NCBI RefSeq assembly: GCF_903944925.1
Contig: NZ_CAJATU010000125.1
Span: 1-64,000 of the forward strand
Direction of reading: 5' to 3'
DNA: 64,000 nucleotides
Source of the DNA: an uncultured Rhodopila sp.
GTDB lineage: Bacteria > Pseudomonadota > Alphaproteobacteria > Acetobacterales > Acetobacteraceae
Positions within the stretch are counted from its first letter, which is position 1; each line of letters starts with the position of its first letter. A model generated the notes under the pieces. That model worked only from the letters and a program-made list of their open reading frames with translations, was not told the DNA's origin and made no database searches. The translations under genes were made by a program, and so were the position numbers. Shown in pieces: positions 1-64,000 of the stretch.

Positions 1-28
1 GACCTCACCGACAGGACTGCCGCACGCG

Positions 29-62
29 AAGGCGTGGATGGCGGGCCTGCGCCCGCCATGAC
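29..62. repeat. Half copy of dispersed palindromic repeat
   Basis: A short inverted repeat (arms GGCGGGC and GCCCGCC around a short loop) preceded by AAGGCGTGGATG. The same half-element recurs near 11565, and as part of longer composite palindromes near 19323, 32012 and 40354. It lies downstream of rpoD and is non-coding. It behaves like a REP-type extragenic repeat. The rest of the first 131 bases shows no gene. Confidence 0.6.
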
Positions 63-131
63 GATAGCACAAACGGCCTGCGCGGAACCGTGCCGCGCAC
101 ACCATGACGATGGGACAGATCGCTCCCACCC

Positions 132-2084
132 CTAATCGTCCAGGAAGCTCCGCAGCTTACGGCTCCGGCTTGGGTGCTTCAGCTTGCGCAGCGCCTTCGC
201 CTCGATCTGGCGTATCCGTTCGCGGGTCACGTTGAACTGCTGGCCGACTTCCTCCAGCGTGTGGTCGGTGTTCATGCCGATGCCGAAGCGCATGCGCAGC
301 ACACGCTCCTCGCGCGGCGTCAGCGATGACAGCACCCGCGTCGTCGCCTCGCGCAGATTCGCCTGGATCGCCGCATCCAGCGGGATCACCGCCGCCTTGT
401 CCTCAATGAAGTCGCCCAGATGAGAATCTTCCTCATCCCCAATCGGCGTCTCCAGGCTGATCGGCTCCTTGGCGATCTTCAGGACCTTGCGGACTTTCTC
501 CAGCGGCATGCCCAGCTTGTCCGCCAGTTCCTCCGGGGCCGGCTCACGGCCGATCTCGTGCAGCATCTGGCGGCTCGTGCGTACCAGCTTGTTGATCGTC
601 TCGATCATATGCACCGGAATCCGGATCGTCCGCGCCTGATCGGCGATCGACCGAGTGATCGCCTGCCGGATCCACCACGTCGCATAGGTGCTGAACTTGT
701 AGCCGCGGCGATACTCGAACTTATCCACCGCCTTCATCAGGCCGATATTGCCCTCCTGGATCAGATCCAGGAACTGCAACCCGCGGTTGGTGTATTTCTT
801 TGCAATAGAAATCACCAAGCGCAAGTTCGCCTCGATCATCTCCTTCTTCGCCCGGGCGCTGTCCCGCTCCCCGCGCGACACCGTCATGTACACCCGGCGG
901 AACTCGGCTATCGGCAAACTGGCATCGTTCGCGACGGCGCCGATCTGCGCCCGCACCTTGCCGATATCGGTCGGGTGCTTAGCGACGAACAGCTTCCAGC
1001 CCTTGCCGGTCAACTGGCCGACCCGCTCCAGCCAGTTCGGGTCCAGCTCCGCGCCGCGGTAGTATTTCAGGAACTCCTCACGGTTGACCTTGCAGCCCTC
1101 CGCCATCCTCATGAGCTGGCCTTCCAGCGTGGTCAGCCGCTGGTTCAGCAGCTTGAGCTGTGTCACCAGCTCCTCGATGCGGTTGTTGTGCAGGCGCACC
1201 TGACCGACTTTCTCAACCAGTTCCTCGCGCGTCTTCTCGTAGCCCTTTTCCGAGCGCTGGCTCATTTCCTCACCGCTGGTGATCGTCTCCAGCCGGCGGT
1301 GCTGCATCTTGTGCAGCCGCTTGTACAGGTTCTCGATCTCCTCGAAGGTCGCCAGCACCTCGGGTTTCAGCTTCTCTTCCAGGGCGGACAGCGACATGCT
1401 GGGGCCGCCGTCCTCATCGTCGCCGTCCATGTCGTCGTTGGCGGGGAACGCGGCGGCGGGCGCATCGGCACCGCCTTCGACCGGCTCGGTAGCATCCGGC
1501 ACCGGCGCGCCCGCGCCATCGGTGGCTTCCAGATCGACGATGTCGCGCAGCAGCATGCGCCCGGCCTTAAGCTGCTCATGCCAGGTGATGATCGCCTTGA
1601 AGGTCAGCGGGCTTTCGCACAGCCCGTTGATCATCATGTCGCGGCCGGCTTCGATCCGCTTGGCGATGGCGATCTCGCCCTCACGCGACAGCAGCTCGAC
1701 GCTGCCCATCTCGCGCAAGTACATGCGGACGGGATCATCGGTGCGGCCGAGGCTGGCCTCATCGACGTTGCCGCTCTGCTCTTCTTCCTCGGCGTCGTCG
1801 GCCTTTTCGGCCTTGGCGGCGGGGGCTTCGCCTTCCTCGGATTCCTCGCTTTCGACGACCTGGATGCCCATTTCGGAGAAATTGGCCATCACGTCTTCGA
1901 TCTGCTCGGAGCTGTTCTGCTCCGGCGGCAGGATGGCGTTCAGCTCATCGAAGGTGATGTAGCCGCGCTCCTTGCCCTTGGCGATCAGCCGCTTGACAGC
2001 GACCGTCGTGACGTCCAGCAAGGTTGTCTCGACTTCGTGTTCTACCGTGGCGGTATCGCCGGCAGCCAGGGGCTTCGTCGCCAT
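132..2084 (-). CDS. rpoD: RNA polymerase primary sigma factor RpoD (sigma-70)
   Basis: Housekeeping sigma factor that directs core RNA polymerase to -35/-10 promoters. The 650-residue product has an acidic region 1.1, region 1.2 starting [12 protein letters not shown] near residue 115, a long acidic non-conserved insert (about 190-390), region 2 with the core-binding and -10-recognising stretch ([12 protein letters not shown] to [15 protein letters not shown], about 415-475) and region 4 with its helix-turn-helix at the C-terminus ([17 protein letters not shown]). Length and the large insert fit alphaproteobacterial RpoD. The ATG is preceded by a strong AAGGAG Shine-Dalgarno about 8 bases upstream. 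It follows dnaG by 57 bases on the same strand, the core of the classical macromolecular synthesis operon. Confidence 0.98.
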
Positions 2085-2141
2085 CAGGGCACTCCTTCGT
2101 CGGACGGGTCGCGGCTGGCAATCGCCGGGACCCCTCTATAA

Positions 2142-3941
2142 TTATGCATCCACAAGACCCACACCGTCGGGTTCGCCGCTTCGCACCTTATTGAACGCTT
2201 CCACGAGCGCACGCAGCCGGCGCTCGGTGTCGGCGGTCAGGTTCCTGTCGGCGTCCGCCCGGGCCAAAACCACTTCTTCGCGCAAATGCTCGACGTTGAG
2301 GAAGCCAAATATATGCCACCATCCCGCCTCCGCTTCGGCTGGCATAGCGTCCGAGCTTGCGCACGCGGGAAGAGGCATCGTGGCCTCCGCCAGGACGTGC
2401 TGAATTTCAGATTCTAATCCAGATTTCGTGAGGTGGTCCATCAGACCAGCAGAGTCAAGGGTTTCAGCGTTTTGAGACCATGAATCCATTGCGCTGCGGA
2501 GGCGCGCCAGGGGCGTATCGAGCGCCAGGGCGTTATACGCCTGGAACACCTCGTTCAACAAAAACGGATGCCGCAGCAGGATCGCCGTAAGAATACGTGT
2601 GCGTTCCGATGCGGTGCCGTCCTGATGCAATTGCGCGCGAGGCGCCCGCAGCACGGTCGCCGGAGCCGGGCCGCGCCGCCCGGGCCGCGCGCGGCTGGCG
2701 AAGAACCGGTCTAACAGCGCGCTGCGGTATTCTCCCGCCAGTGATTTGTCGCTGATCCGAGCGCAGGCCTCGATCAGGCGGGAGCGGAGCGCGGCGCGAT
2801 GCTCCGGCGTCGTATCGCCCGCTTCGCCGCGCACCATGTCATACAGCGCTTCGGCCGGCGAACGCGCGATATCGAGCACAGACTGGAACGCCGAGGCGCC
2901 GGCCTTGCGCACCAGGCTGTCCGGATCGTCGCCGGACGGCAGAGTGCAGAATTTCAGCGACCGCTCCGGCGTCAGCATTGGCAGCGCCAGCTCCATCGCC
3001 CGCGCGGCGGCCTTCGCGCCCGCCGAGTCGCCGTCGAAACACAGCACCGGGCAGGGGGAGACTCGCCAGAGTTCGTCCAACTGGTCCTGCGTCAGCGCGG
3101 TGCCGAGCGGGGCAACGGCACCGGCAAACTGGGCTTGGGCGGCGGCAATGACGTCCATGTACCCTTCAACCACAATCAGCGTCGCGCCGTTGCGCACGCC
3201 CTCGCGGGCCAGATTCAGGCCGTAGAGGTTGCGGCGCTTTGAAAACACCGCAGTTTCCGGCCCGTTGACGTATTTCGGCTGCCCGGAACCTAGAATCCTG
3301 CCGCCGAAGCTGATGATCACACCCCTGCGATCGAAAATCGGGAACATTACCCGGTGCGAGAACAGTTCGAAGGTGCGACCGGTTTCCTCATCACGACGAA
3401 TTAATCCCGCTTCGCTCAGTTGGTCGAGTTCGATCCCCTGCCGCGCCATGTCGGCGCTCAGCCCGCCGCGGTCGCCCGCCCAGCCCAGGCCGAAGCGGGC
3501 GATGGTTTCATCCGTAAGTCCCCGGCCGGCGAGATAATCTCGCGCGGCACGGCCCTCCGGCATGGCGAGCCGGCGCTGGTAATGCGCCTGCGCGGCCTGA
3601 AGCACGCCAACGATATCCAGCCGCCGCCTTTCCGCCTCCGCCGCTTCCGGGGTCGGCTTCGGCACCTCCAGCCCGGCTTCCGCCGCCAACTGGTTGACCG
3701 CCTCCATGAACTGCAGGCCCTGGCTCTGCATGACAAAGCCGATGGCGTCGCCGTGCGCGCCGCAGCCGAAGCAGTGATAATGGTCGTCGTAGACGTAGAA
3801 GCTGGGGGTCTTCTCGCCGTGGAACGGGCAGCAGCCCAACCATTGCTTGCCCGACCGAGCCAGCCGCACCCGCCGCCCGATGACCGCCGCTATCGGCGTG
3901 CGGGTACGAAGTTCTTCAAGAAAGCCGGCTGGCAGAGCCAT
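2142..3941 (-). CDS. dnaG: DNA primase DnaG
   Basis: Synthesises the RNA primers for replication forks and works with the DnaB helicase. The 599-residue protein starts with a CHC2 zinc-binding domain (CCPFHGEKTPSF then HCFGCGAHGDAIGF, about residues 36-68). A catalytic-core N-terminal domain follows, then a TOPRIM fold with its VVEGYMDV glutamate motif near residue 260 and CFDGDSAG acidic motif about 45 residues later, and a less conserved helical C-terminus typical of the DnaB-interaction region. Size is usual for the family. It lies between yqeY (15 bases upstream) and rpoD (57 bases downstream), all on the minus strand, so co-transcription is likely. Confidence 0.98.
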   Translation of the reverse strand: MALPAGFLEELRTRTPIAAVIGRRVRLARSGKQWLGCCPFHGEKTPSFYVYDDHYHCFGCGAHGDAIGFVMQSQGLQFMEAVNQLAAEAGLEVPKPTPEAAEAERRRLDIVGVLQAAQAHYQRRLAMPEGRAARDYLAGRGLTDETIARFGLGWAGDRGGLSADMARQGIELDQLSEAGLIRRDEETGRTFELFSHRVMFPIFDRRGVIISFGGRILGSGQPKYVNGPETAVFSKRRNLYGLNLAREGVRNGATLIVVEGYMDVIAAAQAQFAGAVAPLGTALTQDQLDELWRVSPCPVLCFDGDSAGAKAAARAMELALPMLTPERSLKFCTLPSGDDPDSLVRKAGASAFQSVLDIARSPAEALYDMVRGEAGDTTPEHRAALRSRLIEACARISDKSLAGEYRSALLDRFFASRARPGRRGPAPATVLRAPRAQLHQDGTASERTRILTAILLRHPFLLNEVFQAYNALALDTPLARLRSAMDSWSQNAETLDSAGLMDHLTKSGLESEIQHVLAEATMPLPACASSDAMPAEAEAGWWHIFGFLNVEHLREEVVLARADADRNLTADTERRLRALVEAFNKVRSGEPDGVGLVDA

Positions 3942-3956
3942 CGAGAACCTGCGCGA

Positions 3957-4415
3957 TCAGGCCGACAGGCGCGCTTTGACCAGCGGACCGGCCTTGGCCA
4001 TGTCCAGCGACGCGGCGTGCTTCGCCTTCAGCGCGGCCATCACCTTGCCCATGTCTTTAATGCTGGACGCCCCGGTTTCCGTGACCGCGTCCGCAACCGC
4101 CTGTTGCACTGCCGCGGCGTCCATCTGCGACGGCAGGAAGCTTTCGATCACGGCGATCTCGGCTTCCTCCTTCGCCGCCAGTTCGGGGCGCTGGCCCTGC
4201 GTGTACATCTCCACGGATTCACGGCGGGACTTCACCATGCCGCGCAGCATTGCCACGATCTCCTCATCCGGCACCTTGTCGATGCCCTTGGGGCGGGACG
4301 CGATGTCGGTATCCTTCAGTTTGGCCAGGATCATGCGCAGGCTGGAGGTGCGAGGCGCATCACCGGCTTTCATCGACGCCTTCAACTGCTCGGTGAACTG
4401 CTCTCTCAGGCTCAT
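3957..4415 (-). CDS. GatB/YqeY family protein
   Basis: A 152-residue protein of the GatB/YqeY family, related to the tail domain of the GatB amidotransferase subunit. Its exact role as a free-standing protein is not settled. The N-terminal stretch (LREQFTEQLKASMKAGDAPRTSSLRMI) and the ending VKARLSA are characteristic. It is the first gene of a three-gene minus-strand unit with dnaG and rpoD, in the place where enterobacteria have rpsU. A perfect TATAAT -10 and an AGGAGC ribosome site sit just upstream of its ATG. Confidence 0.92.
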   Translation of the reverse strand: MSLREQFTEQLKASMKAGDAPRTSSLRMILAKLKDTDIASRPKGIDKVPDEEIVAMLRGMVKSRRESVEMYTQGQRPELAAKEEAEIAVIESFLPSQMDAAAVQQAVADAVTETGASSIKDMGKVMAALKAKHAASLDMAKAGPLVKARLSA

Positions 4416-4434
4416 CGTGGTCCGGGCTCCTGCT

Positions 4435-4440
4435 ATTATA
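4435..4440 (-). promoter_or_regulatory. Probable -10 box of the yqeY-dnaG-rpoD unit
   Basis: On the minus strand this reads TATAAT, a perfect sigma-70 -10, about 20 bases before the yqeY ATG, with AGGAGC between. A TTGACC further upstream (4470-4465) is 24 bases away, too far to be an ordinary -35, so the -35 is unclear. If used, the leader would be only about a dozen bases. Confidence 0.45.
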
Positions 4441-4454
4441 GCGACCAGGTCCGC

Positions 4455-4482
4455 GTCATGGTCCGGTCAAGCCGGGCCATGA
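4455..4482. repeat. Short inverted repeat (GTCATGGTCCGG / CCGGGCCATGA)
   Basis: An imperfect palindrome between yqeY and the GFA gene, with ends GTCATGG and CCATGA. It resembles one class of the dispersed extragenic palindromes in this window, best matched by the arms near 34922 and 34981. Non-coding. Confidence 0.45.
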
Positions 4483-4548
4483 AGCGGAGGGGCCGATATT
4501 CAAGCGTGCAGATATAATATAGCGATGGCGGACCGGGATACCGAATCG

Positions 4549-5019
4549 TTAAGCCGGGGACACCCAGTCTGCAGTTTCGTGATCGGGATGCTGGCGGCTG
4601 ACAATGTCCCGGCTGCCATCCGGCGGGACTTCCGGCAGGGCGCCGGGCGCGACCAGTCCGATCCACGATAGACGGGAGGCGGCGCCGAAGACCTTTGTGG
4701 CGGGCGCCAACGCGGGGCTGTCGAGGCTTCCGGTGGTGACCTCGATCGCCTCGCCGTCCAGGAAGTGGAACGTCAGCGGCGTGCCGCAGGCGGCGCAGAA
4801 ATGCCGCTCGGCGGCGCTGGAACTGCGGAACACCGCCGGCTCGCCGCGGGTCCAGGCGAAGCGCGGCAGCGGCACTTTCGACAGCGCGGCGAACGGACCG
4901 CCGACGGCTTTCTGGCACATGCGGCAGTGGCAGATCGTCGATTCCGGCGACTCGAACAGCGCATAGCGTACCGCGCCGCACTGGCAGCCGCCGGTCATCA
5001 CGGGGTGGGTTTTGTACAC
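4549..5019 (-). CDS. GFA family (glutathione-dependent formaldehyde-activating-like) protein
   Basis: A 156-residue zinc-binding protein of the GFA/CENP-V fold. Visible ligands are the CQCG pair near residue 12, the CHCRMC cluster near 32-37 and the CAACGTP motif near 81-87. Founders of the family were described as S-hydroxymethylglutathione synthase, but most members have no proven substrate, so a formaldehyde role is unproven here. The start is a GTG with an excellent AGGAGG about 7 bases upstream. It is divergent from carA and shares an 85-base intergenic region with it. Confidence 0.88.
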   Translation of the reverse strand: MYKTHPVMTGGCQCGAVRYALFESPESTICHCRMCQKAVGGPFAALSKVPLPRFAWTRGEPAVFRSSSAAERHFCAACGTPLTFHFLDGEAIEVTTGSLDSPALAPATKVFGAASRLSWIGLVAPGALPEVPPDGSRDIVSRQHPDHETADWVSPA

Positions 5020-5037
5020 TTTGGTTCCTCCTGGTGC

Positions 5038-5050
5038 GGAAGAAACTTCC
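5038..5050. repeat. Palindrome GGAAG-N3-CTTCC upstream of carA
   Basis: A perfect 5-base-arm palindrome between the divergent GFA and carA genes. A related GGAA-N5-TTCC palindrome lies at 5076-5090, 39 bases away and on about the same helical face. Together they form a plausible operator pair. Confidence 0.4.
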
Positions 5051-5068
5051 CATTCAGACGAGGATCGG

Positions 5069-5097
5069 TTGCAGCGGGAAGTTTTTTCCCATATTCA
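5069..5097 (+). promoter_or_regulatory. Candidate carA promoter
   Basis: TTGCAG at 5069-5074, a 17-base spacer, then TATTCA at 5092-5097. The spacer contains the palindrome GGGAAGTTTTTTCCC (5076-5090), so a repressor bound there would block polymerase. A start about 7 bases after the -10 would fall at the ATG at 5105, implying a leaderless or nearly leaderless message for the long form of CarA. Prediction from spacing and consensus only. Confidence 0.4.
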
Positions 5098-5104
5098 GGT
5101 CACC

Positions 5105-6517
5105 ATGCCGATCCCGATCGATCATATCATAGAACGCCTGGGTGGTGCGGAGGCTGCCGCGCGCCTGACCGGCGTTGGCACCGAGGCGGTGCGCAAGTGG
5201 CGCCAGAACGGCGCGATCCCGTCCCGCCATTGGCCCGCGGTCATCGCGGCCACCGGCCTGAGCATGGCCGATTTGCAAACTCCAACCGAGCAGGCGAGTG
5301 CACCCATGTCCGATGCGACCGAGTCCGTGCCCGCCGGGGCGACGGCATGTCTTGTGCTGGCCGACGGCGCTGTCTTCTGGGGCCGCGGCATCGGCGCTGT
5401 CTCCGGCGGGACCGCGCCGATTGGCGAGGTGTGTTTCAGCACGAGCATGACCGGGTACCAGGAAACGCTGACCGACCCGTCCTTCGCCGGCCAGATCATC
5501 ACGTTCACCTTCCCGCATGTCGGCAATGTCGGCACCAATATCGAGGACATCGAGAACCCGGCGATCGCGGCGCGGGGGCTGGTGATCAAGCAGGACGTCA
5601 CCGAGGCGTCCAACTGGCGATCAACGCAGGGTCTGGATGCGTGGCTGCGGTCGCAGGGTGTCACCGGCATCGCCGGGGTGGACACGCGGGCTTTGACGGT
5701 CCGCATCCGCGACGGCGGCGCGCCTACAGGCGTGCTGGCGTTTCCGGCGGATGGGAGATTCGATCTGGCGGCGCTGCGCGCTCAGGCGGCGGCCTGGCCC
5801 GGGCTGGAGGGAATGGACCTGGCGAAGGACGTTACCTGCCTGCAGTCCTATGGCTGGGATGAAACCACCTGGGCCTGGCCGGCGGGGACCGGGCGGCAGG
5901 TTGCGCCGAAGCACCATGTCGTGGCGGTGGATTACGGGGCGAAGCGGAACATCCTGCGTTGTTTGGCCTCGGCCGGGTGCCGGGTGACGGTCGTGCCGGC
6001 GACCGCGACGACCGAGGATATCCTGCGACACAAGCCGGACGGCGTGTTCCTGTCGAACGGACCGGGCGATCCGGCGGCGACGGGGGTCTATGCGGTCCCG
6101 GCGATCCGCGGCGTGCTGGAGGCCGCGGTGCCGGTGTTCGGGATCTGCCTCGGCCACCAGTTGCTGGCGCTGGCGCTGGGGGCGAAGACCTACAAGATGG
6201 AGCGTGGCCATCGCGGCGCGAACCAGCCGGTGCAGGACCTGGCGACCGGGAAGGTGGAGATCACCAGCCAGAACCACGGGTTTGCGGTCGATGCGGCGTC
6301 ACTGCCGGACGGCGTGAAGGTGACGCACGTCTCGCTGTTCGACGGCTCGAACGAGGGGATCGCATCGACGGATCGGGCAGCGTTTTCGGTGCAGTACCAT
6401 CCGGAGGCGAGTCCGGGGCCGAGCGACAGCCACTATCTGTTTGGACGGTTCGTGGAGATGATCGAAGGACGCAGCCGAAATAACGGAACTTATCCCTCAT
6501 TGTCGAAAACGTCGTAA
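5105..6517 (+). CDS. carA: Carbamoyl-phosphate synthase small subunit with N-terminal HTH extension
   Basis: Glutaminase subunit that feeds ammonia to CarB for carbamoyl phosphate, used in arginine and pyrimidine synthesis. From the ATG at 5105 it is 470 residues. The first ~60 (IIERLGGAEAAARLTG, AVRKWRQNGAIPSRHW) read as a small helix-turn-helix. The CarA body starts near an internal ATG at 5306 (MSDATESV), which would give a usual 403-residue protein. The class-I glutamine amidotransferase nucleophile lies in FGICLGHQ (Cys348) and the His/Glu pair in VQYHPEASPGP. I favour 5105 because the extension is well conserved-looking coding sequence and in frame. I recall a named HTH domain ('carph-isopro') at the front of some alphaproteobacterial CarA proteins, not checked. 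carB follows after 15 bases. Confidence 0.93.
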   Translation: MPIPIDHIIERLGGAEAAARLTGVGTEAVRKWRQNGAIPSRHWPAVIAATGLSMADLQTPTEQASAPMSDATESVPAGATACLVLADGAVFWGRGIGAVSGGTAPIGEVCFSTSMTGYQETLTDPSFAGQIITFTFPHVGNVGTNIEDIENPAIAARGLVIKQDVTEASNWRSTQGLDAWLRSQGVTGIAGVDTRALTVRIRDGGAPTGVLAFPADGRFDLAALRAQAAAWPGLEGMDLAKDVTCLQSYGWDETTWAWPAGTGRQVAPKHHVVAVDYGAKRNILRCLASAGCRVTVVPATATTEDILRHKPDGVFLSNGPGDPAATGVYAVPAIRGVLEAAVPVFGICLGHQLLALALGAKTYKMERGHRGANQPVQDLATGKVEITSQNHGFAVDAASLPDGVKVTHVSLFDGSNEGIASTDRAAFSVQYHPEASPGPSDSHYLFGRFVEMIEGRSRNNGTYPSLSKTS

Positions 6518-6532
6518 GAAGGGATAACTTTC

Positions 6533-9778
<3,246 letters not shown>

Positions 9779-9787
9779 GGCAGGCGT

Positions 9788-9811
9788 CGCGGCCGGATTC
9801 CTCCGGCCGCG
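9788..9811. terminator. Perfect 10-bp stem-loop between carB and greA
   Basis: CGCGGCCGGA, a TTCC loop, then TCCGGCCGCG: a perfect GC-rich hairpin starting 10 bases after the carB stop. No run of T follows, so it is not a textbook intrinsic terminator. It could be a weak or Rho-assisted terminator or an mRNA 3'-end stabiliser that separates carAB from greA. Confidence 0.5.
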
Positions 9812-9847
9812 TCAGTCCGCCATGATCTACCGAGGATTGAGGACGCC

Positions 9848-10321
9848 GTGCAGAAGTTTCCGATGACGGCCCAGGGGCTGGTACGGTTGGAGGAGGAGCT
9901 ACGGACCCTGCGCTCGCAGGAACGCCCGGCTATCATTCGCGCCATCGCGGAAGCGCGCTCGCACGGGGATCTGTCGGAGAACGCCGAGTACCACGCCGCC
10001 CGCGAACGCCAGTCCTTCATCGAAGGCCGCATCCAGGAGCTTGAGGAAATCGTCGGCGCGGTCGAAGTGATCGATCCGTCCTCCCTGTCCGGTTCCAACG
10101 TCAAGTTCGGCGCCCACGTCAAGCTGGTCGATGAGGAAACCGACAAGGAAGCGACCTACCAGATCGTCGGCGTGTATGAGGCTGACATCAAAGCCGCGCG
10201 CCTGTCGATCTCCTCACCGCTGGCCAAGGCGCTGATTGGCAAGAAAGTCGGCGATACCGTGTCGGTCCCCGCACCCGGCGGCGACCGGTCTTACGAGATC
10301 CTCGAAGTCAGGTTCCGCTAG
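9848..10321 (+). CDS. greA: Transcription elongation factor GreA
   Basis: Rescues backtracked RNA polymerase by stimulating transcript cleavage through the secondary channel. The 157-residue protein has the N-terminal coiled coil carrying the acidic tip ([16 protein letters not shown], about residues 38-53) and a C-terminal FKBP-like domain ending in YEILEVRFR. The GTG at 9848 gives [10 protein letters not shown], the usual GreA beginning, and has GAGG upstream, so I prefer it to the ATG at 9863. carAB next to greA is a familiar alphaproteobacterial arrangement. Confidence 0.97.
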
Positions 10322-10347
10322 AAGCGGGCGTCAGGCATATCACCCCC

Positions 10348-11544
10348 ATGATCACGCTCGCGGACGTCGAGAAGGCGTCCGAGCGCATTGCCGGGCGGGT
10401 CATCCGCACGCCGATGCTGCCTAACCAGGCGATTTCCCGCGCTACCGGCGCCGATGTGTTCCTGAAGCTGGACAACATGCAGGTGACCGGCGCGTTCAAG
10501 GAACGTGGCGCGGCCAACCGGTTGGCGATGTTGTCTGACGACGAACGGGCCAAAGGCGTGATCGCCATGTCGGCCGGCAACCATGCCCAGGCGGTGGCAC
10601 GGCATGCCAGCCTTCTGGGTATCGCCGCCACCATCGTCATGCCGAAGTTCACCCCTACGACCAAGGTCAGTCGCACCCGGTCATGGGGCGCCAATGTCCT
10701 GCTCGTCGGCGAGACCCTGGCCGAGGCGGCGGCGCATGCGCACGAACTGGCGGCTTCGGAGTCGCTGGTCTTTATCCACCCCTACGACGATCCGGGCATC
10801 ATCGCCGGGCAGGGCACACTGGCGCTGGAGATGTTGCAGGATGTGCCCGACCTCGATGCGTTGATCATTCCCGTCGGCGGCGGCGGCTTGCTCGCCGGCA
10901 GCCTGGTCGCCGCCACCGCGCTGAGCCCGGTGATTGCCGTCTATGGCGCCGAGGTGGAAACCTACGCCCCGATGGCGCAGCGTCTGGCCGGCCGCACCGT
11001 ATCCGTCGGCGGGGCGACGATCGCCGAGGGCATCGCCGTGCGCGATATCGGCGAGATCCCGTATGAGATGGTCCGCCGCCGCATCGCCGGCATCCTGGTG
11101 ACTCCGGAACGCGCCATCGAGGAAGCCATCGGCCTGCTGGTGGAAGCCGCCAAGACTGTGGCCGAGGGCGCGGGTGCTGCCGGCCTCGCCGCGCTGCTGG
11201 CATATCCCGAGCGGTTCCGCGGCAAGAAAGTCGGTATTCCCGTCACCGGCGGCAATATTGACGCCCGCATTCTGTCCAACGTGCTGCTGCGCGACCTGCT
11301 GCGCGACGGGCGGCTGCTGCGGTTGCATCTGCAAATCCCGGACCGTCCCGGCGTGCTGGCCGATATCGCCGGCAAGATCGGCGATTCCGGCGGCAATATC
11401 ATCGAGGTGTCACACCAACGCCTGTTCGCCGCGGCCTCCGTCCAAGCGGCCGAGCTGGAGGTGATGGTGGAGGCGCGCGATCCGATCCATGCCAATGCGA
11501 TCGTCGAGGCGCTGGAGCGGAGCTATATCGTTCGGCGTGTGTAG
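10348..11544 (+). CDS. ilvA: Threonine ammonia-lyase (threonine dehydratase) with ACT domain
   Basis: PLP enzyme converting threonine to 2-oxobutanoate, the entry to isoleucine synthesis (or threonine catabolism). The 398-residue protein has the PLP-binding lysine in TGAFKERGA (Lys51), the phosphate-binding glycine loop VGGGGLLAG near residue 175, and one ACT-type regulatory domain from about residue 327 (DRPGVLADIAGKIG). A single ACT domain and this length fit the shorter TdcB/IlvA type rather than the two-ACT E. coli IlvA, so the symbol is approximate. It lies 26 bases after greA on the same strand. Confidence 0.92.
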   Translation: MITLADVEKASERIAGRVIRTPMLPNQAISRATGADVFLKLDNMQVTGAFKERGAANRLAMLSDDERAKGVIAMSAGNHAQAVARHASLLGIAATIVMPKFTPTTKVSRTRSWGANVLLVGETLAEAAAHAHELAASESLVFIHPYDDPGIIAGQGTLALEMLQDVPDLDALIIPVGGGGLLAGSLVAATALSPVIAVYGAEVETYAPMAQRLAGRTVSVGGATIAEGIAVRDIGEIPYEMVRRRIAGILVTPERAIEEAIGLLVEAAKTVAEGAGAAGLAALLAYPERFRGKKVGIPVTGGNIDARILSNVLLRDLLRDGRLLRLHLQIPDRPGVLADIAGKIGDSGGNIIEVSHQRLFAAASVQAAELEVMVEARDPIHANAIVEALERSYIVRRV

Positions 11545-11564
11545 TCGATAGCTCGTGCGCAAAC

Positions 11565-11599
11565 AAAGGCGTGGATAGCGGACCTGCGCGCGCCATGAC
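11565..11599. repeat. Half copy of dispersed palindromic repeat
   Basis: AAAGGCGTGGATAGCGGACC followed by GCGCGCCATGAC. It is a slightly diverged copy of the half-element at 29-62, in the 124-base gap between threonine dehydratase and the APS kinase fusion. Non-coding. Confidence 0.55.
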
Positions 11600-11668
11600 G
11601 GTAATGACGATCGTGCCGAAGCGGTCCCGTCGTTGCGCAGGGGATGAGGAATACAAGGGAGGCATCTG

Positions 11669-13084
11669 ATGCCAGGCTCGGTTGTGCGCGTGATGGTTTG
11701 CGGCAGCGACAACGATCATGGTTCGACCTGGTTCGGCCCCATGTTGCCGGCGCCCGAAGATCCCGAGTCTCGCCCTATCGCCACCGCGGAGACTGACGAC
11801 CCTCAGCATTTCGCGGAAAGGCTGATCAGCGAATCATTCGGCTATGACGTCGTTCTGCTGCTGGTCGACGGGCGCGCGGGCCTTCAGCCTGAGACCAGCC
11901 GTTTCGCGGCGATCGCGTCGGTGGCCGGCATTTCGCAGGCCATCGTGGCGGTTCTCGGCGACGACCAGGGCGCCTTTGAGTCGATTTCCCGGGCGTTCAA
12001 TGCGCTCGCTCCGAAGCTGGCCTTCGAGCGGATCACGCCGATCCCGCTTGGCCTGTCCGAGGACGGCTCCGCGACCGAGGTAACATGGTATTCGGGACCG
12101 AGCCTGCGGCAGGTCTTGCTGGCGGCGGACGAAGCGCAGCCCCTATCGGAAAGTGCCGAACCGGCCGCGGCGGACGGACTCGATGCCCGTGTGGTCTGGA
12201 CGCACGAGACGCCGTTGTTTCGTGGCCGCGCCTATCTGCTGCTGCTTGGCGGCCGTACGGTGACGGCAACGGTGATCGATATCTCCACGCGGCTGGACCC
12301 GGAAACGCTGGACGAGGTCAGCGTGCGGGAACTCGCGCAGGGCGACATCGGTCGGGTCTCGCTGTCCCTGACGCATCCCCTGGATTGCCACACCTACGCC
12401 GAGAACGCCGAACTGGGCGGCTTCCTGCTGGTCGATCGCCTGACGCGCAAGGGTGTCGGCGCCGGGTTCGTGACGGCAATCCGCGCCCGCAACGCTGACA
12501 TCGTCTGGCACCAGTTGGACGTGGACAAGGCGGCGCGATCACTGCTGAAGGGCCAGAAACCGGTGGTGCTGTGGTTCACGGGGCTGTCGGGCGCCGGCAA
12601 ATCCACCATCGCCAACCTGGTGGAGAAGCGTCTGCACGCGCTGGGCCACCACACGATGATCCTGGACGGCGACAATGTGCGGCACGGGCTGAACCGCGAC
12701 CTCGGTTTCTCCGAAGCCGATCGGGTGGAGAATATCCGGCGTATCGCTGAGGTGTCTCGGTTGTTCGTGGAGGCGGGGCTGATCGTCCTGGTCTCGTTCA
12801 TCTCACCCTACCGGGCCGAGCGGATGCTGGCGCGGGATCGCGTCGGCGAAAGCGAATTCCTGGAGATTTTTGTCGATACCCCCATCGGCGAATGCCGCCG
12901 GCGCGATCCGAAGGGGTTGTACGAGAAGGCCGATAGCGGACTGATCCGCAATTTCACCGGCGTGGACGCTCCGTATGAGGAGCCGGAAGAACCGGAGATC
13001 CGGTTGCGCACGCTGGAAGGTTCGGCCGAAGCGCTGGCGGATGAGGTCGTGTCGGCGCTGCGGTTGCGCGGGATTATCGCCTGA
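11669..13084 (+). CDS. cysC: APS kinase (CysC) fused to a reduced, inactive-looking CysN region
   Basis: The C-terminal ~190 residues (from about 280) are a complete adenylylsulfate kinase that makes PAPS from APS. The P-loop GLSGAGKST is at 305-313, followed by [16 protein letters not shown] and the FISPYRAER and DPKGLYEKA motifs. The first 270 residues align by eye with CysN, the GTPase half of ATP sulfurylase, but in collapsed form. The P-loop equivalent at 12-20 is GSDNDHGST, with no lysine. The DTPGH equivalent at 43-47 is DDPQH, and the NKxD motif is gone (LGDDQ at 96-100). The G2 region and CysN beta-barrel domain II are missing, while domain III (about 168-270, WTHETPL to [12 protein letters not shown]) is kept. 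No cysD lies nearby. PAPS production is well supported; sulfurylase activity is unlikely. Confidence 0.88.
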
Positions 13085-13103
13085 ACCGCGCCTCTATCCG
13101 CGC

Positions 13104-13697
13104 ATGATGTCCGGCCCGTCCGCCGATAGCCTGGAAGTCGCCACCGCCGAAGCCGCCGCATGCCGCCTGTGCGAAATGGCACTGCCGCTGGGCCCGCGGC
13201 CCGTCTTCCGGGTTTCTAAGACGGCCAGGGTGCTGATCATCGGCCAGGCGCCCGGCACCAAAGTCCACCTCACCGGCCTCCCCTGGAACGACCCCTCCGG
13301 CGATCGGCTGCGTGGCTGGCTGCAGATGGATCGCGAGGCTTTCTACGACGCATCGAAGATCGCGATCGTACCGATGGGGCTATGCTACCCGGGGCGCCTG
13401 CCAAATGGTGGCGATGCGCCGCCGCGGGCGGAGTGCGCGCCGCTGTGGCTGGACCGGTTCATCCGCCTGATGCCTCAGGTCCGGCTGACATTGCTGGTGG
13501 GGTCCTATGCTCTGCGGCACCGGCTGGGGAAGGGCGCTATGACCGATTGGGTGCGGGGGTTTCGCGAACTCGGGGCCGCCATCGTGCCTCTGCCGCATCC
13601 GTCGTGGCGGACGACGGGGTGGGAGCGCCGCAATCCGTGGTTCGAGGATGAGTTGCTGCCGGTGCTGCGGCAGGCGGTGACGATGGCGTTGGAGTAG
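13104..13697 (+). CDS. Uracil-DNA glycosylase family protein
   Basis: A 197-residue protein of the uracil-DNA glycosylase superfamily. Motif A-like GQAPGTKVHLTGLPWNDPSGDRL (about 46-68) and the C-terminal PLPHPSWRTTGW (about 165-176) match the water-activating and DNA-minor-groove motifs of single-domain family members. An N-terminal CRLCEMA cysteine pair may be a remnant of the Fe-S type. The start is taken as ATG 13104, just after the cysC stop; the reading frame is open further upstream only by overlapping cysC. Substrate specificity (uracil or other) is not deducible. Confidence 0.85.
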   Translation: MMSGPSADSLEVATAEAAACRLCEMALPLGPRPVFRVSKTARVLIIGQAPGTKVHLTGLPWNDPSGDRLRGWLQMDREAFYDASKIAIVPMGLCYPGRLPNGGDAPPRAECAPLWLDRFIRLMPQVRLTLLVGSYALRHRLGKGAMTDWVRGFRELGAAIVPLPHPSWRTTGWERRNPWFEDELLPVLRQAVTMALE

Positions 13698-13781
13698 CGG
13701 GAACCTGCCCCGCGCTTCAGCCGATTGTCCGGGCCAGTCGGCTTTGCCATCGTTTGGGTCACAGATCCGATGGGAACCGTC

Positions 13782-14915
13782 ATGAGACACACCGTCCTGG
13801 CATGCTCCGCCGTGCTGTTTGCCGCTGCCGCCGTTCAGGCCGCGGAACCGGTTCGCATCGGTATCACCACCATCCTGAGTGGCCCGACAGCAGATCGGGG
13901 GCAGTCCGAGCAATACGGGGCGCAGCTTGCGCTCGATCGGATCAATCAGGCCGGCGGCGTGCTGGGGCGGCCGGTCGAAGCGTTCTATGCCGACAACGCC
14001 TGCAAGCCGGACGTCGGCGTGCCGGCGACCAAGCGGTTGCTGGAGCAGGAGCATGTGCCGGTCATCATCGGCGCACTGTGCACGCCGGTGACCCACGCGA
14101 TCATGCCGCTGATGCAGGAGGCCAAGGTCCCGCTGGTCATCGCGACCTCCGCCGGGCAGGACTTCGTCGATGCCTCGGGCGCGGGCGGCAACGACTATGC
14201 GTTCAAGACCATCCCGTCCGAGGTCGATATCGCGCGTGGGCTGATCCGCTACCTGGCGATGCCGGGGACGATCAAGTCGGTCGCCGTGGTCGCGGAGACG
14301 GGCCGGTTCCCGGAGGCCAATGCGGTGGCGTTTGCCAAGGCCTCGCAGGATGCGGGAATCAAGGTTACCGCGAACGAGATCCTGGCGCCGGGCACCAGCG
14401 ATTTTGCTTCGCTGCTGGACACACTGAAGGCCGGCGCGCCGGATGCCCTGCTGGTGATGCCGGGTTCGCTGACGCCGGGGTTCTTCCGTGCGTATGAAGC
14501 GTCCGGCTGGGAAGTGCCGATAAGCGGCAGGGTTGATGTCGGCGCCGCTCTGGCCGCGGTGTCCCCTGGGTTCAGGGCGGCAGGCGGGTTGTCCGGCCTG
14601 AGCAGCATCGTGGTGTTCTCGCCGCTGCTGGACCTGCCGGGGGTGAAGGATTTCGTCGAGTCGTACAAGGCGCATTACGGGCTGGCGCCGACGCAGCGGT
14701 CGTTCTTTATGTATGAGGCGACGTATCTTGTGGTTGACGCGATCCGGCGGGCGGGTTCCGATGAGCCGGCCGCGATCGAGCAGGCCCTGAAGACGACGGT
14801 GATGCCGTCACTGTTGGGCGGGACGTATACGCCGGACAAACAAAACCATGCCCACACGCCGTTGTTCATCGTCGGGGTGAAGGACGGGAAACCGGCTGTG
14901 GTGGCAACGGAGTGA
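13782..14915 (+). CDS. ABC transporter substrate-binding protein, branched-chain amino acid type
   Basis: Periplasmic receptor of the LivJ/type-I fold. From ATG 13782 it is 377 residues, with a Sec signal peptide (MRHTVLACSAVLFAAAAVQA) and the typical opening EPVRIGITTILSGPTADRG. Internal patterns ATKRLLEQEHVPVIIGALCTPVTHA and EQALKTT near the end fit the family. No permease or ATPase gene is adjacent, so it is an orphan receptor here. A LivF-like ATPase at the far right of the window is too distant to link. An ATG at 13770 is an alternative start. The ligand is unknown. Confidence 0.85.
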   Translation: MRHTVLACSAVLFAAAAVQAAEPVRIGITTILSGPTADRGQSEQYGAQLALDRINQAGGVLGRPVEAFYADNACKPDVGVPATKRLLEQEHVPVIIGALCTPVTHAIMPLMQEAKVPLVIATSAGQDFVDASGAGGNDYAFKTIPSEVDIARGLIRYLAMPGTIKSVAVVAETGRFPEANAVAFAKASQDAGIKVTANEILAPGTSDFASLLDTLKAGAPDALLVMPGSLTPGFFRAYEASGWEVPISGRVDVGAALAAVSPGFRAAGGLSGLSSIVVFSPLLDLPGVKDFVESYKAHYGLAPTQRSFFMYEATYLVVDAIRRAGSDEPAAIEQALKTTVMPSLLGGTYTPDKQNHAHTPLFIVGVKDGKPAVVATE

Positions 14916-15032
14916 ATCGTTCTGATTTCAACAAGAAGACTCGCTGCTGATGCGAAAAGCCGCTGTTCGTAAGGATGCCGTAACGCAAATCTGATAGCGA
15001 TCGGCACCAGTTTGGTCGGTCAACCGAATCGG

Positions 15033-15374
15033 ATGAAACAGAAATATTTCCGAATTGTGTCCAGACTCGTCCCGATGGGCGCGGTCGGCGCAGCCCTGTT
15101 CCTCGGCTCAGCACTCCCAAACAGCGCTGCGGAGCGGCCGGCCCCGCCGGATATCCCGGTATCTCAACGACTCAAGGCCATTCGCGAAGCCGTTTTTGTC
15201 GTGGCCGGACCGGGCGAGATCTCCAGGCAGGCCAACCGTGACTTTCATCTCGTGTGGGCGAATCGTTGAAACAACTGGGGCCGGACGGTTGGCCGGCCGG
15301 GTTGGGGGCGGCCAGCCCGGAACAACTGGCGCAATGCCTGGCCAAACTGGAACAATTTTTGGCGAAACTGGTGA
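15033..15374 (+). pseudogene. Broken GrrA/OscA-like cyclophane RiPP precursor
   Basis: The open frame from ATG 15033 has a signal-like start and the leader block SQRLKAIREAV typical of GrrA/OscA-type precursors, then stops at TGA 15267-15269 after HLVWANR. Reading on in the same frame gives a Trp/Asn/Arg-rich core with NNW, RNNWRNAW, PNWNNFW and RNW units, ending at TGA 15372-15374. The interrupting TGA occupies the position where the repeat pattern predicts Trp (ANR-W-NNW), so one base change from TGG explains it. The full peptide would be 113 residues. The partner maturase just downstream is also damaged, so I read this as decay rather than recoding. Confidence 0.72.
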
Positions 15375-15408
15375 GAAAGCTGCGAAGCCGATAGCCAAAG
15401 TGACCGCC

Positions 15409-15627
15409 ATGCCCGAGACAGAGTTGCTGGTCATCCAGCCAACCCCGTTCTGGAACATCGACTGCACTTATTGCTACTTATCCGAACGGAAATCGAAATC
15501 GGTCGTCTTGGGACAGACGCTGCTTAACCTGTTTTCACAGGTTTTCGCTTCGGGTTGGCTTGGCGATTGTCTTCCGGTGGTATGGCACGCGGGAAGCCTT
15601 TCGACGGCATCCTCGACCTGGAGCTGA
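15409..15627 (+). pseudogene. N-terminal fragment of a GrrM/OscB-like radical SAM maturase
   Basis: A 72-residue fragment beginning MPETELLVIQPTPF and reading NIDCTYCYLSERK, then ASGWLGDCLPVVWHAG. This matches the first quarter of cyclophane-forming radical SAM/SPASM peptide maturases, which are normally near 400 residues. The CX3CX2C cluster motif has Trp in place of the first Cys (FWNIDCTYC), so a normal [4Fe-4S] site cannot form. After WHAG the frame leaves the family and stops at 15627. It lies 34 bases after the end of the precursor relic, the expected operon order. Confidence 0.7.
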
Positions 15628-15953
15628 TCGCGACCCCGCCGGATCAGTCGCAGGTCGCCGACGGCTTCGTCCTGGTCAGCGCCATCCTGCCGCTCGAGGA
15701 GGGCCATCCGTTCGAGGGCGTGCGAGTCCGCGGATTCGAGAATGCCATCACGATCAAAGGCGTCCCGGGTATGGTGCGGGCGACCACCAGCGTCAATGAC
15801 TGCCAGACCTGCCCGGGGAAGAGATTCGCGCCCGAAGGGAGCGCGGCGCAACCACAACAAGATCTTGTCCGCAAGGAAGATCTCCCGAGGCTACTCCGAA
15901 CGATCAAGCCTCGGATGGCATCCGAGGCGCCGATCAAAATCCCAACCGCCTGA
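15582..15953 (+). CDS. Unrecognised 123-residue ORF overlapping the maturase fragment
   Basis: From ATG 15582 the frame MARGKPFDGILDLELIATPP continues to 15953 with high third-position GC, so it was or is coding. I do not recognise the family. It contains a Cys pair (DCQTCPG), a charged Gln-rich stretch and no signal or membrane segment. It overlaps the radical SAM fragment in another frame and begins exactly where that homology ends, which looks like a deletion junction joining an unrelated gene tail. It could be a dead remnant. The 180 bases after it show no feature. Confidence 0.35.
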   Translation: MARGKPFDGILDLELIATPPDQSQVADGFVLVSAILPLEEGHPFEGVRVRGFENAITIKGVPGMVRATTSVNDCQTCPGKRFAPEGSAAQPQQDLVRKEDLPRLLRTIKPRMASEAPIKIPTA

Positions 15954-16134
15954 CTCTCATGCCGGGCGACGACAACACAATTCTGGAGGCCTTCCGGGAA
16001 TAGCCTTCAGTGTGGTGATCGAGGACGTTCAGCCGTGATCATTAAGGGGTCTTTCATCGGCCTCTTGCAATGGAATCTCGATTGGCAAATGCCGAAACGG
16101 CAGTTAGAAACGGAGTGAACTAAGGGGGACCGCA

Positions 16135-16551
16135 ATGAGACGTCGTGTTTTGACCGTGGGCACCGCGATGGCGTATGGCTTGGCGCTTTCCACTGCCAAT
16201 GCAGCGGTCACGCAGGATAATTTCCCTCCCAAGACCACTGCGGATCTGGTTGCTCTGTGTACTGCACAGCAGCAAGATCCACTGGCAGCGGCGGCACTCA
16301 ACTTCTGTCAGGGCTTTGCCGAGGGAGCCGTTGAGATCGCGCTCAGCTACAGTGCCGCGGGGACGCAATCCCACCGGCCGTTTTGCCTGCCGGCGCCCGC
16401 GCCCACCCTCGACCAGGCGGCGAGCGACTTCGCATCATGGGCCGGCAGCGACCCATCGCGCCTGCAAAAGCCAGCCGTTGTCGGCCTGATGACCTATCTG
16501 ATCGACCGCTACCCTTGCCCCCATGAGACCCCGCATCACTCGCACGGGTGA
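16135..16551 (+). CDS. Rap1a/Tai-family immunity-like exported protein
   Basis: A 138-residue exported protein with a signal peptide (cleavage after about residue 22, ANA). It then has the Rap1a/Tai pattern TTADLVALCTAQQQDPLAAAALNFCQGFAEG, with a second Cys pair (FCLPAP, RYPCP). In characterised relatives this fold neutralises type VI secretion amidase effectors in the periplasm. Here no effector or T6SS gene is visible nearby, so it is an orphan and the immunity role is only a family inference. A GGGGG ribosome-site-like run precedes the ATG. Confidence 0.75.
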   Translation: MRRRVLTVGTAMAYGLALSTANAAVTQDNFPPKTTADLVALCTAQQQDPLAAAALNFCQGFAEGAVEIALSYSAAGTQSHRPFCLPAPAPTLDQAASDFASWAGSDPSRLQKPAVVGLMTYLIDRYPCPHETPHHSHG

Positions 16552-16588
16552 TCGCCTCTCAAGTGCTAACCGATCGAGGGTACCGAAC

Positions 16589-16858
16589 ATGAAAAAGACG
16601 ATGATGACGATCTTGGTCCTAAGCATCTCCCTTCCGGGGTGTGCCGATCTTACACCCGGGCAACAGCGCGCACTGACAGGCACGGCGATTGGCACGGCGG
16701 GCGGCGCAGCGATTGGCGCGATGGCGGGGAACGCCGCGCTCGGTGCCGGTATCGGCGCCGGTGCCGGTTTGGCCGGCGGCCTGCTGACCAATGCCTGGAG
16801 AAACAACCAGGACCGATCATTCCAGCAGGGTTTCCAGGCCGGACAACAGTCGCGCTGA
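16589..16858 (+). CDS. Glycine-zipper outer-membrane lipoprotein
   Basis: An 89-residue lipoprotein. The signal peptide ends in a lipobox-like LPGC (Cys at about residue 18). It is followed by a glycine-zipper hairpin (GTAIGTAGGAAIGAMAG, GAGIGAGAGLAGG, about 31-68) and a polar tail rich in Gln and Asn. GAGGG lies about 9 bases before the ATG. Such proteins are usually envelope-stress or biofilm-related; the function of this one is unknown. Confidence 0.8.
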   Translation: MKKTMMTILVLSISLPGCADLTPGQQRALTGTAIGTAGGAAIGAMAGNAALGAGIGAGAGLAGGLLTNAWRNNQDRSFQQGFQAGQQSR

Positions 16859-16989
16859 CATCGCCTTGTCATAACCTGTTTTGATTCGGCCCCGCGCTTG
16901 TCCCCAGCACGCAATCGTTACTGAGGATTGATGGCATAGTACGCAACATACCCGGCACTCTCGTGAACCTTCGGAGAAAAGGACACACT

Positions 16990-19095
16990 ATGACGACGAG
17001 ACGCGAGATCCTTGGCTCCGTTCCGGCGGCAGGGGCCGCACTCGCGGTGTCCGGGCGGTTCCTTCTCGACGGCGATGCCGCGCGCGCGGAGTCAACCGCG
17101 CCGCCTCCGGCCGGGCACTTCCATCCGAAAGGCAAAGCGCCGTCGAAATTCACCCTCGACGCGCTGCGCCAGGCACGGGCAACCCTGCCCTTTGCCGATA
17201 CCCGCGACTTCGACGAGCAGAAACGCGGCCTGATCGCGCCGATGACCGAGTTGCAGATTCGGGCCGATGCCGGCCACGTCGCCTGGGACATGCAGCGGTT
17301 TCAATTCCTCGACCAGCAGGAGGAATTCGACAGCATCCACCCCTCGCTTCACCGCATCGCCAGGCTGAACAACAATTACGGGCTCTACGAGGTCGTTCCG
17401 GGCATCTACCAGGTCCGCGGCTTCGACCTTGCCCAGACGACTTTCGTGCGCGGCAAAACCGGGTGGATCGTCTTCGACACCCTGGTCAGCGCTGAACCGA
17501 TGCGCGCCGCCTGGAAGCTGCTGCAGCAGCACGTGGGCGCCGGGCTGCCGGTCACGGCCGTGATCTATTCGCACTCGCACGCGGACCATTGGGGTGGCGT
17601 GCGGGGCATCGTGGACGAAGCCGACGTGCGGTCGGGCAAGGTCGCGATCATCGCGCCGCGCGCATTCCTTGAATTCGTCGTCTCGGAAAACGTCTTCGCC
17701 GGCAACGCAATGAACCGCCGGCTGTTCTATCAATACGGCATCCTGCTTCCGGTGAACCCCTATGGTTTCGTCAGCCAGGGGCTGGGGCAGGGGGTTTCCT
17801 CGGGGGCAACCGGCCTGATCGCGCCGACGCGCATCATCGAGCGGGACATCGAGGAATTCGAAGTCGACGGCGTGCGCATGGTCTTCCAGAACACCCCGGG
17901 GACCGAAGCGCCGTCGGAGATGAATACCTATCTCCCCGACCTGAAAGCGCTGTGGATGGCGGAAAACGTCAGCGCGACGCTGCATAATATCTACACGCTG
18001 CGCGGCACGCAGATCCGGGACCCGCTACGCTGGTCGAAATACATCAGCCAGGCGCTGTATCTTTACGGCCAGGAGGCGGAGGTGCTGTTCGCAGCGCACC
18101 ATTGGCCGCGCTGGGGCAACGCGCGCGTGCAGGACATTCTGCGTGCGCAGCGAGATCTGTATGCGCACATGAACAATCAGGTGCTGCATCTGGCCAATCA
18201 GGGTGTGACCATCAATCAGGTCCACAACGTCTACGAGCTGCCCAAAAGCCTTCAGGCAAGGTGGGACTGCCGAGGCTACCACGGTTCGCCCGAGCACAAC
18301 GCACGCGGTGTCGTCCAGCGCTATCTCGGCTTCTGGGACTGCAACCCCGCGACCCTCATTCCGCTATCGCCGAGCGAATCCGCGCCGCTGTTCGTCGAGA
18401 TGATGGGCGGTGCCGAGCGCATCATGACCAAGGGCCGCGCGTTGCACGATGCCGGGCAGTACAAGCTCGCACAGGAAATCCTCAACAAGCTGGTCCACGC
18501 CGAACCCGGCAACCAGGCCGCCAAGGACCTGCTGGCCGATGTCTGGGAGCAAATCGGCTACCAGCAGGAAAACCCCGGTCTGCGCAACAGCTTCCTGGCC
18601 GGCGCTTATGAACTGCGGACGGGCATACCCGGCGGTGCGGCACCCAATTCCAGCAATCCCGACGTGATCCAGGCGATGACGACGGAGCTTTTCCTCGACT
18701 TCCTCGGCATCCGCATGGATGCTCGCAAGGCCGACGGATTGCGCTTCACGATCAACCTGGTCACGCCGGACAACGGTGAGAAGTTCATCGTTGAACTGGA
18801 AAACGCGACACTCACCAATCTCGCGGGCTTTCAATCAAAGACCCCGGATCTGACGCTGACGATCAACCGCGCGGACCTGGTGCAGACCATGATGGGCGTA
18901 AAGACCCTTGAGGCCCAAATCGCCGACGGCACCGCGAAAGTTCAGGGCGATGCCAGCATCCTGGGCAAACTTGCCGGGTTGATGGTGGAATTCGATCCGC
19001 GCTTCGAGGTGCTGCCGGGGACGAGGTTCCGGCCGGAGCAGATTGCGGCAAGCGAGCCTTTCCAGGCCGTCCCGACCAAGTCCATTCCCGAATAG
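16990..19095 (+). CDS. Alkyl sulfatase, SdsA1/BDS1-like metallo-beta-lactamase-fold hydrolase
   Basis: Likely hydrolyses primary alkyl sulfates (SDS-type surfactants) to alcohol and sulfate. The 701-residue protein starts with an RR-containing export signal (TTRREILGSV, to AARA). A metallo-beta-lactamase domain with binuclear zinc motif H195-S-H197-A-D199-H200 follows, then NTPGTEAPSEMN and the helical alkylsulfatase dimerisation domain (AAHHWPRWG, NKLVHAEPGNQAAKDLLAD). An SCP2-like C-terminal lipid-binding domain runs from about residue 575. This four-part layout and length match SdsA1. The twin arginines suggest Tat export. It is monocistronic here. Confidence 0.92.
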   Translation: MTTRREILGSVPAAGAALAVSGRFLLDGDAARAESTAPPPAGHFHPKGKAPSKFTLDALRQARATLPFADTRDFDEQKRGLIAPMTELQIRADAGHVAWDMQRFQFLDQQEEFDSIHPSLHRIARLNNNYGLYEVVPGIYQVRGFDLAQTTFVRGKTGWIVFDTLVSAEPMRAAWKLLQQHVGAGLPVTAVIYSHSHADHWGGVRGIVDEADVRSGKVAIIAPRAFLEFVVSENVFAGNAMNRRLFYQYGILLPVNPYGFVSQGLGQGVSSGATGLIAPTRIIERDIEEFEVDGVRMVFQNTPGTEAPSEMNTYLPDLKALWMAENVSATLHNIYTLRGTQIRDPLRWSKYISQALYLYGQEAEVLFAAHHWPRWGNARVQDILRAQRDLYAHMNNQVLHLANQGVTINQVHNVYELPKSLQARWDCRGYHGSPEHNARGVVQRYLGFWDCNPATLIPLSPSESAPLFVEMMGGAERIMTKGRALHDAGQYKLAQEILNKLVHAEPGNQAAKDLLADVWEQIGYQQENPGLRNSFLAGAYELRTGIPGGAAPNSSNPDVIQAMTTELFLDFLGIRMDARKADGLRFTINLVTPDNGEKFIVELENATLTNLAGFQSKTPDLTLTINRADLVQTMMGVKTLEAQIADGTAKVQGDASILGKLAGLMVEFDPRFEVLPGTRFRPEQIAASEPFQAVPTKSIPE

Positions 19096-19322
19096 GCGGA
19101 CGACCACCCGGAAAAGCGCCAGGACGACACCAGCCAAAGCCTATCAGACCGTTCCGGTACGAACACGGTCGTCGGCTCGGGCAGTCGTCCCTCGGTTGGC
19201 CGGCAGCAGTTCTTGATAGTTTGCCGGCCGGGCAAGATAAGGCGGCGGTCGGTCTTGAATGTTATCGTGTTTTATACTAACCGGCAGTGAGTTTCACCCA
19301 TCGGGCACGATCGCTTCTATTT

Positions 19323-19404
19323 GTCACGGCGGGCGCAGGCCCGTCATCCGCGCCTTTGCTTGTGCGGGCAAGAAGGCGCGGATGCCGACCTCCGTAGGCA
19401 TGAC
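19323..19404. repeat. Composite extragenic palindrome (82 bp copy)
   Basis: Two small hairpins back to back (GGCGGGCGCAGGCCCG and ATGCCGACCTCCGTAGGCAT) joined by the inverted CCGCGCCTTT/AAGGCGCGG pair, with GTCA and TGAC at the outer ends. The same composite recurs at 32012-32097 and 40354-40434, with half copies elsewhere. No coding capacity. BIME- or MITE-like. Confidence 0.6.
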
Positions 19405-19619
19405 GAGGCGGCGTGGCCGGAGAGGTTGGGGCGGCATCGGCGATCAGCGGCAGATGCACGGGGCTCGGATGCAACGCCGGATCAAGCAAAATAAGGAGTT
19501 ATCGCTGCAACGTGATTTTAAGGGCCACGAAATTGTGTGCCACGCTACCCGGCAATACATGCTGCGTGAATACTCGGCGTTGCAACGCCCTGTCTACGGC
19601 CGCCATTTGGTACTGTACA

Positions 19620-19739
19620 CTTTGGAACGTGGTGAATGGTTGTGAGACATCCGCCCCACACCCTCGCCGGCCGATTGCCATAGACTTCGTCCTTCAGCGG
19701 GCCAACGCAAAAGCGCTGTTCGATATCGCGACACAGGGA
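19620..19739 (+). repeat. ~120-bp element shared with 45621-45738
   Basis: Begins CTTTGGAACGTGGTG, identical over 15 bases to the copy at 45621. By eye about 53 of the first 63 positions match, and weaker similarity continues to the ACAGGG end. Both copies sit just upstream of genes for exported envelope proteins in the same orientation (porin here, glycine-zipper protein at 45808). It could be a shared leader or promoter region, or a dispersed element. Confidence 0.5.
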
Positions 19740-19773
19740 AACCGGTCGTGCAACCGGATACGAGAGGGGGAAC

Positions 19774-21522
19774 GTGCGACCTTTATACGGCTTGCTGACA
19801 GCGTTGGGCTCTCTGCTTGTGGCCGATCCGGCGCTGGCGCAACAGCCGGCGGCTGATCAGCAGCCTATGGTTGAGCAACTCATGCGCACGCAAGATCGAT
19901 TGCTGCAGAAAATCGACGAGTTGCAGAACCGGGTGGATCAGCTCGAAGGCCGGCTCAACACGGCGAAGCCCACACCTGCGCCAGGTCGGCAGGCGACCGC
20001 CGCGCCGCCTGCCAAGGCTCACCCGCGGGCGCCGCAACCCGCGCCACCGCCCGCGACGACCCCGGTGGCCAGCGCTCCACCAACCCCGCTCGCCGGCGCT
20101 CCGTCAGGCTCAGTCGCCGCGGCCATGCCGCCGGCACAGGCAGCGGTGCCGTCCGCCCCGACGGTCGAGCAATCCATCGCCGCCGCGCTCAACCCGAATA
20201 TCCCCGGTTTGCAGCCGCCCGAACCGATGGGCAACCAGTACGAAAACGAGGACGCACTTCGCTCCGACCTGCCGGGCATAGCCATCCGCATTCCCGGGAC
20301 CGAAACGGAGGTACGAACCTACGGCTTCGCCAAGATCTCCTCGTACTACGACCTGAGCGGCCGCAATCAGACCGATGCGCCAACCGCGCAGACCATTCCG
20401 CTTAATAACAGCGCAGCCGACGCCCAGGGCGGCGAGTTCGCCATGACCGCGCGCTACAGCCGCATCGGCGTCGATACCCGTTCGCTCACCGGCTGGGGCA
20501 CGCTGGAAACCCGCATCGAAGGCGACTTTGCCGGCGGTACGACCACCAACGCCCAGTTCCGGATGCGCCAGGCCTGGGCTGAACTGGGCACCGAGCAATT
20601 CCGCGTGCTGGCCGGTCAGGCCAACAGCCTATGGAACGAGGGCGTCTTCGAGACCCTGCTCGACGCCACCAACCTCAACCAGTCGTTCATCCGCCAGGCG
20701 CAGATCCGGGCCACCGGCCGCCTCGCGCCGGGGCTGACCGGCATGGTCTCGATCGAGGCCCCCGACACCCAGTACACCTCCGTCGGCGGCGTTTTCACCC
20801 AGAACACGACGACGAACGGCGCGAGTCCGGCGTTCAACACCGCCCCCGATCTGCTCGGGCGGCTGACCTACCGCGATGACGGGCTGGTCGCCGAGGCACG
20901 CGGCATGCTGCGGCGGCTGTCGGTCCGCACCGCCGGCACCGCAGCGTCGCCGCCCAACCTGGACCTGAACGCCACCGGTTGGGGTTTCGCGGCAAATGTC
21001 GGCGTGCCGATGCGCTGGCTCTGGGACGGCTTCGGCGCCGATCAGTTGCTCGGTATGGCGTATTACGGCCAGGGCATCGGCCGCTACTTCGCGGGCAACA
21101 CCTCTGGTCAGGACGCGATGTCGAATATCGGCCTGCCGGGCGTGGTTGGTGGCAGCCTCAATGCGCTGCCGACATACGGTGCCGTCGCCGCCTATCGCCG
21201 CTTCTGGACGCCGCAACTGCGCGGCAATTTCGCCTATTCCTACTCAAGGCAGGACTATCCGTCCTATGCGCTGGAGTTCGTGCCGGGTTCGGCCGCAGCA
21301 CTCGGGCTGAACCGCGACATGCAGCAGGTCTTCGTCAACCTGATCTGGAGCCCGTTCGGCACAATCCGCGATGGCAGCTTCGGCAGTGGCGCCGTGGATG
21401 TCGGCCTGGAATACGTGTTCACCCGCCGCGACCTGTTCGGCGGTTCGGCCGCCGCCGGGTCAGCCGGTGCCGGATTAGGCGTCTCCAACCGCATCGTTGG
21501 TGCGGTAGTAGGGCGTTTCTGA
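19774..21522 (+). CDS. DcaP-like trimeric outer-membrane porin
   Basis: A 582-residue outer-membrane protein with a signal peptide (ending PALAQ), an N-terminal coiled coil (MRTQDRLLQKIDELQNRVDQLEGRL, about 30-60) that would trimerise, a long Pro/Ala linker, and a beta-barrel region from about 165 (VRTYGFAKISSYYDLSG, SRIGVDTRSLTGWGTLETRIEGDF, AWAELG) ending in VVGRF with a C-terminal Phe. This is the DcaP-like layout: passive uptake of small, often dicarboxylic or peptide-like solutes. The start is GTG 19774, supported by GAGAGGGGG just upstream. AbgT and SLC13 permeases follow immediately. Confidence 0.82.
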   Translation: MRPLYGLLTALGSLLVADPALAQQPAADQQPMVEQLMRTQDRLLQKIDELQNRVDQLEGRLNTAKPTPAPGRQATAAPPAKAHPRAPQPAPPPATTPVASAPPTPLAGAPSGSVAAAMPPAQAAVPSAPTVEQSIAAALNPNIPGLQPPEPMGNQYENEDALRSDLPGIAIRIPGTETEVRTYGFAKISSYYDLSGRNQTDAPTAQTIPLNNSAADAQGGEFAMTARYSRIGVDTRSLTGWGTLETRIEGDFAGGTTTNAQFRMRQAWAELGTEQFRVLAGQANSLWNEGVFETLLDATNLNQSFIRQAQIRATGRLAPGLTGMVSIEAPDTQYTSVGGVFTQNTTTNGASPAFNTAPDLLGRLTYRDDGLVAEARGMLRRLSVRTAGTAASPPNLDLNATGWGFAANVGVPMRWLWDGFGADQLLGMAYYGQGIGRYFAGNTSGQDAMSNIGLPGVVGGSLNALPTYGAVAAYRRFWTPQLRGNFAYSYSRQDYPSYALEFVPGSAAALGLNRDMQQVFVNLIWSPFGTIRDGSFGSGAVDVGLEYVFTRRDLFGGSAAAGSAGAGLGVSNRIVGAVVGRF

Positions 21523-21550
21523 TGACAAGAACGATCCGGAGGAAACGCAC

Positions 21551-23086
21551 ATGAGTGCGACGATCGCGTCACGAAAGTCTTTTCTGCAAAAGCTGTTGGA
21601 CGGGGTCGAGATCGTCGGCAATAAAGTGCCGCACCCGGCGATCATCTTCCTGATCATGTCGGCGATCGTCATGGTGTTGTCACAGCTTTTCTACATGCTG
21701 GGCACCAGCGTCACCTACCAGGTGATCGACCCGGTGACGCACCAGGTCCAGGAAACCACGGCCACCGTCAATAGCCTGCTGACGCCCGAGGGACTGCGCT
21801 TCATCATCACTTCGGTGGTTCGCAACTTCCTCGGCTTCGGCCCGGTCGGCGTGATCCTGGTTGCCATGGTCGGCGTCGGCCTCGCGGAAGAGGCCGGACT
21901 CATCGGCGCGATCATCCGTAAGATCGTCCTGGTGGCGCCGCGGCGGCTGATCACCTTCATCATTGTCGCGATGGGCGTGCTGTCCTCGGTCGCCTCCGAC
22001 GCCGGGTACCTGGTGCTGATCCCGCTGGGAGCGGCGGCGTTCCTGAGCCTGGGGCGGCACCCGATCGCCGGCCTGGCGGCAGCGTTTTCCGGCGTCGCGG
22101 CGGTGTTCAACGTCAACCTGATCATCACCCCGGTGGACGGCGTGCTGACCGAGATCACCAACGACGCGATCCACCTGCTGAACCCGAACTATTCGCTGTA
22201 TCTGACGGCGAATATCTATTTCTCCATCGTGTCGAGCATCCTGCTCTGCGTCGTCTGCACGATCATCACCGAGCGGGTCATCGAACCGCGGCTCGGACCG
22301 TACACCGGGGACGCGAAGGCAGAGGCCGCCGACGCCACCTCCGCCAACGAATCGGCAGGACTGCGCAACGCGCTGTTTGCGCTGATCGGATCGTTGGTCG
22401 TCATCGGCCTGCTGGCGCTACCGCCCGGCGCGCCGCTGCGCAATCCGGTCACCGGCGCACTCATCGGCGACTCACCGCTGATGAACAGCCTGATCGTCCT
22501 GATCGCGGGCGTGTTCTTCGCCACCGGCTTCGCCTATGGCCGCGGCGCCGGCACCATCACCAATCTGACGCAGGCCATCGCGTCGATCACCAAGACATTC
22601 TCCGGCCTTGGTGGCCTGCTGTTCCTGTTCCTGGTGATCAGCCAGTTCCTGGCGCACTTCAACTACAGCAATCTGGCTACGATCGCAGCGGTCAATCTGT
22701 CCGATGTCATCGAACACCTCAATATGCCGCCCTTGCCGCTGCTGATCGTGTTCGTGGTGGTGACTGCGCTGGTGAACCTGATTATTCCGGCAGCCATCGC
22801 GAAATGGGCCATCCTGGCGCCGATCTTCGTGCCGCTGTTCATGAAGCTGAGTGTCGCGCCGGCCATCGTGCTGGCGGCCTACCGTGTCGGCGATTCGCCG
22901 GGAAACGTGATCACGCCGCTGATGGCCTATTTCGGCATGATCGTTATCTTTGCCCAGAAATATCAGAAAGACGCGGGGGTAGGGACGGTGGTAGCCATGA
23001 TGCTGCCCTATACAGCCGTCCTGTATGTTGTATGGACGGTGCTCCTCATCGTTTGGTACCTGTTCGGTATCCCGCTCGGCATATAG
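21551..23086 (+). CDS. abgT: AbgT family transporter
   Basis: A 511-residue inner-membrane protein with about 11-13 hydrophobic segments and the AbgT signatures (DGVEIVGNKVPHPAIIF at the start, SDAGYLVLIPLGAAAF, YRVGDSPGNVITPLMAYF near the end). The family includes the E. coli importer of p-aminobenzoyl-glutamate and proton-driven sulfonamide exporters, so direction is not certain. GGAGGAAA precedes the ATG, 28 bases after the porin gene. The M20 peptidase at 25236, convergent on the other side of the SLC13 gene, matches the AbgA/AbgB peptidases that cleave imported aminobenzoyl-glutamate. Confidence 0.9.
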   Translation: MSATIASRKSFLQKLLDGVEIVGNKVPHPAIIFLIMSAIVMVLSQLFYMLGTSVTYQVIDPVTHQVQETTATVNSLLTPEGLRFIITSVVRNFLGFGPVGVILVAMVGVGLAEEAGLIGAIIRKIVLVAPRRLITFIIVAMGVLSSVASDAGYLVLIPLGAAAFLSLGRHPIAGLAAAFSGVAAVFNVNLIITPVDGVLTEITNDAIHLLNPNYSLYLTANIYFSIVSSILLCVVCTIITERVIEPRLGPYTGDAKAEAADATSANESAGLRNALFALIGSLVVIGLLALPPGAPLRNPVTGALIGDSPLMNSLIVLIAGVFFATGFAYGRGAGTITNLTQAIASITKTFSGLGGLLFLFLVISQFLAHFNYSNLATIAAVNLSDVIEHLNMPPLPLLIVFVVVTALVNLIIPAAIAKWAILAPIFVPLFMKLSVAPAIVLAAYRVGDSPGNVITPLMAYFGMIVIFAQKYQKDAGVGTVVAMMLPYTAVLYVVWTVLLIVWYLFGIPLGI

Positions 23087-23123
23087 CAAAGGGTATTACA
23101 ATCATGCGACAGGACCGGAACGA

Positions 23124-24947
23124 ATGGCGCTCGCCATGAGCGACATAACCATCACCTTTGCGATCGTAATCGGGATCGTCGTGCTGTTCATCTGGGACGG
23201 CATTCCCGTGGTCCTGGTGGCACTTGGCACCGCGCTCGCCCTGTACTTCACCGGCGTGACAACCTTGCAGGAATCGCTGGGCGGCCTTGGCGATCCGGCG
23301 GTGATCTTCATCGCCTCATTGTTTGTCGTCAGCGCCGGGCTGGATGCGAGCGGCGTCACCGCGTGGGCCGGCCAGAACCTGATCGCCAAGGCGGGGGAGT
23401 CCCGTTCCCGGCTTCTGGTCCTGATGATGTCGCTGGTTGCCGTGCTGACCGCGCTGATCAGCGTCAATGGCGCCGTTGCCGCGCTGCTGCCGGTGGTCGT
23501 CGTCATGGCGGTGCGCCTGAAACGCGCGCCGTCGCAATTGCTGATGCCGCTGGTGTTCGCCTCGCATGCCGGCTCGTTGCTCGCCCTGACCGGCACGCCG
23601 GTGAACCTGCTGGTGTCGGAGGCTGCGTTCGACGCAGGTTATCCGGCGTTCGGCCTGTTCTCGTTCGCCGTTGCCGGCCTGCCGCTGATCGCCGGGACGA
23701 TCGCCATCGTTGTGTTCTTCGGCCAGAAACTGCTGCCGACACGCAGCGGGCGGTCGCTGCCGCCCGATCTCAGCCAGCATGCGCGCACTTTGGTCGAGCA
23801 GTATCGGCTGGATGACGGTATGTTCCAACTGCGCATCCGCGCTTCCTCGCCCTATGTCGGCGCACCGGCCGAACGGGTCGAACTTGGCGCGTATGGCGGC
23901 CTGACGCTGGTTTCGGTGCAGGCGGCCGACGGAAGCGGCCGCGTGCGGCGGCCTGCCCTGGCCGAAGGCGACCTGCTCGTGGTCCGCGGCGATGCCGATG
24001 CCGCCGGTGCGCTCGCATCGGACAAGCACCTCGCGTTCCGCACCGCCGATGCGCCCGATGACGTGACGGGCACACTGTTCAACCGGAGCTCCGGCCTGGC
24101 CGAAGTTATCGTGCCGCCGCGCTCTTTCCTGATTGGCAAGTCGGTGTTTCCCGGCATGGTGACGCCGAGCGGTGATCTCGTGATCCTGGCCGTGCAGCGA
24201 AAAGGCCAGGACACGGGGCCGGATGAAACGACACTCGCGGCCGGCGACACGCTGCTTCTGCAAGGCACGTGGGAGGCGCTCGACCGGCATCTGAGCGACC
24301 CCGAGGTGCTGGTGGTCGACTCGCCGGAGCTTGTGCGGCGTCAGGCGGTGCCGATGGGCATCGGAGCGAAGACCGCGATCGCGGTGCTGCTGGGGATGGT
24401 TGTGCTGCTGGCGGCCAACATCTTGCCGTCTGTCATGGCCGGGCTGATGGCCGCCTTTGCCATGGTGCTGTTCCGCGTCGTGACGGTCGAGCAGGCCTAT
24501 CGCTCGATCAATTGGACGACGGTGATCCTCGTTGGCGCGATGATCCCGCTGTCGACCGCGATGACCAAAAGCGGCGCGGCCAACTTGCTGGCTGACGGCC
24601 TGGTGCACCTTGTCGGCGAAAGAAGCCCGTATGCGCTGCTGGCAGGCCTGTTCGTCCTGACGGCGATCCTGGGGCAGTTGATCAGCAACACCGCGACGGC
24701 GCTGATAATCATCCCGATCGGGTTGGCAGCGGCCAAAACGATGGGTGTTTCAGCGCAACCGGTGCTTATGAGCATCGCGGTCGCCTCGGCCGGTGCCTTC
24801 CTGACGCCGGTGGCTACTCCGGTGAACCTGATGGTAATGAATCCGGGCGGGTATGTGTTCAGCGACTACTGGAAGCTGGGGTTGCCGCTGCTGATCATGT
24901 TCGGGCTGGTCGCTACTTTCATCGTGCCGCTGGTTTGGCGGTTCTGA
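23124..24947 (+). CDS. SLC13-family permease with two RCK-C (TrkA-C) domains
   Basis: A 607-residue inner-membrane transporter. Two sets of membrane helices of the DASS/ArsB fold (about 5-210 and 410-607, with TGTPVNLLVSEAA and TPVATPVNLMVM signatures) flank two cytosolic RCK-C domains (about 230-400, LRIRASSPYVGAPAERVELG and EVIVPPRSFLIGKSVFPG). Members carry sulfate, dicarboxylates or other anions with Na+. The start is uncertain: ATG 23124 or ATG 23136, both in frame; the open frame upstream overlaps abgT. It is probably co-transcribed with the porin and abgT. Confidence 0.85.
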   Translation: MALAMSDITITFAIVIGIVVLFIWDGIPVVLVALGTALALYFTGVTTLQESLGGLGDPAVIFIASLFVVSAGLDASGVTAWAGQNLIAKAGESRSRLLVLMMSLVAVLTALISVNGAVAALLPVVVVMAVRLKRAPSQLLMPLVFASHAGSLLALTGTPVNLLVSEAAFDAGYPAFGLFSFAVAGLPLIAGTIAIVVFFGQKLLPTRSGRSLPPDLSQHARTLVEQYRLDDGMFQLRIRASSPYVGAPAERVELGAYGGLTLVSVQAADGSGRVRRPALAEGDLLVVRGDADAAGALASDKHLAFRTADAPDDVTGTLFNRSSGLAEVIVPPRSFLIGKSVFPGMVTPSGDLVILAVQRKGQDTGPDETTLAAGDTLLLQGTWEALDRHLSDPEVLVVDSPELVRRQAVPMGIGAKTAIAVLLGMVVLLAANILPSVMAGLMAAFAMVLFRVVTVEQAYRSINWTTVILVGAMIPLSTAMTKSGAANLLADGLVHLVGERSPYALLAGLFVLTAILGQLISNTATALIIIPIGLAAAKTMGVSAQPVLMSIAVASAGAFLTPVATPVNLMVMNPGGYVFSDYWKLGLPLLIMFGLVATFIVPLVWRF

Positions 24948-25235
24948 TCCGGGGGACCTCTCTTCACCGTCATCGCCATCTCCCGGCTTCGGCCCGGAGA
25001 TTCCGGTAGGTCCAAGAAACGAATTGCGATGTTGGTCGTGGCAAAAACGAGGTTACCATATTGCAGACCAGCAGAATCACCGGCCTGCGCAGATCGGCCG
25101 CCTCGTCTGAGGCTCCCGCTATCGATTCCCCGGGTGTGGTGACCCCGAGGTCGTGTCATGGCCGGCACCGCTCGAGGGGCCGACCATGTTACGAAAGCAA
25201 GTGTTTCGGCAACCGACAGCCCGGCTCCGCCGCCG

Positions 25236-26648
25236 TTACGCCCCCGCCGCCGCCAACCTGCCGAGCAGCAACGCGTGCGAACGCGTCCCCTTGTGGAAAC
25301 ACGTCAGCTCGTATTTCTCGTTCGGGCTGTGGATCTGATCGTCGTCCAGGCCGAAGCCCATCATCAGCGAGTCGATCCCCAGCACGCGCTTGATTTGCTC
25401 CACGACCGGAATGGTGCCGCCGCTGCCGATCATCACCGCGGGCCGCCCGTATTCCTCCTGCAGGGCCTGCTTCGCCGCTTTGGCCCATAGCGTATTGGTG
25501 TCGATCTCGATACCGACCGCCATGCCGAAGGCCTGGAAAGACACCTGCATACCTGCGGGCAGGCGGTCGTTGACGAATTTCTGGAAACCTTCGAACACAG
25601 CCTGTGGATCCTGGCCCGGCACCAAACGGAATGAAACTTTCGCCGATGCCTCCGACGGGATGATGGTCTTGCTGCCCGGCCCGATATATCCGCCCCACAT
25701 GCCGTTGATATCGGCGGTCGGCCGCGCCCAGATGCGCTGCAGCGCCGCCACGTCCTTCTCGCCGCCGGGCGACGACAGGCCAATGCCTTTCAGGAACGCA
25801 CTTTCGTCGAAGCCCAGCGCCTGCCACTCCGCCGCCTGCTCCGGGCTGACAGAACGCACCCCGTCATAGAAGCCCGGCACCTGGATGCGGCCGTCCTTGT
25901 CGTGCAGTTGGCCGAGGATATGCGCCAGCACATTCACCGGGTTCAATGCCGAACCGCCGAACAGGCCGGAGTGAAGATCCATGCTCGGACCCTTCAGCGT
26001 CAGTTCGCAGTTGCACATGCCGCGCAGCCGCGTCGTCAGGCCCGGCGTGTTGATGTCCCACATGTTGGTATCGCTGATCAGCGCGAAGTCGGCGCCGAGC
26101 GCGTCCTTGTTCGCCTTCAGGAAGGGTTCGAGGTTCGGGCTGCCGATTTCCTCTTCGCCCTCCATCAGCACGATGACCGGGGCCGGGATGCCGCCGCCGG
26201 CGGTCTTCCAGGCGCGCAAGGCCTCGATGAACATCATCGACTGCCCTTTTGCATCGACGGCACCACGCGCAACGATGCGCTTGCCGCGAGGACCATCGAC
26301 AAGCTGCGGCTCAAACGGCGGGCTGTTCCACAGTTCCAGCGGATCAGCCGGTTGCACGTCGTAATGTCCGTAGAACAGCACGCGCGGCGCCTTGGTGCCG
26401 GCCGGCCCCGGATGCGTGCCGAGCACCACCGGGTGCCCGGGGGTCGGGATGATCGCGACCTTGAAACCGAGTTCCGCAAGCTGCGCGCGCAGCCATTCGG
26501 CCGCGTGCTGCACGTCGTTCTTATGGTCGGGCGCCGTGCTGATGCTGGGGATTCGCAGCAACTCGAACAGTCGCTCGCGGGCGTGGTCCAGGTCTGCATC
26601 GACGCGGGCGAGCACGTCCCCGACGGCGCCGTCCTGAGCAACTGACAT
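25236..26648 (-). CDS. M20 family dipeptidase/metallopeptidase
   Basis: A 470-residue zinc aminoacylase/peptidase-fold hydrolase. Metal-site motifs are visible: LFYGHYDVQP (His then the Asp of the second metal site), GAVDAKGQ, LMEGEEEIGS (catalytic and metal Glu pair), and GSGGTIPVV with the C-terminal ligand in the HS..E-type ending. A dimerisation insertion lies about 200-390. AAGGAGGAGTCC just upstream supports the ATG at 26648. Convergent with the AbgT/SLC13 transporters, it may cleave the imported substrate; the substrate is not deducible. The 288-base gap to the permease shows no clear feature. Confidence 0.92.
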   Translation of the reverse strand: MSVAQDGAVGDVLARVDADLDHARERLFELLRIPSISTAPDHKNDVQHAAEWLRAQLAELGFKVAIIPTPGHPVVLGTHPGPAGTKAPRVLFYGHYDVQPADPLELWNSPPFEPQLVDGPRGKRIVARGAVDAKGQSMMFIEALRAWKTAGGGIPAPVIVLMEGEEEIGSPNLEPFLKANKDALGADFALISDTNMWDINTPGLTTRLRGMCNCELTLKGPSMDLHSGLFGGSALNPVNVLAHILGQLHDKDGRIQVPGFYDGVRSVSPEQAAEWQALGFDESAFLKGIGLSSPGGEKDVAALQRIWARPTADINGMWGGYIGPGSKTIIPSEASAKVSFRLVPGQDPQAVFEGFQKFVNDRLPAGMQVSFQAFGMAVGIEIDTNTLWAKAAKQALQEEYGRPAVMIGSGGTIPVVEQIKRVLGIDSLMMGFGLDDDQIHSPNEKYELTCFHKGTRSHALLLGRLAAAGA

Positions 26649-26876
26649 GGCGGACTCCTCCTTCTATGGCGGCAACTGATTTGCGCCGCATGCTGGGACA
26701 CAGCTTACTGCGAAAAAAGATGTATGATAAGTCCTTATTCTTGCGGTTAATCAGTTGATACTGGGATCATCGGCACGGTGCCGGGACGCTGTGCCGGTTC
26801 GTTTTTTATGGCGCCGTCTTAATGGGACTGCACCCGGAGCGGTCCACGCGCTATAAGCGATCAACGGCTTTCAGGA

Positions 26877-27941
26877 ATGAAAATGCAATCTCCACGGATA
26901 AAGACTCCCGCTTCACCGGCGCCAACGCGTGAGCCGGTGCTTATCGACCTCGCGCTGCAAGGCGGCGGCTCGCACGGTGCCTTCACCTGGGGCGTCCTGG
27001 ACCGGTTGCTGGAGGAGCCTTGGATAAAGATCGACGGCATCTCCGGCACGTCCGCGGGTGCCATGAACGCGGCGGTGATGGTGGACGGCTACGCCGCCGG
27101 CGGACCCGAGGGCGCGCGCAAGGCGTTGCACAATTTCTGGCACCGCGTCGGCATCGGCGCGCAACTCAGCCCGTTCCGGCGATCCATGATCGACATGCTG
27201 CTTGGCCGTTGGTCGCTCGACCATTCGCCGGTCTATCTCACCATGGACGTGTTGGGACGCTTGTTCTCGCCCTACGACCTGAACCCGGCGGGGACCAATC
27301 CGCTCACCCCGATTCTCGCCGAGTGCGTGGATTTCGATCGCCTGAAGCAGGCGCCGATCAAGCTGTTCATCTCGGCGACGAATGTGCACACCGGCCGCGG
27401 CCGGGTGTTCCGCAATGCCGAGATTACCCCGGACGTGCTGCTCGCCTCCGCTTGCCTGCCGACGATGTTCCCGGCGGTGGAAATCGACGGTGAGAGCTAT
27501 TGGGACGGCGGCTACTTCGGCAACCCGGCGATGACGCCGCTGGTTCGCGAATGCCAGTCGCTGGATACAATCCTGGTGCAGATCAACCCGATCGTACGCA
27601 CCGAAACGCCGAAGACCGCTCGCGCCATCCTCAACCGGTTGAACGAGGTCGCCTTCAACGCCGTTCTGATGAAGGAACTGCGCATGATGGCGCTGATCCG
27701 GCAAATGCCGATCTCCGACGTTCCGGAACTGAAGATGCTGGCGGCGATGCGCATCCATCGCATTACCAGCGAGACGCTGACGGAACTCGGCTCTTCGTCA
27801 AAACTTAATGCGGAATGGGCTTTTCTGACGATGCTGCGCGATGAGGGACGCAAGGCAGCCGAGGGTTTCCTCGAGGCGCATGGCGCCGACCTGGGCGTCC
27901 GTTCCTCGTTCGATCTGGAGCCGTTGCTGCACGGGCTGTAG
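26877..27941 (+). CDS. Patatin-like phospholipase family protein (RssA type)
   Basis: A 354-residue cytosolic-looking acyl hydrolase with the patatin Ser-Asp dyad: oxyanion loop LQGGGSHGAFTWG, nucleophile elbow GTSAG with Ser59, and the Asp in WDGGYFGNP (Asp210). No signal peptide is visible, unlike the patatin lipoprotein at 46422. It hydrolyses lipid acyl chains in family members; its physiological substrate is unknown. The 228-base AT-richer gap before it, shared with the divergent M20 gene, should hold both promoters. Confidence 0.88.
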   Translation: MKMQSPRIKTPASPAPTREPVLIDLALQGGGSHGAFTWGVLDRLLEEPWIKIDGISGTSAGAMNAAVMVDGYAAGGPEGARKALHNFWHRVGIGAQLSPFRRSMIDMLLGRWSLDHSPVYLTMDVLGRLFSPYDLNPAGTNPLTPILAECVDFDRLKQAPIKLFISATNVHTGRGRVFRNAEITPDVLLASACLPTMFPAVEIDGESYWDGGYFGNPAMTPLVRECQSLDTILVQINPIVRTETPKTARAILNRLNEVAFNAVLMKELRMMALIRQMPISDVPELKMLAAMRIHRITSETLTELGSSSKLNAEWAFLTMLRDEGRKAAEGFLEAHGADLGVRSSFDLEPLLHGL

Positions 27942-27971
27942 CGTTGCGGGCTGATCTTCGAGCCAATCGCT

Positions 27972-27993
27972 ATGGCGGGCGCAGGCTCGCCAT
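27972..27993. repeat. Small extragenic palindrome (ATGGCGGGCGC / CTCGCCAT)
   Basis: A 22-base hairpin between the convergent patatin and AraC-regulator genes, related to the hairpin unit of the dispersed composite repeats. It could also act as a bidirectional terminator, though no T-run is seen. Confidence 0.4.
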
Positions 27994-29004
27994 TTACGAT
28001 GCGCGCAGCAGATCGTTCAATGTGCCGGACCGGGAAACAATCGTCGCTTTCCCCGACAGCCGCGCACCGGCGCGCGAAGCGGCGCGCAGATCGCTCGGGC
28101 TCGTTTCGAACTCCTGCCGGAATGCCCGGCTGAAGCCCGATGCGTCGGCAAAGCAGAACTCCTCGGCAATGGTGGCAATCGGCTTGTCCGTCGAGGGATC
28201 GCACAGGATCGCATAGGCTGCCAACAGGCGCTGGCGCTGGATATAGCGCGCAACGCCGCCCTCGCTCTCCAGCAGCCGGTAAAGCTGAGACCGCGAGGTG
28301 CCGATATAGCGGCATAGCAGCCTCGGGCCGAGTGCCGGGGATCGCAGATGCTTGCGGACGGCGCAACGCACGCGCTCCAGGCGGCCGAGGTCTAGTTGCT
28401 CCGTCGCTTCCACCATCCGGTCCGGTGTCGGCGCGACGCAAGCGGCAACCATGGCGCAGATCGCATCCTTCAACCGCGGCAGGTCCTCGGCCGGGATGTT
28501 CGGCAAGCGGCGTTCGAGCATCAGCATGTAGTCCGCCAGCAGCGTGCCCATCGCGGTGTCCACGGCTGCGCCGCGCGCGGCATCCAGGATGGGCGCTATA
28601 TCGCTGAAATCGTCGCGCGACAGATACAGATGCAGGCGCTCATCCTGGTCTCGCTGGCTGATCAGCTCATTGCCGAGCGAAACGACGAACGGAACACCGG
28701 GTGGCGCCTTGAACTCCCGGCCGCCGGATATCATGGAGCTCGTTGTATGGCGGCCGATGGTGATGACCCAGGGGTCAAGCGGATTGCGCCGTATCAGCGT
28801 CTTTGTCCGGGTCACCCGAACCGGGGGAGCCGTGACGCGACCGAGCGCGCAACCATCCAGCGGCCACATCTCGCTCGTGGCACGGAAGCCATGCCCTGGC
28901 GGCACGTCGGTTTCGACATCGAAAACGCGATCGAACCAGCTCTGCCACGCCTCATATTGGTCGGCCGCAGGCGCATCGGCAGTGTCGAAGCGTTCTGGTT
29001 GCAT
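27994..29004 (-). CDS. AraC family transcriptional regulator
   Basis: A 336-residue regulator. The N-terminal ~200 residues form an AraC/OxyR-like ligand-sensing domain (WFDRVFDVETDVPPGHGF, TKTLIRRNPLDPWVIT). The C-terminal ~100 carry the double helix-turn-helix (RYIGTSRSQLYRLLESEGGVARYIQ, then IAEEFCFADASGFSRAFRQEFETSPSDLR). The start is taken at ATG 29004, with GTGAGATC just upstream, rather than the more upstream codon at 29115, because homology begins there. It is divergent from nothing obvious; targets are unknown. Confidence 0.88.
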   Translation of the reverse strand: MQPERFDTADAPAADQYEAWQSWFDRVFDVETDVPPGHGFRATSEMWPLDGCALGRVTAPPVRVTRTKTLIRRNPLDPWVITIGRHTTSSMISGGREFKAPPGVPFVVSLGNELISQRDQDERLHLYLSRDDFSDIAPILDAARGAAVDTAMGTLLADYMLMLERRLPNIPAEDLPRLKDAICAMVAACVAPTPDRMVEATEQLDLGRLERVRCAVRKHLRSPALGPRLLCRYIGTSRSQLYRLLESEGGVARYIQRQRLLAAYAILCDPSTDKPIATIAEEFCFADASGFSRAFRQEFETSPSDLRAASRAGARLSGKATIVSRSGTLNDLLRAS

Positions 29005-29200
29005 GATCTCACTGTGGGTTGTGGGCCAGCCCTGGTAGCACATGCACGGAGACGCCGCGTGCCTCCGATGCACGCGAATCATGAACACCAGACTGGAGGG
29101 ATTTTGAACTGTCAAGTTCGTGAGCGACGGAACCGAGTCGGCTTTCGGCTCAATTCCGCCACTTCAGCAGTGCATCCCCAACCCGCTCGACGCGCAGGCT

Positions 29201-29710
29201 TTAAGCGGCAGCCGATGCCACCTGCTGCACGCCTTCGAAGGCGGCCTGGAGCTGGTGTTCCTTCGTCTCGTCGAAGGAACTGCGCATGATCTTGCCACCG
29301 CTGCCGGCCAGCGCCGCGGCGATCTTGTCGGTCGTCATCTTGCGGATCAGCAGGAACAGGGCGGCGTTGCCGGACTGGAGCGTTTCGCCGACTTCTTTCA
29401 TGAAATCGTCATTGATTCCGACATCAGTGAAGCGGCCGCCGAGCGCGCCCGACGCGGCACCGATCGCGGCACCGGCCACCGGCATCAGGAACAGCAAGCC
29501 GATCAGCGAGCCCCAGAACGCGCCCGACAGGGCGCCGGCCTTGGTCGGGGAATAGAGTTGGTTCAGCTTGACGTGGCCTTCGGGACATTTTGTCACCACC
29601 ACGGCATCGCCGAGTTCGATGAGGTATTCGGTCTGCATCGCCAGCAGTTTCTGGCGAATTTCGTCCGCTTTCTCTTCGGTCGGGTACTCGATCACCAGCA
29701 AGTCGGACAT
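29201..29710 (-). CDS. DUF1269 domain membrane protein
   Basis: A 169-residue protein with the DUF1269 pattern: a soluble start (LLVIEYPTEEKADEIRQKLLAMQ), a hydrophobic glycine-rich hairpin (GALSGAFWGSLIGLLFLMPVAGAAIGAASGALGG, shown in part as GSLIGLLFLMPVAGAAIG) and a soluble C-terminal half with TDVGINDDFMKEV. Function is unknown; members are commonly stress-induced in proteobacteria (family knowledge). It appears as a single gene. Confidence 0.85.
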   Translation of the reverse strand: MSDLLVIEYPTEEKADEIRQKLLAMQTEYLIELGDAVVVTKCPEGHVKLNQLYSPTKAGALSGAFWGSLIGLLFLMPVAGAAIGAASGALGGRFTDVGINDDFMKEVGETLQSGNAALFLLIRKMTTDKIAAALAGSGGKIMRSSFDETKEHQLQAAFEGVQQVASAAA

Positions 29711-29796
29711 GGGTGCCGCCGTTCTGTTGTTGAAGGTGGTGCGTCGCGTGGTGCGGTCTGGCCGCGTTCACGCGACGCTTTGAGGTATACAGCCGA

Positions 29797-30132
29797 TCAG
29801 CTATTAATAGCCAGCGTCGTGGTGTCGAAGTTGACCGGCTCTATTTTGCCGTCAGCCAGTTTGACGACTGCGACGCCGCGGCCAAAGTCCAGGGCCACAA
29901 TGCTGCTGGCCGGGTGCTTCGCCTTGATGCTGTTGAGCAGTATGGTGGTCAGCACTTCCGAGACGGTGTTGCCGTTGACGGCCCGGGCTTGCACCTCGGC
30001 CCGCTTCTCCGCCGACAGGCCGGCAAGCTCCGCCTGCTCGAGGGTGGTGGCAACCTGCGCATAGGCGGCGGATACCATCAGGCCGGCTGTCGCAACGGCT
30101 GCAGCGAATAATGTCTTGTTGCGCGTGTTCAT
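29797..30132 (-). CDS. Small exported protein of unknown function
   Basis: A 111-residue product with a clear Sec signal peptide (MNTRNKTLFAAAVATAGLM, cleavage near AYA-Q at about residue 26). A compact soluble domain follows, with AELAGLSAEKRAEVQARA and ASSIVALDFGRGVAVVKL. GGAGAAAAAACGACC upstream supports the ATG at 30132; the frame is open further upstream but without coding character. I do not recognise the family. A 224-base gap upstream, before the antiporter string, holds no gene. Confidence 0.65.
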   Translation of the reverse strand: MNTRNKTLFAAAVATAGLMVSAAYAQVATTLEQAELAGLSAEKRAEVQARAVNGNTVSEVLTTILLNSIKAKHPASSIVALDFGRGVAVVKLADGKIEPVNFDTTTLAINS

Positions 30133-30356
30133 GGTCGTTTTTTCTCCACCTGACCGGGGAAACAACATCACGATTATTCTGTCCGGCACGACCGGTGCCG
30201 CCAGACGTGCAACTTTTAACAACGTTCGAAGAGCCTTGGATGGGCCGGAAGTCCCACCGTCATGACAGTGCGTCCCAATCGCGGAACGTTGTTTTTCTAC
30301 CGCAGCGACTTGAACCGGCAAAATAGACCCATGCGGATGGGATCACGATCCCGATA

Positions 30357-32000
30357 TTACACCCGGACCAGCATAAGCGCCGCCAGGATGGCCGAGATTG
30401 CCAGCAGCGACAGCACAGCGACAGGCCACTGCCGCAGCGCGCCGTCCAGCCATTCCAGGGCAGCGGCCGTTCGGCCGGCGACACGTGCCACCCGCGCAGC
30501 GACCAGCATGACGATGTCACCGTCCGGCACGCGCGGCAGGCGGCTGCCCCAGGGCCGCAGCCCGGCCGCGAGTGTGGCCCCAACCACCACCGGCCAGAGC
30601 GAGGCCCAGAGCGAAGCGGGCGACAGCGCATAAGCAACCGATCCGCTCATGACCATCAGGTACAGCGCCCAGGGCACGACAACCGATGCGGCGGCAATCA
30701 TAAGCCAGGACCAGCGCAACCGGCCGTGCAGCGCATTCGGCGCGACCGCCTCGGGCAGGGCGGCAAGACGGAACAGGAAGTGCGTCATCAGCAGCGCCGT
30801 CGCCAGCGAGGACAGGATTCCCAGCGTGCCGGCCCAACCGTCGCCCAGCACCGGCTTGATGGCGAGTTTCGCCAGGGCGCCCCCGGTGAGCGGAAGGCCC
30901 GCCAGACCGAGACCCATGATCGCGGCGGGCACCAGCACCAACCACGTGCGGCGGGGGCCCGAAAGCGGCGCCAGACCGACTCCGAGGAACAGCCCGCCTT
31001 TCACCAGCGTGTGGTGCGCTGCGTAAAACGCCACGATCAGCGCGAGATCCGCGTTCGGCGCACCCAGTCCCATGCCGAACACGGCGGCGATGACGCCCAT
31101 CTGGCTGATGCTGGAAAACGCCAGCACCATGCGCGGATTGGTCTGCGTTACTCCAATCAGCACGGCGTAGAAGGCGGAGATGAACCCCAGGGTGGTCAGC
31201 ACATTACCCCAATCGGGCAATGCCAGGCCCAACGGCAGGAACCGCAGCAAGCCGATGGCGCCGGCTTTCACCGCGGCACCACTCAGCGCCGCCGCCGCCG
31301 GTATCGGCGCCGTGCGGTAGGTGATCGGCATCCAGACATGGAACGGCACCATGCCCAGCTTGACGCCGAAGCCGCCGATGATCAGCGCCAGGATGGCGTT
31401 GCGCCAGGGCGAGACGGCCAGCGCCGCCACCGCATCGCGGATCAGCAACCCATCGCCGGGCCCGGACGCTGACCCCGACTGGGCCAGCATGACGAAAGCC
31501 ATCAGCAGCAGCGCCTCGCCGAACACCGCCAGCGCCACGTAGATCAGTCCGACCTTCTGGGCATCGGCCGCGCGGCCCTCGATGATCAAGCCGTAGGCGG
31601 CGAGGCTGACCATGGAGAACAGCAGGTAGAAGCTGACCAGGTCGGCGGCCATGAATACGCCCAGGCTGCCGGTCAAGGTCAGCAGCCACCACTCGGCGAT
31701 GCGCCCGCGCCGCGGGTCATCCCGCAGCCAGGCCGCGGCATAGACTCCGGCGGCGATCCACAGCAGCGCCGCAACCCCCAGCAGGATGGCGGAGGGCAGA
31801 TCCAGGCTGAGCCGCAGGCGCAGCAGAAACGGCGGCAGGTCGAGCGACGCCTCCGGCGCGAACAGCGCTGCGCCAAGCCCGGGCACCGCGGCGACCGACA
31901 GCCAGTTCGACATGCGATAGCGCAGCGTCTGCGACAGGCAGGCGAACAACATCGCCAGCGGCAGCAGCAGCGTGGCGGCCAGCCAGATCATGCCGGCCAC
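30357..32000 (-). CDS. Proton-conducting antiporter subunit (NuoL/M/N-MrpD-like)
   Basis: A 547-residue membrane protein with about 14 hydrophobic segments of the complex-I antiporter fold (PF00361-type). SFYLLFSMVSLAAYGLII carries a TM-embedded region and TNPRMVLAFSSISQMG is the classic NuoL/MrpD signature. KLGMVPFHVWMPITYRTAP matches the HVWLPxAH motif, although the conserved motif is altered. It closes the long minus-strand Mrp-like string, separated from the MrpD gene by a 133-base gap that contains a palindromic repeat. It is a second, diverged D-type subunit and would widen or specialise the proton path. Confidence 0.82.
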   Translation of the reverse strand: MAGMIWLAATLLLPLAMLFACLSQTLRYRMSNWLSVAAVPGLGAALFAPEASLDLPPFLLRLRLSLDLPSAILLGVAALLWIAAGVYAAAWLRDDPRRGRIAEWWLLTLTGSLGVFMAADLVSFYLLFSMVSLAAYGLIIEGRAADAQKVGLIYVALAVFGEALLLMAFVMLAQSGSASGPGDGLLIRDAVAALAVSPWRNAILALIIGGFGVKLGMVPFHVWMPITYRTAPIPAAAALSGAAVKAGAIGLLRFLPLGLALPDWGNVLTTLGFISAFYAVLIGVTQTNPRMVLAFSSISQMGVIAAVFGMGLGAPNADLALIVAFYAAHHTLVKGGLFLGVGLAPLSGPRRTWLVLVPAAIMGLGLAGLPLTGGALAKLAIKPVLGDGWAGTLGILSSLATALLMTHFLFRLAALPEAVAPNALHGRLRWSWLMIAAASVVVPWALYLMVMSGSVAYALSPASLWASLWPVVVGATLAAGLRPWGSRLPRVPDGDIVMLVAARVARVAGRTAAALEWLDGALRQWPVAVLSLLAISAILAALMLVRV

Positions 32001-32011
32001 GCTGACCCCGC

Positions 32012-32097
32012 GTCATGCCGGCGCAGGTCGGCATCCACGCCTTTGCTGCGGCCTCCACCGCATAAGGCGTGGATGGCCTGCCTTCGCAGGCCATGAC
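32012..32097. repeat. Composite extragenic palindrome (86 bp copy)
   Basis: GTCATGCCGGCGCAGGTCGG through ATCCACGCCTTTG and AAGGCGTGGATG to GCAGGCCATGAC. Its two halves are largely inverted copies of each other and each contains its own hairpin. It sits in the only sizeable gap between the last two antiporter genes. The same element is at 19323 and 40354. Confidence 0.6.
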
Positions 32098-32133
32098 GAT
32101 CAGGGACGCCTGCCATGACGGTGGAAGCTGGCA

Positions 32134-33624
32134 TCACCTCACCTCCGCCGCTTGGGTGGTGCGCCCCACCTCGAGCAGCGCGGACGGACGCAGCGGCATC
32201 AGCCCCAGCAGCAGCGCGCAGATGGCCAGCCCCAGGACGATCGCCTGGCGCGGCCGGGAGATGCGGGCGGCCAGGATCACGGGCGCGGCCCCGCCGGCCA
32301 GCGCCGGTGTCAGCACGCGGAACATGTAGCCGGCGGCGAGCAGCCCTCCGATCATGATGACCACGGCCCACCACCACTGGCCCTCGCCGATGGACGCGGT
32401 CAGCAGCATCGCCTTGGCGACGAACCCGCCGCTCGGCGGCAGGCCCATCAGCGACATGCCGGCCAACCCGAAGGCGAACATCACCACCGGCAGCGCCCGG
32501 CCGAGGCCGGCGAAGCCGGCGATGCGGTCGTGGCCCAGCGCCTCCCCGATCAGGCCGGCGGCCATGAACATGGCGGCCTTGGCGACGGCGTGGGCGACCA
32601 GTTGCATGATGCCGCCGGTCCAGGCGAGACGCTCCCAGTCTCCGGCGGCGCCGGCCAACGGGAACAGGAAGAACAGGTAGCCGATCTGCGCCACCGTCGA
32701 GTAGGCGATCATCAGCTTCAGGCGCTCCTGCCGCAGCGCCAGCACGCTGCCGACGATGATCGCGGCGGACCCCAGGGCCGCCATGAACTGCGCCGCGCCG
32801 TCGCCGGCAATGCCCGGCAGCGAGTCGAACCACAGGCGGACCATCAGGATGAACGACCCCTTGACCACCAGCGCCGAAAGCAGCGCGCTCGCCGCGGCCG
32901 GTGCGCCGGCATGCGCGGGTGGAAGCCAGAGGTGCAGCGGGAACAGCGCAGTCTTGGCGGCCAGGCCCGCCGTCATCAGCGCCAGCGCGACGAACACCAC
33001 CGGCTCGGGCCGCGCCAGGCGCGACAGCAGGACGATGTCCAAGGTGCCGTAGCCGCCGTACAGCAGCGCACAGCCGAGCAGGTACAGGATCGAGCCGATG
33101 AGCGCGAACAGCATGTAGCGCAGCGCGGCGGCCAGCGTCTCGGGCTTGCCCTCCAGCGAGACCAGCGGGACGGCGCTGAAGGTCAGCAGTTCCAGCGCGA
33201 CATACAGGCTGAACAGGTCGCCGGCGAGCCAGACGGCGTTCAGCCCGGTCCAGACGCCCATCAGCATGATCCAGAACACCAGCGGCGCGCGGCGCTCAGG
33301 GGTGCCCGCGGGCTGCACATAGGTGGCGCGGGCGAACAGGCCGATGGCGCCGATGACCAGCGCGCTGGTCAGCAGCATGAACGCCGACAGTCCGTCCGCC
33401 CGCAGCGCGATGCCCAGCGGCGGCGCCCAGCCGCCGATGATGTAGCTCAGCGGCGCTCCGGTGCTCCAAAGCGTGCCGGCAATTGCCAGCGCGATCGCCG
33501 CACCGCCGGCGATGACCGCCATGGCGACCCGTTCGGCGCCGCGTCCGCCGGCCGCCAGGGCGAGCACGACACCGGCGGCCGGCAGGATGATTGCCAGCAC
33601 CAGAAGGGCAGCGGGCGCGATCAC
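32134..33624 (-). CDS. mnhD: Na+/H+ antiporter subunit MrpD/MnhD (MbhH-like)
   Basis: A 496-residue antiporter-fold membrane protein with about 14 TM segments. SLYVALELLTFSAVPLVSLEG has the conserved TM glutamate, KTALFPLHLWLPPAHAGAP carries the key Lys and the HLWLPPAH motif, and LMIAYSTVAQIGY matches the family signature. These are the proton-conducting residues of MrpD. The start is a GTG at 33624 overlapping the mnhC stop by 4 bases (GTGA), so translation is coupled; the longer frame is out of character upstream. Confidence 0.92.
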   Translation of the reverse strand: MIAPAALLVLAIILPAAGVVLALAAGGRGAERVAMAVIAGGAAIALAIAGTLWSTGAPLSYIIGGWAPPLGIALRADGLSAFMLLTSALVIGAIGLFARATYVQPAGTPERRAPLVFWIMLMGVWTGLNAVWLAGDLFSLYVALELLTFSAVPLVSLEGKPETLAAALRYMLFALIGSILYLLGCALLYGGYGTLDIVLLSRLARPEPVVFVALALMTAGLAAKTALFPLHLWLPPAHAGAPAAASALLSALVVKGSFILMVRLWFDSLPGIAGDGAAQFMAALGSAAIIVGSVLALRQERLKLMIAYSTVAQIGYLFFLFPLAGAAGDWERLAWTGGIMQLVAHAVAKAAMFMAAGLIGEALGHDRIAGFAGLGRALPVVMFAFGLAGMSLMGLPPSGGFVAKAMLLTASIGEGQWWWAVVIMIGGLLAAGYMFRVLTPALAGGAAPVILAARISRPRQAIVLGLAICALLLGLMPLRPSALLEVGRTTQAAEVR

Positions 33625-33944
33625 ACGACGTCTTTCGGTGCGGGCTGCTCCAGCGTGGTGCGCCCGGTCTCCTGGTAGACGCGCAGCAGCAGCGCGACGG
33701 CGAGGGCGGTGGCCGAGAAGGCGACGACGATGCCGGTGATCACCATCGCCTGCGGCACCGGATCGCCGCCCAGGCCGGCGGCGGCACCGCGGCGGGCGAT
33801 GACTCCGAACAGCAGGAAGGTGCCGCTGCCCAGCAGGTTCAGCGCCAGGATTTTCCGCAATGGCTGCGGGTTGACCAGCGCCCCGTACAGGCCGGCGCCG
33901 ACCAGCACGGCACTGCACAGGCCATACAGCGTTGCCGGCGTCAT
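33621..33944 (-). CDS. mnhC: Na+/H+ antiporter subunit MrpC/MnhC (NuoK-like)
   Basis: A 107-residue membrane protein with three TM helices of the NuoK/MrpC fold. LYGLCSAVLVGAGLYGALV, NLLGSGTFLLFGVIARRG and DPVPQAMVITGIVVAFSATA match the family, including the DPVPQAMVLTxIVI motif. ATG 33944 overlaps the mnhB stop (ATGA) and its own end overlaps mnhD (GTGA), a tightly coupled string. Confidence 0.93.
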   Translation of the reverse strand: MTPATLYGLCSAVLVGAGLYGALVNPQPLRKILALNLLGSGTFLLFGVIARRGAAAGLGGDPVPQAMVITGIVVAFSATALAVALLLRVYQETGRTTLEQPAPKDVV

Positions 33945-34876
33945 GGTTGCCGCTCCGGCGGTCCGGCCACCAGCAGGCCGAGGATCACCGCGATCGACAG
34001 CGTCAGCACCGACTCCACGGCGATGATCAGCGGCTTGGCGATGCTGTCGGGGTACGACAGGAAGCCGTTCGGCAGGGCGAATCCGGTCAGGCCGACGGCG
34101 ATGAAGGCGGCGGGGCCGACGGTGACGCAGAGCCTCACCCACGGCCGGCTGATCGCAGGCGCGTCGCGCAGCCCCGCGAGCATCACCAGCAGCCACATCG
34201 CCGCCAGGATCGCCCCGCCCTGGAACGCGCCGCCTGGATCTGTTGCGCCAACCCACAGGATGTAGACGGCGACCACGATGCCGATGGGCGGCAGCAGCCG
34301 GGCGAGCAGAATCAGCGCCCCGTTGGTGGGTTGGATGCGCGAGGGCCCGGGGATGCCGCCCCAGTAGCGGTCCTTCGCCAGCGACCAGATCCCCATCAGC
34401 GCCAGCAGCAGCACCACCTTCTCCAGCAGCGTGTCCAAGGCGCGGTAGGCGATCAGCACGCCGGTCACGGCGTTGCCCATCCCCAGCCCCGGCAGATGCT
34501 GCACCGCCTGATCGGCGAGGCTCGGCGCCGGGCCGGTGGTCCACAGCACCAGGCCTGCCAGCGCCGCCGTGACCAGCCCCGACAGCAGCAGCGCCAGCAG
34601 GCGCAGCGGCAGGGCAGGGGGGGGAGCCTCGGTTTCCGCGGACCGAAGCCGCACCGACGCAGCGATCAGCACGGCGCCGGTAACACCGCTGCCGACGGCG
34701 GCCTCGGTCATCGCCACGTCGCCGGCAGACAGGCGCAGCCAGGCCAGCGCCAGCAGCAGGCCGAACGCGACGTAGCCGACGACCGCCGGGAACGCCCGCG
34801 ACGCGGCATTGATCCAGAAAGCGAGGCCCAGCACCAGCAGCACCAGCGCCGCGTCCGCCAGCAGCGCGAGGCTCAT
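33941..34876 (-). CDS. mnhB: Fused MbhD/MbhE-like and MrpB (MnhB) antiporter subunit
   Basis: A 311-residue membrane protein in three parts. Residues 1-85 match the DUF4040/MbhD domain (ending DVAMTEAAVGSGVTGAVL). About 95-180 match the MbhE / MrpA C-terminal segment (NAVTGVLIAYRALDTLLEK). About 200-305 match MrpB (LARLLPPIGIVVAVYILWVG, DPGGAFQGGAILA). In Mrp systems the first two lie at the end of the large MrpA; here they are fused to MrpB and no large MrpA is present. ATG 34876 is chosen over a TTG at 34906. It is preceded by a 211-base gap containing repeats. Confidence 0.88.
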   Translation of the reverse strand: MSLALLADAALVLLVLGLAFWINAASRAFPAVVGYVAFGLLLALAWLRLSAGDVAMTEAAVGSGVTGAVLIAASVRLRSAETEAPPPALPLRLLALLLSGLVTAALAGLVLWTTGPAPSLADQAVQHLPGLGMGNAVTGVLIAYRALDTLLEKVVLLLALMGIWSLAKDRYWGGIPGPSRIQPTNGALILLARLLPPIGIVVAVYILWVGATDPGGAFQGGAILAAMWLLVMLAGLRDAPAISRPWVRLCVTVGPAAFIAVGLTGFALPNGFLSYPDSIAKPLIIAVESVLTLSIAVILGLLVAGPPERQP

Positions 34877-34921
34877 GACGGGCCGCCATCGCGCCACGGC
34901 CGCCAATCGTCATGGCCCTGC

Positions 34922-34995
34922 CCCGGCTTGTCCGGGGTATTGTCCGGGCCACCTATGCAAGCACCTGCCGCGAGAGGGGGCCCGGACAAGCCGGG
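34922..34995. repeat. Long-range inverted repeat (15-bp perfect arms)
   Basis: CCCGGCTTGTCCGGG at 34922-34936 is the exact reverse complement of CCCGGACAAGCCGGG at 34981-34995. Each arm is itself partly palindromic. It lies between mnhG and mnhB and is followed at once by a tandem repeat. Confidence 0.6.
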
Positions 34996-34996
34996 C

Positions 34997-35066
34997 CATG
35001 ACGAGGGGGCGACCCACGACGAGGGGGCGACCCATGACGAAGGGGCGGCCCATGACGAGGGGACGG
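34997..35066. repeat. 18-bp tandem repeat, about 3.9 copies
   Basis: Units CATGACGAGGGGGCGACC with minor changes start at 34997, 35015, 35033 and 35051. All units are 18 bases, a multiple of three. It lies in the mnhG-mnhB gap, where the rest of the operon has overlapping genes. Confidence 0.75.
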
Positions 35067-35087
35067 TGACGGTCGCTCTCATCGGCG

Positions 35088-35378
35088 TCATGACCCGCCG
35101 CCGCGCCAGACGGCGCGGGCTACAAGCTGGGTGACGGTCGCACCCGCGAGCTGGGTCAGCACCCAGACGGCAACCAGCTTCAAAGCCGCCAGCACGCTGT
35201 CCACTTGCGGCAGCAGCCCCAGCACCACCAGCCCGAGGCCGAGATTGTCCGCCTTGGTCAGCGCATGCAGCCGGGTCATCGAGTCCGGAAAGCGCAGCAG
35301 CCCCACGGTGCCGGCCAGGAAGAACACGGCGCCCAGGGACACCAGCACGACCGTGGCGATGTTCCCCACCAGCATCAC
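35088..35378 (-). CDS. mnhG: Na+/H+ antiporter subunit MrpG/MnhG (MbhC-like)
   Basis: A 96-residue protein with three TM helices and the MrpG signature GTVGLLRFPDSMTRLHALTKADNLGLGLVVLG. The GTG at 35378 overlaps the mnhF stop by 4 bases; an ATG follows directly as second codon. Confidence 0.92.
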   Translation of the reverse strand: MMLVGNIATVVLVSLGAVFFLAGTVGLLRFPDSMTRLHALTKADNLGLGLVVLGLLPQVDSVLAALKLVAVWVLTQLAGATVTQLVARAVWRGGGS

Positions 35379-35629
35379 GAAGAGCCGCCGCTATGGACGA
35401 ACATCACCGCCGCGAAGGCCGCCAGCAGCGCCAGGGTCAGGGCGACATCCACCGCGCCGGGCAACGCGGTCGCCGTCCCCAGCAGCAGCAGCGCGGCAAT
35501 GCCGCCGGTGCCCAGCAACTGCGCCGCCATCATGCGGTCGATATCGGCCGGCCCGCGCAGAACGCGCAGCAGGCCGACGGCCACCATCAGCAGGATGAAG
35601 ACCGACGCAGCAAGCAGGAACTCAGTCAT
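35375..35629 (-). CDS. mnhF: Na+/H+ antiporter subunit MrpF/MnhF (MbhB-like)
   Basis: An 84-residue protein with three TM helices and the MrpF pattern LLRVLRGPADIDRMMAAQLLGTGGIAALLLLG. It overlaps mnhE by 8 bases upstream and mnhG by 4 bases downstream. Part of the E-F-G module of the antiporter. Confidence 0.92.
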   Translation of the reverse strand: MTEFLLAASVFILLMVAVGLLRVLRGPADIDRMMAAQLLGTGGIAALLLLGTATALPGAVDVALTLALLAAFAAVMFVHSGGSS

Positions 35630-36101
35630 CGCGGTAGCCCAGCATGCGTATGAAGCGGTCTTCTTCCCGCGCCATCTGCTGCGCGACGGGCTGGGTGACG
35701 TCGAGGCAGTGGATCAGGATATCCCCGCCGGCGTCCGCGGTGACCGGCACGGTGCCCGGCATCAGGCTGGCATAGGCGGTGAAGGCATCGCGCGCTGCAC
35801 CCTCGGGCAGGCGGGGCGAGTAGGGGACCGTGTCAACGTTCAGCGGCAGCCGCGGATCGAACACCCGCATGGCCACATCGATGCCGGCCAGCAGCGACTG
35901 GCCGGGGAAGCGCAGGATCAGCATCGCCAGGTCCGGCAGGGAAACCCTCGGGCCAGACGGCGGAGAAAGACTCAGGCTGACCCAAGTGGCCGCGGCGACG
36001 GCGACGGCAGCAGCCGGCAGGTCGGCCGGATTGACTCCCGCCAGCACCAGCCATAGCGCCAGGAACCCGCCCGCCCGCAGCAGCACCGCCGGCGCGTTCA
36101 T
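35622..36101 (-). CDS. mnhE: Na+/H+ antiporter subunit MrpE/MnhE (MbhA-like)
   Basis: A 159-residue protein with two N-terminal TM helices and a soluble MrpE domain (AYASLMPGTVPVTADAGGDILIHCLDV, the conserved SLTPGT / HxLD region). ATG 36101 overlaps the stop codon of the RND pump gene (ATGA). This is the exact point where the efflux-pump genes and antiporter genes are joined into one coupled string. Confidence 0.9.
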   Translation of the reverse strand: MNAPAVLLRAGGFLALWLVLAGVNPADLPAAAVAVAAATWVSLSLSPPSGPRVSLPDLAMLILRFPGQSLLAGIDVAMRVFDPRLPLNVDTVPYSPRLPEGAARDAFTAYASLMPGTVPVTADAGGDILIHCLDVTQPVAQQMAREEDRFIRMLGYRDD

Positions 36102-39100
36102 GTCCTGGCGCTCTCCACGGGGGCGACCTCGGTCCGCGGCTCCTTGATGCGGAACCAGGCGACATACAGCGCCGGCAGGAAGATCAGCGTCACGATCGTC
36201 CCGACCAGGAAGCCGCCCATGATGGCGAAGGCCATCGGACCCCAGAAGATCGTCGCCGCGATTGGAATCAAACCCAGCACGGTCGACACCGCCGTCAGCA
36301 TGATCGGCCGGAAGCGGGAGACGGTGGCGTCGATCACCGCGACCCAGGGCGCCTTGCCCAGGGCGCGTTCGGCCTCGATCTGCTCGACCAGGATCACCGC
36401 GTTGCGGGCGATCATGCCGATCAGCGCCAGGATGCCCAGGATGGCGACGAACCCGAGCGGCTGGTGGAACAGCAGCAGCGCCGCAACGACGCCGGTCATC
36501 GCCATCGGCACGACGATCAGGCACAGCGCCAGCATGCTGAAGCTCTGCAACTGGATCATCAGGAAGGTGATCATCAGCAGCAGCATCAGCGGCACGACCG
36601 CGATGACCGAGGCCTGGGAGTTCGCGCTCTCCTCCACCGTGCCGCCCACCTCGATCCGATAGGGCGCCGGCAGGCTGGCGTTCAGCTTCTCAACCTCGGG
36701 CGCCAGATGCGCCACCATCGCCTCCGGCAGGTTGCCCGGCGCGACGTCGGCCTGCACGGTCAAGGTCGGCACCCGGTCGCGGCGCCAGATCAGCGGGAAT
36801 TCCTGGTCGAAATCGAAGCTCGCCAACTGGCTCAACGGCACCGTCCGGCCGTTCGGCAGCGGCAGTTGGACATTGCGCAGCGTTGCCAGCGAGACCCGCT
36901 GCTCATCGTTGGCACGCGCCACGACATCGACCAGGTAGATGCCGTCGCGCAGTTGCGTCACCGTCGTGCCGGTCACCACCGACTGCAGCACCGCGGCCAG
37001 CGCCGCCGAACTCAGGCCCAGCAGCCGCGCCTGGTCCTGGTCGATGTTGATGCGGACCCGCCGCGCCGGCTCCATCCAATCGTAGTTCACATGAGTCGCG
37101 TTCGGATCGCTGGAGACGATCCCCGCGAGCCGCAGCGCGATGTCGCGCACCTGGGAGACATCCGGCCCGGTGACACGGTACTGGATCGGCCAGCCCACCG
37201 GCGGCCCGAGACCCAGCGGCGAGACGCGGGAAATGGCGGCGGGGAACTGGTTCGACAGCACTTCCTCCAGATGGTTCTGCAGGCGTTTGCGGGCCGCGAC
37301 GTCCTTGGCGATGACCACCGCCTGGGTGAAGAAGTCGTTCGGCAGTTCCACCGCCAGGGGCAGGTAGAAGCGGATGGCGCCGCGGCCGACATAGGTGCTC
37401 CAACTGGCGACATCGGGGTCGGTTGACAGCACCTTCGACAGCCGCTCCGCCATGTCGTCGGTGGCGAAGATCGAGGCGTTCTGCGGCAACCTCAGGTCAA
37501 CCAGCAGTTCCGGCCGATCGGAGGGCGGAAAGAACTGGCGGGGAATCAGCGGCGACAGGAGGACGGCGACGGCGAAGCAGCCGGCGGTGATGCCGATGGT
37601 GAGCCACCGGAACCGCATGGCGCCGACGACCATCGAGCGGAACCCGCCCAATATCCGGCTCGGCTTGTCCGACGGCTTCGGCGTCTTCAGCAGCCAGACG
37701 CCGAGCAGCGGCGCGAACAGGACGGCGACGATCCATGAGACGATCAGCGAGACGCCGACGACGATGAAGATCGAGAACGTGTACTCCCCCGCCGAACTCT
37801 TTGCAAAGCCGATCGGCACGAATCCGGCGGCGGTGACGAAGGAGCCGGTGAGCATCGCCATGGCGACGGAGGTGTAGGCATAGCTCGCCGACTGCTCCTT
37901 GGTGTCGCCGGCGGCGAGGCGCGAGGTCATGACATCGATCGTCGTCATCGCGTCGTCCACCAGCAGGCCCAGCGCGATGATCAGCGCGCCCAGCGAGATG
38001 CGCTGCAGGTCGATGCCGGCCAACTGCATGATCGGAAACACAATCGCCAGGGTCAGCGGGATCGAGATCGCCACCACCAGCCCGGCCCTGACGCCGAGGC
38101 TGACGAAACTGACCGCCATGATGATGATGATGGCCTGCCACAACGACGTGGTGAAGTCGCTGATCGCGTGCTCCACCACATGCGGCTGGTCCGCCACCAA
38201 AATCGGCTCGATGCCCAGCGGCAAGTCGGCGGTGATGGTGTGGATCGCCTTTTCGACGTTCCGGCCGAGCGCCAGCACGTCGCCGCCCTCACGCATCGCC
38301 ACGGCGAGGCCGATGGCCGGCTTGCCGTTGACGCGGAACAGCGGCTGCGGCGGATCGGCGAAGCCACGATGGACGTCGGCGATGTCGCGCAGCCGGATCA
38401 TGCGGCCGCCGGCGACGAAGTTGATGTTCCTCAGGTCCTCTTCGGACTCGAAGGCGCCGGTGACGCGCAGCAGAAGCTGCTCGTTGCCGGTCTGGATGAT
38501 GCCGGCGGGGCTGACGACGTTCTGCGCCTGCAAGGCGGCGATCAGCGCCGAGCGGTCGATGCCGAGGCCGGCCAGGCGCTGCATGGAGAATTCGACGAAC
38601 ACGCGCTCATCCTGCGCGCCGAGCATCTCGACCTTGGTGACGTCGGGGACCAACAGCAGCTTGGAGCGGACGTCGTCCACGTAGTCGCGCAGTTCGCGCT
38701 GGGTGAAGCCGTCGGCGATGAAGCCGTAGATGATGCCGTAAGTGTCGCCGAACTCGTCGTTGAAACCGGGGCCGATGACGCCCGCGGGCAGCGTGCGGGC
38801 CATGTCGCCGACGTTCTTGCGGACGTGGTACCAGACATCCGGCACCTCCTGCGCCGGGGTCGCGCCCTTCAGGTTGACGAAGATCGTCGTCTTGCCCGGC
38901 AGGGTGTAGCTGCGGATGAAATCGAGGTGCGGGGTTTCCTGGAGCGCCCGCTCGATCCGTTCGGTCACCTGCTGCTGCGTGTCGGTGATGGTCGCGCCGG
39001 GCCAGGCGGCCTGGACGACCATGGTCTTGATGACGAAGGCCGGATCCTCATCGCGGCCGAGGCTGTAGAACGCCGACAGCCCCGCCAGGACGGAGGCGAT

Positions 39101-39160
39101 CATCAGGTAGACGACGAACGACCGGTGCTCGAGCGCCCACTTGGAGATATTGGGGCCCAC
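36098..39160 (-). CDS. RND family efflux pump, inner-membrane permease
   Basis: A 1020-residue RND transporter with 12 TM segments in two repeats and two large periplasmic loops. N-terminal WALEHRSFVVYLMIASVLAG, TM4 GLLVDDAMTTIDVMTSRLAAGD (the acidic DD pair of the proton relay) and RNAVILVEQIEAERALG in TM10-11 are visible. The TM4 sequence and GATITDTQQQVTERIERAL resemble the HAE-1/nodulation-type pumps. The GTG start at 39160 overlaps the adaptor stop by one base; its own stop overlaps mnhE. The substrate is unknown. No outer-membrane channel gene is adjacent. Confidence 0.93.
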   Translation of the reverse strand: MGPNISKWALEHRSFVVYLMIASVLAGLSAFYSLGRDEDPAFVIKTMVVQAAWPGATITDTQQQVTERIERALQETPHLDFIRSYTLPGKTTIFVNLKGATPAQEVPDVWYHVRKNVGDMARTLPAGVIGPGFNDEFGDTYGIIYGFIADGFTQRELRDYVDDVRSKLLLVPDVTKVEMLGAQDERVFVEFSMQRLAGLGIDRSALIAALQAQNVVSPAGIIQTGNEQLLLRVTGAFESEEDLRNINFVAGGRMIRLRDIADVHRGFADPPQPLFRVNGKPAIGLAVAMREGGDVLALGRNVEKAIHTITADLPLGIEPILVADQPHVVEHAISDFTTSLWQAIIIIMAVSFVSLGVRAGLVVAISIPLTLAIVFPIMQLAGIDLQRISLGALIIALGLLVDDAMTTIDVMTSRLAAGDTKEQSASYAYTSVAMAMLTGSFVTAAGFVPIGFAKSSAGEYTFSIFIVVGVSLIVSWIVAVLFAPLLGVWLLKTPKPSDKPSRILGGFRSMVVGAMRFRWLTIGITAGCFAVAVLLSPLIPRQFFPPSDRPELLVDLRLPQNASIFATDDMAERLSKVLSTDPDVASWSTYVGRGAIRFYLPLAVELPNDFFTQAVVIAKDVAARKRLQNHLEEVLSNQFPAAISRVSPLGLGPPVGWPIQYRVTGPDVSQVRDIALRLAGIVSSDPNATHVNYDWMEPARRVRINIDQDQARLLGLSSAALAAVLQSVVTGTTVTQLRDGIYLVDVVARANDEQRVSLATLRNVQLPLPNGRTVPLSQLASFDFDQEFPLIWRRDRVPTLTVQADVAPGNLPEAMVAHLAPEVEKLNASLPAPYRIEVGGTVEESANSQASVIAVVPLMLLLMITFLMIQLQSFSMLALCLIVVPMAMTGVVAALLLFHQPLGFVAILGILALIGMIARNAVILVEQIEAERALGKAPWVAVIDATVSRFRPIMLTAVSTVLGLIPIAATIFWGPMAFAIMGGFLVGTIVTLIFLPALYVAWFRIKEPRTEVAPVESART

Positions 39161-40272
39161 TAGCCTGCGGGCCCCAGCAGGCGGACCGTCTGGCCGGGAT
39201 GCAGCGCCTGGATGCCGGCGGTGACGACGATGTCACCCGGCTCCAGACCATGCGCGACCGAAACCGCCGCCTGGTCGAAGGACAGCATCTCGATATTGCG
39301 CAGCGACACGGTCAGCTTCTCTGGATCGACCACCCAGACGGCCGGCTGGCGGTTGAACTCGGTCAGGGCGGAGGCCGGGACCGAGATCACCTGGTCCGCC
39401 TCCAGCCGCATCGTGCCGTTCACCGTGGCGCCGAGGCGCATCGCTGCCGGCGGATCGGTCAAGCCGACCCGCACCGCGAAGGTCCGGGTCACCGGATCGG
39501 CCTGCGGTGCGACTTCCCGCACCCGGCCCGTCGTCGTCACCGAAGGATCATCCGTCAGCCTGACGGCGATGCGCGGGTCGCTTGGCGCGGAGCGCAGCAC
39601 CTGGGCGGGCACGTCGAACACCGCGTCGCGCCCGTCCTTGCGGGCGATGGTGACGACCATCTGGCCGGCCTGCACGACCTCCCCCGGTTCGGCGCCGCGA
39701 GCGGTGACGGTGCCGGCGGCATCGGCCTGCAGGATCGTGTAGCTGACGCGATCTGCTGCGATGCGGACCTGAACCTCATTGGCGTCGACATTGGCCTGTG
39801 CGGTGCTGAGTGCCTTTTCGGCTAGCTCGAACTGGGCCCGCGGCGTGTGGCCCTGGGAAAGCAAGGTGCGCTGACGCTCGAAGGCGGATCTCGCCTGGGT
39901 GAGCTGTGCCGCGGCGGCGGTCCGGTTCGCCTGGGCGGCACGCAGCGCGTTCAGCTCGTTCTGCGCGTCGAGGCGGGCGAGTTCCTGGCCCGGCGTGACG
40001 GCGTCGCCGACGTTGACGAACCGCTGGAGCATCCGACCGCCGATGCGGAAGGCCATGGCCGAGGAATCCTGCGCGTCGATGTGGCCGGTCAGGATCACGG
40101 TCTCACCGGAGTCGGACGGCTTGACGGTGACGGAGCGCACCGGGCGCGGCACCGGCGCTTCGACTTGTTCTTCCTTCTTGCAGGCGGTGAAGAGCAGTGG
40201 CAGCGCGAGCGCCAGCGTCCAGCCGTAACGTCCGATCATCCAGGGTCTATCTCCGCGCCGCGCTGTGTTCAT
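39160..40272 (-). CDS. RND efflux periplasmic adaptor lipoprotein (MFP)
   Basis: A 370-residue membrane fusion protein linking an RND pump to an outer-membrane channel. The N-terminus has a lipoprotein signal (LALALPLLFTAC, Cys at about 32). A barrel/lipoyl half (IGGRMLQRFVNVGDAVTPGQELARLD), an alpha-hairpin (about 95-165) and a second lipoyl half (GTVTARGAEPGEVVQAGQ) then follow. After a beta-barrel and membrane-proximal domain it ends VTAGIQALHPGQTVRL. ATG 40272 has GAGG close upstream; ATG 40239 (MIGRYGW) is an alternative. It is the first gene of the RND-Mrp string. Confidence 0.92.
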   Translation of the reverse strand: MNTARRGDRPWMIGRYGWTLALALPLLFTACKKEEQVEAPVPRPVRSVTVKPSDSGETVILTGHIDAQDSSAMAFRIGGRMLQRFVNVGDAVTPGQELARLDAQNELNALRAAQANRTAAAAQLTQARSAFERQRTLLSQGHTPRAQFELAEKALSTAQANVDANEVQVRIAADRVSYTILQADAAGTVTARGAEPGEVVQAGQMVVTIARKDGRDAVFDVPAQVLRSAPSDPRIAVRLTDDPSVTTTGRVREVAPQADPVTRTFAVRVGLTDPPAAMRLGATVNGTMRLEADQVISVPASALTEFNRQPAVWVVDPEKLTVSLRNIEMLSFDQAAVSVAHGLEPGDIVVTAGIQALHPGQTVRLLGPAG

Positions 40273-40670
40273 GCCTCGCCCCCGGGTGCCGTCGCGGCAC
40301 ATTACTGAACTACGTTTCGTCATACAGTGCGACCCGCAGCACCGGCCTTCATCGTCGTGCCGGCGAATGCCGGCATCCACGCCTTTCATGAGCACAACCA
40401 AAGGCGCGGATGGCGGGCCTACGCCCGCCATGACGGTGGCGGCAACCCTGCCAGTAGGTCAATCCTTACGGCTGTTGGTATAACACGGTGGAGGATATAG
40501 TTTGCAGCAAACTACTACCAGCCGGGCAAAGCGTGAAGACGGGCCGAGCGTCCCCATACAATCCAGTTCGTCCCAATCTGATCGGCAATGGCGAAACGTC
40601 ATGCAGCGCCGGACTTGGCGCAGGCAGCTCCGGTTGTTTCCGTGCGGGCGATCAGATAAGCGATGCAGCA
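40273..40670. other. Divergent intergenic region with one repeat
   Basis: Nearly 400 bases between the adaptor gene and the AI-2E permease. It contains the composite palindrome at 40354-40434. Short frames here lack coding character. Both divergent genes must have their promoters in it, but I cannot place -35/-10 boxes with confidence. Confidence 0.5.
40354..40434. repeat. Composite extragenic palindrome (81 bp copy)
   Basis: GTCGTGCCGGCGAATGCCGG through CATCCACGCCTTT and AAAGGCGCGGATG to CGCCCGCCATGAC. Same structure as the copies at 19323 and 32012, and its right half equals the half copies at 29 and 11565. Confidence 0.62.
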
Positions 40671-41744
40671 ATGCACAATCCAATCCAGGCAGTCCGCCGG
40701 CCAGGCGGCCGTGGCCTTCGCGCAATGGTGGGAATCGGGACCGCGATTCTGGTCGTCGCGGCCCTGGGTATCGGGCAGCCGGTGTTCGCGCCGCTGATCT
40801 TCGCGCTGTTCATCATCTCCATCGTCTGGCCGCTGCAAGGCAAGCTGCAACGCCGCTTGCCGAAACTGCTGGCGCTGCTGATCAGCATGATCGTTGCCGT
40901 CGTCGCGTTCGGCGCCTTTGCGTATCTGATCACCTGGGCGTTCAGCCATGTCGGGAGCTATGCGGTCGCCGAGTCCGGGCAGTTCCAGCTTCTTTACACC
41001 CAGGTGACGGACTGGCTGGCGGGCCACGGCATCGAGGTCTCCGCCCTCTGGACGGAGCATTTCAACGTCGGCTGGCTGCTGAGCGCGGCACAGCGGATCA
41101 CCACCATGCTGAACGGCATGCTGAGTTTCTCGCTCGTGGTGTTGGTCTACATCATCCTCGGCCTTCTGGAGGTCGAGCCGATGGTCAAGCGGCTGCACCG
41201 GATGACCAACCAGGAAACCGCGCGACTGCTGCTGGTTGGCGGGGCGCGCGTCGCGGCAAAGTATCGGCGTTACCTGCTGGTGCGCTCGCTGATGAGTATC
41301 ATCACCGGGGTGCTGGTGTGGGGCTTCATCTGGCTCTGCGGCCTGCCGCTGGCGCGGGAATGGGGCATCATCGCCTTCGCTTTCAATTATATCCCGGTCA
41401 TCGGGCCGCTACTGGCAACCGTGCTGCCAACCTTGTTCGCCGTCGCCCAGTTCGACACGCTGCAGAGCGCGGTGCTGGTGTTCGGGATCCTCAACCTGAT
41501 CCAGTTCGCCGTCGGCAGCAACCTGGAGCCGCGCGTGTCCGGCAACATCCTGGCGATGTCGCCGGTCGTTGTGCTGTTCGCGGTGTTCTTCTGGACCTGG
41601 CTATGGGGCCTGAGCGGCGCCTTCATCGGCGTGCCCATCGTCATCGCCGTACTGACCTTGTGCGAGGAGCATCCAGCCAGCCGCTGGGTGGTCGAAATCT
41701 TCGGCGCGGCCCCGGCCAGGCAGGCCACGGCTGAACAGGACTGA
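40671..41744 (+). CDS. AI-2E family transporter (permease)
   Basis: A 357-residue membrane protein of the AI-2 exporter-like superfamily. Hydrophobic segments are at the start (ILVVAALGIGQPVFAPLIFALFI), a soluble middle region follows, and four to five TM segments finish it, with FAFNYIPVIGPLLATVLPTLFA and SGAFIGVPIVIAV. The family includes autoinducer-2 exporters and Na+(Li+)/H+ antiporters, so the cargo is open. ATG 40671 is chosen because membrane homology begins there. The metallophosphoesterase gene follows after 3 bases. Confidence 0.85.
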   Translation: MHNPIQAVRRPGGRGLRAMVGIGTAILVVAALGIGQPVFAPLIFALFIISIVWPLQGKLQRRLPKLLALLISMIVAVVAFGAFAYLITWAFSHVGSYAVAESGQFQLLYTQVTDWLAGHGIEVSALWTEHFNVGWLLSAAQRITTMLNGMLSFSLVVLVYIILGLLEVEPMVKRLHRMTNQETARLLLVGGARVAAKYRRYLLVRSLMSIITGVLVWGFIWLCGLPLAREWGIIAFAFNYIPVIGPLLATVLPTLFAVAQFDTLQSAVLVFGILNLIQFAVGSNLEPRVSGNILAMSPVVVLFAVFFWTWLWGLSGAFIGVPIVIAVLTLCEEHPASRWVVEIFGAAPARQATAEQD

Positions 41745-41747
41745 ACC

Positions 41748-43463
41748 ATGCAGCCGATCCTCGACCCGCGCGACGGTGACTTCGAGGATGACGCCTCCAG
41801 CACCCATCAGCGATCTTTGTTGTCGCTGGCCGGCAGCCTGTTCGCCGAGATCAGCCTGCCCAAGCTGTTGGCCGTCTGGGTCGTCCTGCTGCTGATCCCG
41901 GCGCTGCTGCTGGGCGCGGCACCGCTGGTAGCCACGGCCTGGGCGGTGGCGGTCTGGGACAAGACCGCGGACATGTTTACCGACATCTGGCCGGCCTTGC
42001 TGCTGCCGCCCCTGGCGGCCATCGGCTGGTTCGGCGGGCGGCGGACATTGCGCCTGGCGGAGAGCAGCTTCTGGTCGCTGAACGCGCTGGCGGTGCAGCC
42101 GATCTATGTGATTTTCCGGGAGGGATTGCGGCATTTGGCAGAATCGCTGCTGCCGTCCGGGATGCGGCCGTCCCGGCGTTCGGCGGTGCGGGCGCTGAGC
42201 GCGGCGGTGTCGGGCATCGCCCTCTTCCTGCTTGGCTGCGGTGCCGTCGCCCTCCTTTGGCCCGCCACGCGCTGGGTCGGCTCGATCGCCGGGCTGACCT
42301 CGGTCCATCTGATGGTCCCGGTGCTGTTGGCCAACAGCCTGACCTTGATCGCGGCCTACTGCGCCGTCGCCACGCTGGTCTGGGGCGTCGGCGACGCGCT
42401 GATGGCGCAGCCGCGCGACCTCGCGGGATTTGCCCCTGCGGCGCCGGGCGACCGGGTCTGGCGCGTCGCGCATCTGTCCGACATCCATGTGGTGGGTGAG
42501 CGCTTCGGGTTCCGCATCGAAAGCGGCCGCGCCGGACCGCGCGGCAATGATCGTTTCCGGCAGACCCTGGCGCGGCTGGACGCGATCCATGCCGGGCAGC
42601 CGCTGGACGTGGTCCTGATCACCGGCGACCTGACCGATGCCGGCCGTTCCGCCGAGTGGGCGGAGTTCTTCATTGCGCTGGAGGCCTATCCGGCTCTGGC
42701 GGAACGCGTCGTCGCGCTGCCGGGGAACCACGACGTCAATGTCGTCGACAGGTCCAGTCCCGCCCGGATGGAGCTGCAGATGAGCCCGACCAAGCGGTTG
42801 CGGCAACTGCGGACCATTTCGGCTTTGGAACGCCTGCAGGGTGGCCGCGTGCGCGTGGTTGGCGGCGGCTTTCTGACCGAGGCGCTGGCGCCGCACGCTG
42901 CCGGGATGGCGGCATTTGCCGACAGCGGATCGCCGCGGCGGCTGTCGCGCGCGCTCGCCGAGGTCTGGGACGCGGTCTATCCGATGGTGCTGCCGCCCGC
43001 CACGCCCGACGGGCTGGGGATCATCATCCTGAACTCCAATGCCGAGACGCATTTCTCCTTTACCAATGCGCTGGGCGTGGTCTCATCGGCCCAGGCGAAG
43101 CGTATCCGCGTCGCGGCGGGGCTTTATCCGCAGGCCTGCTGGATCGTTGCGCTGCATCACCACCTTATTGAATACCCGCAGAAGGCGAACGCGCTGTCGA
43201 TGCGCATCGGCACCGCGCTGGTCAACGGCAGTCTGATGATCCGGCAGTTGCAGCGCCTGGCCGGGCGGGCGGTGATCATGCACGGACACCGGCACACCGA
43301 TTGGATCGGGCAGTGCGGTCGCCTGCTGATCGTTTCGGCACCGTCGCCGGTGATGGCGCCGGCTGCTGCCGGCACCCCTTATTTTTACATTCACTCCCTG
43401 GCGATCGGGCCGGATGCGCAATTGAAGCTGAGGCAGCCGGAGCGGGTCGAAGTGACACCCTGA
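41748..43463 (+). CDS. Membrane-anchored metallophosphoesterase
   Basis: A 571-residue protein. The N-terminal ~220 residues hold several TM segments (AVWVVLLLIPALLLGAAPLV, IALFLLGCGAVALLWPATRW). A calcineurin-like phosphoesterase domain follows, with the full metal-ligand set: AHLSDIHVVGERFG, VLITGDLTDAG, ALPGNHDVN, ALHHHLIEYP and MHGHRHTDW. The domain is probably cytosolic on its membrane anchor. Located 3 bases after the AI-2E gene, so co-transcribed. The substrate (nucleotide, lipid or UDP-sugar) is not deducible. Confidence 0.88.
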   Translation: MQPILDPRDGDFEDDASSTHQRSLLSLAGSLFAEISLPKLLAVWVVLLLIPALLLGAAPLVATAWAVAVWDKTADMFTDIWPALLLPPLAAIGWFGGRRTLRLAESSFWSLNALAVQPIYVIFREGLRHLAESLLPSGMRPSRRSAVRALSAAVSGIALFLLGCGAVALLWPATRWVGSIAGLTSVHLMVPVLLANSLTLIAAYCAVATLVWGVGDALMAQPRDLAGFAPAAPGDRVWRVAHLSDIHVVGERFGFRIESGRAGPRGNDRFRQTLARLDAIHAGQPLDVVLITGDLTDAGRSAEWAEFFIALEAYPALAERVVALPGNHDVNVVDRSSPARMELQMSPTKRLRQLRTISALERLQGGRVRVVGGGFLTEALAPHAAGMAAFADSGSPRRLSRALAEVWDAVYPMVLPPATPDGLGIIILNSNAETHFSFTNALGVVSSAQAKRIRVAAGLYPQACWIVALHHHLIEYPQKANALSMRIGTALVNGSLMIRQLQRLAGRAVIMHGHRHTDWIGQCGRLLIVSAPSPVMAPAAAGTPYFYIHSLAIGPDAQLKLRQPERVEVTP

Positions 43464-43965
43464 AAGCGGGTGCCGGAGGCGTTGGCGCACCTCGATGTTG
43501 AAGTGCAACCAGAGTGGCCGATCAAAGTCCCGTCGTCGTCCGGCGTGGAGGAGAACATGGCCCTCCTCCCACTGCAAACAGGGGGCAGGGAGTAGGGCCT
43601 CACCGGTCTCCGGCCCGAACGAGATGCTCGGCATCTCGCGCTCTCCCGGATATTTGAACAAGGAAGTCTTCCTCGCTGTGATGAGATCACAATACACGTT
43701 GCGGTGCCGATGAGCGTCAAGGAGATGGGCCTCGCCGAGGCAAGTCTCAACGGCGTCTGCCATTATACCTCGGATTCACGAATCTTGATTTACGCGAACA
43801 CGCAGCGAGTGGACGGAAAGACTGCTGCTCGGAACGCGTGACCGTCCGGGGGGAGCTCCGCGCGAAAACCTTGGGAAAAGATTTTGACAGCGCCTAAAAT
43901 GCCCACGGCCGGATAAACCGGTCACATAACGAATGTTGCTTAACGACACGAAGTGGAGGCGTCTG
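43464..43965. other. 502-base region, mostly non-coding; possible minus-strand gene remnant
   Basis: On the minus strand a frame from 43763 (MADAVETCLGEAHLL, then YPGEREMPSISFGPETGEAL and LLPAPCLQWEEGHVLLH) looks more protein-like than chance over its first ~100 residues. It then runs into the 3' end of the metallophosphoesterase gene. I do not recognise it; it may be a decayed gene. A candidate promoter for the next gene lies at 43871-43900. Confidence 0.35.
43871..43900 (+). promoter_or_regulatory. Candidate promoter for the 205-residue gene
   Basis: TTGGGA at 43871-43876, an 18-base spacer, then TAAAAT at 43895-43900, about 65 bases before the ATG at 43966. Based on consensus and spacing only. 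Confidence 0.35.
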
Positions 43966-44583
43966 ATGTCTTTAGCATCGGTTCGAAGTGTATCGCCGTT
44001 CCCCGGAAAGTCCGGGCTGGCCGCGGAGCGTGCGCGCACGCTTGGTGATATCTATGCCCGGCACGGCGCGGCTGCCCGTGTCGCGAGAGTGATCGCGGGG
44101 GATCTGGCCGGCCAAATCGCGCTCTTTGCCGGGTTCGCGGACGGTAAGAGTATGGCGCAGATATGGGAAAAGTGCCAAGCTGATCCAGCTTTTGCCAAAT
44201 TGAGGGAAGAGCACGGACTTAATCCCGCCGGCTCTCTATCGGGTCCGGAAGTCTATCGGTTCGTGTATGGCCAGCCGGAACCGGGCTACCCGGTATTGGT
44301 ACAGCGCGAGTATACCATTTCTCGCGACAAGATCGCTGACGCCCTGGAACTGATGCCGGAACTCAATGCATTGGGCCAGGCCCATGATATCAAAGTAAGC
44401 GCCGTAGTTCCGGTGTTCTCCAGCGATATGGCCCGGTTCATCGCGGTTTACCGCTACCGTTCGCCTGTTCATTTGGGCGCCGCGCTCGACGGTGTCGGCA
44501 TGTCCGCTGAATTCCAGTCCATCGTGAACAGGGCCGCAGCATTCGCCAGCCTGACGAGAAGCAGGGTTGTTATCGACATGTGA
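43966..44583 (+). CDS. Unrecognised 205-residue protein with an internal duplication
   Basis: No family recognised with certainty. The two halves look alike: RVARVIAGDLAGQIALFAGF...AQIWEKCQADPAFAKL (about 33-76) and KVSAVVPVFSSDMARFIAVY...ALDGVGMSAEFQSI (about 144-188). Each pairs a hydrophobic strand set with a helix, consistent with a duplicated ferredoxin-like (ABM/NIPSNAP-like) alpha-beta domain (inference). There is no signal peptide. GGAGG about 8 bases upstream fixes ATG 43966 over ATG 43933. Confidence 0.6.
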   Translation: MSLASVRSVSPFPGKSGLAAERARTLGDIYARHGAAARVARVIAGDLAGQIALFAGFADGKSMAQIWEKCQADPAFAKLREEHGLNPAGSLSGPEVYRFVYGQPEPGYPVLVQREYTISRDKIADALELMPELNALGQAHDIKVSAVVPVFSSDMARFIAVYRYRSPVHLGAALDGVGMSAEFQSIVNRAAAFASLTRSRVVIDM

Positions 44584-44654
44584 GCGTTTGCTGATCCCGG
44601 CGGCGGAAACTGTCTTCCGGTGCCCAAAAGATCTTGGCCGCGCAGAGTGAGTTT

Positions 44655-44701
44655 CGTGAAGGAGGGCGTGAAATCGCCCTACGGCAGCGCCCTTTTTCAC
44701 G
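44655..44701 (+). terminator. Stem-loop downstream of the 205-residue gene
   Basis: CGTGAA...AGGGCG pairs with CGCCCT...TTTTCACG, with an inner AGGGCG/CGCCCT hairpin as an alternative. The T-run lies inside the right arm rather than after it, so terminator function is uncertain. The 297-base gap to the carbonic anhydrase shows nothing else. Confidence 0.35.
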
Positions 44702-44880
44702 TTCATACGGCAGTCTTGCCGGCACCACATTCAGGTCAGCCGCCCGAGCCATTTTTTTCTCTTGACCAATCAGGCAAACGGGAAGACGTCACCTGGAGGC
44801 GGCTTATCCAAATCGATCTGGGGCCGCGCGAACGAGCCACACGCCGTTCTGATAACATAACAACGAGAGCGAAGCGACAC

Positions 44881-45588
44881 ATGTGTCTATATTGTGCAGA
44901 CAAAGGTCTGAATCGTCGTGGATTGTTCATGGCGGGCGCCGGCCTGCTGGCGGCGGCGGTCCCGCTGGGCGCGCGGGCGCAATCTCCGCCGCAAACCGCG
45001 GCAGCGACACCGGACGCCGCGCTCGGCCTATTGACCGAGGGCAACGCACGCTATGTCGCCAACCAGCCGCGGCAGCGCGACTTCTCGGCTGGCCGCGCCA
45101 GCACGGCGCTCGGCCAGGCGCCGTTCGCGGCGATCCTCGGTTGCGCCGACTCGCGTGTCGCCCCTGAACTGGCGTTCGACCAGAATCCGGGCGACCTGTT
45201 CGTGGTCCGTGTGGCCGGCAATTTCGTGACCCCGGAAGGTCTTGGCAGCCTGGAGTTCGGCGCCGCGGTCCTGGGTGTCAAGGTGATCATGGTGCTGGGC
45301 CACACCAGTTGCGGCGCGGTGAAAGCGACCGTTGCAGCCCTGCAGAAGGGCAACACGCTGCCGGGACATATCGCCGGACTCGTGCGCGCCATGAAACCGG
45401 GCATCGAACCGGTTGTGAAACACCCGGGTGCCGATCTCGAACAGCGCGCGACCGTTGCCAACGTGCGTTACAATGTCGAGCGGCTCAAGACGGCCCGGCC
45501 CATCCTGGCCGAGATGGTCGCCAAAAAGCAGCTACTGGTCGTGGGCGGCGTCTACGATCTCGCGACCGGCAAGGTGTCGTTCGTGTAG
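44881..45588 (+). CDS. Exported beta-class carbonic anhydrase
   Basis: Interconverts CO2 and bicarbonate. The 235-residue protein has a twin-arginine-like leader (LNRRGLFMAGAGLLAAAVPLG, cleavage near ARA-Q at about residue 37), suggesting a periplasmic location. It has the full beta-CA zinc site: Cys88, Asp90 and Arg92 in GCADSRV, His141 and Cys144 in GHTSCGAV. The C-terminal VVGGVYDLATGKVSFV is typical. An MCLYC segment before the twin Arg is unusual. The start at ATG 44881 is the natural one; the upstream open frame has no coding character. Confidence 0.92.
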   Translation: MCLYCADKGLNRRGLFMAGAGLLAAAVPLGARAQSPPQTAAATPDAALGLLTEGNARYVANQPRQRDFSAGRASTALGQAPFAAILGCADSRVAPELAFDQNPGDLFVVRVAGNFVTPEGLGSLEFGAAVLGVKVIMVLGHTSCGAVKATVAALQKGNTLPGHIAGLVRAMKPGIEPVVKHPGADLEQRATVANVRYNVERLKTARPILAEMVAKKQLLVVGGVYDLATGKVSFV

Positions 45589-45620
45589 CCGCTGGCCCGG
45601 GCGCGAAACGGCGCCTGGCG

Positions 45621-45738
45621 CTTTGGAACGTGGTGGACGGTTGCGGGACATCCGACCCGCACCGTCGCCGGCCGACTGTCCTATGCTTTCAGCCGTTACG
45701 GAGCAAACGCAAGCGCACGCTTCGTGACGACAACACGG
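45621..45738 (+). repeat. ~120-bp element shared with 19620-19739
   Basis: Second copy of the element starting CTTTGGAACGTGGTG. It lies between the carbonic anhydrase stop and the glycine-zipper gene start, in the same orientation and at a similar distance from the downstream gene as the copy before the porin. Confidence 0.5.
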
Positions 45739-45807
45739 GGGCGCCGGTCGATTGCCTCGCGCTGCGCGCCGGGTTGCCCGAGCAAGAATTGGCCCAGGAG
45801 ATAAGAC

Positions 45808-46290
45808 TTGTTTCAAAAGCCGCACCACATTGCATATCGCCGCACCGGCGCCATCCGACGGGCAATCGGTCCCGCGGCGCTGGCCGCAACCCTGATGCTC
45901 CCGGCCTGTGCCCAAACGCCGATGGGCCCGACCATTGCTACCATGCCCGGTCCGAACACGTCGTTCCAGCAATTCCAGAACGACCAGGCCGTGTGCCGGA
46001 ACTTTGCCGCCCAGGCGGTGCAGGATCAGGCGCAGGGCGCCAATGTGCGAGGCCTCGGCACGGCGGCATTGACGACCGCGCTCGGTGCAGGGCTGGGAGC
46101 CGCGGTCGGAGGCGGCCGGGGTGCAGGGATCGGGGCTGCCAGCGGCGCGCTCGGCGGCACGGGGTTGGCAGCCAGGAACACCTCCAATGCCAACGTGTCG
46201 ATCCAGGCGCAGTACGACAACGCGTTCGCCTCGTGCATGTTCAGCCTCGGCAACGCGGTGCCGTCCATGGGGCCGATGATGAACCGATGA
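45808..46290 (+). CDS. Glycine-zipper exported lipoprotein
   Basis: A 160-residue protein with a lipoprotein-type signal (AALAATLMLPAC, Cys about 32), a Cys-containing middle (QAVCRNFAAQAVQ), a glycine zipper (TALGAGLGAAVGGGRGAGIGAASGALGGTG, given here in part as GAGLGAAVGGGRGAGIG, about 92-115) and a C-terminal ASCMFSLGN. The start is TTG 45808, supported by AGGAG about 8 bases upstream. It probably sits in the outer membrane or periplasm. Function is unknown. Confidence 0.75.
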   Translation: MFQKPHHIAYRRTGAIRRAIGPAALAATLMLPACAQTPMGPTIATMPGPNTSFQQFQNDQAVCRNFAAQAVQDQAQGANVRGLGTAALTTALGAGLGAAVGGGRGAGIGAASGALGGTGLAARNTSNANVSIQAQYDNAFASCMFSLGNAVPSMGPMMNR

Positions 46291-46421
46291 CGGGTGGCAT
46301 CGTCGTCCTTCGTGGCTAAGGCGGAAGATCGCCATCTCCTTTGTTTCCGGACACCCGGGACATTAACTGGTGGCTGTGTGATCCCGATGCTACAAGCATC
46401 GGGTACACTGCGCATGGCCCG

Positions 46422-47906
46422 ATGAACATCATGATGCTACGACTGCCTGCACTGCCGTTGGCGGCAGCCCTGTTGCTGGCGGGCTGCGCATCGCTGACGG
46501 TCCCCGACACCAAGCCGCTGTCGTCGGCTCAACTCAGCCGCCCGGGTAGCGAGTCTATCTCCACCGGCGGCTACCGCCTCACCTCGATGGCCGCCGCGCC
46601 GGACTCACCCGACCTGATGGTGCTGGTCGCGCTATCGGGGGGCGGCAAACGGTCCTCGGCGTATAGCTATGGGGTGCTGAAGGGCATGCGGGACATTCTC
46701 GTGCCCACCGCGGCCGGTCCGCGTCCGTTGCTGGATCAGGTTGACGGGATATCGGGCATTTCCGGCGGCAGCTTCACCGCGGCCTATTATGGCCTGCATC
46801 GCGAGGCGACTTTCGGGCACTTCGAGGACGACTTCCTCTACCGCAACACCAACGCCAATGTCTGGGGGATCTATTTGCTGCCCTGGAACTGGGGCTGGCT
46901 GATCAACCCGATGGTCGGCACCAACGACTACATGGCGGAGGTGTATGACCGGACCATGTTCCAGGGCGCCAACTTCCGGGCGCTGGAACAACGTGGCCGC
47001 CCGATCATCGTGGTCGGTGCGACCGAGATGAGTACCGGCACGGAGTTCGTCTTCAGCCAGGAAATGTTCGATCTGATCTGCTCGGATCTGGAAGAAATGC
47101 CGGTCGCGCGCGCCGTGGCGGCATCGGCGGCGTTTCCCGGCTTGTTTTCGCCGGTCACCTTGACCAACCACGCCGCGGAGTGCGGCGGGCGCAAGCCGGG
47201 GTGGCTCCGTCACATCACCAAAGAGCAACGGCGAGACCCGCTCTCGCGGCTTGGTGCCCAGGCAGCCGTTGTCGAACGTTATCTTGATCCAAACGATATG
47301 CGCTATGTGCACCTTACCGATGGCGGAGTGTCGGACAATCTCGGCATGCGCATGATGGGCGGCATGATGCAGAATCTGGCGCAGTCGCCTGACGAGCTGG
47401 TGTCGCGCGGCCTTGACCGTGTCCGCCGCATCCTGGTGATCAGTGTGGACGGGCAAGGTGCGCAGGATGTAGCCGTTTCCCGTCAGCGGGTCGTTGGCGG
47501 GCTGTTGCAAGTGTTTGGCCTGGTCAGCGGAGCGCAAATTGGCCGGATTGGTTTCGAAACGATGATCACGGTGAACCAGCAGCTTCAGCAAGTTACGCAG
47601 GCGGTCCGTGTTGCCCGTTGCGGGCGCGGCCCGGTTATCGACGGCACGCCGTGCGGGGACGTCGAGTCGAGCCTGATTCGCATTTCGCTCTCGGACGACC
47701 CGGACGATGCCAGGAGGACGCAATTGCAGGCGATCCCAACCACACTGACGTTGACCCGTCCGCAGGTGGATATGCTGATCGCGGCGGGGCAGACCGGGGT
47801 CACGACGTCGCCCGAACTGCGGCAGTTCCTACAGAATTATCCACCGCGGGCGAGCGGGCGTGCCAAAGGGCCTGCCAGGGTGGCCAAGGGCGACGCCGCC
47901 GGCTAA
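46422..47906 (+). CDS. Patatin-like phospholipase lipoprotein
   Basis: A 494-residue lipoprotein (LALLLAGCASL-type lipobox, Cys about 22) with a patatin acyl-hydrolase domain. It has oxyanion loop ALSGGGKRSSAYSYGVL, nucleophile GISGGS (Ser114) and catalytic Asp in LTDGGVSDNLG (Asp300). Unlike the patatin at 26877 it is exported and membrane-anchored, so it would act on envelope or external lipids. The start is ATG 46422, with ATG 46431 as an alternative. The alpha/beta hydrolase gene follows 87 bases later on the same strand. Confidence 0.87.
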   Translation: MNIMMLRLPALPLAAALLLAGCASLTVPDTKPLSSAQLSRPGSESISTGGYRLTSMAAAPDSPDLMVLVALSGGGKRSSAYSYGVLKGMRDILVPTAAGPRPLLDQVDGISGISGGSFTAAYYGLHREATFGHFEDDFLYRNTNANVWGIYLLPWNWGWLINPMVGTNDYMAEVYDRTMFQGANFRALEQRGRPIIVVGATEMSTGTEFVFSQEMFDLICSDLEEMPVARAVAASAAFPGLFSPVTLTNHAAECGGRKPGWLRHITKEQRRDPLSRLGAQAAVVERYLDPNDMRYVHLTDGGVSDNLGMRMMGGMMQNLAQSPDELVSRGLDRVRRILVISVDGQGAQDVAVSRQRVVGGLLQVFGLVSGAQIGRIGFETMITVNQQLQQVTQAVRVARCGRGPVIDGTPCGDVESSLIRISLSDDPDDARRTQLQAIPTTLTLTRPQVDMLIAAGQTGVTTSPELRQFLQNYPPRASGRAKGPARVAKGDAAG

Positions 47907-47993
47907 GTCACCGGCGGCTCAAAACAAGACGGAAGACAGCGGCGATCCCGCGCAATGCGCAGCGCGGCGTCATGGACAGGGGTAAGGCGAAGT

Positions 47994-49442
47994 ATGCGGC
48001 GAGTATTCATTCGATGGTCGAGACGAGCAGTCCTGCTGAGTCTCATTATCGCCGCAACACTGCTGGTGTATCGCGCGGTCGACTCGCAAAGGGGCGCGCC
48101 GCTTGAGCCATGGCATACGTTTGTGCCGGACGACGCTCATGCCGCCGCCATCGACAAGATGGACTGGCAGGGATGGATGGCCGCGGAAAGGCACGTCTTC
48201 GACCAGGTGACAGCCGAGGTGTCGAATCGGCTGGAGGAGCGCGACCGGACACCCGACAACCGCTACTTTACCGCAAGCCCGGTGTATCCCGGCCATTTTG
48301 CCATGGACTGGAACCGATCCTACGTCCTTATGCCGGACGGTCCGCCGCGTGGCGCCGTCGTGCTGCTGCATGGTCTGACGGACTCGCCCTATAGCCTGCG
48401 CCACGTCGCCCGCCGCTACCGCGAACTGGGCTATGTCGCCGTCGCTATAAGGCTACCGGCGCATGGAACGGTGCCCGCGGCGCTGACAGATGTGGCGTGG
48501 GAAGACTGGTCGGCTGCCACACGGCTGGCGGTGAGGGAAGCCCGGCGATTGTCGGGCGGCACGAGTCCGTTGCACATGGTCGGGTTCTCGAACGGAGGCG
48601 CGCTGGCCATGCAATACGCGCTTGATGCCATCGAGGATCCGCAGCTTCCGCGGCCCGACCGGTTGATCCTGATCTCGCCGATGATTGGCATTACCGCCTT
48701 CGCGCGTTTCGCCGGCCTCGCCGCCTTGCCCGCCATCCTGCCTGCCTTTGCCAAGGCGGCATGGCTCGGCATCGTCCCTGAATTCAACCCGTTCAAGTAT
48801 AACTCTTTCCCGGTCAACGGGGCGCGGCAATCCTACCGGCTGACGCAAGCGCTGCAGCAGCAGATCCAGCGCCTGGCGCGCGACGGCCGGCTGTCCGGTC
48901 TGGCCCCGGTGCTGACATTTCAGTCGGTGATGGATTTCACCGTCAGCACGCGCGCCATCATTACCGCGCTTTATCTGCAATTGCCCGCCAACGGCAGCGA
49001 ACTGGTGCTGTTCGATCGCAACACCAACTCGAAGCTCGGGGAATTGCTGCGCCCGGCGGCCGATCTCGCGCTCGGACGCCTGTTGCCGACACCGCCGTTG
49101 CAGTTCCGGTTGACCGTTATCGCCAACGCCGACCCGAACACGGACGCAATGGTCGAGCGGATTACCGAGCCGGGGGAAACGGCGGAGCGTACAAATCCGC
49201 TGCCGGAAATCTACCCGCGCAACGTCTTCTCGCTGTCGCATGTCGCGCTGCCGTTTCCAACGACAGACAGCCTGTATGGCCCGGATCCTGACCCCACCGA
49301 GGATTTCGGTGCTCATTTCGGCGCGTTGGCGGCGCGCGGGGAGGTGGGCGTGCTGCTGATCAGCCCGGCATCGCTCATGCGGATTTCCTGGAACCCGTTT
49401 TTTCCGTATGTCATGCACCGTATCGAAGAAACGTTGAATTAA
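47994..49442 (+). CDS. Membrane-anchored alpha/beta hydrolase
   Basis: A 482-residue serine hydrolase with an N-terminal TM anchor (RRAVLLSLIIAATLLVYRAV). It has the fold's oxyanion region VVLLHGLTDSPYSLRH, nucleophile elbow GFSNGG (Ser199) and a late His in NVFSLSHVALPF, with a preceding acidic residue around NADPNTDAMVE. GLTDSPYS resembles carboxylesterase/monoacylglycerol-lipase types. Acting downstream of the patatin lipoprotein in lipid turnover is a reasonable inference from the order. ATG 47994 is chosen by homology and the AAGGCGAAGT upstream. Confidence 0.85.
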   Translation: MRRVFIRWSRRAVLLSLIIAATLLVYRAVDSQRGAPLEPWHTFVPDDAHAAAIDKMDWQGWMAAERHVFDQVTAEVSNRLEERDRTPDNRYFTASPVYPGHFAMDWNRSYVLMPDGPPRGAVVLLHGLTDSPYSLRHVARRYRELGYVAVAIRLPAHGTVPAALTDVAWEDWSAATRLAVREARRLSGGTSPLHMVGFSNGGALAMQYALDAIEDPQLPRPDRLILISPMIGITAFARFAGLAALPAILPAFAKAAWLGIVPEFNPFKYNSFPVNGARQSYRLTQALQQQIQRLARDGRLSGLAPVLTFQSVMDFTVSTRAIITALYLQLPANGSELVLFDRNTNSKLGELLRPAADLALGRLLPTPPLQFRLTVIANADPNTDAMVERITEPGETAERTNPLPEIYPRNVFSLSHVALPFPTTDSLYGPDPDPTEDFGAHFGALAARGEVGVLLISPASLMRISWNPFFPYVMHRIEETLN

Positions 49443-49505
49443 GTTAACGGACACAACTTTCGGGATGGTGGAATGCCACGGCGCGGCCGCGGCGGGGAGG
49501 GACTT

Positions 49506-50744
49506 ATGCAACCGAACGGATCGATGCGCGCGCAAATCGGGACACTCATTGTCGCCACCAGCGCCATACAGCTTGCCAACGGTTTCTTTGGCACCTTCAT
49601 CTCATTGCGGATAGGGATCGAGGACTTCGGCGCGACAATGGCCGGCCTGGTGCTCAGCAGCTACTTTGCCGGTTTTACTCTGGGGGCTCTGGGCTGCGGG
49701 CGGATCATCGAGCGCATCGGGCACATTCGCGCCTACGCCGCGTTCGCCGGCATGGTCGTCGCCGCCACCGCTGCGATGCCGCTTTTGGCCGGTTCGCTGT
49801 ATTGGCTGGTGCTGCGCGCGGTCATCGGGTTCGGTTGCTCCGGCATCTTCGTCACGACCGAGAGCTGGCTCAACGCCAAGGCGCAGCCCGCCGAACGCGG
49901 GAAGGTATTCTCGATCTATATGGTCGGCACGTTCGTGGCCCTGGCGCTGGGACAATTGCTGATCAGCCGGACGGACATTGAATCGGCCGGGCCGTTCAAC
50001 GTGATTGCTGTGCTGTTCGCCATCCCGCTGGTCATGGTGAGCACCAGCCGGGCCGAGCCGCCGCAGACAACCATTTCGGTGAAGCTGCCCTACGGCCAAC
50101 TGTTGCGCGCGGCACCGATCGCGGTCGCCGGCTGTGCGATCAGCGGGATCGTCAGCAGCGCGTTTTACGCCTTGGTTCCCGCCTGGATGCAGGATGAGGG
50201 CATCTCTCGCGAGACGATCGCGCTTTTCATGCTGGTGGCGGTGCTGGGCGGCCTGGCGTTCCAGGTCCCGGTCGGGCGGCTTTCGGATCGCTTCGACCGG
50301 CGCCTCGTGCTGGCCTTGCTTGCTGTCGGTTTCGCGGGCAGCGCCGTTGCCCTGGTGCTTCTGCCGCGGACCTTGCCGGCGGTGCTGTCGGCTGCGGCCT
50401 TGCTCGGCGGCTTCATGTCCACTCTCTACCCGGTCTGCGTCGCCAACGCGCACGATCAGATGCCGGCGGATCGGGTGGTCGCGGTGAGCGGCCAGCTCAT
50501 TCTGGTGAGCGGGATCGGCTCGGTGGTTGGTCCGCTTATCGGCACCAGCCTCATGGCGTATTTCACGATCGACGGCGTGCTGTATTTCATGGCTGCGGCG
50601 GCGCTGCTGCTGGCGGTGCTGGCGGTCGGGCGGAGCGCGACCAAGCGAGCCGCTCCGCATCTGCGGCGGTCTTTCGGGATCCTGGCACCGCAAGCGGCGC
50701 CACTGGCGCACGACCCGCTCGGCGTCTCAGGCGAAACGCCGTAG
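49506..50744 (+). CDS. MFS transporter (YcaD/UMF-like)
   Basis: A 412-residue major facilitator with 12 TM segments. The loop 2-3 motif region reads GCGRIIERIGHIRAYA, the TM4 region GCSGIFVTTESWLNAKAQPAERGKVFSIYM matches the YcaD-like subgroup, and loop 8-9 has GRLSDRFDRRLVLA. GGCGGGGAGGGACTT immediately before ATG 49506 is a near-ideal ribosome site, so I reject the ATG at 49473. The substrate is unknown. Confidence 0.87.
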   Translation: MQPNGSMRAQIGTLIVATSAIQLANGFFGTFISLRIGIEDFGATMAGLVLSSYFAGFTLGALGCGRIIERIGHIRAYAAFAGMVVAATAAMPLLAGSLYWLVLRAVIGFGCSGIFVTTESWLNAKAQPAERGKVFSIYMVGTFVALALGQLLISRTDIESAGPFNVIAVLFAIPLVMVSTSRAEPPQTTISVKLPYGQLLRAAPIAVAGCAISGIVSSAFYALVPAWMQDEGISRETIALFMLVAVLGGLAFQVPVGRLSDRFDRRLVLALLAVGFAGSAVALVLLPRTLPAVLSAAALLGGFMSTLYPVCVANAHDQMPADRVVAVSGQLILVSGIGSVVGPLIGTSLMAYFTIDGVLYFMAAAALLLAVLAVGRSATKRAAPHLRRSFGILAPQAAPLAHDPLGVSGETP

Positions 50745-50964
50745 CCGGACCCGGTCAGCGCGGCACCGGAGGCAGCCTGATCCGGCCTGGGCGAGCTTGG
50801 CCCGGCACTCCGTTGCGGTAGGCGGTCATCGCGAACGCGGCCCGCAGTCCGTTCGGGCTGACCGGATACAGCCGCGTCAATCCTGAACCGCTTGTCATTT
50901 TCTCCGCGCCACCGCCAAAAAGCCGACGTAGGGTGCACCCAACGCCAGTTTGGTTTGCTGCTCC

Positions 50965-52941
50965 ATGAAACTCACGGCCCACCCGGGTACCGCCGCGATC
51001 TTGACAACCCACCCCAAGGACACCGGCGCGCCCGCGCACAAAGGCGGGTTCGCCGCTCTGACCATCGGCGCGCTGGGCATCGTCTACGGCGATATCGGCA
51101 CCTCGCCGCTGTATGCGCTGGACCAGATCTTCTTCGGCCATGCCGGACTGGCGGTGACGCCCGATGCCGTGCTCGGCGGCATCTCCCTGGTGATCTGGAC
51201 CATCACCGTCATCGTTGCGATCAAATACGCCATCTTCGTCCTGCGCGCCGAGAACGACGGCGAGGGCGGTGTTTTCGCCCTCTACGGCCTGCTGCACGAA
51301 TACAAGCGGCGCGGCACGACCGTCATCCTGTGGTCGCTGATGCTCGGCGCCGGGCTGCTGTTCGGCGACGGTTTCATCACCCCCGCGATCAGCGTGCTGT
51401 CGGCGGTGGAGGGCCTGGGAGTCGCCACCCCGTCGCTTGTTCGCCTGGTCATTCCGGTCACCGTCCTGCTCCTCACCGCCCTGTTCGCCGTCCAGTTCAA
51501 CGGCACGGCGCGCGTCGGCCGGGTCTTCGGCCCCATCCTGCTGGTCTGGTTCCTGGTCATCGCCGCCCTTGGCGCGTTTCAGATCGGCCATCACCCGGAG
51601 ATCCTGGCGGCTTTCAATCCGTGGCTCGGAATCCGCTACCTCTGGCGCACCGGATCGTATGAAGCGCTTCTTACTCTCGGCGCGCTGATGTTGGTGATCA
51701 CCGGTGGCGAGGCGATGTACGCCGATCTGGGTCATTTCGGGGCTAAGCCGATACGGACAAGCTGGTTCGCGGTGGTGTATCCGGCGTTGCTGTTGAACTA
51801 CCTGGGGCAGGGAGCGTATCTGCTCAGCGGCGCGCCGATCCGCGAGGGCAATTTATTCTTCAGCCTGGTGCCGCACGCTTTTATCTATCCGATGGTGCTG
51901 CTGGCCACCGCGGCGACGGTCATCGCCTCGCAGGCGTTGATTTCCGGGGCGTTCACATTGGCGTCGCAGGCGATCCGGCTGGGGTTGTTCCCACGGTTGG
52001 TGATCACGCATACGCATCACGCGCATGCCGGCCAGATCTACGTGCCGTTCGTCAATTGGGGCCTGTATACCGGCTGCATCCTGCTGGTGCTGGCGTTCGG
52101 CTCGAGTTCGGCGCTTGGCGCGGCGTATGGCCTGGCGGTGTCAGGGGTGATGGTGATTACATCGATCGCGATGATCCCGATCTCTCGCTTCTACTGGCAC
52201 TGGGGAAAGCTGCGGATCGCCGCTCTGTGGGGGTCGCTGGCGCTGGTCAATGGCACCTTCCTGCTCGCCAGCACGCTGAAGTTCCTCGAAGGCGGGTTCG
52301 TGCCGTTGACCATCGGCGTTTTCGTGTTCCTGATCATGATCACCTGGCGGTGGGGGCGGAAAGCGACGTCCTCGGCCTATTCCGCCCGGCCGGCGATGAC
52401 GATGGAGGCGCTGGTGCGGTTGCACCGGGACAGCGAGGTGTTCATGGAGCGGAACGCGATCCTGATGGCGCCCAAGCCGCTGCGGGCTCCGACGGACCGC
52501 GCGCCGGCGTTGCTGGGACTGCTGCTGGATCGCTACGGCATCCTGCCGCGCAACCTGTTCTTCGTCGAAGTGACCCATCGCAAGGTGCCGTATATCCATG
52601 ACGACCGCTACAAAGTGACGGTTTTCTACCGCGACCGGTTCCAGGGCAGCATCATCGGCGTGGAAGTACAGTTCGGGTTCATGGAGGAACCCAATGTCGA
52701 GCGCGTGCTGGAGGAGATGGCGCGGCACAAGAAGATCGCCCTGCCGACGAACCGGCATCGCTGGATCGTGCATATCTCGCTGGAGAACCTGCTGCCATCG
52801 CGCACCATGGGGCGGCTGAAGCGGCTACGGCTGCGGCTGTTCATGGTGCTGCGCCGGCTGTCGCAATCGGCGCATTCTTATTATGGGCTGGGCGACGAGG
52901 TGCAGCTGTCTGCGGAGATCGTGCCGGTGCGGGTGCGTTGA
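50965..52941 (+). CDS. kup: Kup-type potassium transporter
   Basis: Low-affinity, proton-coupled K+ uptake system. The 658-residue protein has the Kup opening ALTIGALGIVYGDIGTSPLYAL, about 12 TM segments through residue 450, and GGEAMYADLGHFG and LNYLGQGAYLL. Its C-terminal cytosolic domain begins near residue 480 with a repeated VTHRKVPYI pattern. Length is usual for the family. The 220-base gap upstream shows no gene. ATG 50965 is preferred over TTG 50950. Confidence 0.95.
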   Translation: MKLTAHPGTAAILTTHPKDTGAPAHKGGFAALTIGALGIVYGDIGTSPLYALDQIFFGHAGLAVTPDAVLGGISLVIWTITVIVAIKYAIFVLRAENDGEGGVFALYGLLHEYKRRGTTVILWSLMLGAGLLFGDGFITPAISVLSAVEGLGVATPSLVRLVIPVTVLLLTALFAVQFNGTARVGRVFGPILLVWFLVIAALGAFQIGHHPEILAAFNPWLGIRYLWRTGSYEALLTLGALMLVITGGEAMYADLGHFGAKPIRTSWFAVVYPALLLNYLGQGAYLLSGAPIREGNLFFSLVPHAFIYPMVLLATAATVIASQALISGAFTLASQAIRLGLFPRLVITHTHHAHAGQIYVPFVNWGLYTGCILLVLAFGSSSALGAAYGLAVSGVMVITSIAMIPISRFYWHWGKLRIAALWGSLALVNGTFLLASTLKFLEGGFVPLTIGVFVFLIMITWRWGRKATSSAYSARPAMTMEALVRLHRDSEVFMERNAILMAPKPLRAPTDRAPALLGLLLDRYGILPRNLFFVEVTHRKVPYIHDDRYKVTVFYRDRFQGSIIGVEVQFGFMEEPNVERVLEEMARHKKIALPTNRHRWIVHISLENLLPSRTMGRLKRLRLRLFMVLRRLSQSAHSYYGLGDEVQLSAEIVPVRVR

Positions 52942-53037
52942 TGGTGTCCGCGGGCTGCTCCGCGGAACGTGAACTCGGGGTAATGAACTGGAAAGGTGCG
53001 GCCACGTTTTACTCTGACCATCAGAGGAGGTTAAGCG

Positions 53038-53712
53038 ATGACTCGGTCTTTGCTTCTCCCTATCGCTGCTCTGGCCATCGGGGAATTTGTCTGCGCCGGC
53101 ACAGTGCGTGCCCAATCGGGAGCCATGAACGGTGAAGGCGGCCAACAACTGGTCGATCATGCCGCGCAAACGGTCCTGAAGATTATGGCCGATACGCGAT
53201 TCGAGACCGTCCTGAAGCACGCAAAAGGCGTTTTTATCGTGCCTGAAATGGTGAACGGGTCTTTCCTCGTCGGCGGCCCGGGCGGCCAGGGGGTTCTGCT
53301 GACGCATGACAACGGCGGCCCTTGGAGTGAACCGGTGTTCCTGTCCATCGGCGGGGTGTCGATCGATGGGCCGCGTGACGCCCGCACCGCGCCGCTGGCG
53401 ATGATTCTGACGACCGACAAGGCGGTGAGGGAATTCACTGGCGGCAGCGGTTTTTCTTTGAATGGCGGCGCCGGCCTTACGATCGTCTACGCATCCGCGC
53501 CGGGGCGTGCTCCGGACGCCAGGGGCGATGTTATAGTTTGGTCCGGCGAGTCCGGTCGTTTTGCTGGTGCCGACATTAGCAGGGCTGAAATCATCCCGAA
53601 TATCGCACAGGACGTCGCGTATTACCGTAAACAGGTCAATACCAGGGAGATTTTGGAGGGGCACGCCAACAACCCGCAGGCTGCAAAACTTAAAGCCGAA
53701 CTGCCGGGCTAA
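53038..53712 (+). CDS. SYLF/YSC84-domain lipid-binding-type exported protein
   Basis: A 224-residue protein with a Sec signal peptide (RSLLLPIAALAIGEFVCAG to VRA), then a SYLF/Ysc84 domain. The domain shows AKGVFIVPEMVNGSFLVGGPGGQGVLL and the SGGAGLT-like FSLNGGAGLTIVYASAP. Eukaryotic members bind phosphoinositides; the role of bacterial members is unclear and a general lipid or envelope function is only family inference. GAGGAGGTTAAGCG upstream supports ATG 53038. Confidence 0.85.
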   Translation: MTRSLLLPIAALAIGEFVCAGTVRAQSGAMNGEGGQQLVDHAAQTVLKIMADTRFETVLKHAKGVFIVPEMVNGSFLVGGPGGQGVLLTHDNGGPWSEPVFLSIGGVSIDGPRDARTAPLAMILTTDKAVREFTGGSGFSLNGGAGLTIVYASAPGRAPDARGDVIVWSGESGRFAGADISRAEIIPNIAQDVAYYRKQVNTREILEGHANNPQAAKLKAELPG

Positions 53713-53848
53713 GCCGTCGCGCGGCCTGCGCGGGGATTGCAGCGAAACGCACCGGCGGTTGGTGCACTGCGCCGGGAGGTGGCCCCTAGCCACGGGTCAT
53801 TAATCACGCAATAGTTACCATATTGTCGTGACCTCCCGAAGGCCCCGC

Positions 53849-54322
53849 ATGACCGAATCTGTCATCCGTCTGTTCATCTCCTCGCCCGCCGACGTCAGTG
53901 CGGAGCGGCAGCGCGTGGCCATGGCGGCGGAGCGCCTGAACGGCGAGTTCGCCGGGCGGGTGCGGATCGAGCCGATATTGTGGGAGGAACAGTTCTACTC
54001 CTCCCACACCGGCTTCCAGGGCCAGATCGCCAACGCCGCGGACTGCGACATCGTCGTCGCCATCTTCGGCGCCCGCCTCGGCACAAGGCTGCCGGACAGC
54101 TTCCCGCGCCATCCGCGCACCGGCGAGCCGTTTTCCAGTGGCACCGCTTATGAAGTGCTCACCGCCATCGAGGCGCGCCGGGCCGGGCGCGACCTGCCGG
54201 ACATCTATGTGTTCCGCTGCCCGCACGCCCCGGCGGTCACGCTGGACGACCCTGGCCGCGCCGAGGCCGAGGCGCAGTGGACCGCGCTGAAAGCCTTCTT
54301 CAGTGGACAAGGCTATGGGTAA
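53849..54322 (+). pseudogene. DUF4062 head of a deleted STAND-type NTPase gene
   Basis: 157 residues from ATG 53849 (MTESVIRLFISSPADVSAERQRV) match the DUF4062 TIR-like N-terminal domain that normally heads large AAA/STAND NTPase proteins with TPR or WD40 tails. ISSPADVSAER and the NAADCDIVVAIFGARLG strand are characteristic. The frame stops at 54322 right after the domain, and the next 20 bases already read as a TPR repeat in another frame. The central NTPase (normally several hundred residues) is absent. I read this as an internal deletion with a frame change. Confidence 0.7.
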
Positions 54323-54773
54323 TCTGCCCCAAGCCTTGACATCATATCGGGCGAGTCTCGATATCCGGAACGATCTGGCGAAATCCGATCCTGACAATGT
54401 TGCCGCGCAACGCGACGTCTCGGTGTCGCTCGAGGCGGTCGGCGACTTGCTGGGGGTTCAAGGCAATTTGCCGGAGGCGCTAAAGTCCTACCGAGCCGAC
54501 TTGGCTATAGCCGAACGTATCGCGAAATCCGATCCCGGCAATGTTTTCTGGCAGCGCGATCTCGCGGTGTCGTATGCCAAGTTTGGTATCCTGCTACAAC
54601 AGGATGAGCAGTTGAGCGAGGCCCGCGATGCGTTCGCATCCGGGAGGCGGATTCCCGCCGGATTGCTGGAACGTTTTCCCGATCATTCGGAGTGGAAAAA
54701 GTTTCTCGCTTGGTTCGACAGCGCCATTGCCGCCCTCAGTCAGCCAGCCCCGCAATCCCCTCACCGGAAGTAG
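54303..54773 (+). pseudogene. TPR tail of the deleted STAND-type gene
   Basis: Reads GNLPQALTSYRASLDIRND, AAQRDVSVSLEAVGDLL and GNLPEALKSYRADLAIAERI, then QRDLAVSYAKFG: two-plus tetratricopeptide units of about 50 residues, as in the C-terminal arrays of STAND-type proteins. It overlaps the end of the DUF4062 frame and begins inside a repeat, without a natural N-terminus. The overlap could still express it from ATG 54315. It ends 5 bases before the next gene, which supports an original operon. Confidence 0.65.
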
Positions 54774-54778
54774 CCGCC

Positions 54779-56380
54779 ATGACCAACCCACCGAACCGAG
54801 CCGAATTGCCCCGGCATCCAGACACCACCGTCGTCCTGCTGGCGCCGGAGCTCTTCGGCACCACCCCGCCGGACACCGCCGCGCTGATCGCCAGCCTGAC
54901 CCGGCCGCATTTGCGGGTCCGCCTGCTGGTTCGTCTCTCCAACCCAGGTGACCTTACGCTTGCCGAAGCCGTCGCCAAAGCCCGTATCGAGGTCCAGGTC
55001 TTGCTTCCCGCCGGCATGGACGTTCCGGCCACGGCGCTGCCTTTGGCCCAAATGCCATCCGGCAGCACCGAGGCGCAAACCAACGATCTGACGCTGGCGC
55101 TGGCCGACAGACTCTTCGTCCCCGAACCTACATCCGCTCGACCGCTCACGAAACCGGTGCAGGACTTCCTGAAATTGGCGGCGGACCTCCACAAACCGTT
55201 CATTATCCCAGGTGCGCCTGCGCTGCTCCACAAGGAACGATTGCGCGGCGTTGCCAATGGCCTCGACCCGGAGAGGTGGTTTTGGCTTCCCCCGTTGCGC
55301 TGCCTTCCGGGCCGGCCGGAGCAATTTCTGCTGGAACTTTTCGCATTCAACTGGAAGGGCCGCCGCCACGACGGTTTCGCCGAAAGCAAGCGCAAGCTGC
55401 GCAAATGCTTCTCCTTCAAGAACTGGAAAAACGAGTCCTATTTTGCTCCCGGGAACTGGAAAGACGTGGTCACAGATCGCGCGGCCCAGGACTCCAGCCA
55501 GCCCATCGTCGCCGGGTTCGATCGGCTCGACCGCAGCGCGCTCTTCGGTTCGCGTATTCATCGAGATTTCGCCTGGATCGCGTATTTGGCCGCCGCGTTC
55601 GCCGTGCTGTTCGCTGTCCTCGGGTCGATCGAATCAGCCCGTATATTTCCGGAAAAGTTCTGGTCCGGTGCCGAGCTCACGGCGCTCTTGGTGATCCTGG
55701 CGATTACCGGGATTAGCCGCTTGTCCAGGTTGCGCGATCGCTGGACTGCCTGCCGGTTCGGCGCGGAGCAATTGCGCATCGCCCGCATGTGCCTGCCGCT
55801 TATGGTCGTTCCGGCGGCGCTTTGCACTGACGACTCGGTTCCGCGGCCGACAGAGTCGCAGCGAGCGCTCGCCAGGGTGAAACGCGTCGTCCGCGACCAG
55901 GGTCTTCCGGATCTGCGGACGCGGGAACCGCTGGAAGCGGCACACTGGCTGGACCTTATTGGCAGCGATCAAACAAACTATCATCTTGAAAACCATGAAA
56001 AGCTGGAATGTGCCGAGAGGCGCATGGTCTGGCTGACGGGCTTCTTGTTTGCAGTGGCGTTAGGGGTGGTCGGCTGGCACTTCTCGTACCCTGATAGCGA
56101 GGGAAGGTATTCGCTGATCTGGACGGCCGCGATGCCGGCTTTTGCCGCGGCTATGCACGGTGTGACGACCCGGCTGGGTTTCGTTCACCGCATTCAGTTG
56201 AGTTTGGAGGCCGAAGTTGAGCTCACGCCCATCAGGGATGATCTGAAGGCTTTGATCACGGGGGGAGCGCCCGATTGGTCGCTGGTGCGGGACCTCGCCA
56301 AGCGGGCCGCCGATGCGATGGCACGGGAGACGACATCGTGGCATAGTCAGGTGCGGCGGCAGCAGGACGACCTCACCTGA
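54779..56380 (+). CDS. SLOG/SLATT-like four-helix membrane protein, possible conflict-system effector
   Basis: A 533-residue protein I recognise only in outline. Residues 1-170 look like a Rossmann-type sensor (TVVLLAPELFGTTPPD, ALADRLFVPEP, KPFIIPGAP), which fits a SLOG/TIR-like fold. Two TM pairs follow. The first (FAWIAYLAAAFAVLFAVLG and ALLVILAITGISRL) leads into RDRWTACRFGAEQLR, the kind of motif after the helices of SLATT (SMODS/SLOG-associated 2TM) domains. The second pair is MVWLTGFLFAVALGVVGWHF and SLIWTAAMPAFAAAMHG. SLATT proteins are thought to form pores on nucleotide-signal sensing. It follows the STAND relic by 5 bases and is followed directly by the PGD-repeat gene. Confidence 0.6.
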   Translation: MTNPPNRAELPRHPDTTVVLLAPELFGTTPPDTAALIASLTRPHLRVRLLVRLSNPGDLTLAEAVAKARIEVQVLLPAGMDVPATALPLAQMPSGSTEAQTNDLTLALADRLFVPEPTSARPLTKPVQDFLKLAADLHKPFIIPGAPALLHKERLRGVANGLDPERWFWLPPLRCLPGRPEQFLLELFAFNWKGRRHDGFAESKRKLRKCFSFKNWKNESYFAPGNWKDVVTDRAAQDSSQPIVAGFDRLDRSALFGSRIHRDFAWIAYLAAAFAVLFAVLGSIESARIFPEKFWSGAELTALLVILAITGISRLSRLRDRWTACRFGAEQLRIARMCLPLMVVPAALCTDDSVPRPTESQRALARVKRVVRDQGLPDLRTREPLEAAHWLDLIGSDQTNYHLENHEKLECAERRMVWLTGFLFAVALGVVGWHFSYPDSEGRYSLIWTAAMPAFAAAMHGVTTRLGFVHRIQLSLEAEVELTPIRDDLKALITGGAPDWSLVRDLAKRAADAMARETTSWHSQVRRQQDDLT

Positions 56381-56421
56381 GCGATATCCCCGACCTCACC
56401 ACCGACCCCCGCGCCCGGCGG

Positions 56422-56808
56422 GTGGTCAAACGGCCAATCTCCGTGCGGGTGTCGTTCGCCCTTCAGGACGGCACCTGCCAGACCCTCGAAGGCCCAGTCG
56501 GCTATCGCATTGGCGACGCGGTGCTGACCGGCGTGCGCGGTGAGCATTGGCCGGTGCGGCGGGATCTTTTCGTTGCCAGCTATTCACCAGTACCCCCGAC
56601 TGTGGCCGGGCAGGACGGGCTGTATCGCAAGAACCCCTCGGTGGCGCTGGCGCTGCAACTCGACCGCGATACCCGGGTGCCCGTCGGCTGGCAGCCGGAC
56701 GCGCTGCACGGCCACCCCGGCGACTGGCTGCTGCGCTACGACGACGGCAGCCACGGGGTGCTACAGGACGCGATCTTCCGGGAGACGTATGAGGCCGCGC
56801 CGCCGTAG
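56422..56808 (+). CDS. Small protein with duplicated PGDW-like domain
   Basis: About 128 residues, with two copies of a short module: YRIGDAVLTGVRGEHWPVRR...FVASY and HPGDWLLRYDDGSHGVLQ...FRETYE. The pattern GDxxLxG-xxGxxxxx-FxxTY resembles a module seen in phage and conflict-system proteins that I cannot name with certainty. The start is uncertain: GTG 56422 is used, but the frame is protein-like back to the end of the previous gene (56377), so a CTG or coupled start there is possible. Probably co-transcribed with the SLATT-like gene. Confidence 0.5.
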   Translation: MVKRPISVRVSFALQDGTCQTLEGPVGYRIGDAVLTGVRGEHWPVRRDLFVASYSPVPPTVAGQDGLYRKNPSVALALQLDRDTRVPVGWQPDALHGHPGDWLLRYDDGSHGVLQDAIFRETYEAAPP

Positions 56809-56932
56809 TCGCTCAGCCGACACTCCGGCCGCGCCGCGACCTCGCTCTTCCGGTGCCGATGCCGGCACAACAAGAACCGCGGGTCGCTTCCGGAGTCGAC
56901 CGCGCCAACCGCTTTCGGCTAGGGTTGCCGCC

Positions 56933-57484
56933 ATGGACACAGTGCTGGACCAGCCATGGACCACGGAGACCTTTCTCGCCTGGGAAGACCGCCAGGAGGG
57001 CCGGTTTGAGTTCGATGGCCGGGACGTCATCCCGATGACCGGAGGCAGCATCGCGCACCAGCGCATCGCCGGCAATCTTTGGGCGGCGCTGATCCGGTTG
57101 CTCGCCGATGGACCGCTGATTGCGATGCTGGAGATGCGGCTGCGCGCCGGCGCCCGTGTCCGCTATCCCGATGTCACGGTCTGCGCCGGCCCGCTCGACC
57201 AGACGACCCGGACCCTGACGGACGCGGTGGCGATCTTCGAGGTTCTCTCGGACGACACCGCCACAACGGACCGGGTGGACAAGCTGATCGACTACAGCGC
57301 GCTGCCTTCGTTGCGTCTGTATGTGCTGCTGGAGCAGACCGCGGTCGCCGCCACGGTGTTCCAGCGCGAGCCGGGCGCCCCGTGGATTGCCGCGGCGCAG
57401 ACGAAGGGTGCGCTCGACCTGCCCGCGCTCGGCATCAGCCTGCCATTGGCGGAGCTGTATCAGGGGCTGAGCTTTCCGGGCTGA
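56933..57484 (+). CDS. Uma2 family (DUF820) endonuclease-like protein
   Basis: A 183-residue restriction-endonuclease-fold protein of the Uma2/DUF820 family. RFEFDGRDVIPMTGGSIAHQRIAGNL is followed by the PD-(D/E)xK-like VRYPDVTVCAG and VAIFEVLSD (E-x-V form). The family is expanded in cyanobacteria and actinobacteria, and its biological role is unproven. The start is ATG 56933, where homology begins. It is a plausible accessory to the neighbouring island, but the link is by position only. Confidence 0.85.
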   Translation: MDTVLDQPWTTETFLAWEDRQEGRFEFDGRDVIPMTGGSIAHQRIAGNLWAALIRLLADGPLIAMLEMRLRAGARVRYPDVTVCAGPLDQTTRTLTDAVAIFEVLSDDTATTDRVDKLIDYSALPSLRLYVLLEQTAVAATVFQREPGAPWIAAAQTKGALDLPALGISLPLAELYQGLSFPG

Positions 57485-57498
57485 TCCCCGCGTCGTCG

Positions 57499-59964
57499 TC
57501 ACTCCCCCTCCCGCCGCACCGGCACGAACCGCCGGTACGCCGTGCCCAAGCCGATAAGCGCCAGCCCGAGGCCGAGGAACGACAGCACCCGCCACAGGCC
57601 GGTCAGCCCGGACATGTCGATCGCGAACACCTTCATGCACACCAGGCCGATGACGCCGAGCGCCGTCAGCCTCAGCCAGCGCTGGCCGCTGCGGATGCCT
57701 GCAACCATCAACCCGATGCCGTAGGCCAGCCAGGCGCCGGACCAGCCCCAAAGCTCCGCCGCCTCCACCGGCAGGCCGGGAAACGCCATCCCATCCGGGT
57801 GGAAAACCTGCCGCACCTGCAAGGTGATCCAGGCAAACCCCGCCGCCACCGCGTAGGCGCCCAAGACCTCGCGGCCGAACCCCGCCATCCGCCGCGCCAG
57901 CACGGCGAGGCAGGCCGGCGCCAGATACGCCGCCGCCAGCGTCAACACCCCCGCCCGGGCGCCGGTCGCCATCGGGTTCAGCACCAGCAGCGCAGCGCCG
58001 TAAGCCAAAGCGATCCCGCCCAGCACCTGCCACGCCCAACGCAGCACCACCCGCCCGGTCCGCTGCGCCAGATACAGATACGCCGTCGCCTGCACGGCCA
58101 GCGTCAGCAGATGCAGCGCGGCCTCGGTAAACCGGGCAGGGCGAGCCAGATCGCCCTGGCCGAACCAGTGCCGGATCTCCAGCGCGACGAACAGCGCCAG
58201 GAAGGCGACCGCGCCGGCCTCCAGGGTCGCGACCAGACGGTCATCGCCGCGGCGGCGAAACAGCGCCGAGGCGACCGCGAACGACGCGGCGGGCACCGCG
58301 TATCCCGCCACCAGTCCGTTCACCAGCGGCAGCGTCCCGAACGCGTAGTCCAGCACATACCAGTTCAGCACCAGCCGGACGATCACAACCGCCGCCACCG
58401 CCAGCGCCACCGGCCGCAGCGCCGGCAGATCGGCCCGCGCCTCGATCCACGCCAGCGGCGGCAGCAACAGTGCCACCGCCAGGGTCAGCCGGTAATCGTG
58501 CAGCAGCATCCCGCAGCCCAGCGCCAAGGCAGCCACCGCTCCCGCCGCATGCACCCCGGCACGGCGGCGATCCGCGGCAGCCAGAGTGGCGGTCCCGGTC
58601 AACGCCGCGCTGAGCACCAGAGCGGCGGCGGCCCAGGCGACTCCGGTCTGGAATTCGGTAATCCGGGCATAGGCGGCGGCCAGCGTCAGCACCGGCACGG
58701 CGGCGACCAGAGCGGACCAGGGCAAAGGATGCGGCGCCCGCCGTTCCAGCCACAGCCCGGCGGCGGCGTGGAACCCCGCTAACACAAACGCGGCGGTGAT
58801 GAACGGCAGCAGCGCGTCAGGCGCCCAGGCGCCGGGCAGGACAGCCTGCACCACCCCGTCCGCCCGGATGACCTCGCCTGTCGGCTGCCACGCCGGCACC
58901 GCCCAAATCAGCAGAGACAGCACTCCGATCAGCGCGGCGACCCAAGGCAGCCGATCGGCCCGCGGCTCCGCCACCCCCTTCCAGACCGCGATCGGCGACA
59001 GTGCCAGCAGCGCCGCCTGCGGCGCCAGGCCGGGCGCGAAAGCATCCAGCACCAACCCCGCGGCGCCGAGGGCGGCGAACGGCAGCCATGCCAGCCGGCG
59101 CCCGATCCGATGCTCCAGCGCGGCACCCGGCAGCAGCAACAGATTCAAGCCCGCCGCGGCGGGCACGAACACAGCGGCGGCCCAGCCATCGGCCGCCACC
59201 GTCAGCCCGGCGAAACACACCCACAGGCAACCGCCGATGGCCGCCGCCCAACCGAGCCAGGTCCAGGCCGTGCGCCGCACCACGATCAGCGCAGCGGCGG
59301 TAACCAGGACCAAATAGCCGAACAGCCCCGGCAGGGATGGATTTTGCGTGGCGACCAGGGCAGGCGTGGCGAACGCCCCGGCAATGCCGGTCGCCGCGGT
59401 CAACGGCCCATAGCGCAGCGCCGCGGCCAGAGCGATCAGCGACGCCGCCGCCATCGCCACGAAGCTGAACAGCGGCGGCAGCAGGCCATAGAACGGACCC
59501 GCGCCATACGCCGCGCCGAACAGGAAGGCGGTGCCTCCGGCGGCCAGCCCGCTCGGCGCCTGGTCGATACGGAACGGACCGGCGAGCGGCGGCCCCTCGT
59601 GCCGGTGCAGGAACTCCGCTCCGGCCAGCAGCACCACGCCCAGAAACGCGGCGAAGCCGCAGCGGGCGGCGGGGCCGAGCAGTTCCTGCTCCACCGCATA
59701 GCGCACCAGAAACACCCCGGCGAACAGCAGCGCCGCGGAGCCGAGCCAGACGCCCCAATTCATGGTGATCAGCGCTTCAAGGTCGCGGCGCGGCGGCAAG
59801 GGAAGCGCCGGTCCGGGCGGCGGCGCAGCCAACAGATCCCGCGGGGCCGGTTCGGGTGGGGAGCGCAGCCGCCGCAACTCCCGGTGGGCGGATCGGGCAG
59901 TGAAAAAGCCGATGATGCCCAGGACCCAGCCGATGAGCCAGCCCAGTTGGAGAAGGATTTGCAT
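57499..59964 (-). CDS. DUF2339 multi-pass membrane protein
   Basis: An 821-residue integral membrane protein with roughly 25 or more hydrophobic segments and a short N-terminal cytosolic stretch (RSAHRELRRLRSPPEPAPRD, then ALITMNWGVWLGSAALLFAG). NWGVWLG and the AFLFGAAYGAGPFY region match DUF2339. Function is unknown. The C-terminal SGLTGLWRVLSFLGLGLALI is typical of the family. Very Ala/Leu-rich, which creates long antisense frames. Confidence 0.82.
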   Translation of the reverse strand: MQILLQLGWLIGWVLGIIGFFTARSAHRELRRLRSPPEPAPRDLLAAPPPGPALPLPPRRDLEALITMNWGVWLGSAALLFAGVFLVRYAVEQELLGPAARCGFAAFLGVVLLAGAEFLHRHEGPPLAGPFRIDQAPSGLAAGGTAFLFGAAYGAGPFYGLLPPLFSFVAMAAASLIALAAALRYGPLTAATGIAGAFATPALVATQNPSLPGLFGYLVLVTAAALIVVRRTAWTWLGWAAAIGGCLWVCFAGLTVAADGWAAAVFVPAAAGLNLLLLPGAALEHRIGRRLAWLPFAALGAAGLVLDAFAPGLAPQAALLALSPIAVWKGVAEPRADRLPWVAALIGVLSLLIWAVPAWQPTGEVIRADGVVQAVLPGAWAPDALLPFITAAFVLAGFHAAAGLWLERRAPHPLPWSALVAAVPVLTLAAAYARITEFQTGVAWAAAALVLSAALTGTATLAAADRRRAGVHAAGAVAALALGCGMLLHDYRLTLAVALLLPPLAWIEARADLPALRPVALAVAAVVIVRLVLNWYVLDYAFGTLPLVNGLVAGYAVPAASFAVASALFRRRGDDRLVATLEAGAVAFLALFVALEIRHWFGQGDLARPARFTEAALHLLTLAVQATAYLYLAQRTGRVVLRWAWQVLGGIALAYGAALLVLNPMATGARAGVLTLAAAYLAPACLAVLARRMAGFGREVLGAYAVAAGFAWITLQVRQVFHPDGMAFPGLPVEAAELWGWSGAWLAYGIGLMVAGIRSGQRWLRLTALGVIGLVCMKVFAIDMSGLTGLWRVLSFLGLGLALIGLGTAYRRFVPVRREGE

Positions 59965-60173
59965 CCGCGAAAAGGGCCGCGCGCCGCCCGCCCGGTCAAG
60001 TGGGACATCAGCCGGCAGGCAACGACATTGCGGCAGACAAGCGGCGCGAAACGATATAAACCGGCGCCAGCCAATTTTGCCGGTAGAATCAGTCGGATGA
60101 TCGATCAGGCCGCCAGCCTAACGACAGCACCCAGCGGGCGCCCGCGACCGTCCGTGGCGGGTCGGTGTCGCTG

Positions 60174-62759
60174 ATGACGCGGGATAGCGAACGGCATGCC
60201 ACGCGTAAGCTATTGCCCAGGCTGGCTGTGCTGGCCGCTTTGCTCGGCCTTGCCGGTGCCGTTTGGTGGCTGACCGGCGCGTGGCAAACGCACGCAACGA
60301 AGTCCGAGGTCGCCCGCGCGGGGGAAGAGGCTGATTTGCGGCTGAGCGGCTTCGTGAGCGACTTCGCCAAATCGATCAGCTATATCCGCTCCGTTCCCAT
60401 TCTGGTGGCGAATGAAACCATCGTCCGGGACTATCTGTCCGGCCGTCCGGGCGATACCGCCGCGCTGAACGCCTACCTCGCCTTCATCGCGAACACCGTC
60501 AACGTCGATCTGGCCTTTGTCGTCGATCCGTCAGGGCTGTGCGTCGCCTCCAGCAACTTCGATACCCCCGACTCGCTTGTCGGCGAACATTTTGCCGATA
60601 GGGAATACTTCGTGGCCGCGCGGAAGGGCGGGCCGGGCGTGCAATATGCCGTCGGGCGGGTGACCAACATTCCGGGTGTGTTCTTTTCGCAACCGGTGTT
60701 GCGTGACGGCAGGTTTATCGGCGCCGCCGTCGTCAAGATCAACGTGCCCAACATCCAGCGCACCGTCTCCGCTCCCGGCGCGTTCGTCGCCGATCGGCAT
60801 GGCGTGGTGGTCATCGCGGCGGACCCGGGCTGGCTGTTGACGGCGGTTCCGGACGCAACGGTGTTCGCCATGACAGCGCAGCAGCGCCGTCTGGCCTATA
60901 AGCGCGATGTCATCGATCCGTTTCCGCTGGTGCGTACACAGGACGAACCGTTTCCGTTTCGTGCCGCCGGGGTTCCGTCGGTGATGGCGCGGCAGCCGTT
61001 GGCGACCGAGGGCATGGAAGCCTATGTGCTTGCTCCGGTCGAAGGCCTGGCGTCGCTGGAGAAGATCCGGATCAGTGCCTTCGCGATCATTTTCGGCGGG
61101 GTATGCGCGGTTGGCTGGGGGACGTTCATATCGATCGTGATGGCGAAGCGTTCCCGCGCGCACCGTGCCAGCCTGATCGCCGCGAAGGAACAGGCCGAGG
61201 CTGGCAGCCGCGCCAAATCGGATTTCCTCGCCACCATGAGCCATGAAATCCGAACGCCGATGAACGGCGTCATCGGCATGACGGACCTGCTGCTCGACAC
61301 CGAACTGACCGACGATCAGCGGCACTCCGCCAATACCGTGCGCAGCTCGGCCGAGGCGCTGCTGTCGATCATCAACGACGTCCTGGACTACTCCAAGATG
61401 GAGACCGGACGGCTGGATTTCGATAACCGCCCGTTTGAGATGGGGCAACTGATCGAAGGCGTGCTGGATATCCTGGCGCCGCGGATTGCCGACAAGGAGA
61501 TTGACCTCGCCGGCTATGTCGCCCCGGACGTGCAGGGTGGTTTCATCGCGGACGACGGACGAATCCGCCAGGTTCTGCTGAACCTCATCGGCAACGCCAT
61601 CAAGTTCACCGAGCACGGCATCGTCGTCGTGAACGTGTCGGCGGACCCGGGCGAAGAGAACCGGGTGCGGTTCGAGGTCAAGGACACCGGCATCGGCATT
61701 GCCGACGATGCGAAGCCGCAGCTTTTTTCCATGTTCACCCAGGCGGATTCGTCCATGACACGCCGATACGGCGGGACCGGCCTTGGACTCGCCATCTCCC
61801 GCCGGATCGTCGAGGCGATGGATGGAACGATCGGGTTTGAGAGCGAACTGTCCAAAGGCAGCACGTTCTGGTTCTCGATCCCGCTGGAGCGAACCGGGGA
61901 CGTTCCGTCCGCTATCGACCGGGTGCAGTCCCTGGCCGGGATTTGTGTGCTGGTGGTGGACGACAATCCGGTCAATGTCGACGTCTTCCGGCGTCAGATC
62001 GAGGGCGCGGGAGGCACGGTAGAAGCGGCCAACGACGCCGGTTCCGGACTGGCATTGGCCCGGAAGGCGGCCGAGGCCGGGCGGCCGTTCGATGTCGCGG
62101 TGCTCGATCATCAAATGCCTGACGTGAGCGGCTATGACCTGGCAATGACGATCCGTGCCGACAGTGCCCTGGCTGCGCTGCCGCTGGTATTGGCCACGTC
62201 CGTCTCGACGGTGAACCTGCGGGTCAAGGCGAAGGCGGCCGGCATCAATTACGTTCTGACCAAACCGGTGCGGCAGCAGATGCTTATTGCCCATCTGCTG
62301 GAGGTTGTCGGCCGCGACCCGGGGGCGCCCTCGGCGCCCGCGCGGGTGTCCGAGATCTCGTTGATACCGCTGCAGGTTTCGCTTCGCATCCTGGTGGTGG
62401 ACGACGTGGCGACGAACCGTTTCGTGGCATCGCGCATCCTGGCGAAAGCGGGGCATCTGATCGAACTGGCATCCGATGGCGCCGAAGCCGTGGCGAAGGT
62501 GGAGGCTGGCGATTACGACATGGTTTTCATGGATGTGCAGATGCCGCGGATGGATGGCATCGACGCGACCGCCGCGATCCGGGCGATGGCCGGTCCGAAG
62601 TCAAGCCTGCCGATAATTGCGATGACGGCACATGCGATGGACGGCGACCGGGAGGCTCTTTTGTCTGCCGGAATGAACGATTATGTTTCGAAGCCAATCA
62701 ATCCGACTGAGATGGTGAAGCTGGTGGAAACCTGGCAGCGAAGGAAGGCGTTGAATTAG
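60174..62759 (+). CDS. Hybrid sensor histidine kinase with two receiver domains
   Basis: An 861-residue inner-membrane sensor. TM1 is about 17-38 ([20 protein letters not shown]). A periplasmic dCache-like sensor region (about 40-298, [35 protein letters not shown]) and TM2 (about 299-323) follow. Then come HisKA with phosphoacceptor His357 in [13 protein letters not shown], HATPase_c with [19 protein letters not shown] and [10 protein letters not shown] boxes, receiver 1 with Asp645 (VLDHQMP) and receiver 2 with Asp787 ([11 protein letters not shown]). There is no HPt domain, so a separate phosphotransfer protein must complete the relay. GTG 60165 is an alternative start. Signal and target are unknown. 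Confidence 0.9.
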
Positions 62760-62775
62760 GATTCGCGGCTCTCCT

Positions 62776-63597
62776 TTACAGGATCGTGGCGCCTCCCGGA
62801 TTTTCGGTCCCGTCCCGCCAGAAACTTGCGCTGGCGTATTTTGAAATCAGTTCCGGCGGAAGAACGCTCTGGCGGGGAACCAGGGCCACCCGGGAGCGCA
62901 CGTCGTGCAGTCCGGGCATGCCCAGCTTTGCATCAAACTCGGGCTCGCTGCCTTCCAGGCCGTCGAACCGGTGCGCGAACGGCGTGGCACCCAGGCACGC
63001 GTACAGGCGATCGAGCGTTTCCTTTGGCCGGTTGGCGAGGCTTTCGTAGGGAATAATGATCAGCTTGCCGGCGAATGGCCCGAACCATGCCTCACGCAGC
63101 CCGCTCCACGGCGCGCCGATGAAGCCCTTGCTCTGCTCCATCAGGGACAGCGTGCGGTTAGCGATGGACAGGCCGGCCATGTGCTCGAAGATCGCCGAGG
63201 TCTGCAGGGGATTGCGGTGCAGCATCCGCTCCACGCTGTCCATGATCCACGGCACGTCGCGGACGCAGCAGATGACGCGTGCGCCTGGGAAAAGGGTGTC
63301 GATCAACGCAAGATGCCGGGTCCAGAGGCGCGCGGTATCGAACACCACCTGGCCGGGGCCGGGCGCGTGATAGTCCCGCATCAGCCCTTGCAGGATGCGC
63401 GCCCGCCGTTCATCCGAGAAGAACGAAGCGAATTCCGATGCGGCGCCCATCTGCCGCAGCAGGCCGGTATAGAGATCCAGCACGGGGCTGGTGACCGCTG
63501 TCATGAACAGCGGGTTTTGCCGCAGCAGGGTGCTGAGCAAGGTCGATCCGGACCTCGGCAGGCCCGAGATGAACTGCACGGTCGCGGGATCGGCCAT
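62776..63597 (-). CDS. PAPS-dependent sulfotransferase family protein
   Basis: A 273-residue sulfotransferase. The 5'-phosphosulfate-binding loop FISGLPRSGSTLLSTLLRQNP lies at residues 9-29, and the 3'-phosphate region CCVRDVPWIMDSVERML is near residue 110. It uses PAPS, the product of the APS kinase encoded at 11669. The acceptor (protein, lipid or glycan) is unknown. The start is ATG 63597 by homology; the longer upstream frame is not protein-like. Confidence 0.85.
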   Translation of the reverse strand: MADPATVQFISGLPRSGSTLLSTLLRQNPLFMTAVTSPVLDLYTGLLRQMGAASEFASFFSDERRARILQGLMRDYHAPGPGQVVFDTARLWTRHLALIDTLFPGARVICCVRDVPWIMDSVERMLHRNPLQTSAIFEHMAGLSIANRTLSLMEQSKGFIGAPWSGLREAWFGPFAGKLIIIPYESLANRPKETLDRLYACLGATPFAHRFDGLEGSEPEFDAKLGMPGLHDVRSRVALVPRQSVLPPELISKYASASFWRDGTENPGGATIL

Positions 63598-63767
63598 AAC
63601 GCCACCAGTATGAACGTCCGCGGCGCAAAGGGGAAGCGGCAAACCTGCGGAGTCGTGAGACTTGGCGCGATTGACTCGGCCGGTTGGCTTCGTCACGCTC
63701 GAACCATAACAGCAAAACAGGGGAGGTCCATGGCAGGTTGCGACGGCATCGCGCCCGGGTTTCACGG

Positions 63768-64000
63768 GTGAGCAACCTGCTTGAGGCCAGGGGCCTGCAC
63801 GCCGCCTACGGCGAGACCAAGGTTCTGCATGGTATCGATTTCGCGGTACGCCAGGGTGGCGTGACCGCTCTGCTGGGCGCCAACGGGGCCGGCAAGACAA
63901 CCACGTTGCGCGCGATCTGCGGCATGGTCCGCACCCGGGGGGACATCAGCCTGGGCGGGCGGCGGATCGACGGCATGGCGACCGAGGACATCGTGCGCCT
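63768..64000 (+). CDS. ABC transporter ATP-binding protein, LivF-like (partial, runs off window)
   Basis: The first 77 residues of an ABC ATPase beginning at GTG 63768 (SNLLEARGLHAAYGETKVLHGIDF), with the Walker A motif GANGAGKTTTLRAICG. HGIDFAV and the short DISLGGRRIDGM segment favour the branched-chain amino acid (LivF/LivG) subfamily. The rest of the gene lies beyond position 64000. Divergent from the sulfotransferase gene. Confidence 0.85.
   Translation, partial: MSNLLEARGLHAAYGETKVLHGIDFAVRQGGVTALLGANGAGKTTTLRAICGMVRTRGDISLGGRRIDGMATEDIVR

Follow-up and report, generated by a model that had tools for sequence, protein, structure and literature searches.

The locus described here most closely resembles the GrrM/OscB systems (TIGR04261), which belong with the triceptides, or three-residue cyclophane RiPPs. 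To our knowledge, the biological role of GrrM peptide systems is unsettled, and a search of the literature on GrrM, triceptides and GrrA found no paper dedicated to GrrM. In PMC11002830, OscB is described as linking the C7 of Trp to the C-beta of Asn or Asp at i, i+2, and precursor cores of the kind considered here are rows of W-x-N motifs that present the same i, i+2 Trp-Asn pair. By analogy with these families, the GrrM of an intact relative would join Trp to Asn within the W-x-N motifs of its precursor core, and the product would be exported, as would the protein encoded by a third gene.

The window analyzed in this study is a 64,000-nucleotide stretch from a Rhodopila draft MAG in 200 contigs, and all parts of the locus reported below lie on its forward strand. 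We are highly confident that positions 15026-16003 are what is left of a triceptide-type operon that lost its function recently and that comprised a precursor, a radical SAM/SPASM maturase of the GrrM/OscB type and an unnamed partner whose protein looks secreted. The locus probably once made a Trp-crosslinked peptide. It differs from the described GrrM/OscB systems in that the window holds a dead copy, that the precursor has no NCBIfam model and a core rich in Trp, Asn and Arg, and, in the nearest relative, an extra unnamed gene stands behind the maturase.

That nearest relative is another Rhodopila MAG (CAINOE010000209.1; genome G020, locus L003), in which the locus is whole. Its precursor lies at 5626-5964, its maturase at 6001-7203 and its third gene at 7227-7970, and the maturase scores 403.9 bits against TIGR04261 (cut-off 310), covering profile positions 1-363. 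By blastn, window positions 15026-15593 correspond to L003 5619-6185 and positions 15590-16871 to L003 7556-8841, each at 84% identity, so that the likeness runs along both sides of a deletion, and gene order is kept into the Rap1a and glycine-zipper genes that lie 3' of the locus in both genomes. The Rap1a-like gene of the window (16135-16551; Pfam PF18602, E 4.8e-15) is conserved beside the dead locus. The two loci differ in that the maturase and third gene are whole in L003 and in that the DNA upstream of its precursor is unlike that of the window; compared gene by gene, all three genes are broken in the window copy and all three are whole in L003. A search of the genome collection with the maturase fragment recovered seven loci, each of them with an open maturase frame preceded by a precursor-like one, so the intact relatives that the initial annotation had proposed looking for do exist, L003 having both a homologous intact core and an intact maturase. 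One of the other loci, L008, has two consecutive W-rich precursor-like frames (5082-5456 and 5601-5966) ahead of a single maturase.

The precursor pseudogene occupies 15033-15374, as judged from its frame, its relatives and its motif count, and combines a leader that, read by eye, appears to begin like a signal peptide with a W-x-N core interrupted by TGA. Its layout is as first described: the frame is open over 15033-15266, meets TGA at 15267-15269 and then stays open to a stop at 15372-15374. The proposal that the TGA falls where Trp is expected was borne out by alignment, since the column holds Trp in 8 of 9 relatives and Gly in the remaining one (L009). The core had also been called a strict Asn/Arg/Trp repeat, which it is not, as G, P, T, V, A and F are present as well. 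In this GC-rich DNA the length of the open frame behind the TGA is uninformative by itself, and 645 of the 1646 TGA-started gaps in the window likewise have at least 34 open codons. The content of that segment is informative: its 34 residues carry four W-x-N motifs, whereas every other one of the 75,992 stop-free stretches of this length, counted over all six frames of the window, contains one at most. Read through, the frame shares 86% identity with the intact L003 precursor and holds five W-x-N motifs, one before the TGA and four behind it, so that normal translation keeps a single motif; intact precursors have six to nine (all eight relatives counted). With E values up to 10 allowed, neither of the two parts of the window precursor matched any NCBIfam family, nor did the intact L003 precursor at E up to 1. 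Since no NCBIfam model matches the precursor, the label "GrrA/OscA" given to it rests on position and core motif.

Homology to L003 ends seven bases ahead of the precursor start (15026-15032), and the region that holds the ribosome-binding site in the relatives is not kept, as seen by blastn and by the anti-Shine-Dalgarno duplex. The duplex is calculated at -4.3 kcal/mol in the window versus -6.8 to -11.0 in all nine relatives. A duplex as strong as that of the window is found in 38% of random 20-mers from the window, and one as strong as that of L003 (-7.3) in 9.6%, which makes the loss of the ribosome-binding site the weakest of the lesions. The upstream gene of the window matches a different contig of G020, and the upstream gene of L003 matches a different contig of the window's genome. 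The stretch next to the break on either side (14914-15025 in the window) had no match in the other genome of this pair. The 5' break marks a rearrangement, immediately ahead of the precursor, that distinguishes the window's genome from G020.

It could be argued that the short leader peptide up to the TGA, with its one remaining W-x-N, continues to be made and serves another purpose, given that the leader is conserved with L003 (dN/dS 0.28, 0.10-0.78). The dN/dS of an intact pair is of the same size, however, so recent descent is enough to explain the conservation, and with a clear ribosome-binding site also absent, we consider such a use extremely improbable. An inactivated precursor remains our reading of this frame.

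The second gene is represented by a GrrM/OscB-type maturase remnant at 15409-15593, which comprises the first 62 of 400 residues as counted on L003. The fragment translated from 15409-15624 matches positions 1-58 of the 363 in TIGR04261 (E 6.4e-14), but its 51.7 bits do not reach the curated cut-off of 310, and the window thus holds a remnant of a GrrM/OscB member rather than a working one. Second best in both cases is the AmcB cyclophane maturase model (NF041718), with 44 bits for the fragment and 291.7 bits for the intact L003 maturase, the latter score staying below that model's cut-off of 425. Where the initial annotation saw a 72-residue GrrM/OscB fragment, the first 62 residues are indeed maturase, but the last 10 are third-gene DNA read out of frame as a result of the deletion. 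Its observation of Trp in place of the first cysteine of CX3CX2C held: codon 15451-15453 encodes Trp, the aligned relatives have Cys in 7 of 7 cases (L003-L009), and the fragment therefore lacks the CX3CX2C cluster motif. Twelve residues differ between this fragment and L003, six of the changes falling on the window side, three on the L003 side and three being unplaced.

Base-by-base comparison with L003 places the deletion junction at 15590-15593, where CGGG is common to both ends. The 1,374 missing bases (L003 6186-7559) took 338 of the 400 maturase residues together with the first 111 of the 247 third-gene codons, and with them the C-terminal part of the TIGR04261 profile, which L003 covers in full (1-363 of 363). 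What is left of the third gene is a 3' remnant at 15594-16003, delimited by the L003 alignment and the relatives. The loss of a single base between 15905 and 15906 has shifted its frame, and in its end region Arg replaces a Trp that is invariant in 7 of 7 relatives.

Because the source is a draft assembly of 200 contigs, each lesion taken singly might stem from an error in assembly or base calling, and one may extend this argument to the whole locus by supposing that it is intact in the species and was mis-joined or mis-called in the MAG. Against this, several kinds of lesion fall within about 1 kb while the Rap1a and glycine-zipper genes next door keep open, conserved frames, and we regard an artefact of assembly as quite unlikely, if less so than continued use of the leader. 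In the window species, the precursor has no clear ribosome-binding site and a core cut by TGA, the maturase is missing one cluster cysteine and, through the deletion, most of its length, and the third gene has lost its start to the same deletion and is out of frame in what remains. With precursor, maturase and third gene all damaged, the product should not be made.

Two routes by which the peptide might still be produced were considered. One is complementation in trans by a second maturase. The search for another intact grrM, suggested in the initial annotation, was carried out across the draft genome with the TIGR04261 profile and gave two matches, the remnant itself and a protein at L001:1180-2676 (G000:C26) that scores 591.5 bits as HxsB against an HxsB cut-off of 370. 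As the only other match is thus the HxsB of a His-Xaa-Ser system, a maturase in trans was rejected. With the intact precursor as the query, the genome likewise yielded a single match, the window's own copy with its one TGA.

The other route is reading of the TGA as Trp by recoding or suppression, which had been put forward as a less likely alternative. In its favor, no further stop interrupts the core, which retains its Trp/Asn pattern. Nevertheless, RF2 is present in the genome (515.2 bits versus a cut-off of 370), four of the five neighboring genes checked end in TGA, and the bulk of the maturase is missing with no other GrrM found in the genome; we consequently rejected this reading as extremely improbable.

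The main interpretation of the initial annotation, that a full GrrM/OscB-type system has recently turned into pseudogenes, is therefore supported. An intact homologue exists in the nearest relative, further lesions (the deletion, the frameshift and the 5' break) have come to light, and no second GrrM was found in the genome. The age of the event can be approached through substitution rates. Pooled, the remnants have a dN/dS of 0.26 (0.17-0.40) versus 0.24 for the same parts in the intact pair L003-L022, and the flanking Rap1a and glycine-zipper genes have 0.12 (0.07-0.18). Since the value for the remnants is no higher than that of an intact pair, either inactivation happened recently or the test lacks power; the absence of excess non-synonymous change fits recent death and is no positive sign of decay, and relaxed selection was accordingly discarded as proof of decay. 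An outgroup allowed changes to be placed in 137 of 239 codons, those of the third gene being excluded for unequal lengths. The window side received 12 non-synonymous and 11 synonymous changes, the L003 side 9 of each.

The third gene extends beyond this locus. Its protein begins, to the eye, in a manner suggestive of a signal peptide, and the seven aligned members share a CxxC and a PNR...W-E end; a single motif search that also required PNR found C-x-x-C-x-G-K in nine further loci. The protein had no match in Pfam or NCBIfam at E up to 1, a profile search returned no PDB sequence at E up to 1, and the best hit in PHROGs reached only E 0.45. We call it unnamed with respect to these sequence libraries (Pfam, NCBIfam and PDB). 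An AlphaFold2 model built from seven sequences was too poor to use (mean pLDDT 51.9, pTM 0.48), so the absence of Foldseek matches to it in PDB at E up to 0.001 says little.

In genome samples at the level of genus, family and class, which overlap a little, the third gene was found beyond the window remnant in 3 of 33, 6 of 299 and 2 of 385 genomes, and GrrM exceeded its cut-off in 4 of 33, 11 of 299 and 4 genomes, respectively, or 19 in all. The 11 genomes with an intact third gene are all among these 19, and the other eight GrrM genomes are without it. Both arrangements can occur together, as G160 has one GrrM with a third gene nearby and another without. Additional copies were also seen: G176 has a second one on another contig (L044, G176:C516), and G678 has two in tandem (L057 and L058, G678:C1). 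On a maturase tree, presence of the third gene is clustered and needs three changes, where the least forced number is two, and not one. The tree holds 21 of 23 maturases, L027 and L031 having been left out by a motif filter that demands the first Cys, and for that reason it is no test of that residue.

We lean slightly towards viewing the third gene as an undescribed family whose members would be exported and probably beta-rich, marked by CxxCxGK and by a tail of the form PNR...W[ED]. They would work with only part of the GrrM systems, as dedicated partners of Trp-Asn crosslinked peptides, both in Acetobacteraceae and in one or more further families of Alphaproteobacteria. In the window, the partner would have been lost together with the peptide and the maturase. 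As part of the same reading, the partner might be a carrier, a processing factor, a receptor or a means of self-protection.

Taken as such, the dead locus is ordinary decay of a known kind, well resolved here because the sister genome allows each lesion to be named. GrrM is patchy in the family, and this locus is one clear case of the loss behind that patchiness. The third gene is the more useful outcome and is worth following, since in the genomes sampled it occurs strictly alongside GrrM and so offers a testable, as yet unnamed part of these peptide systems.
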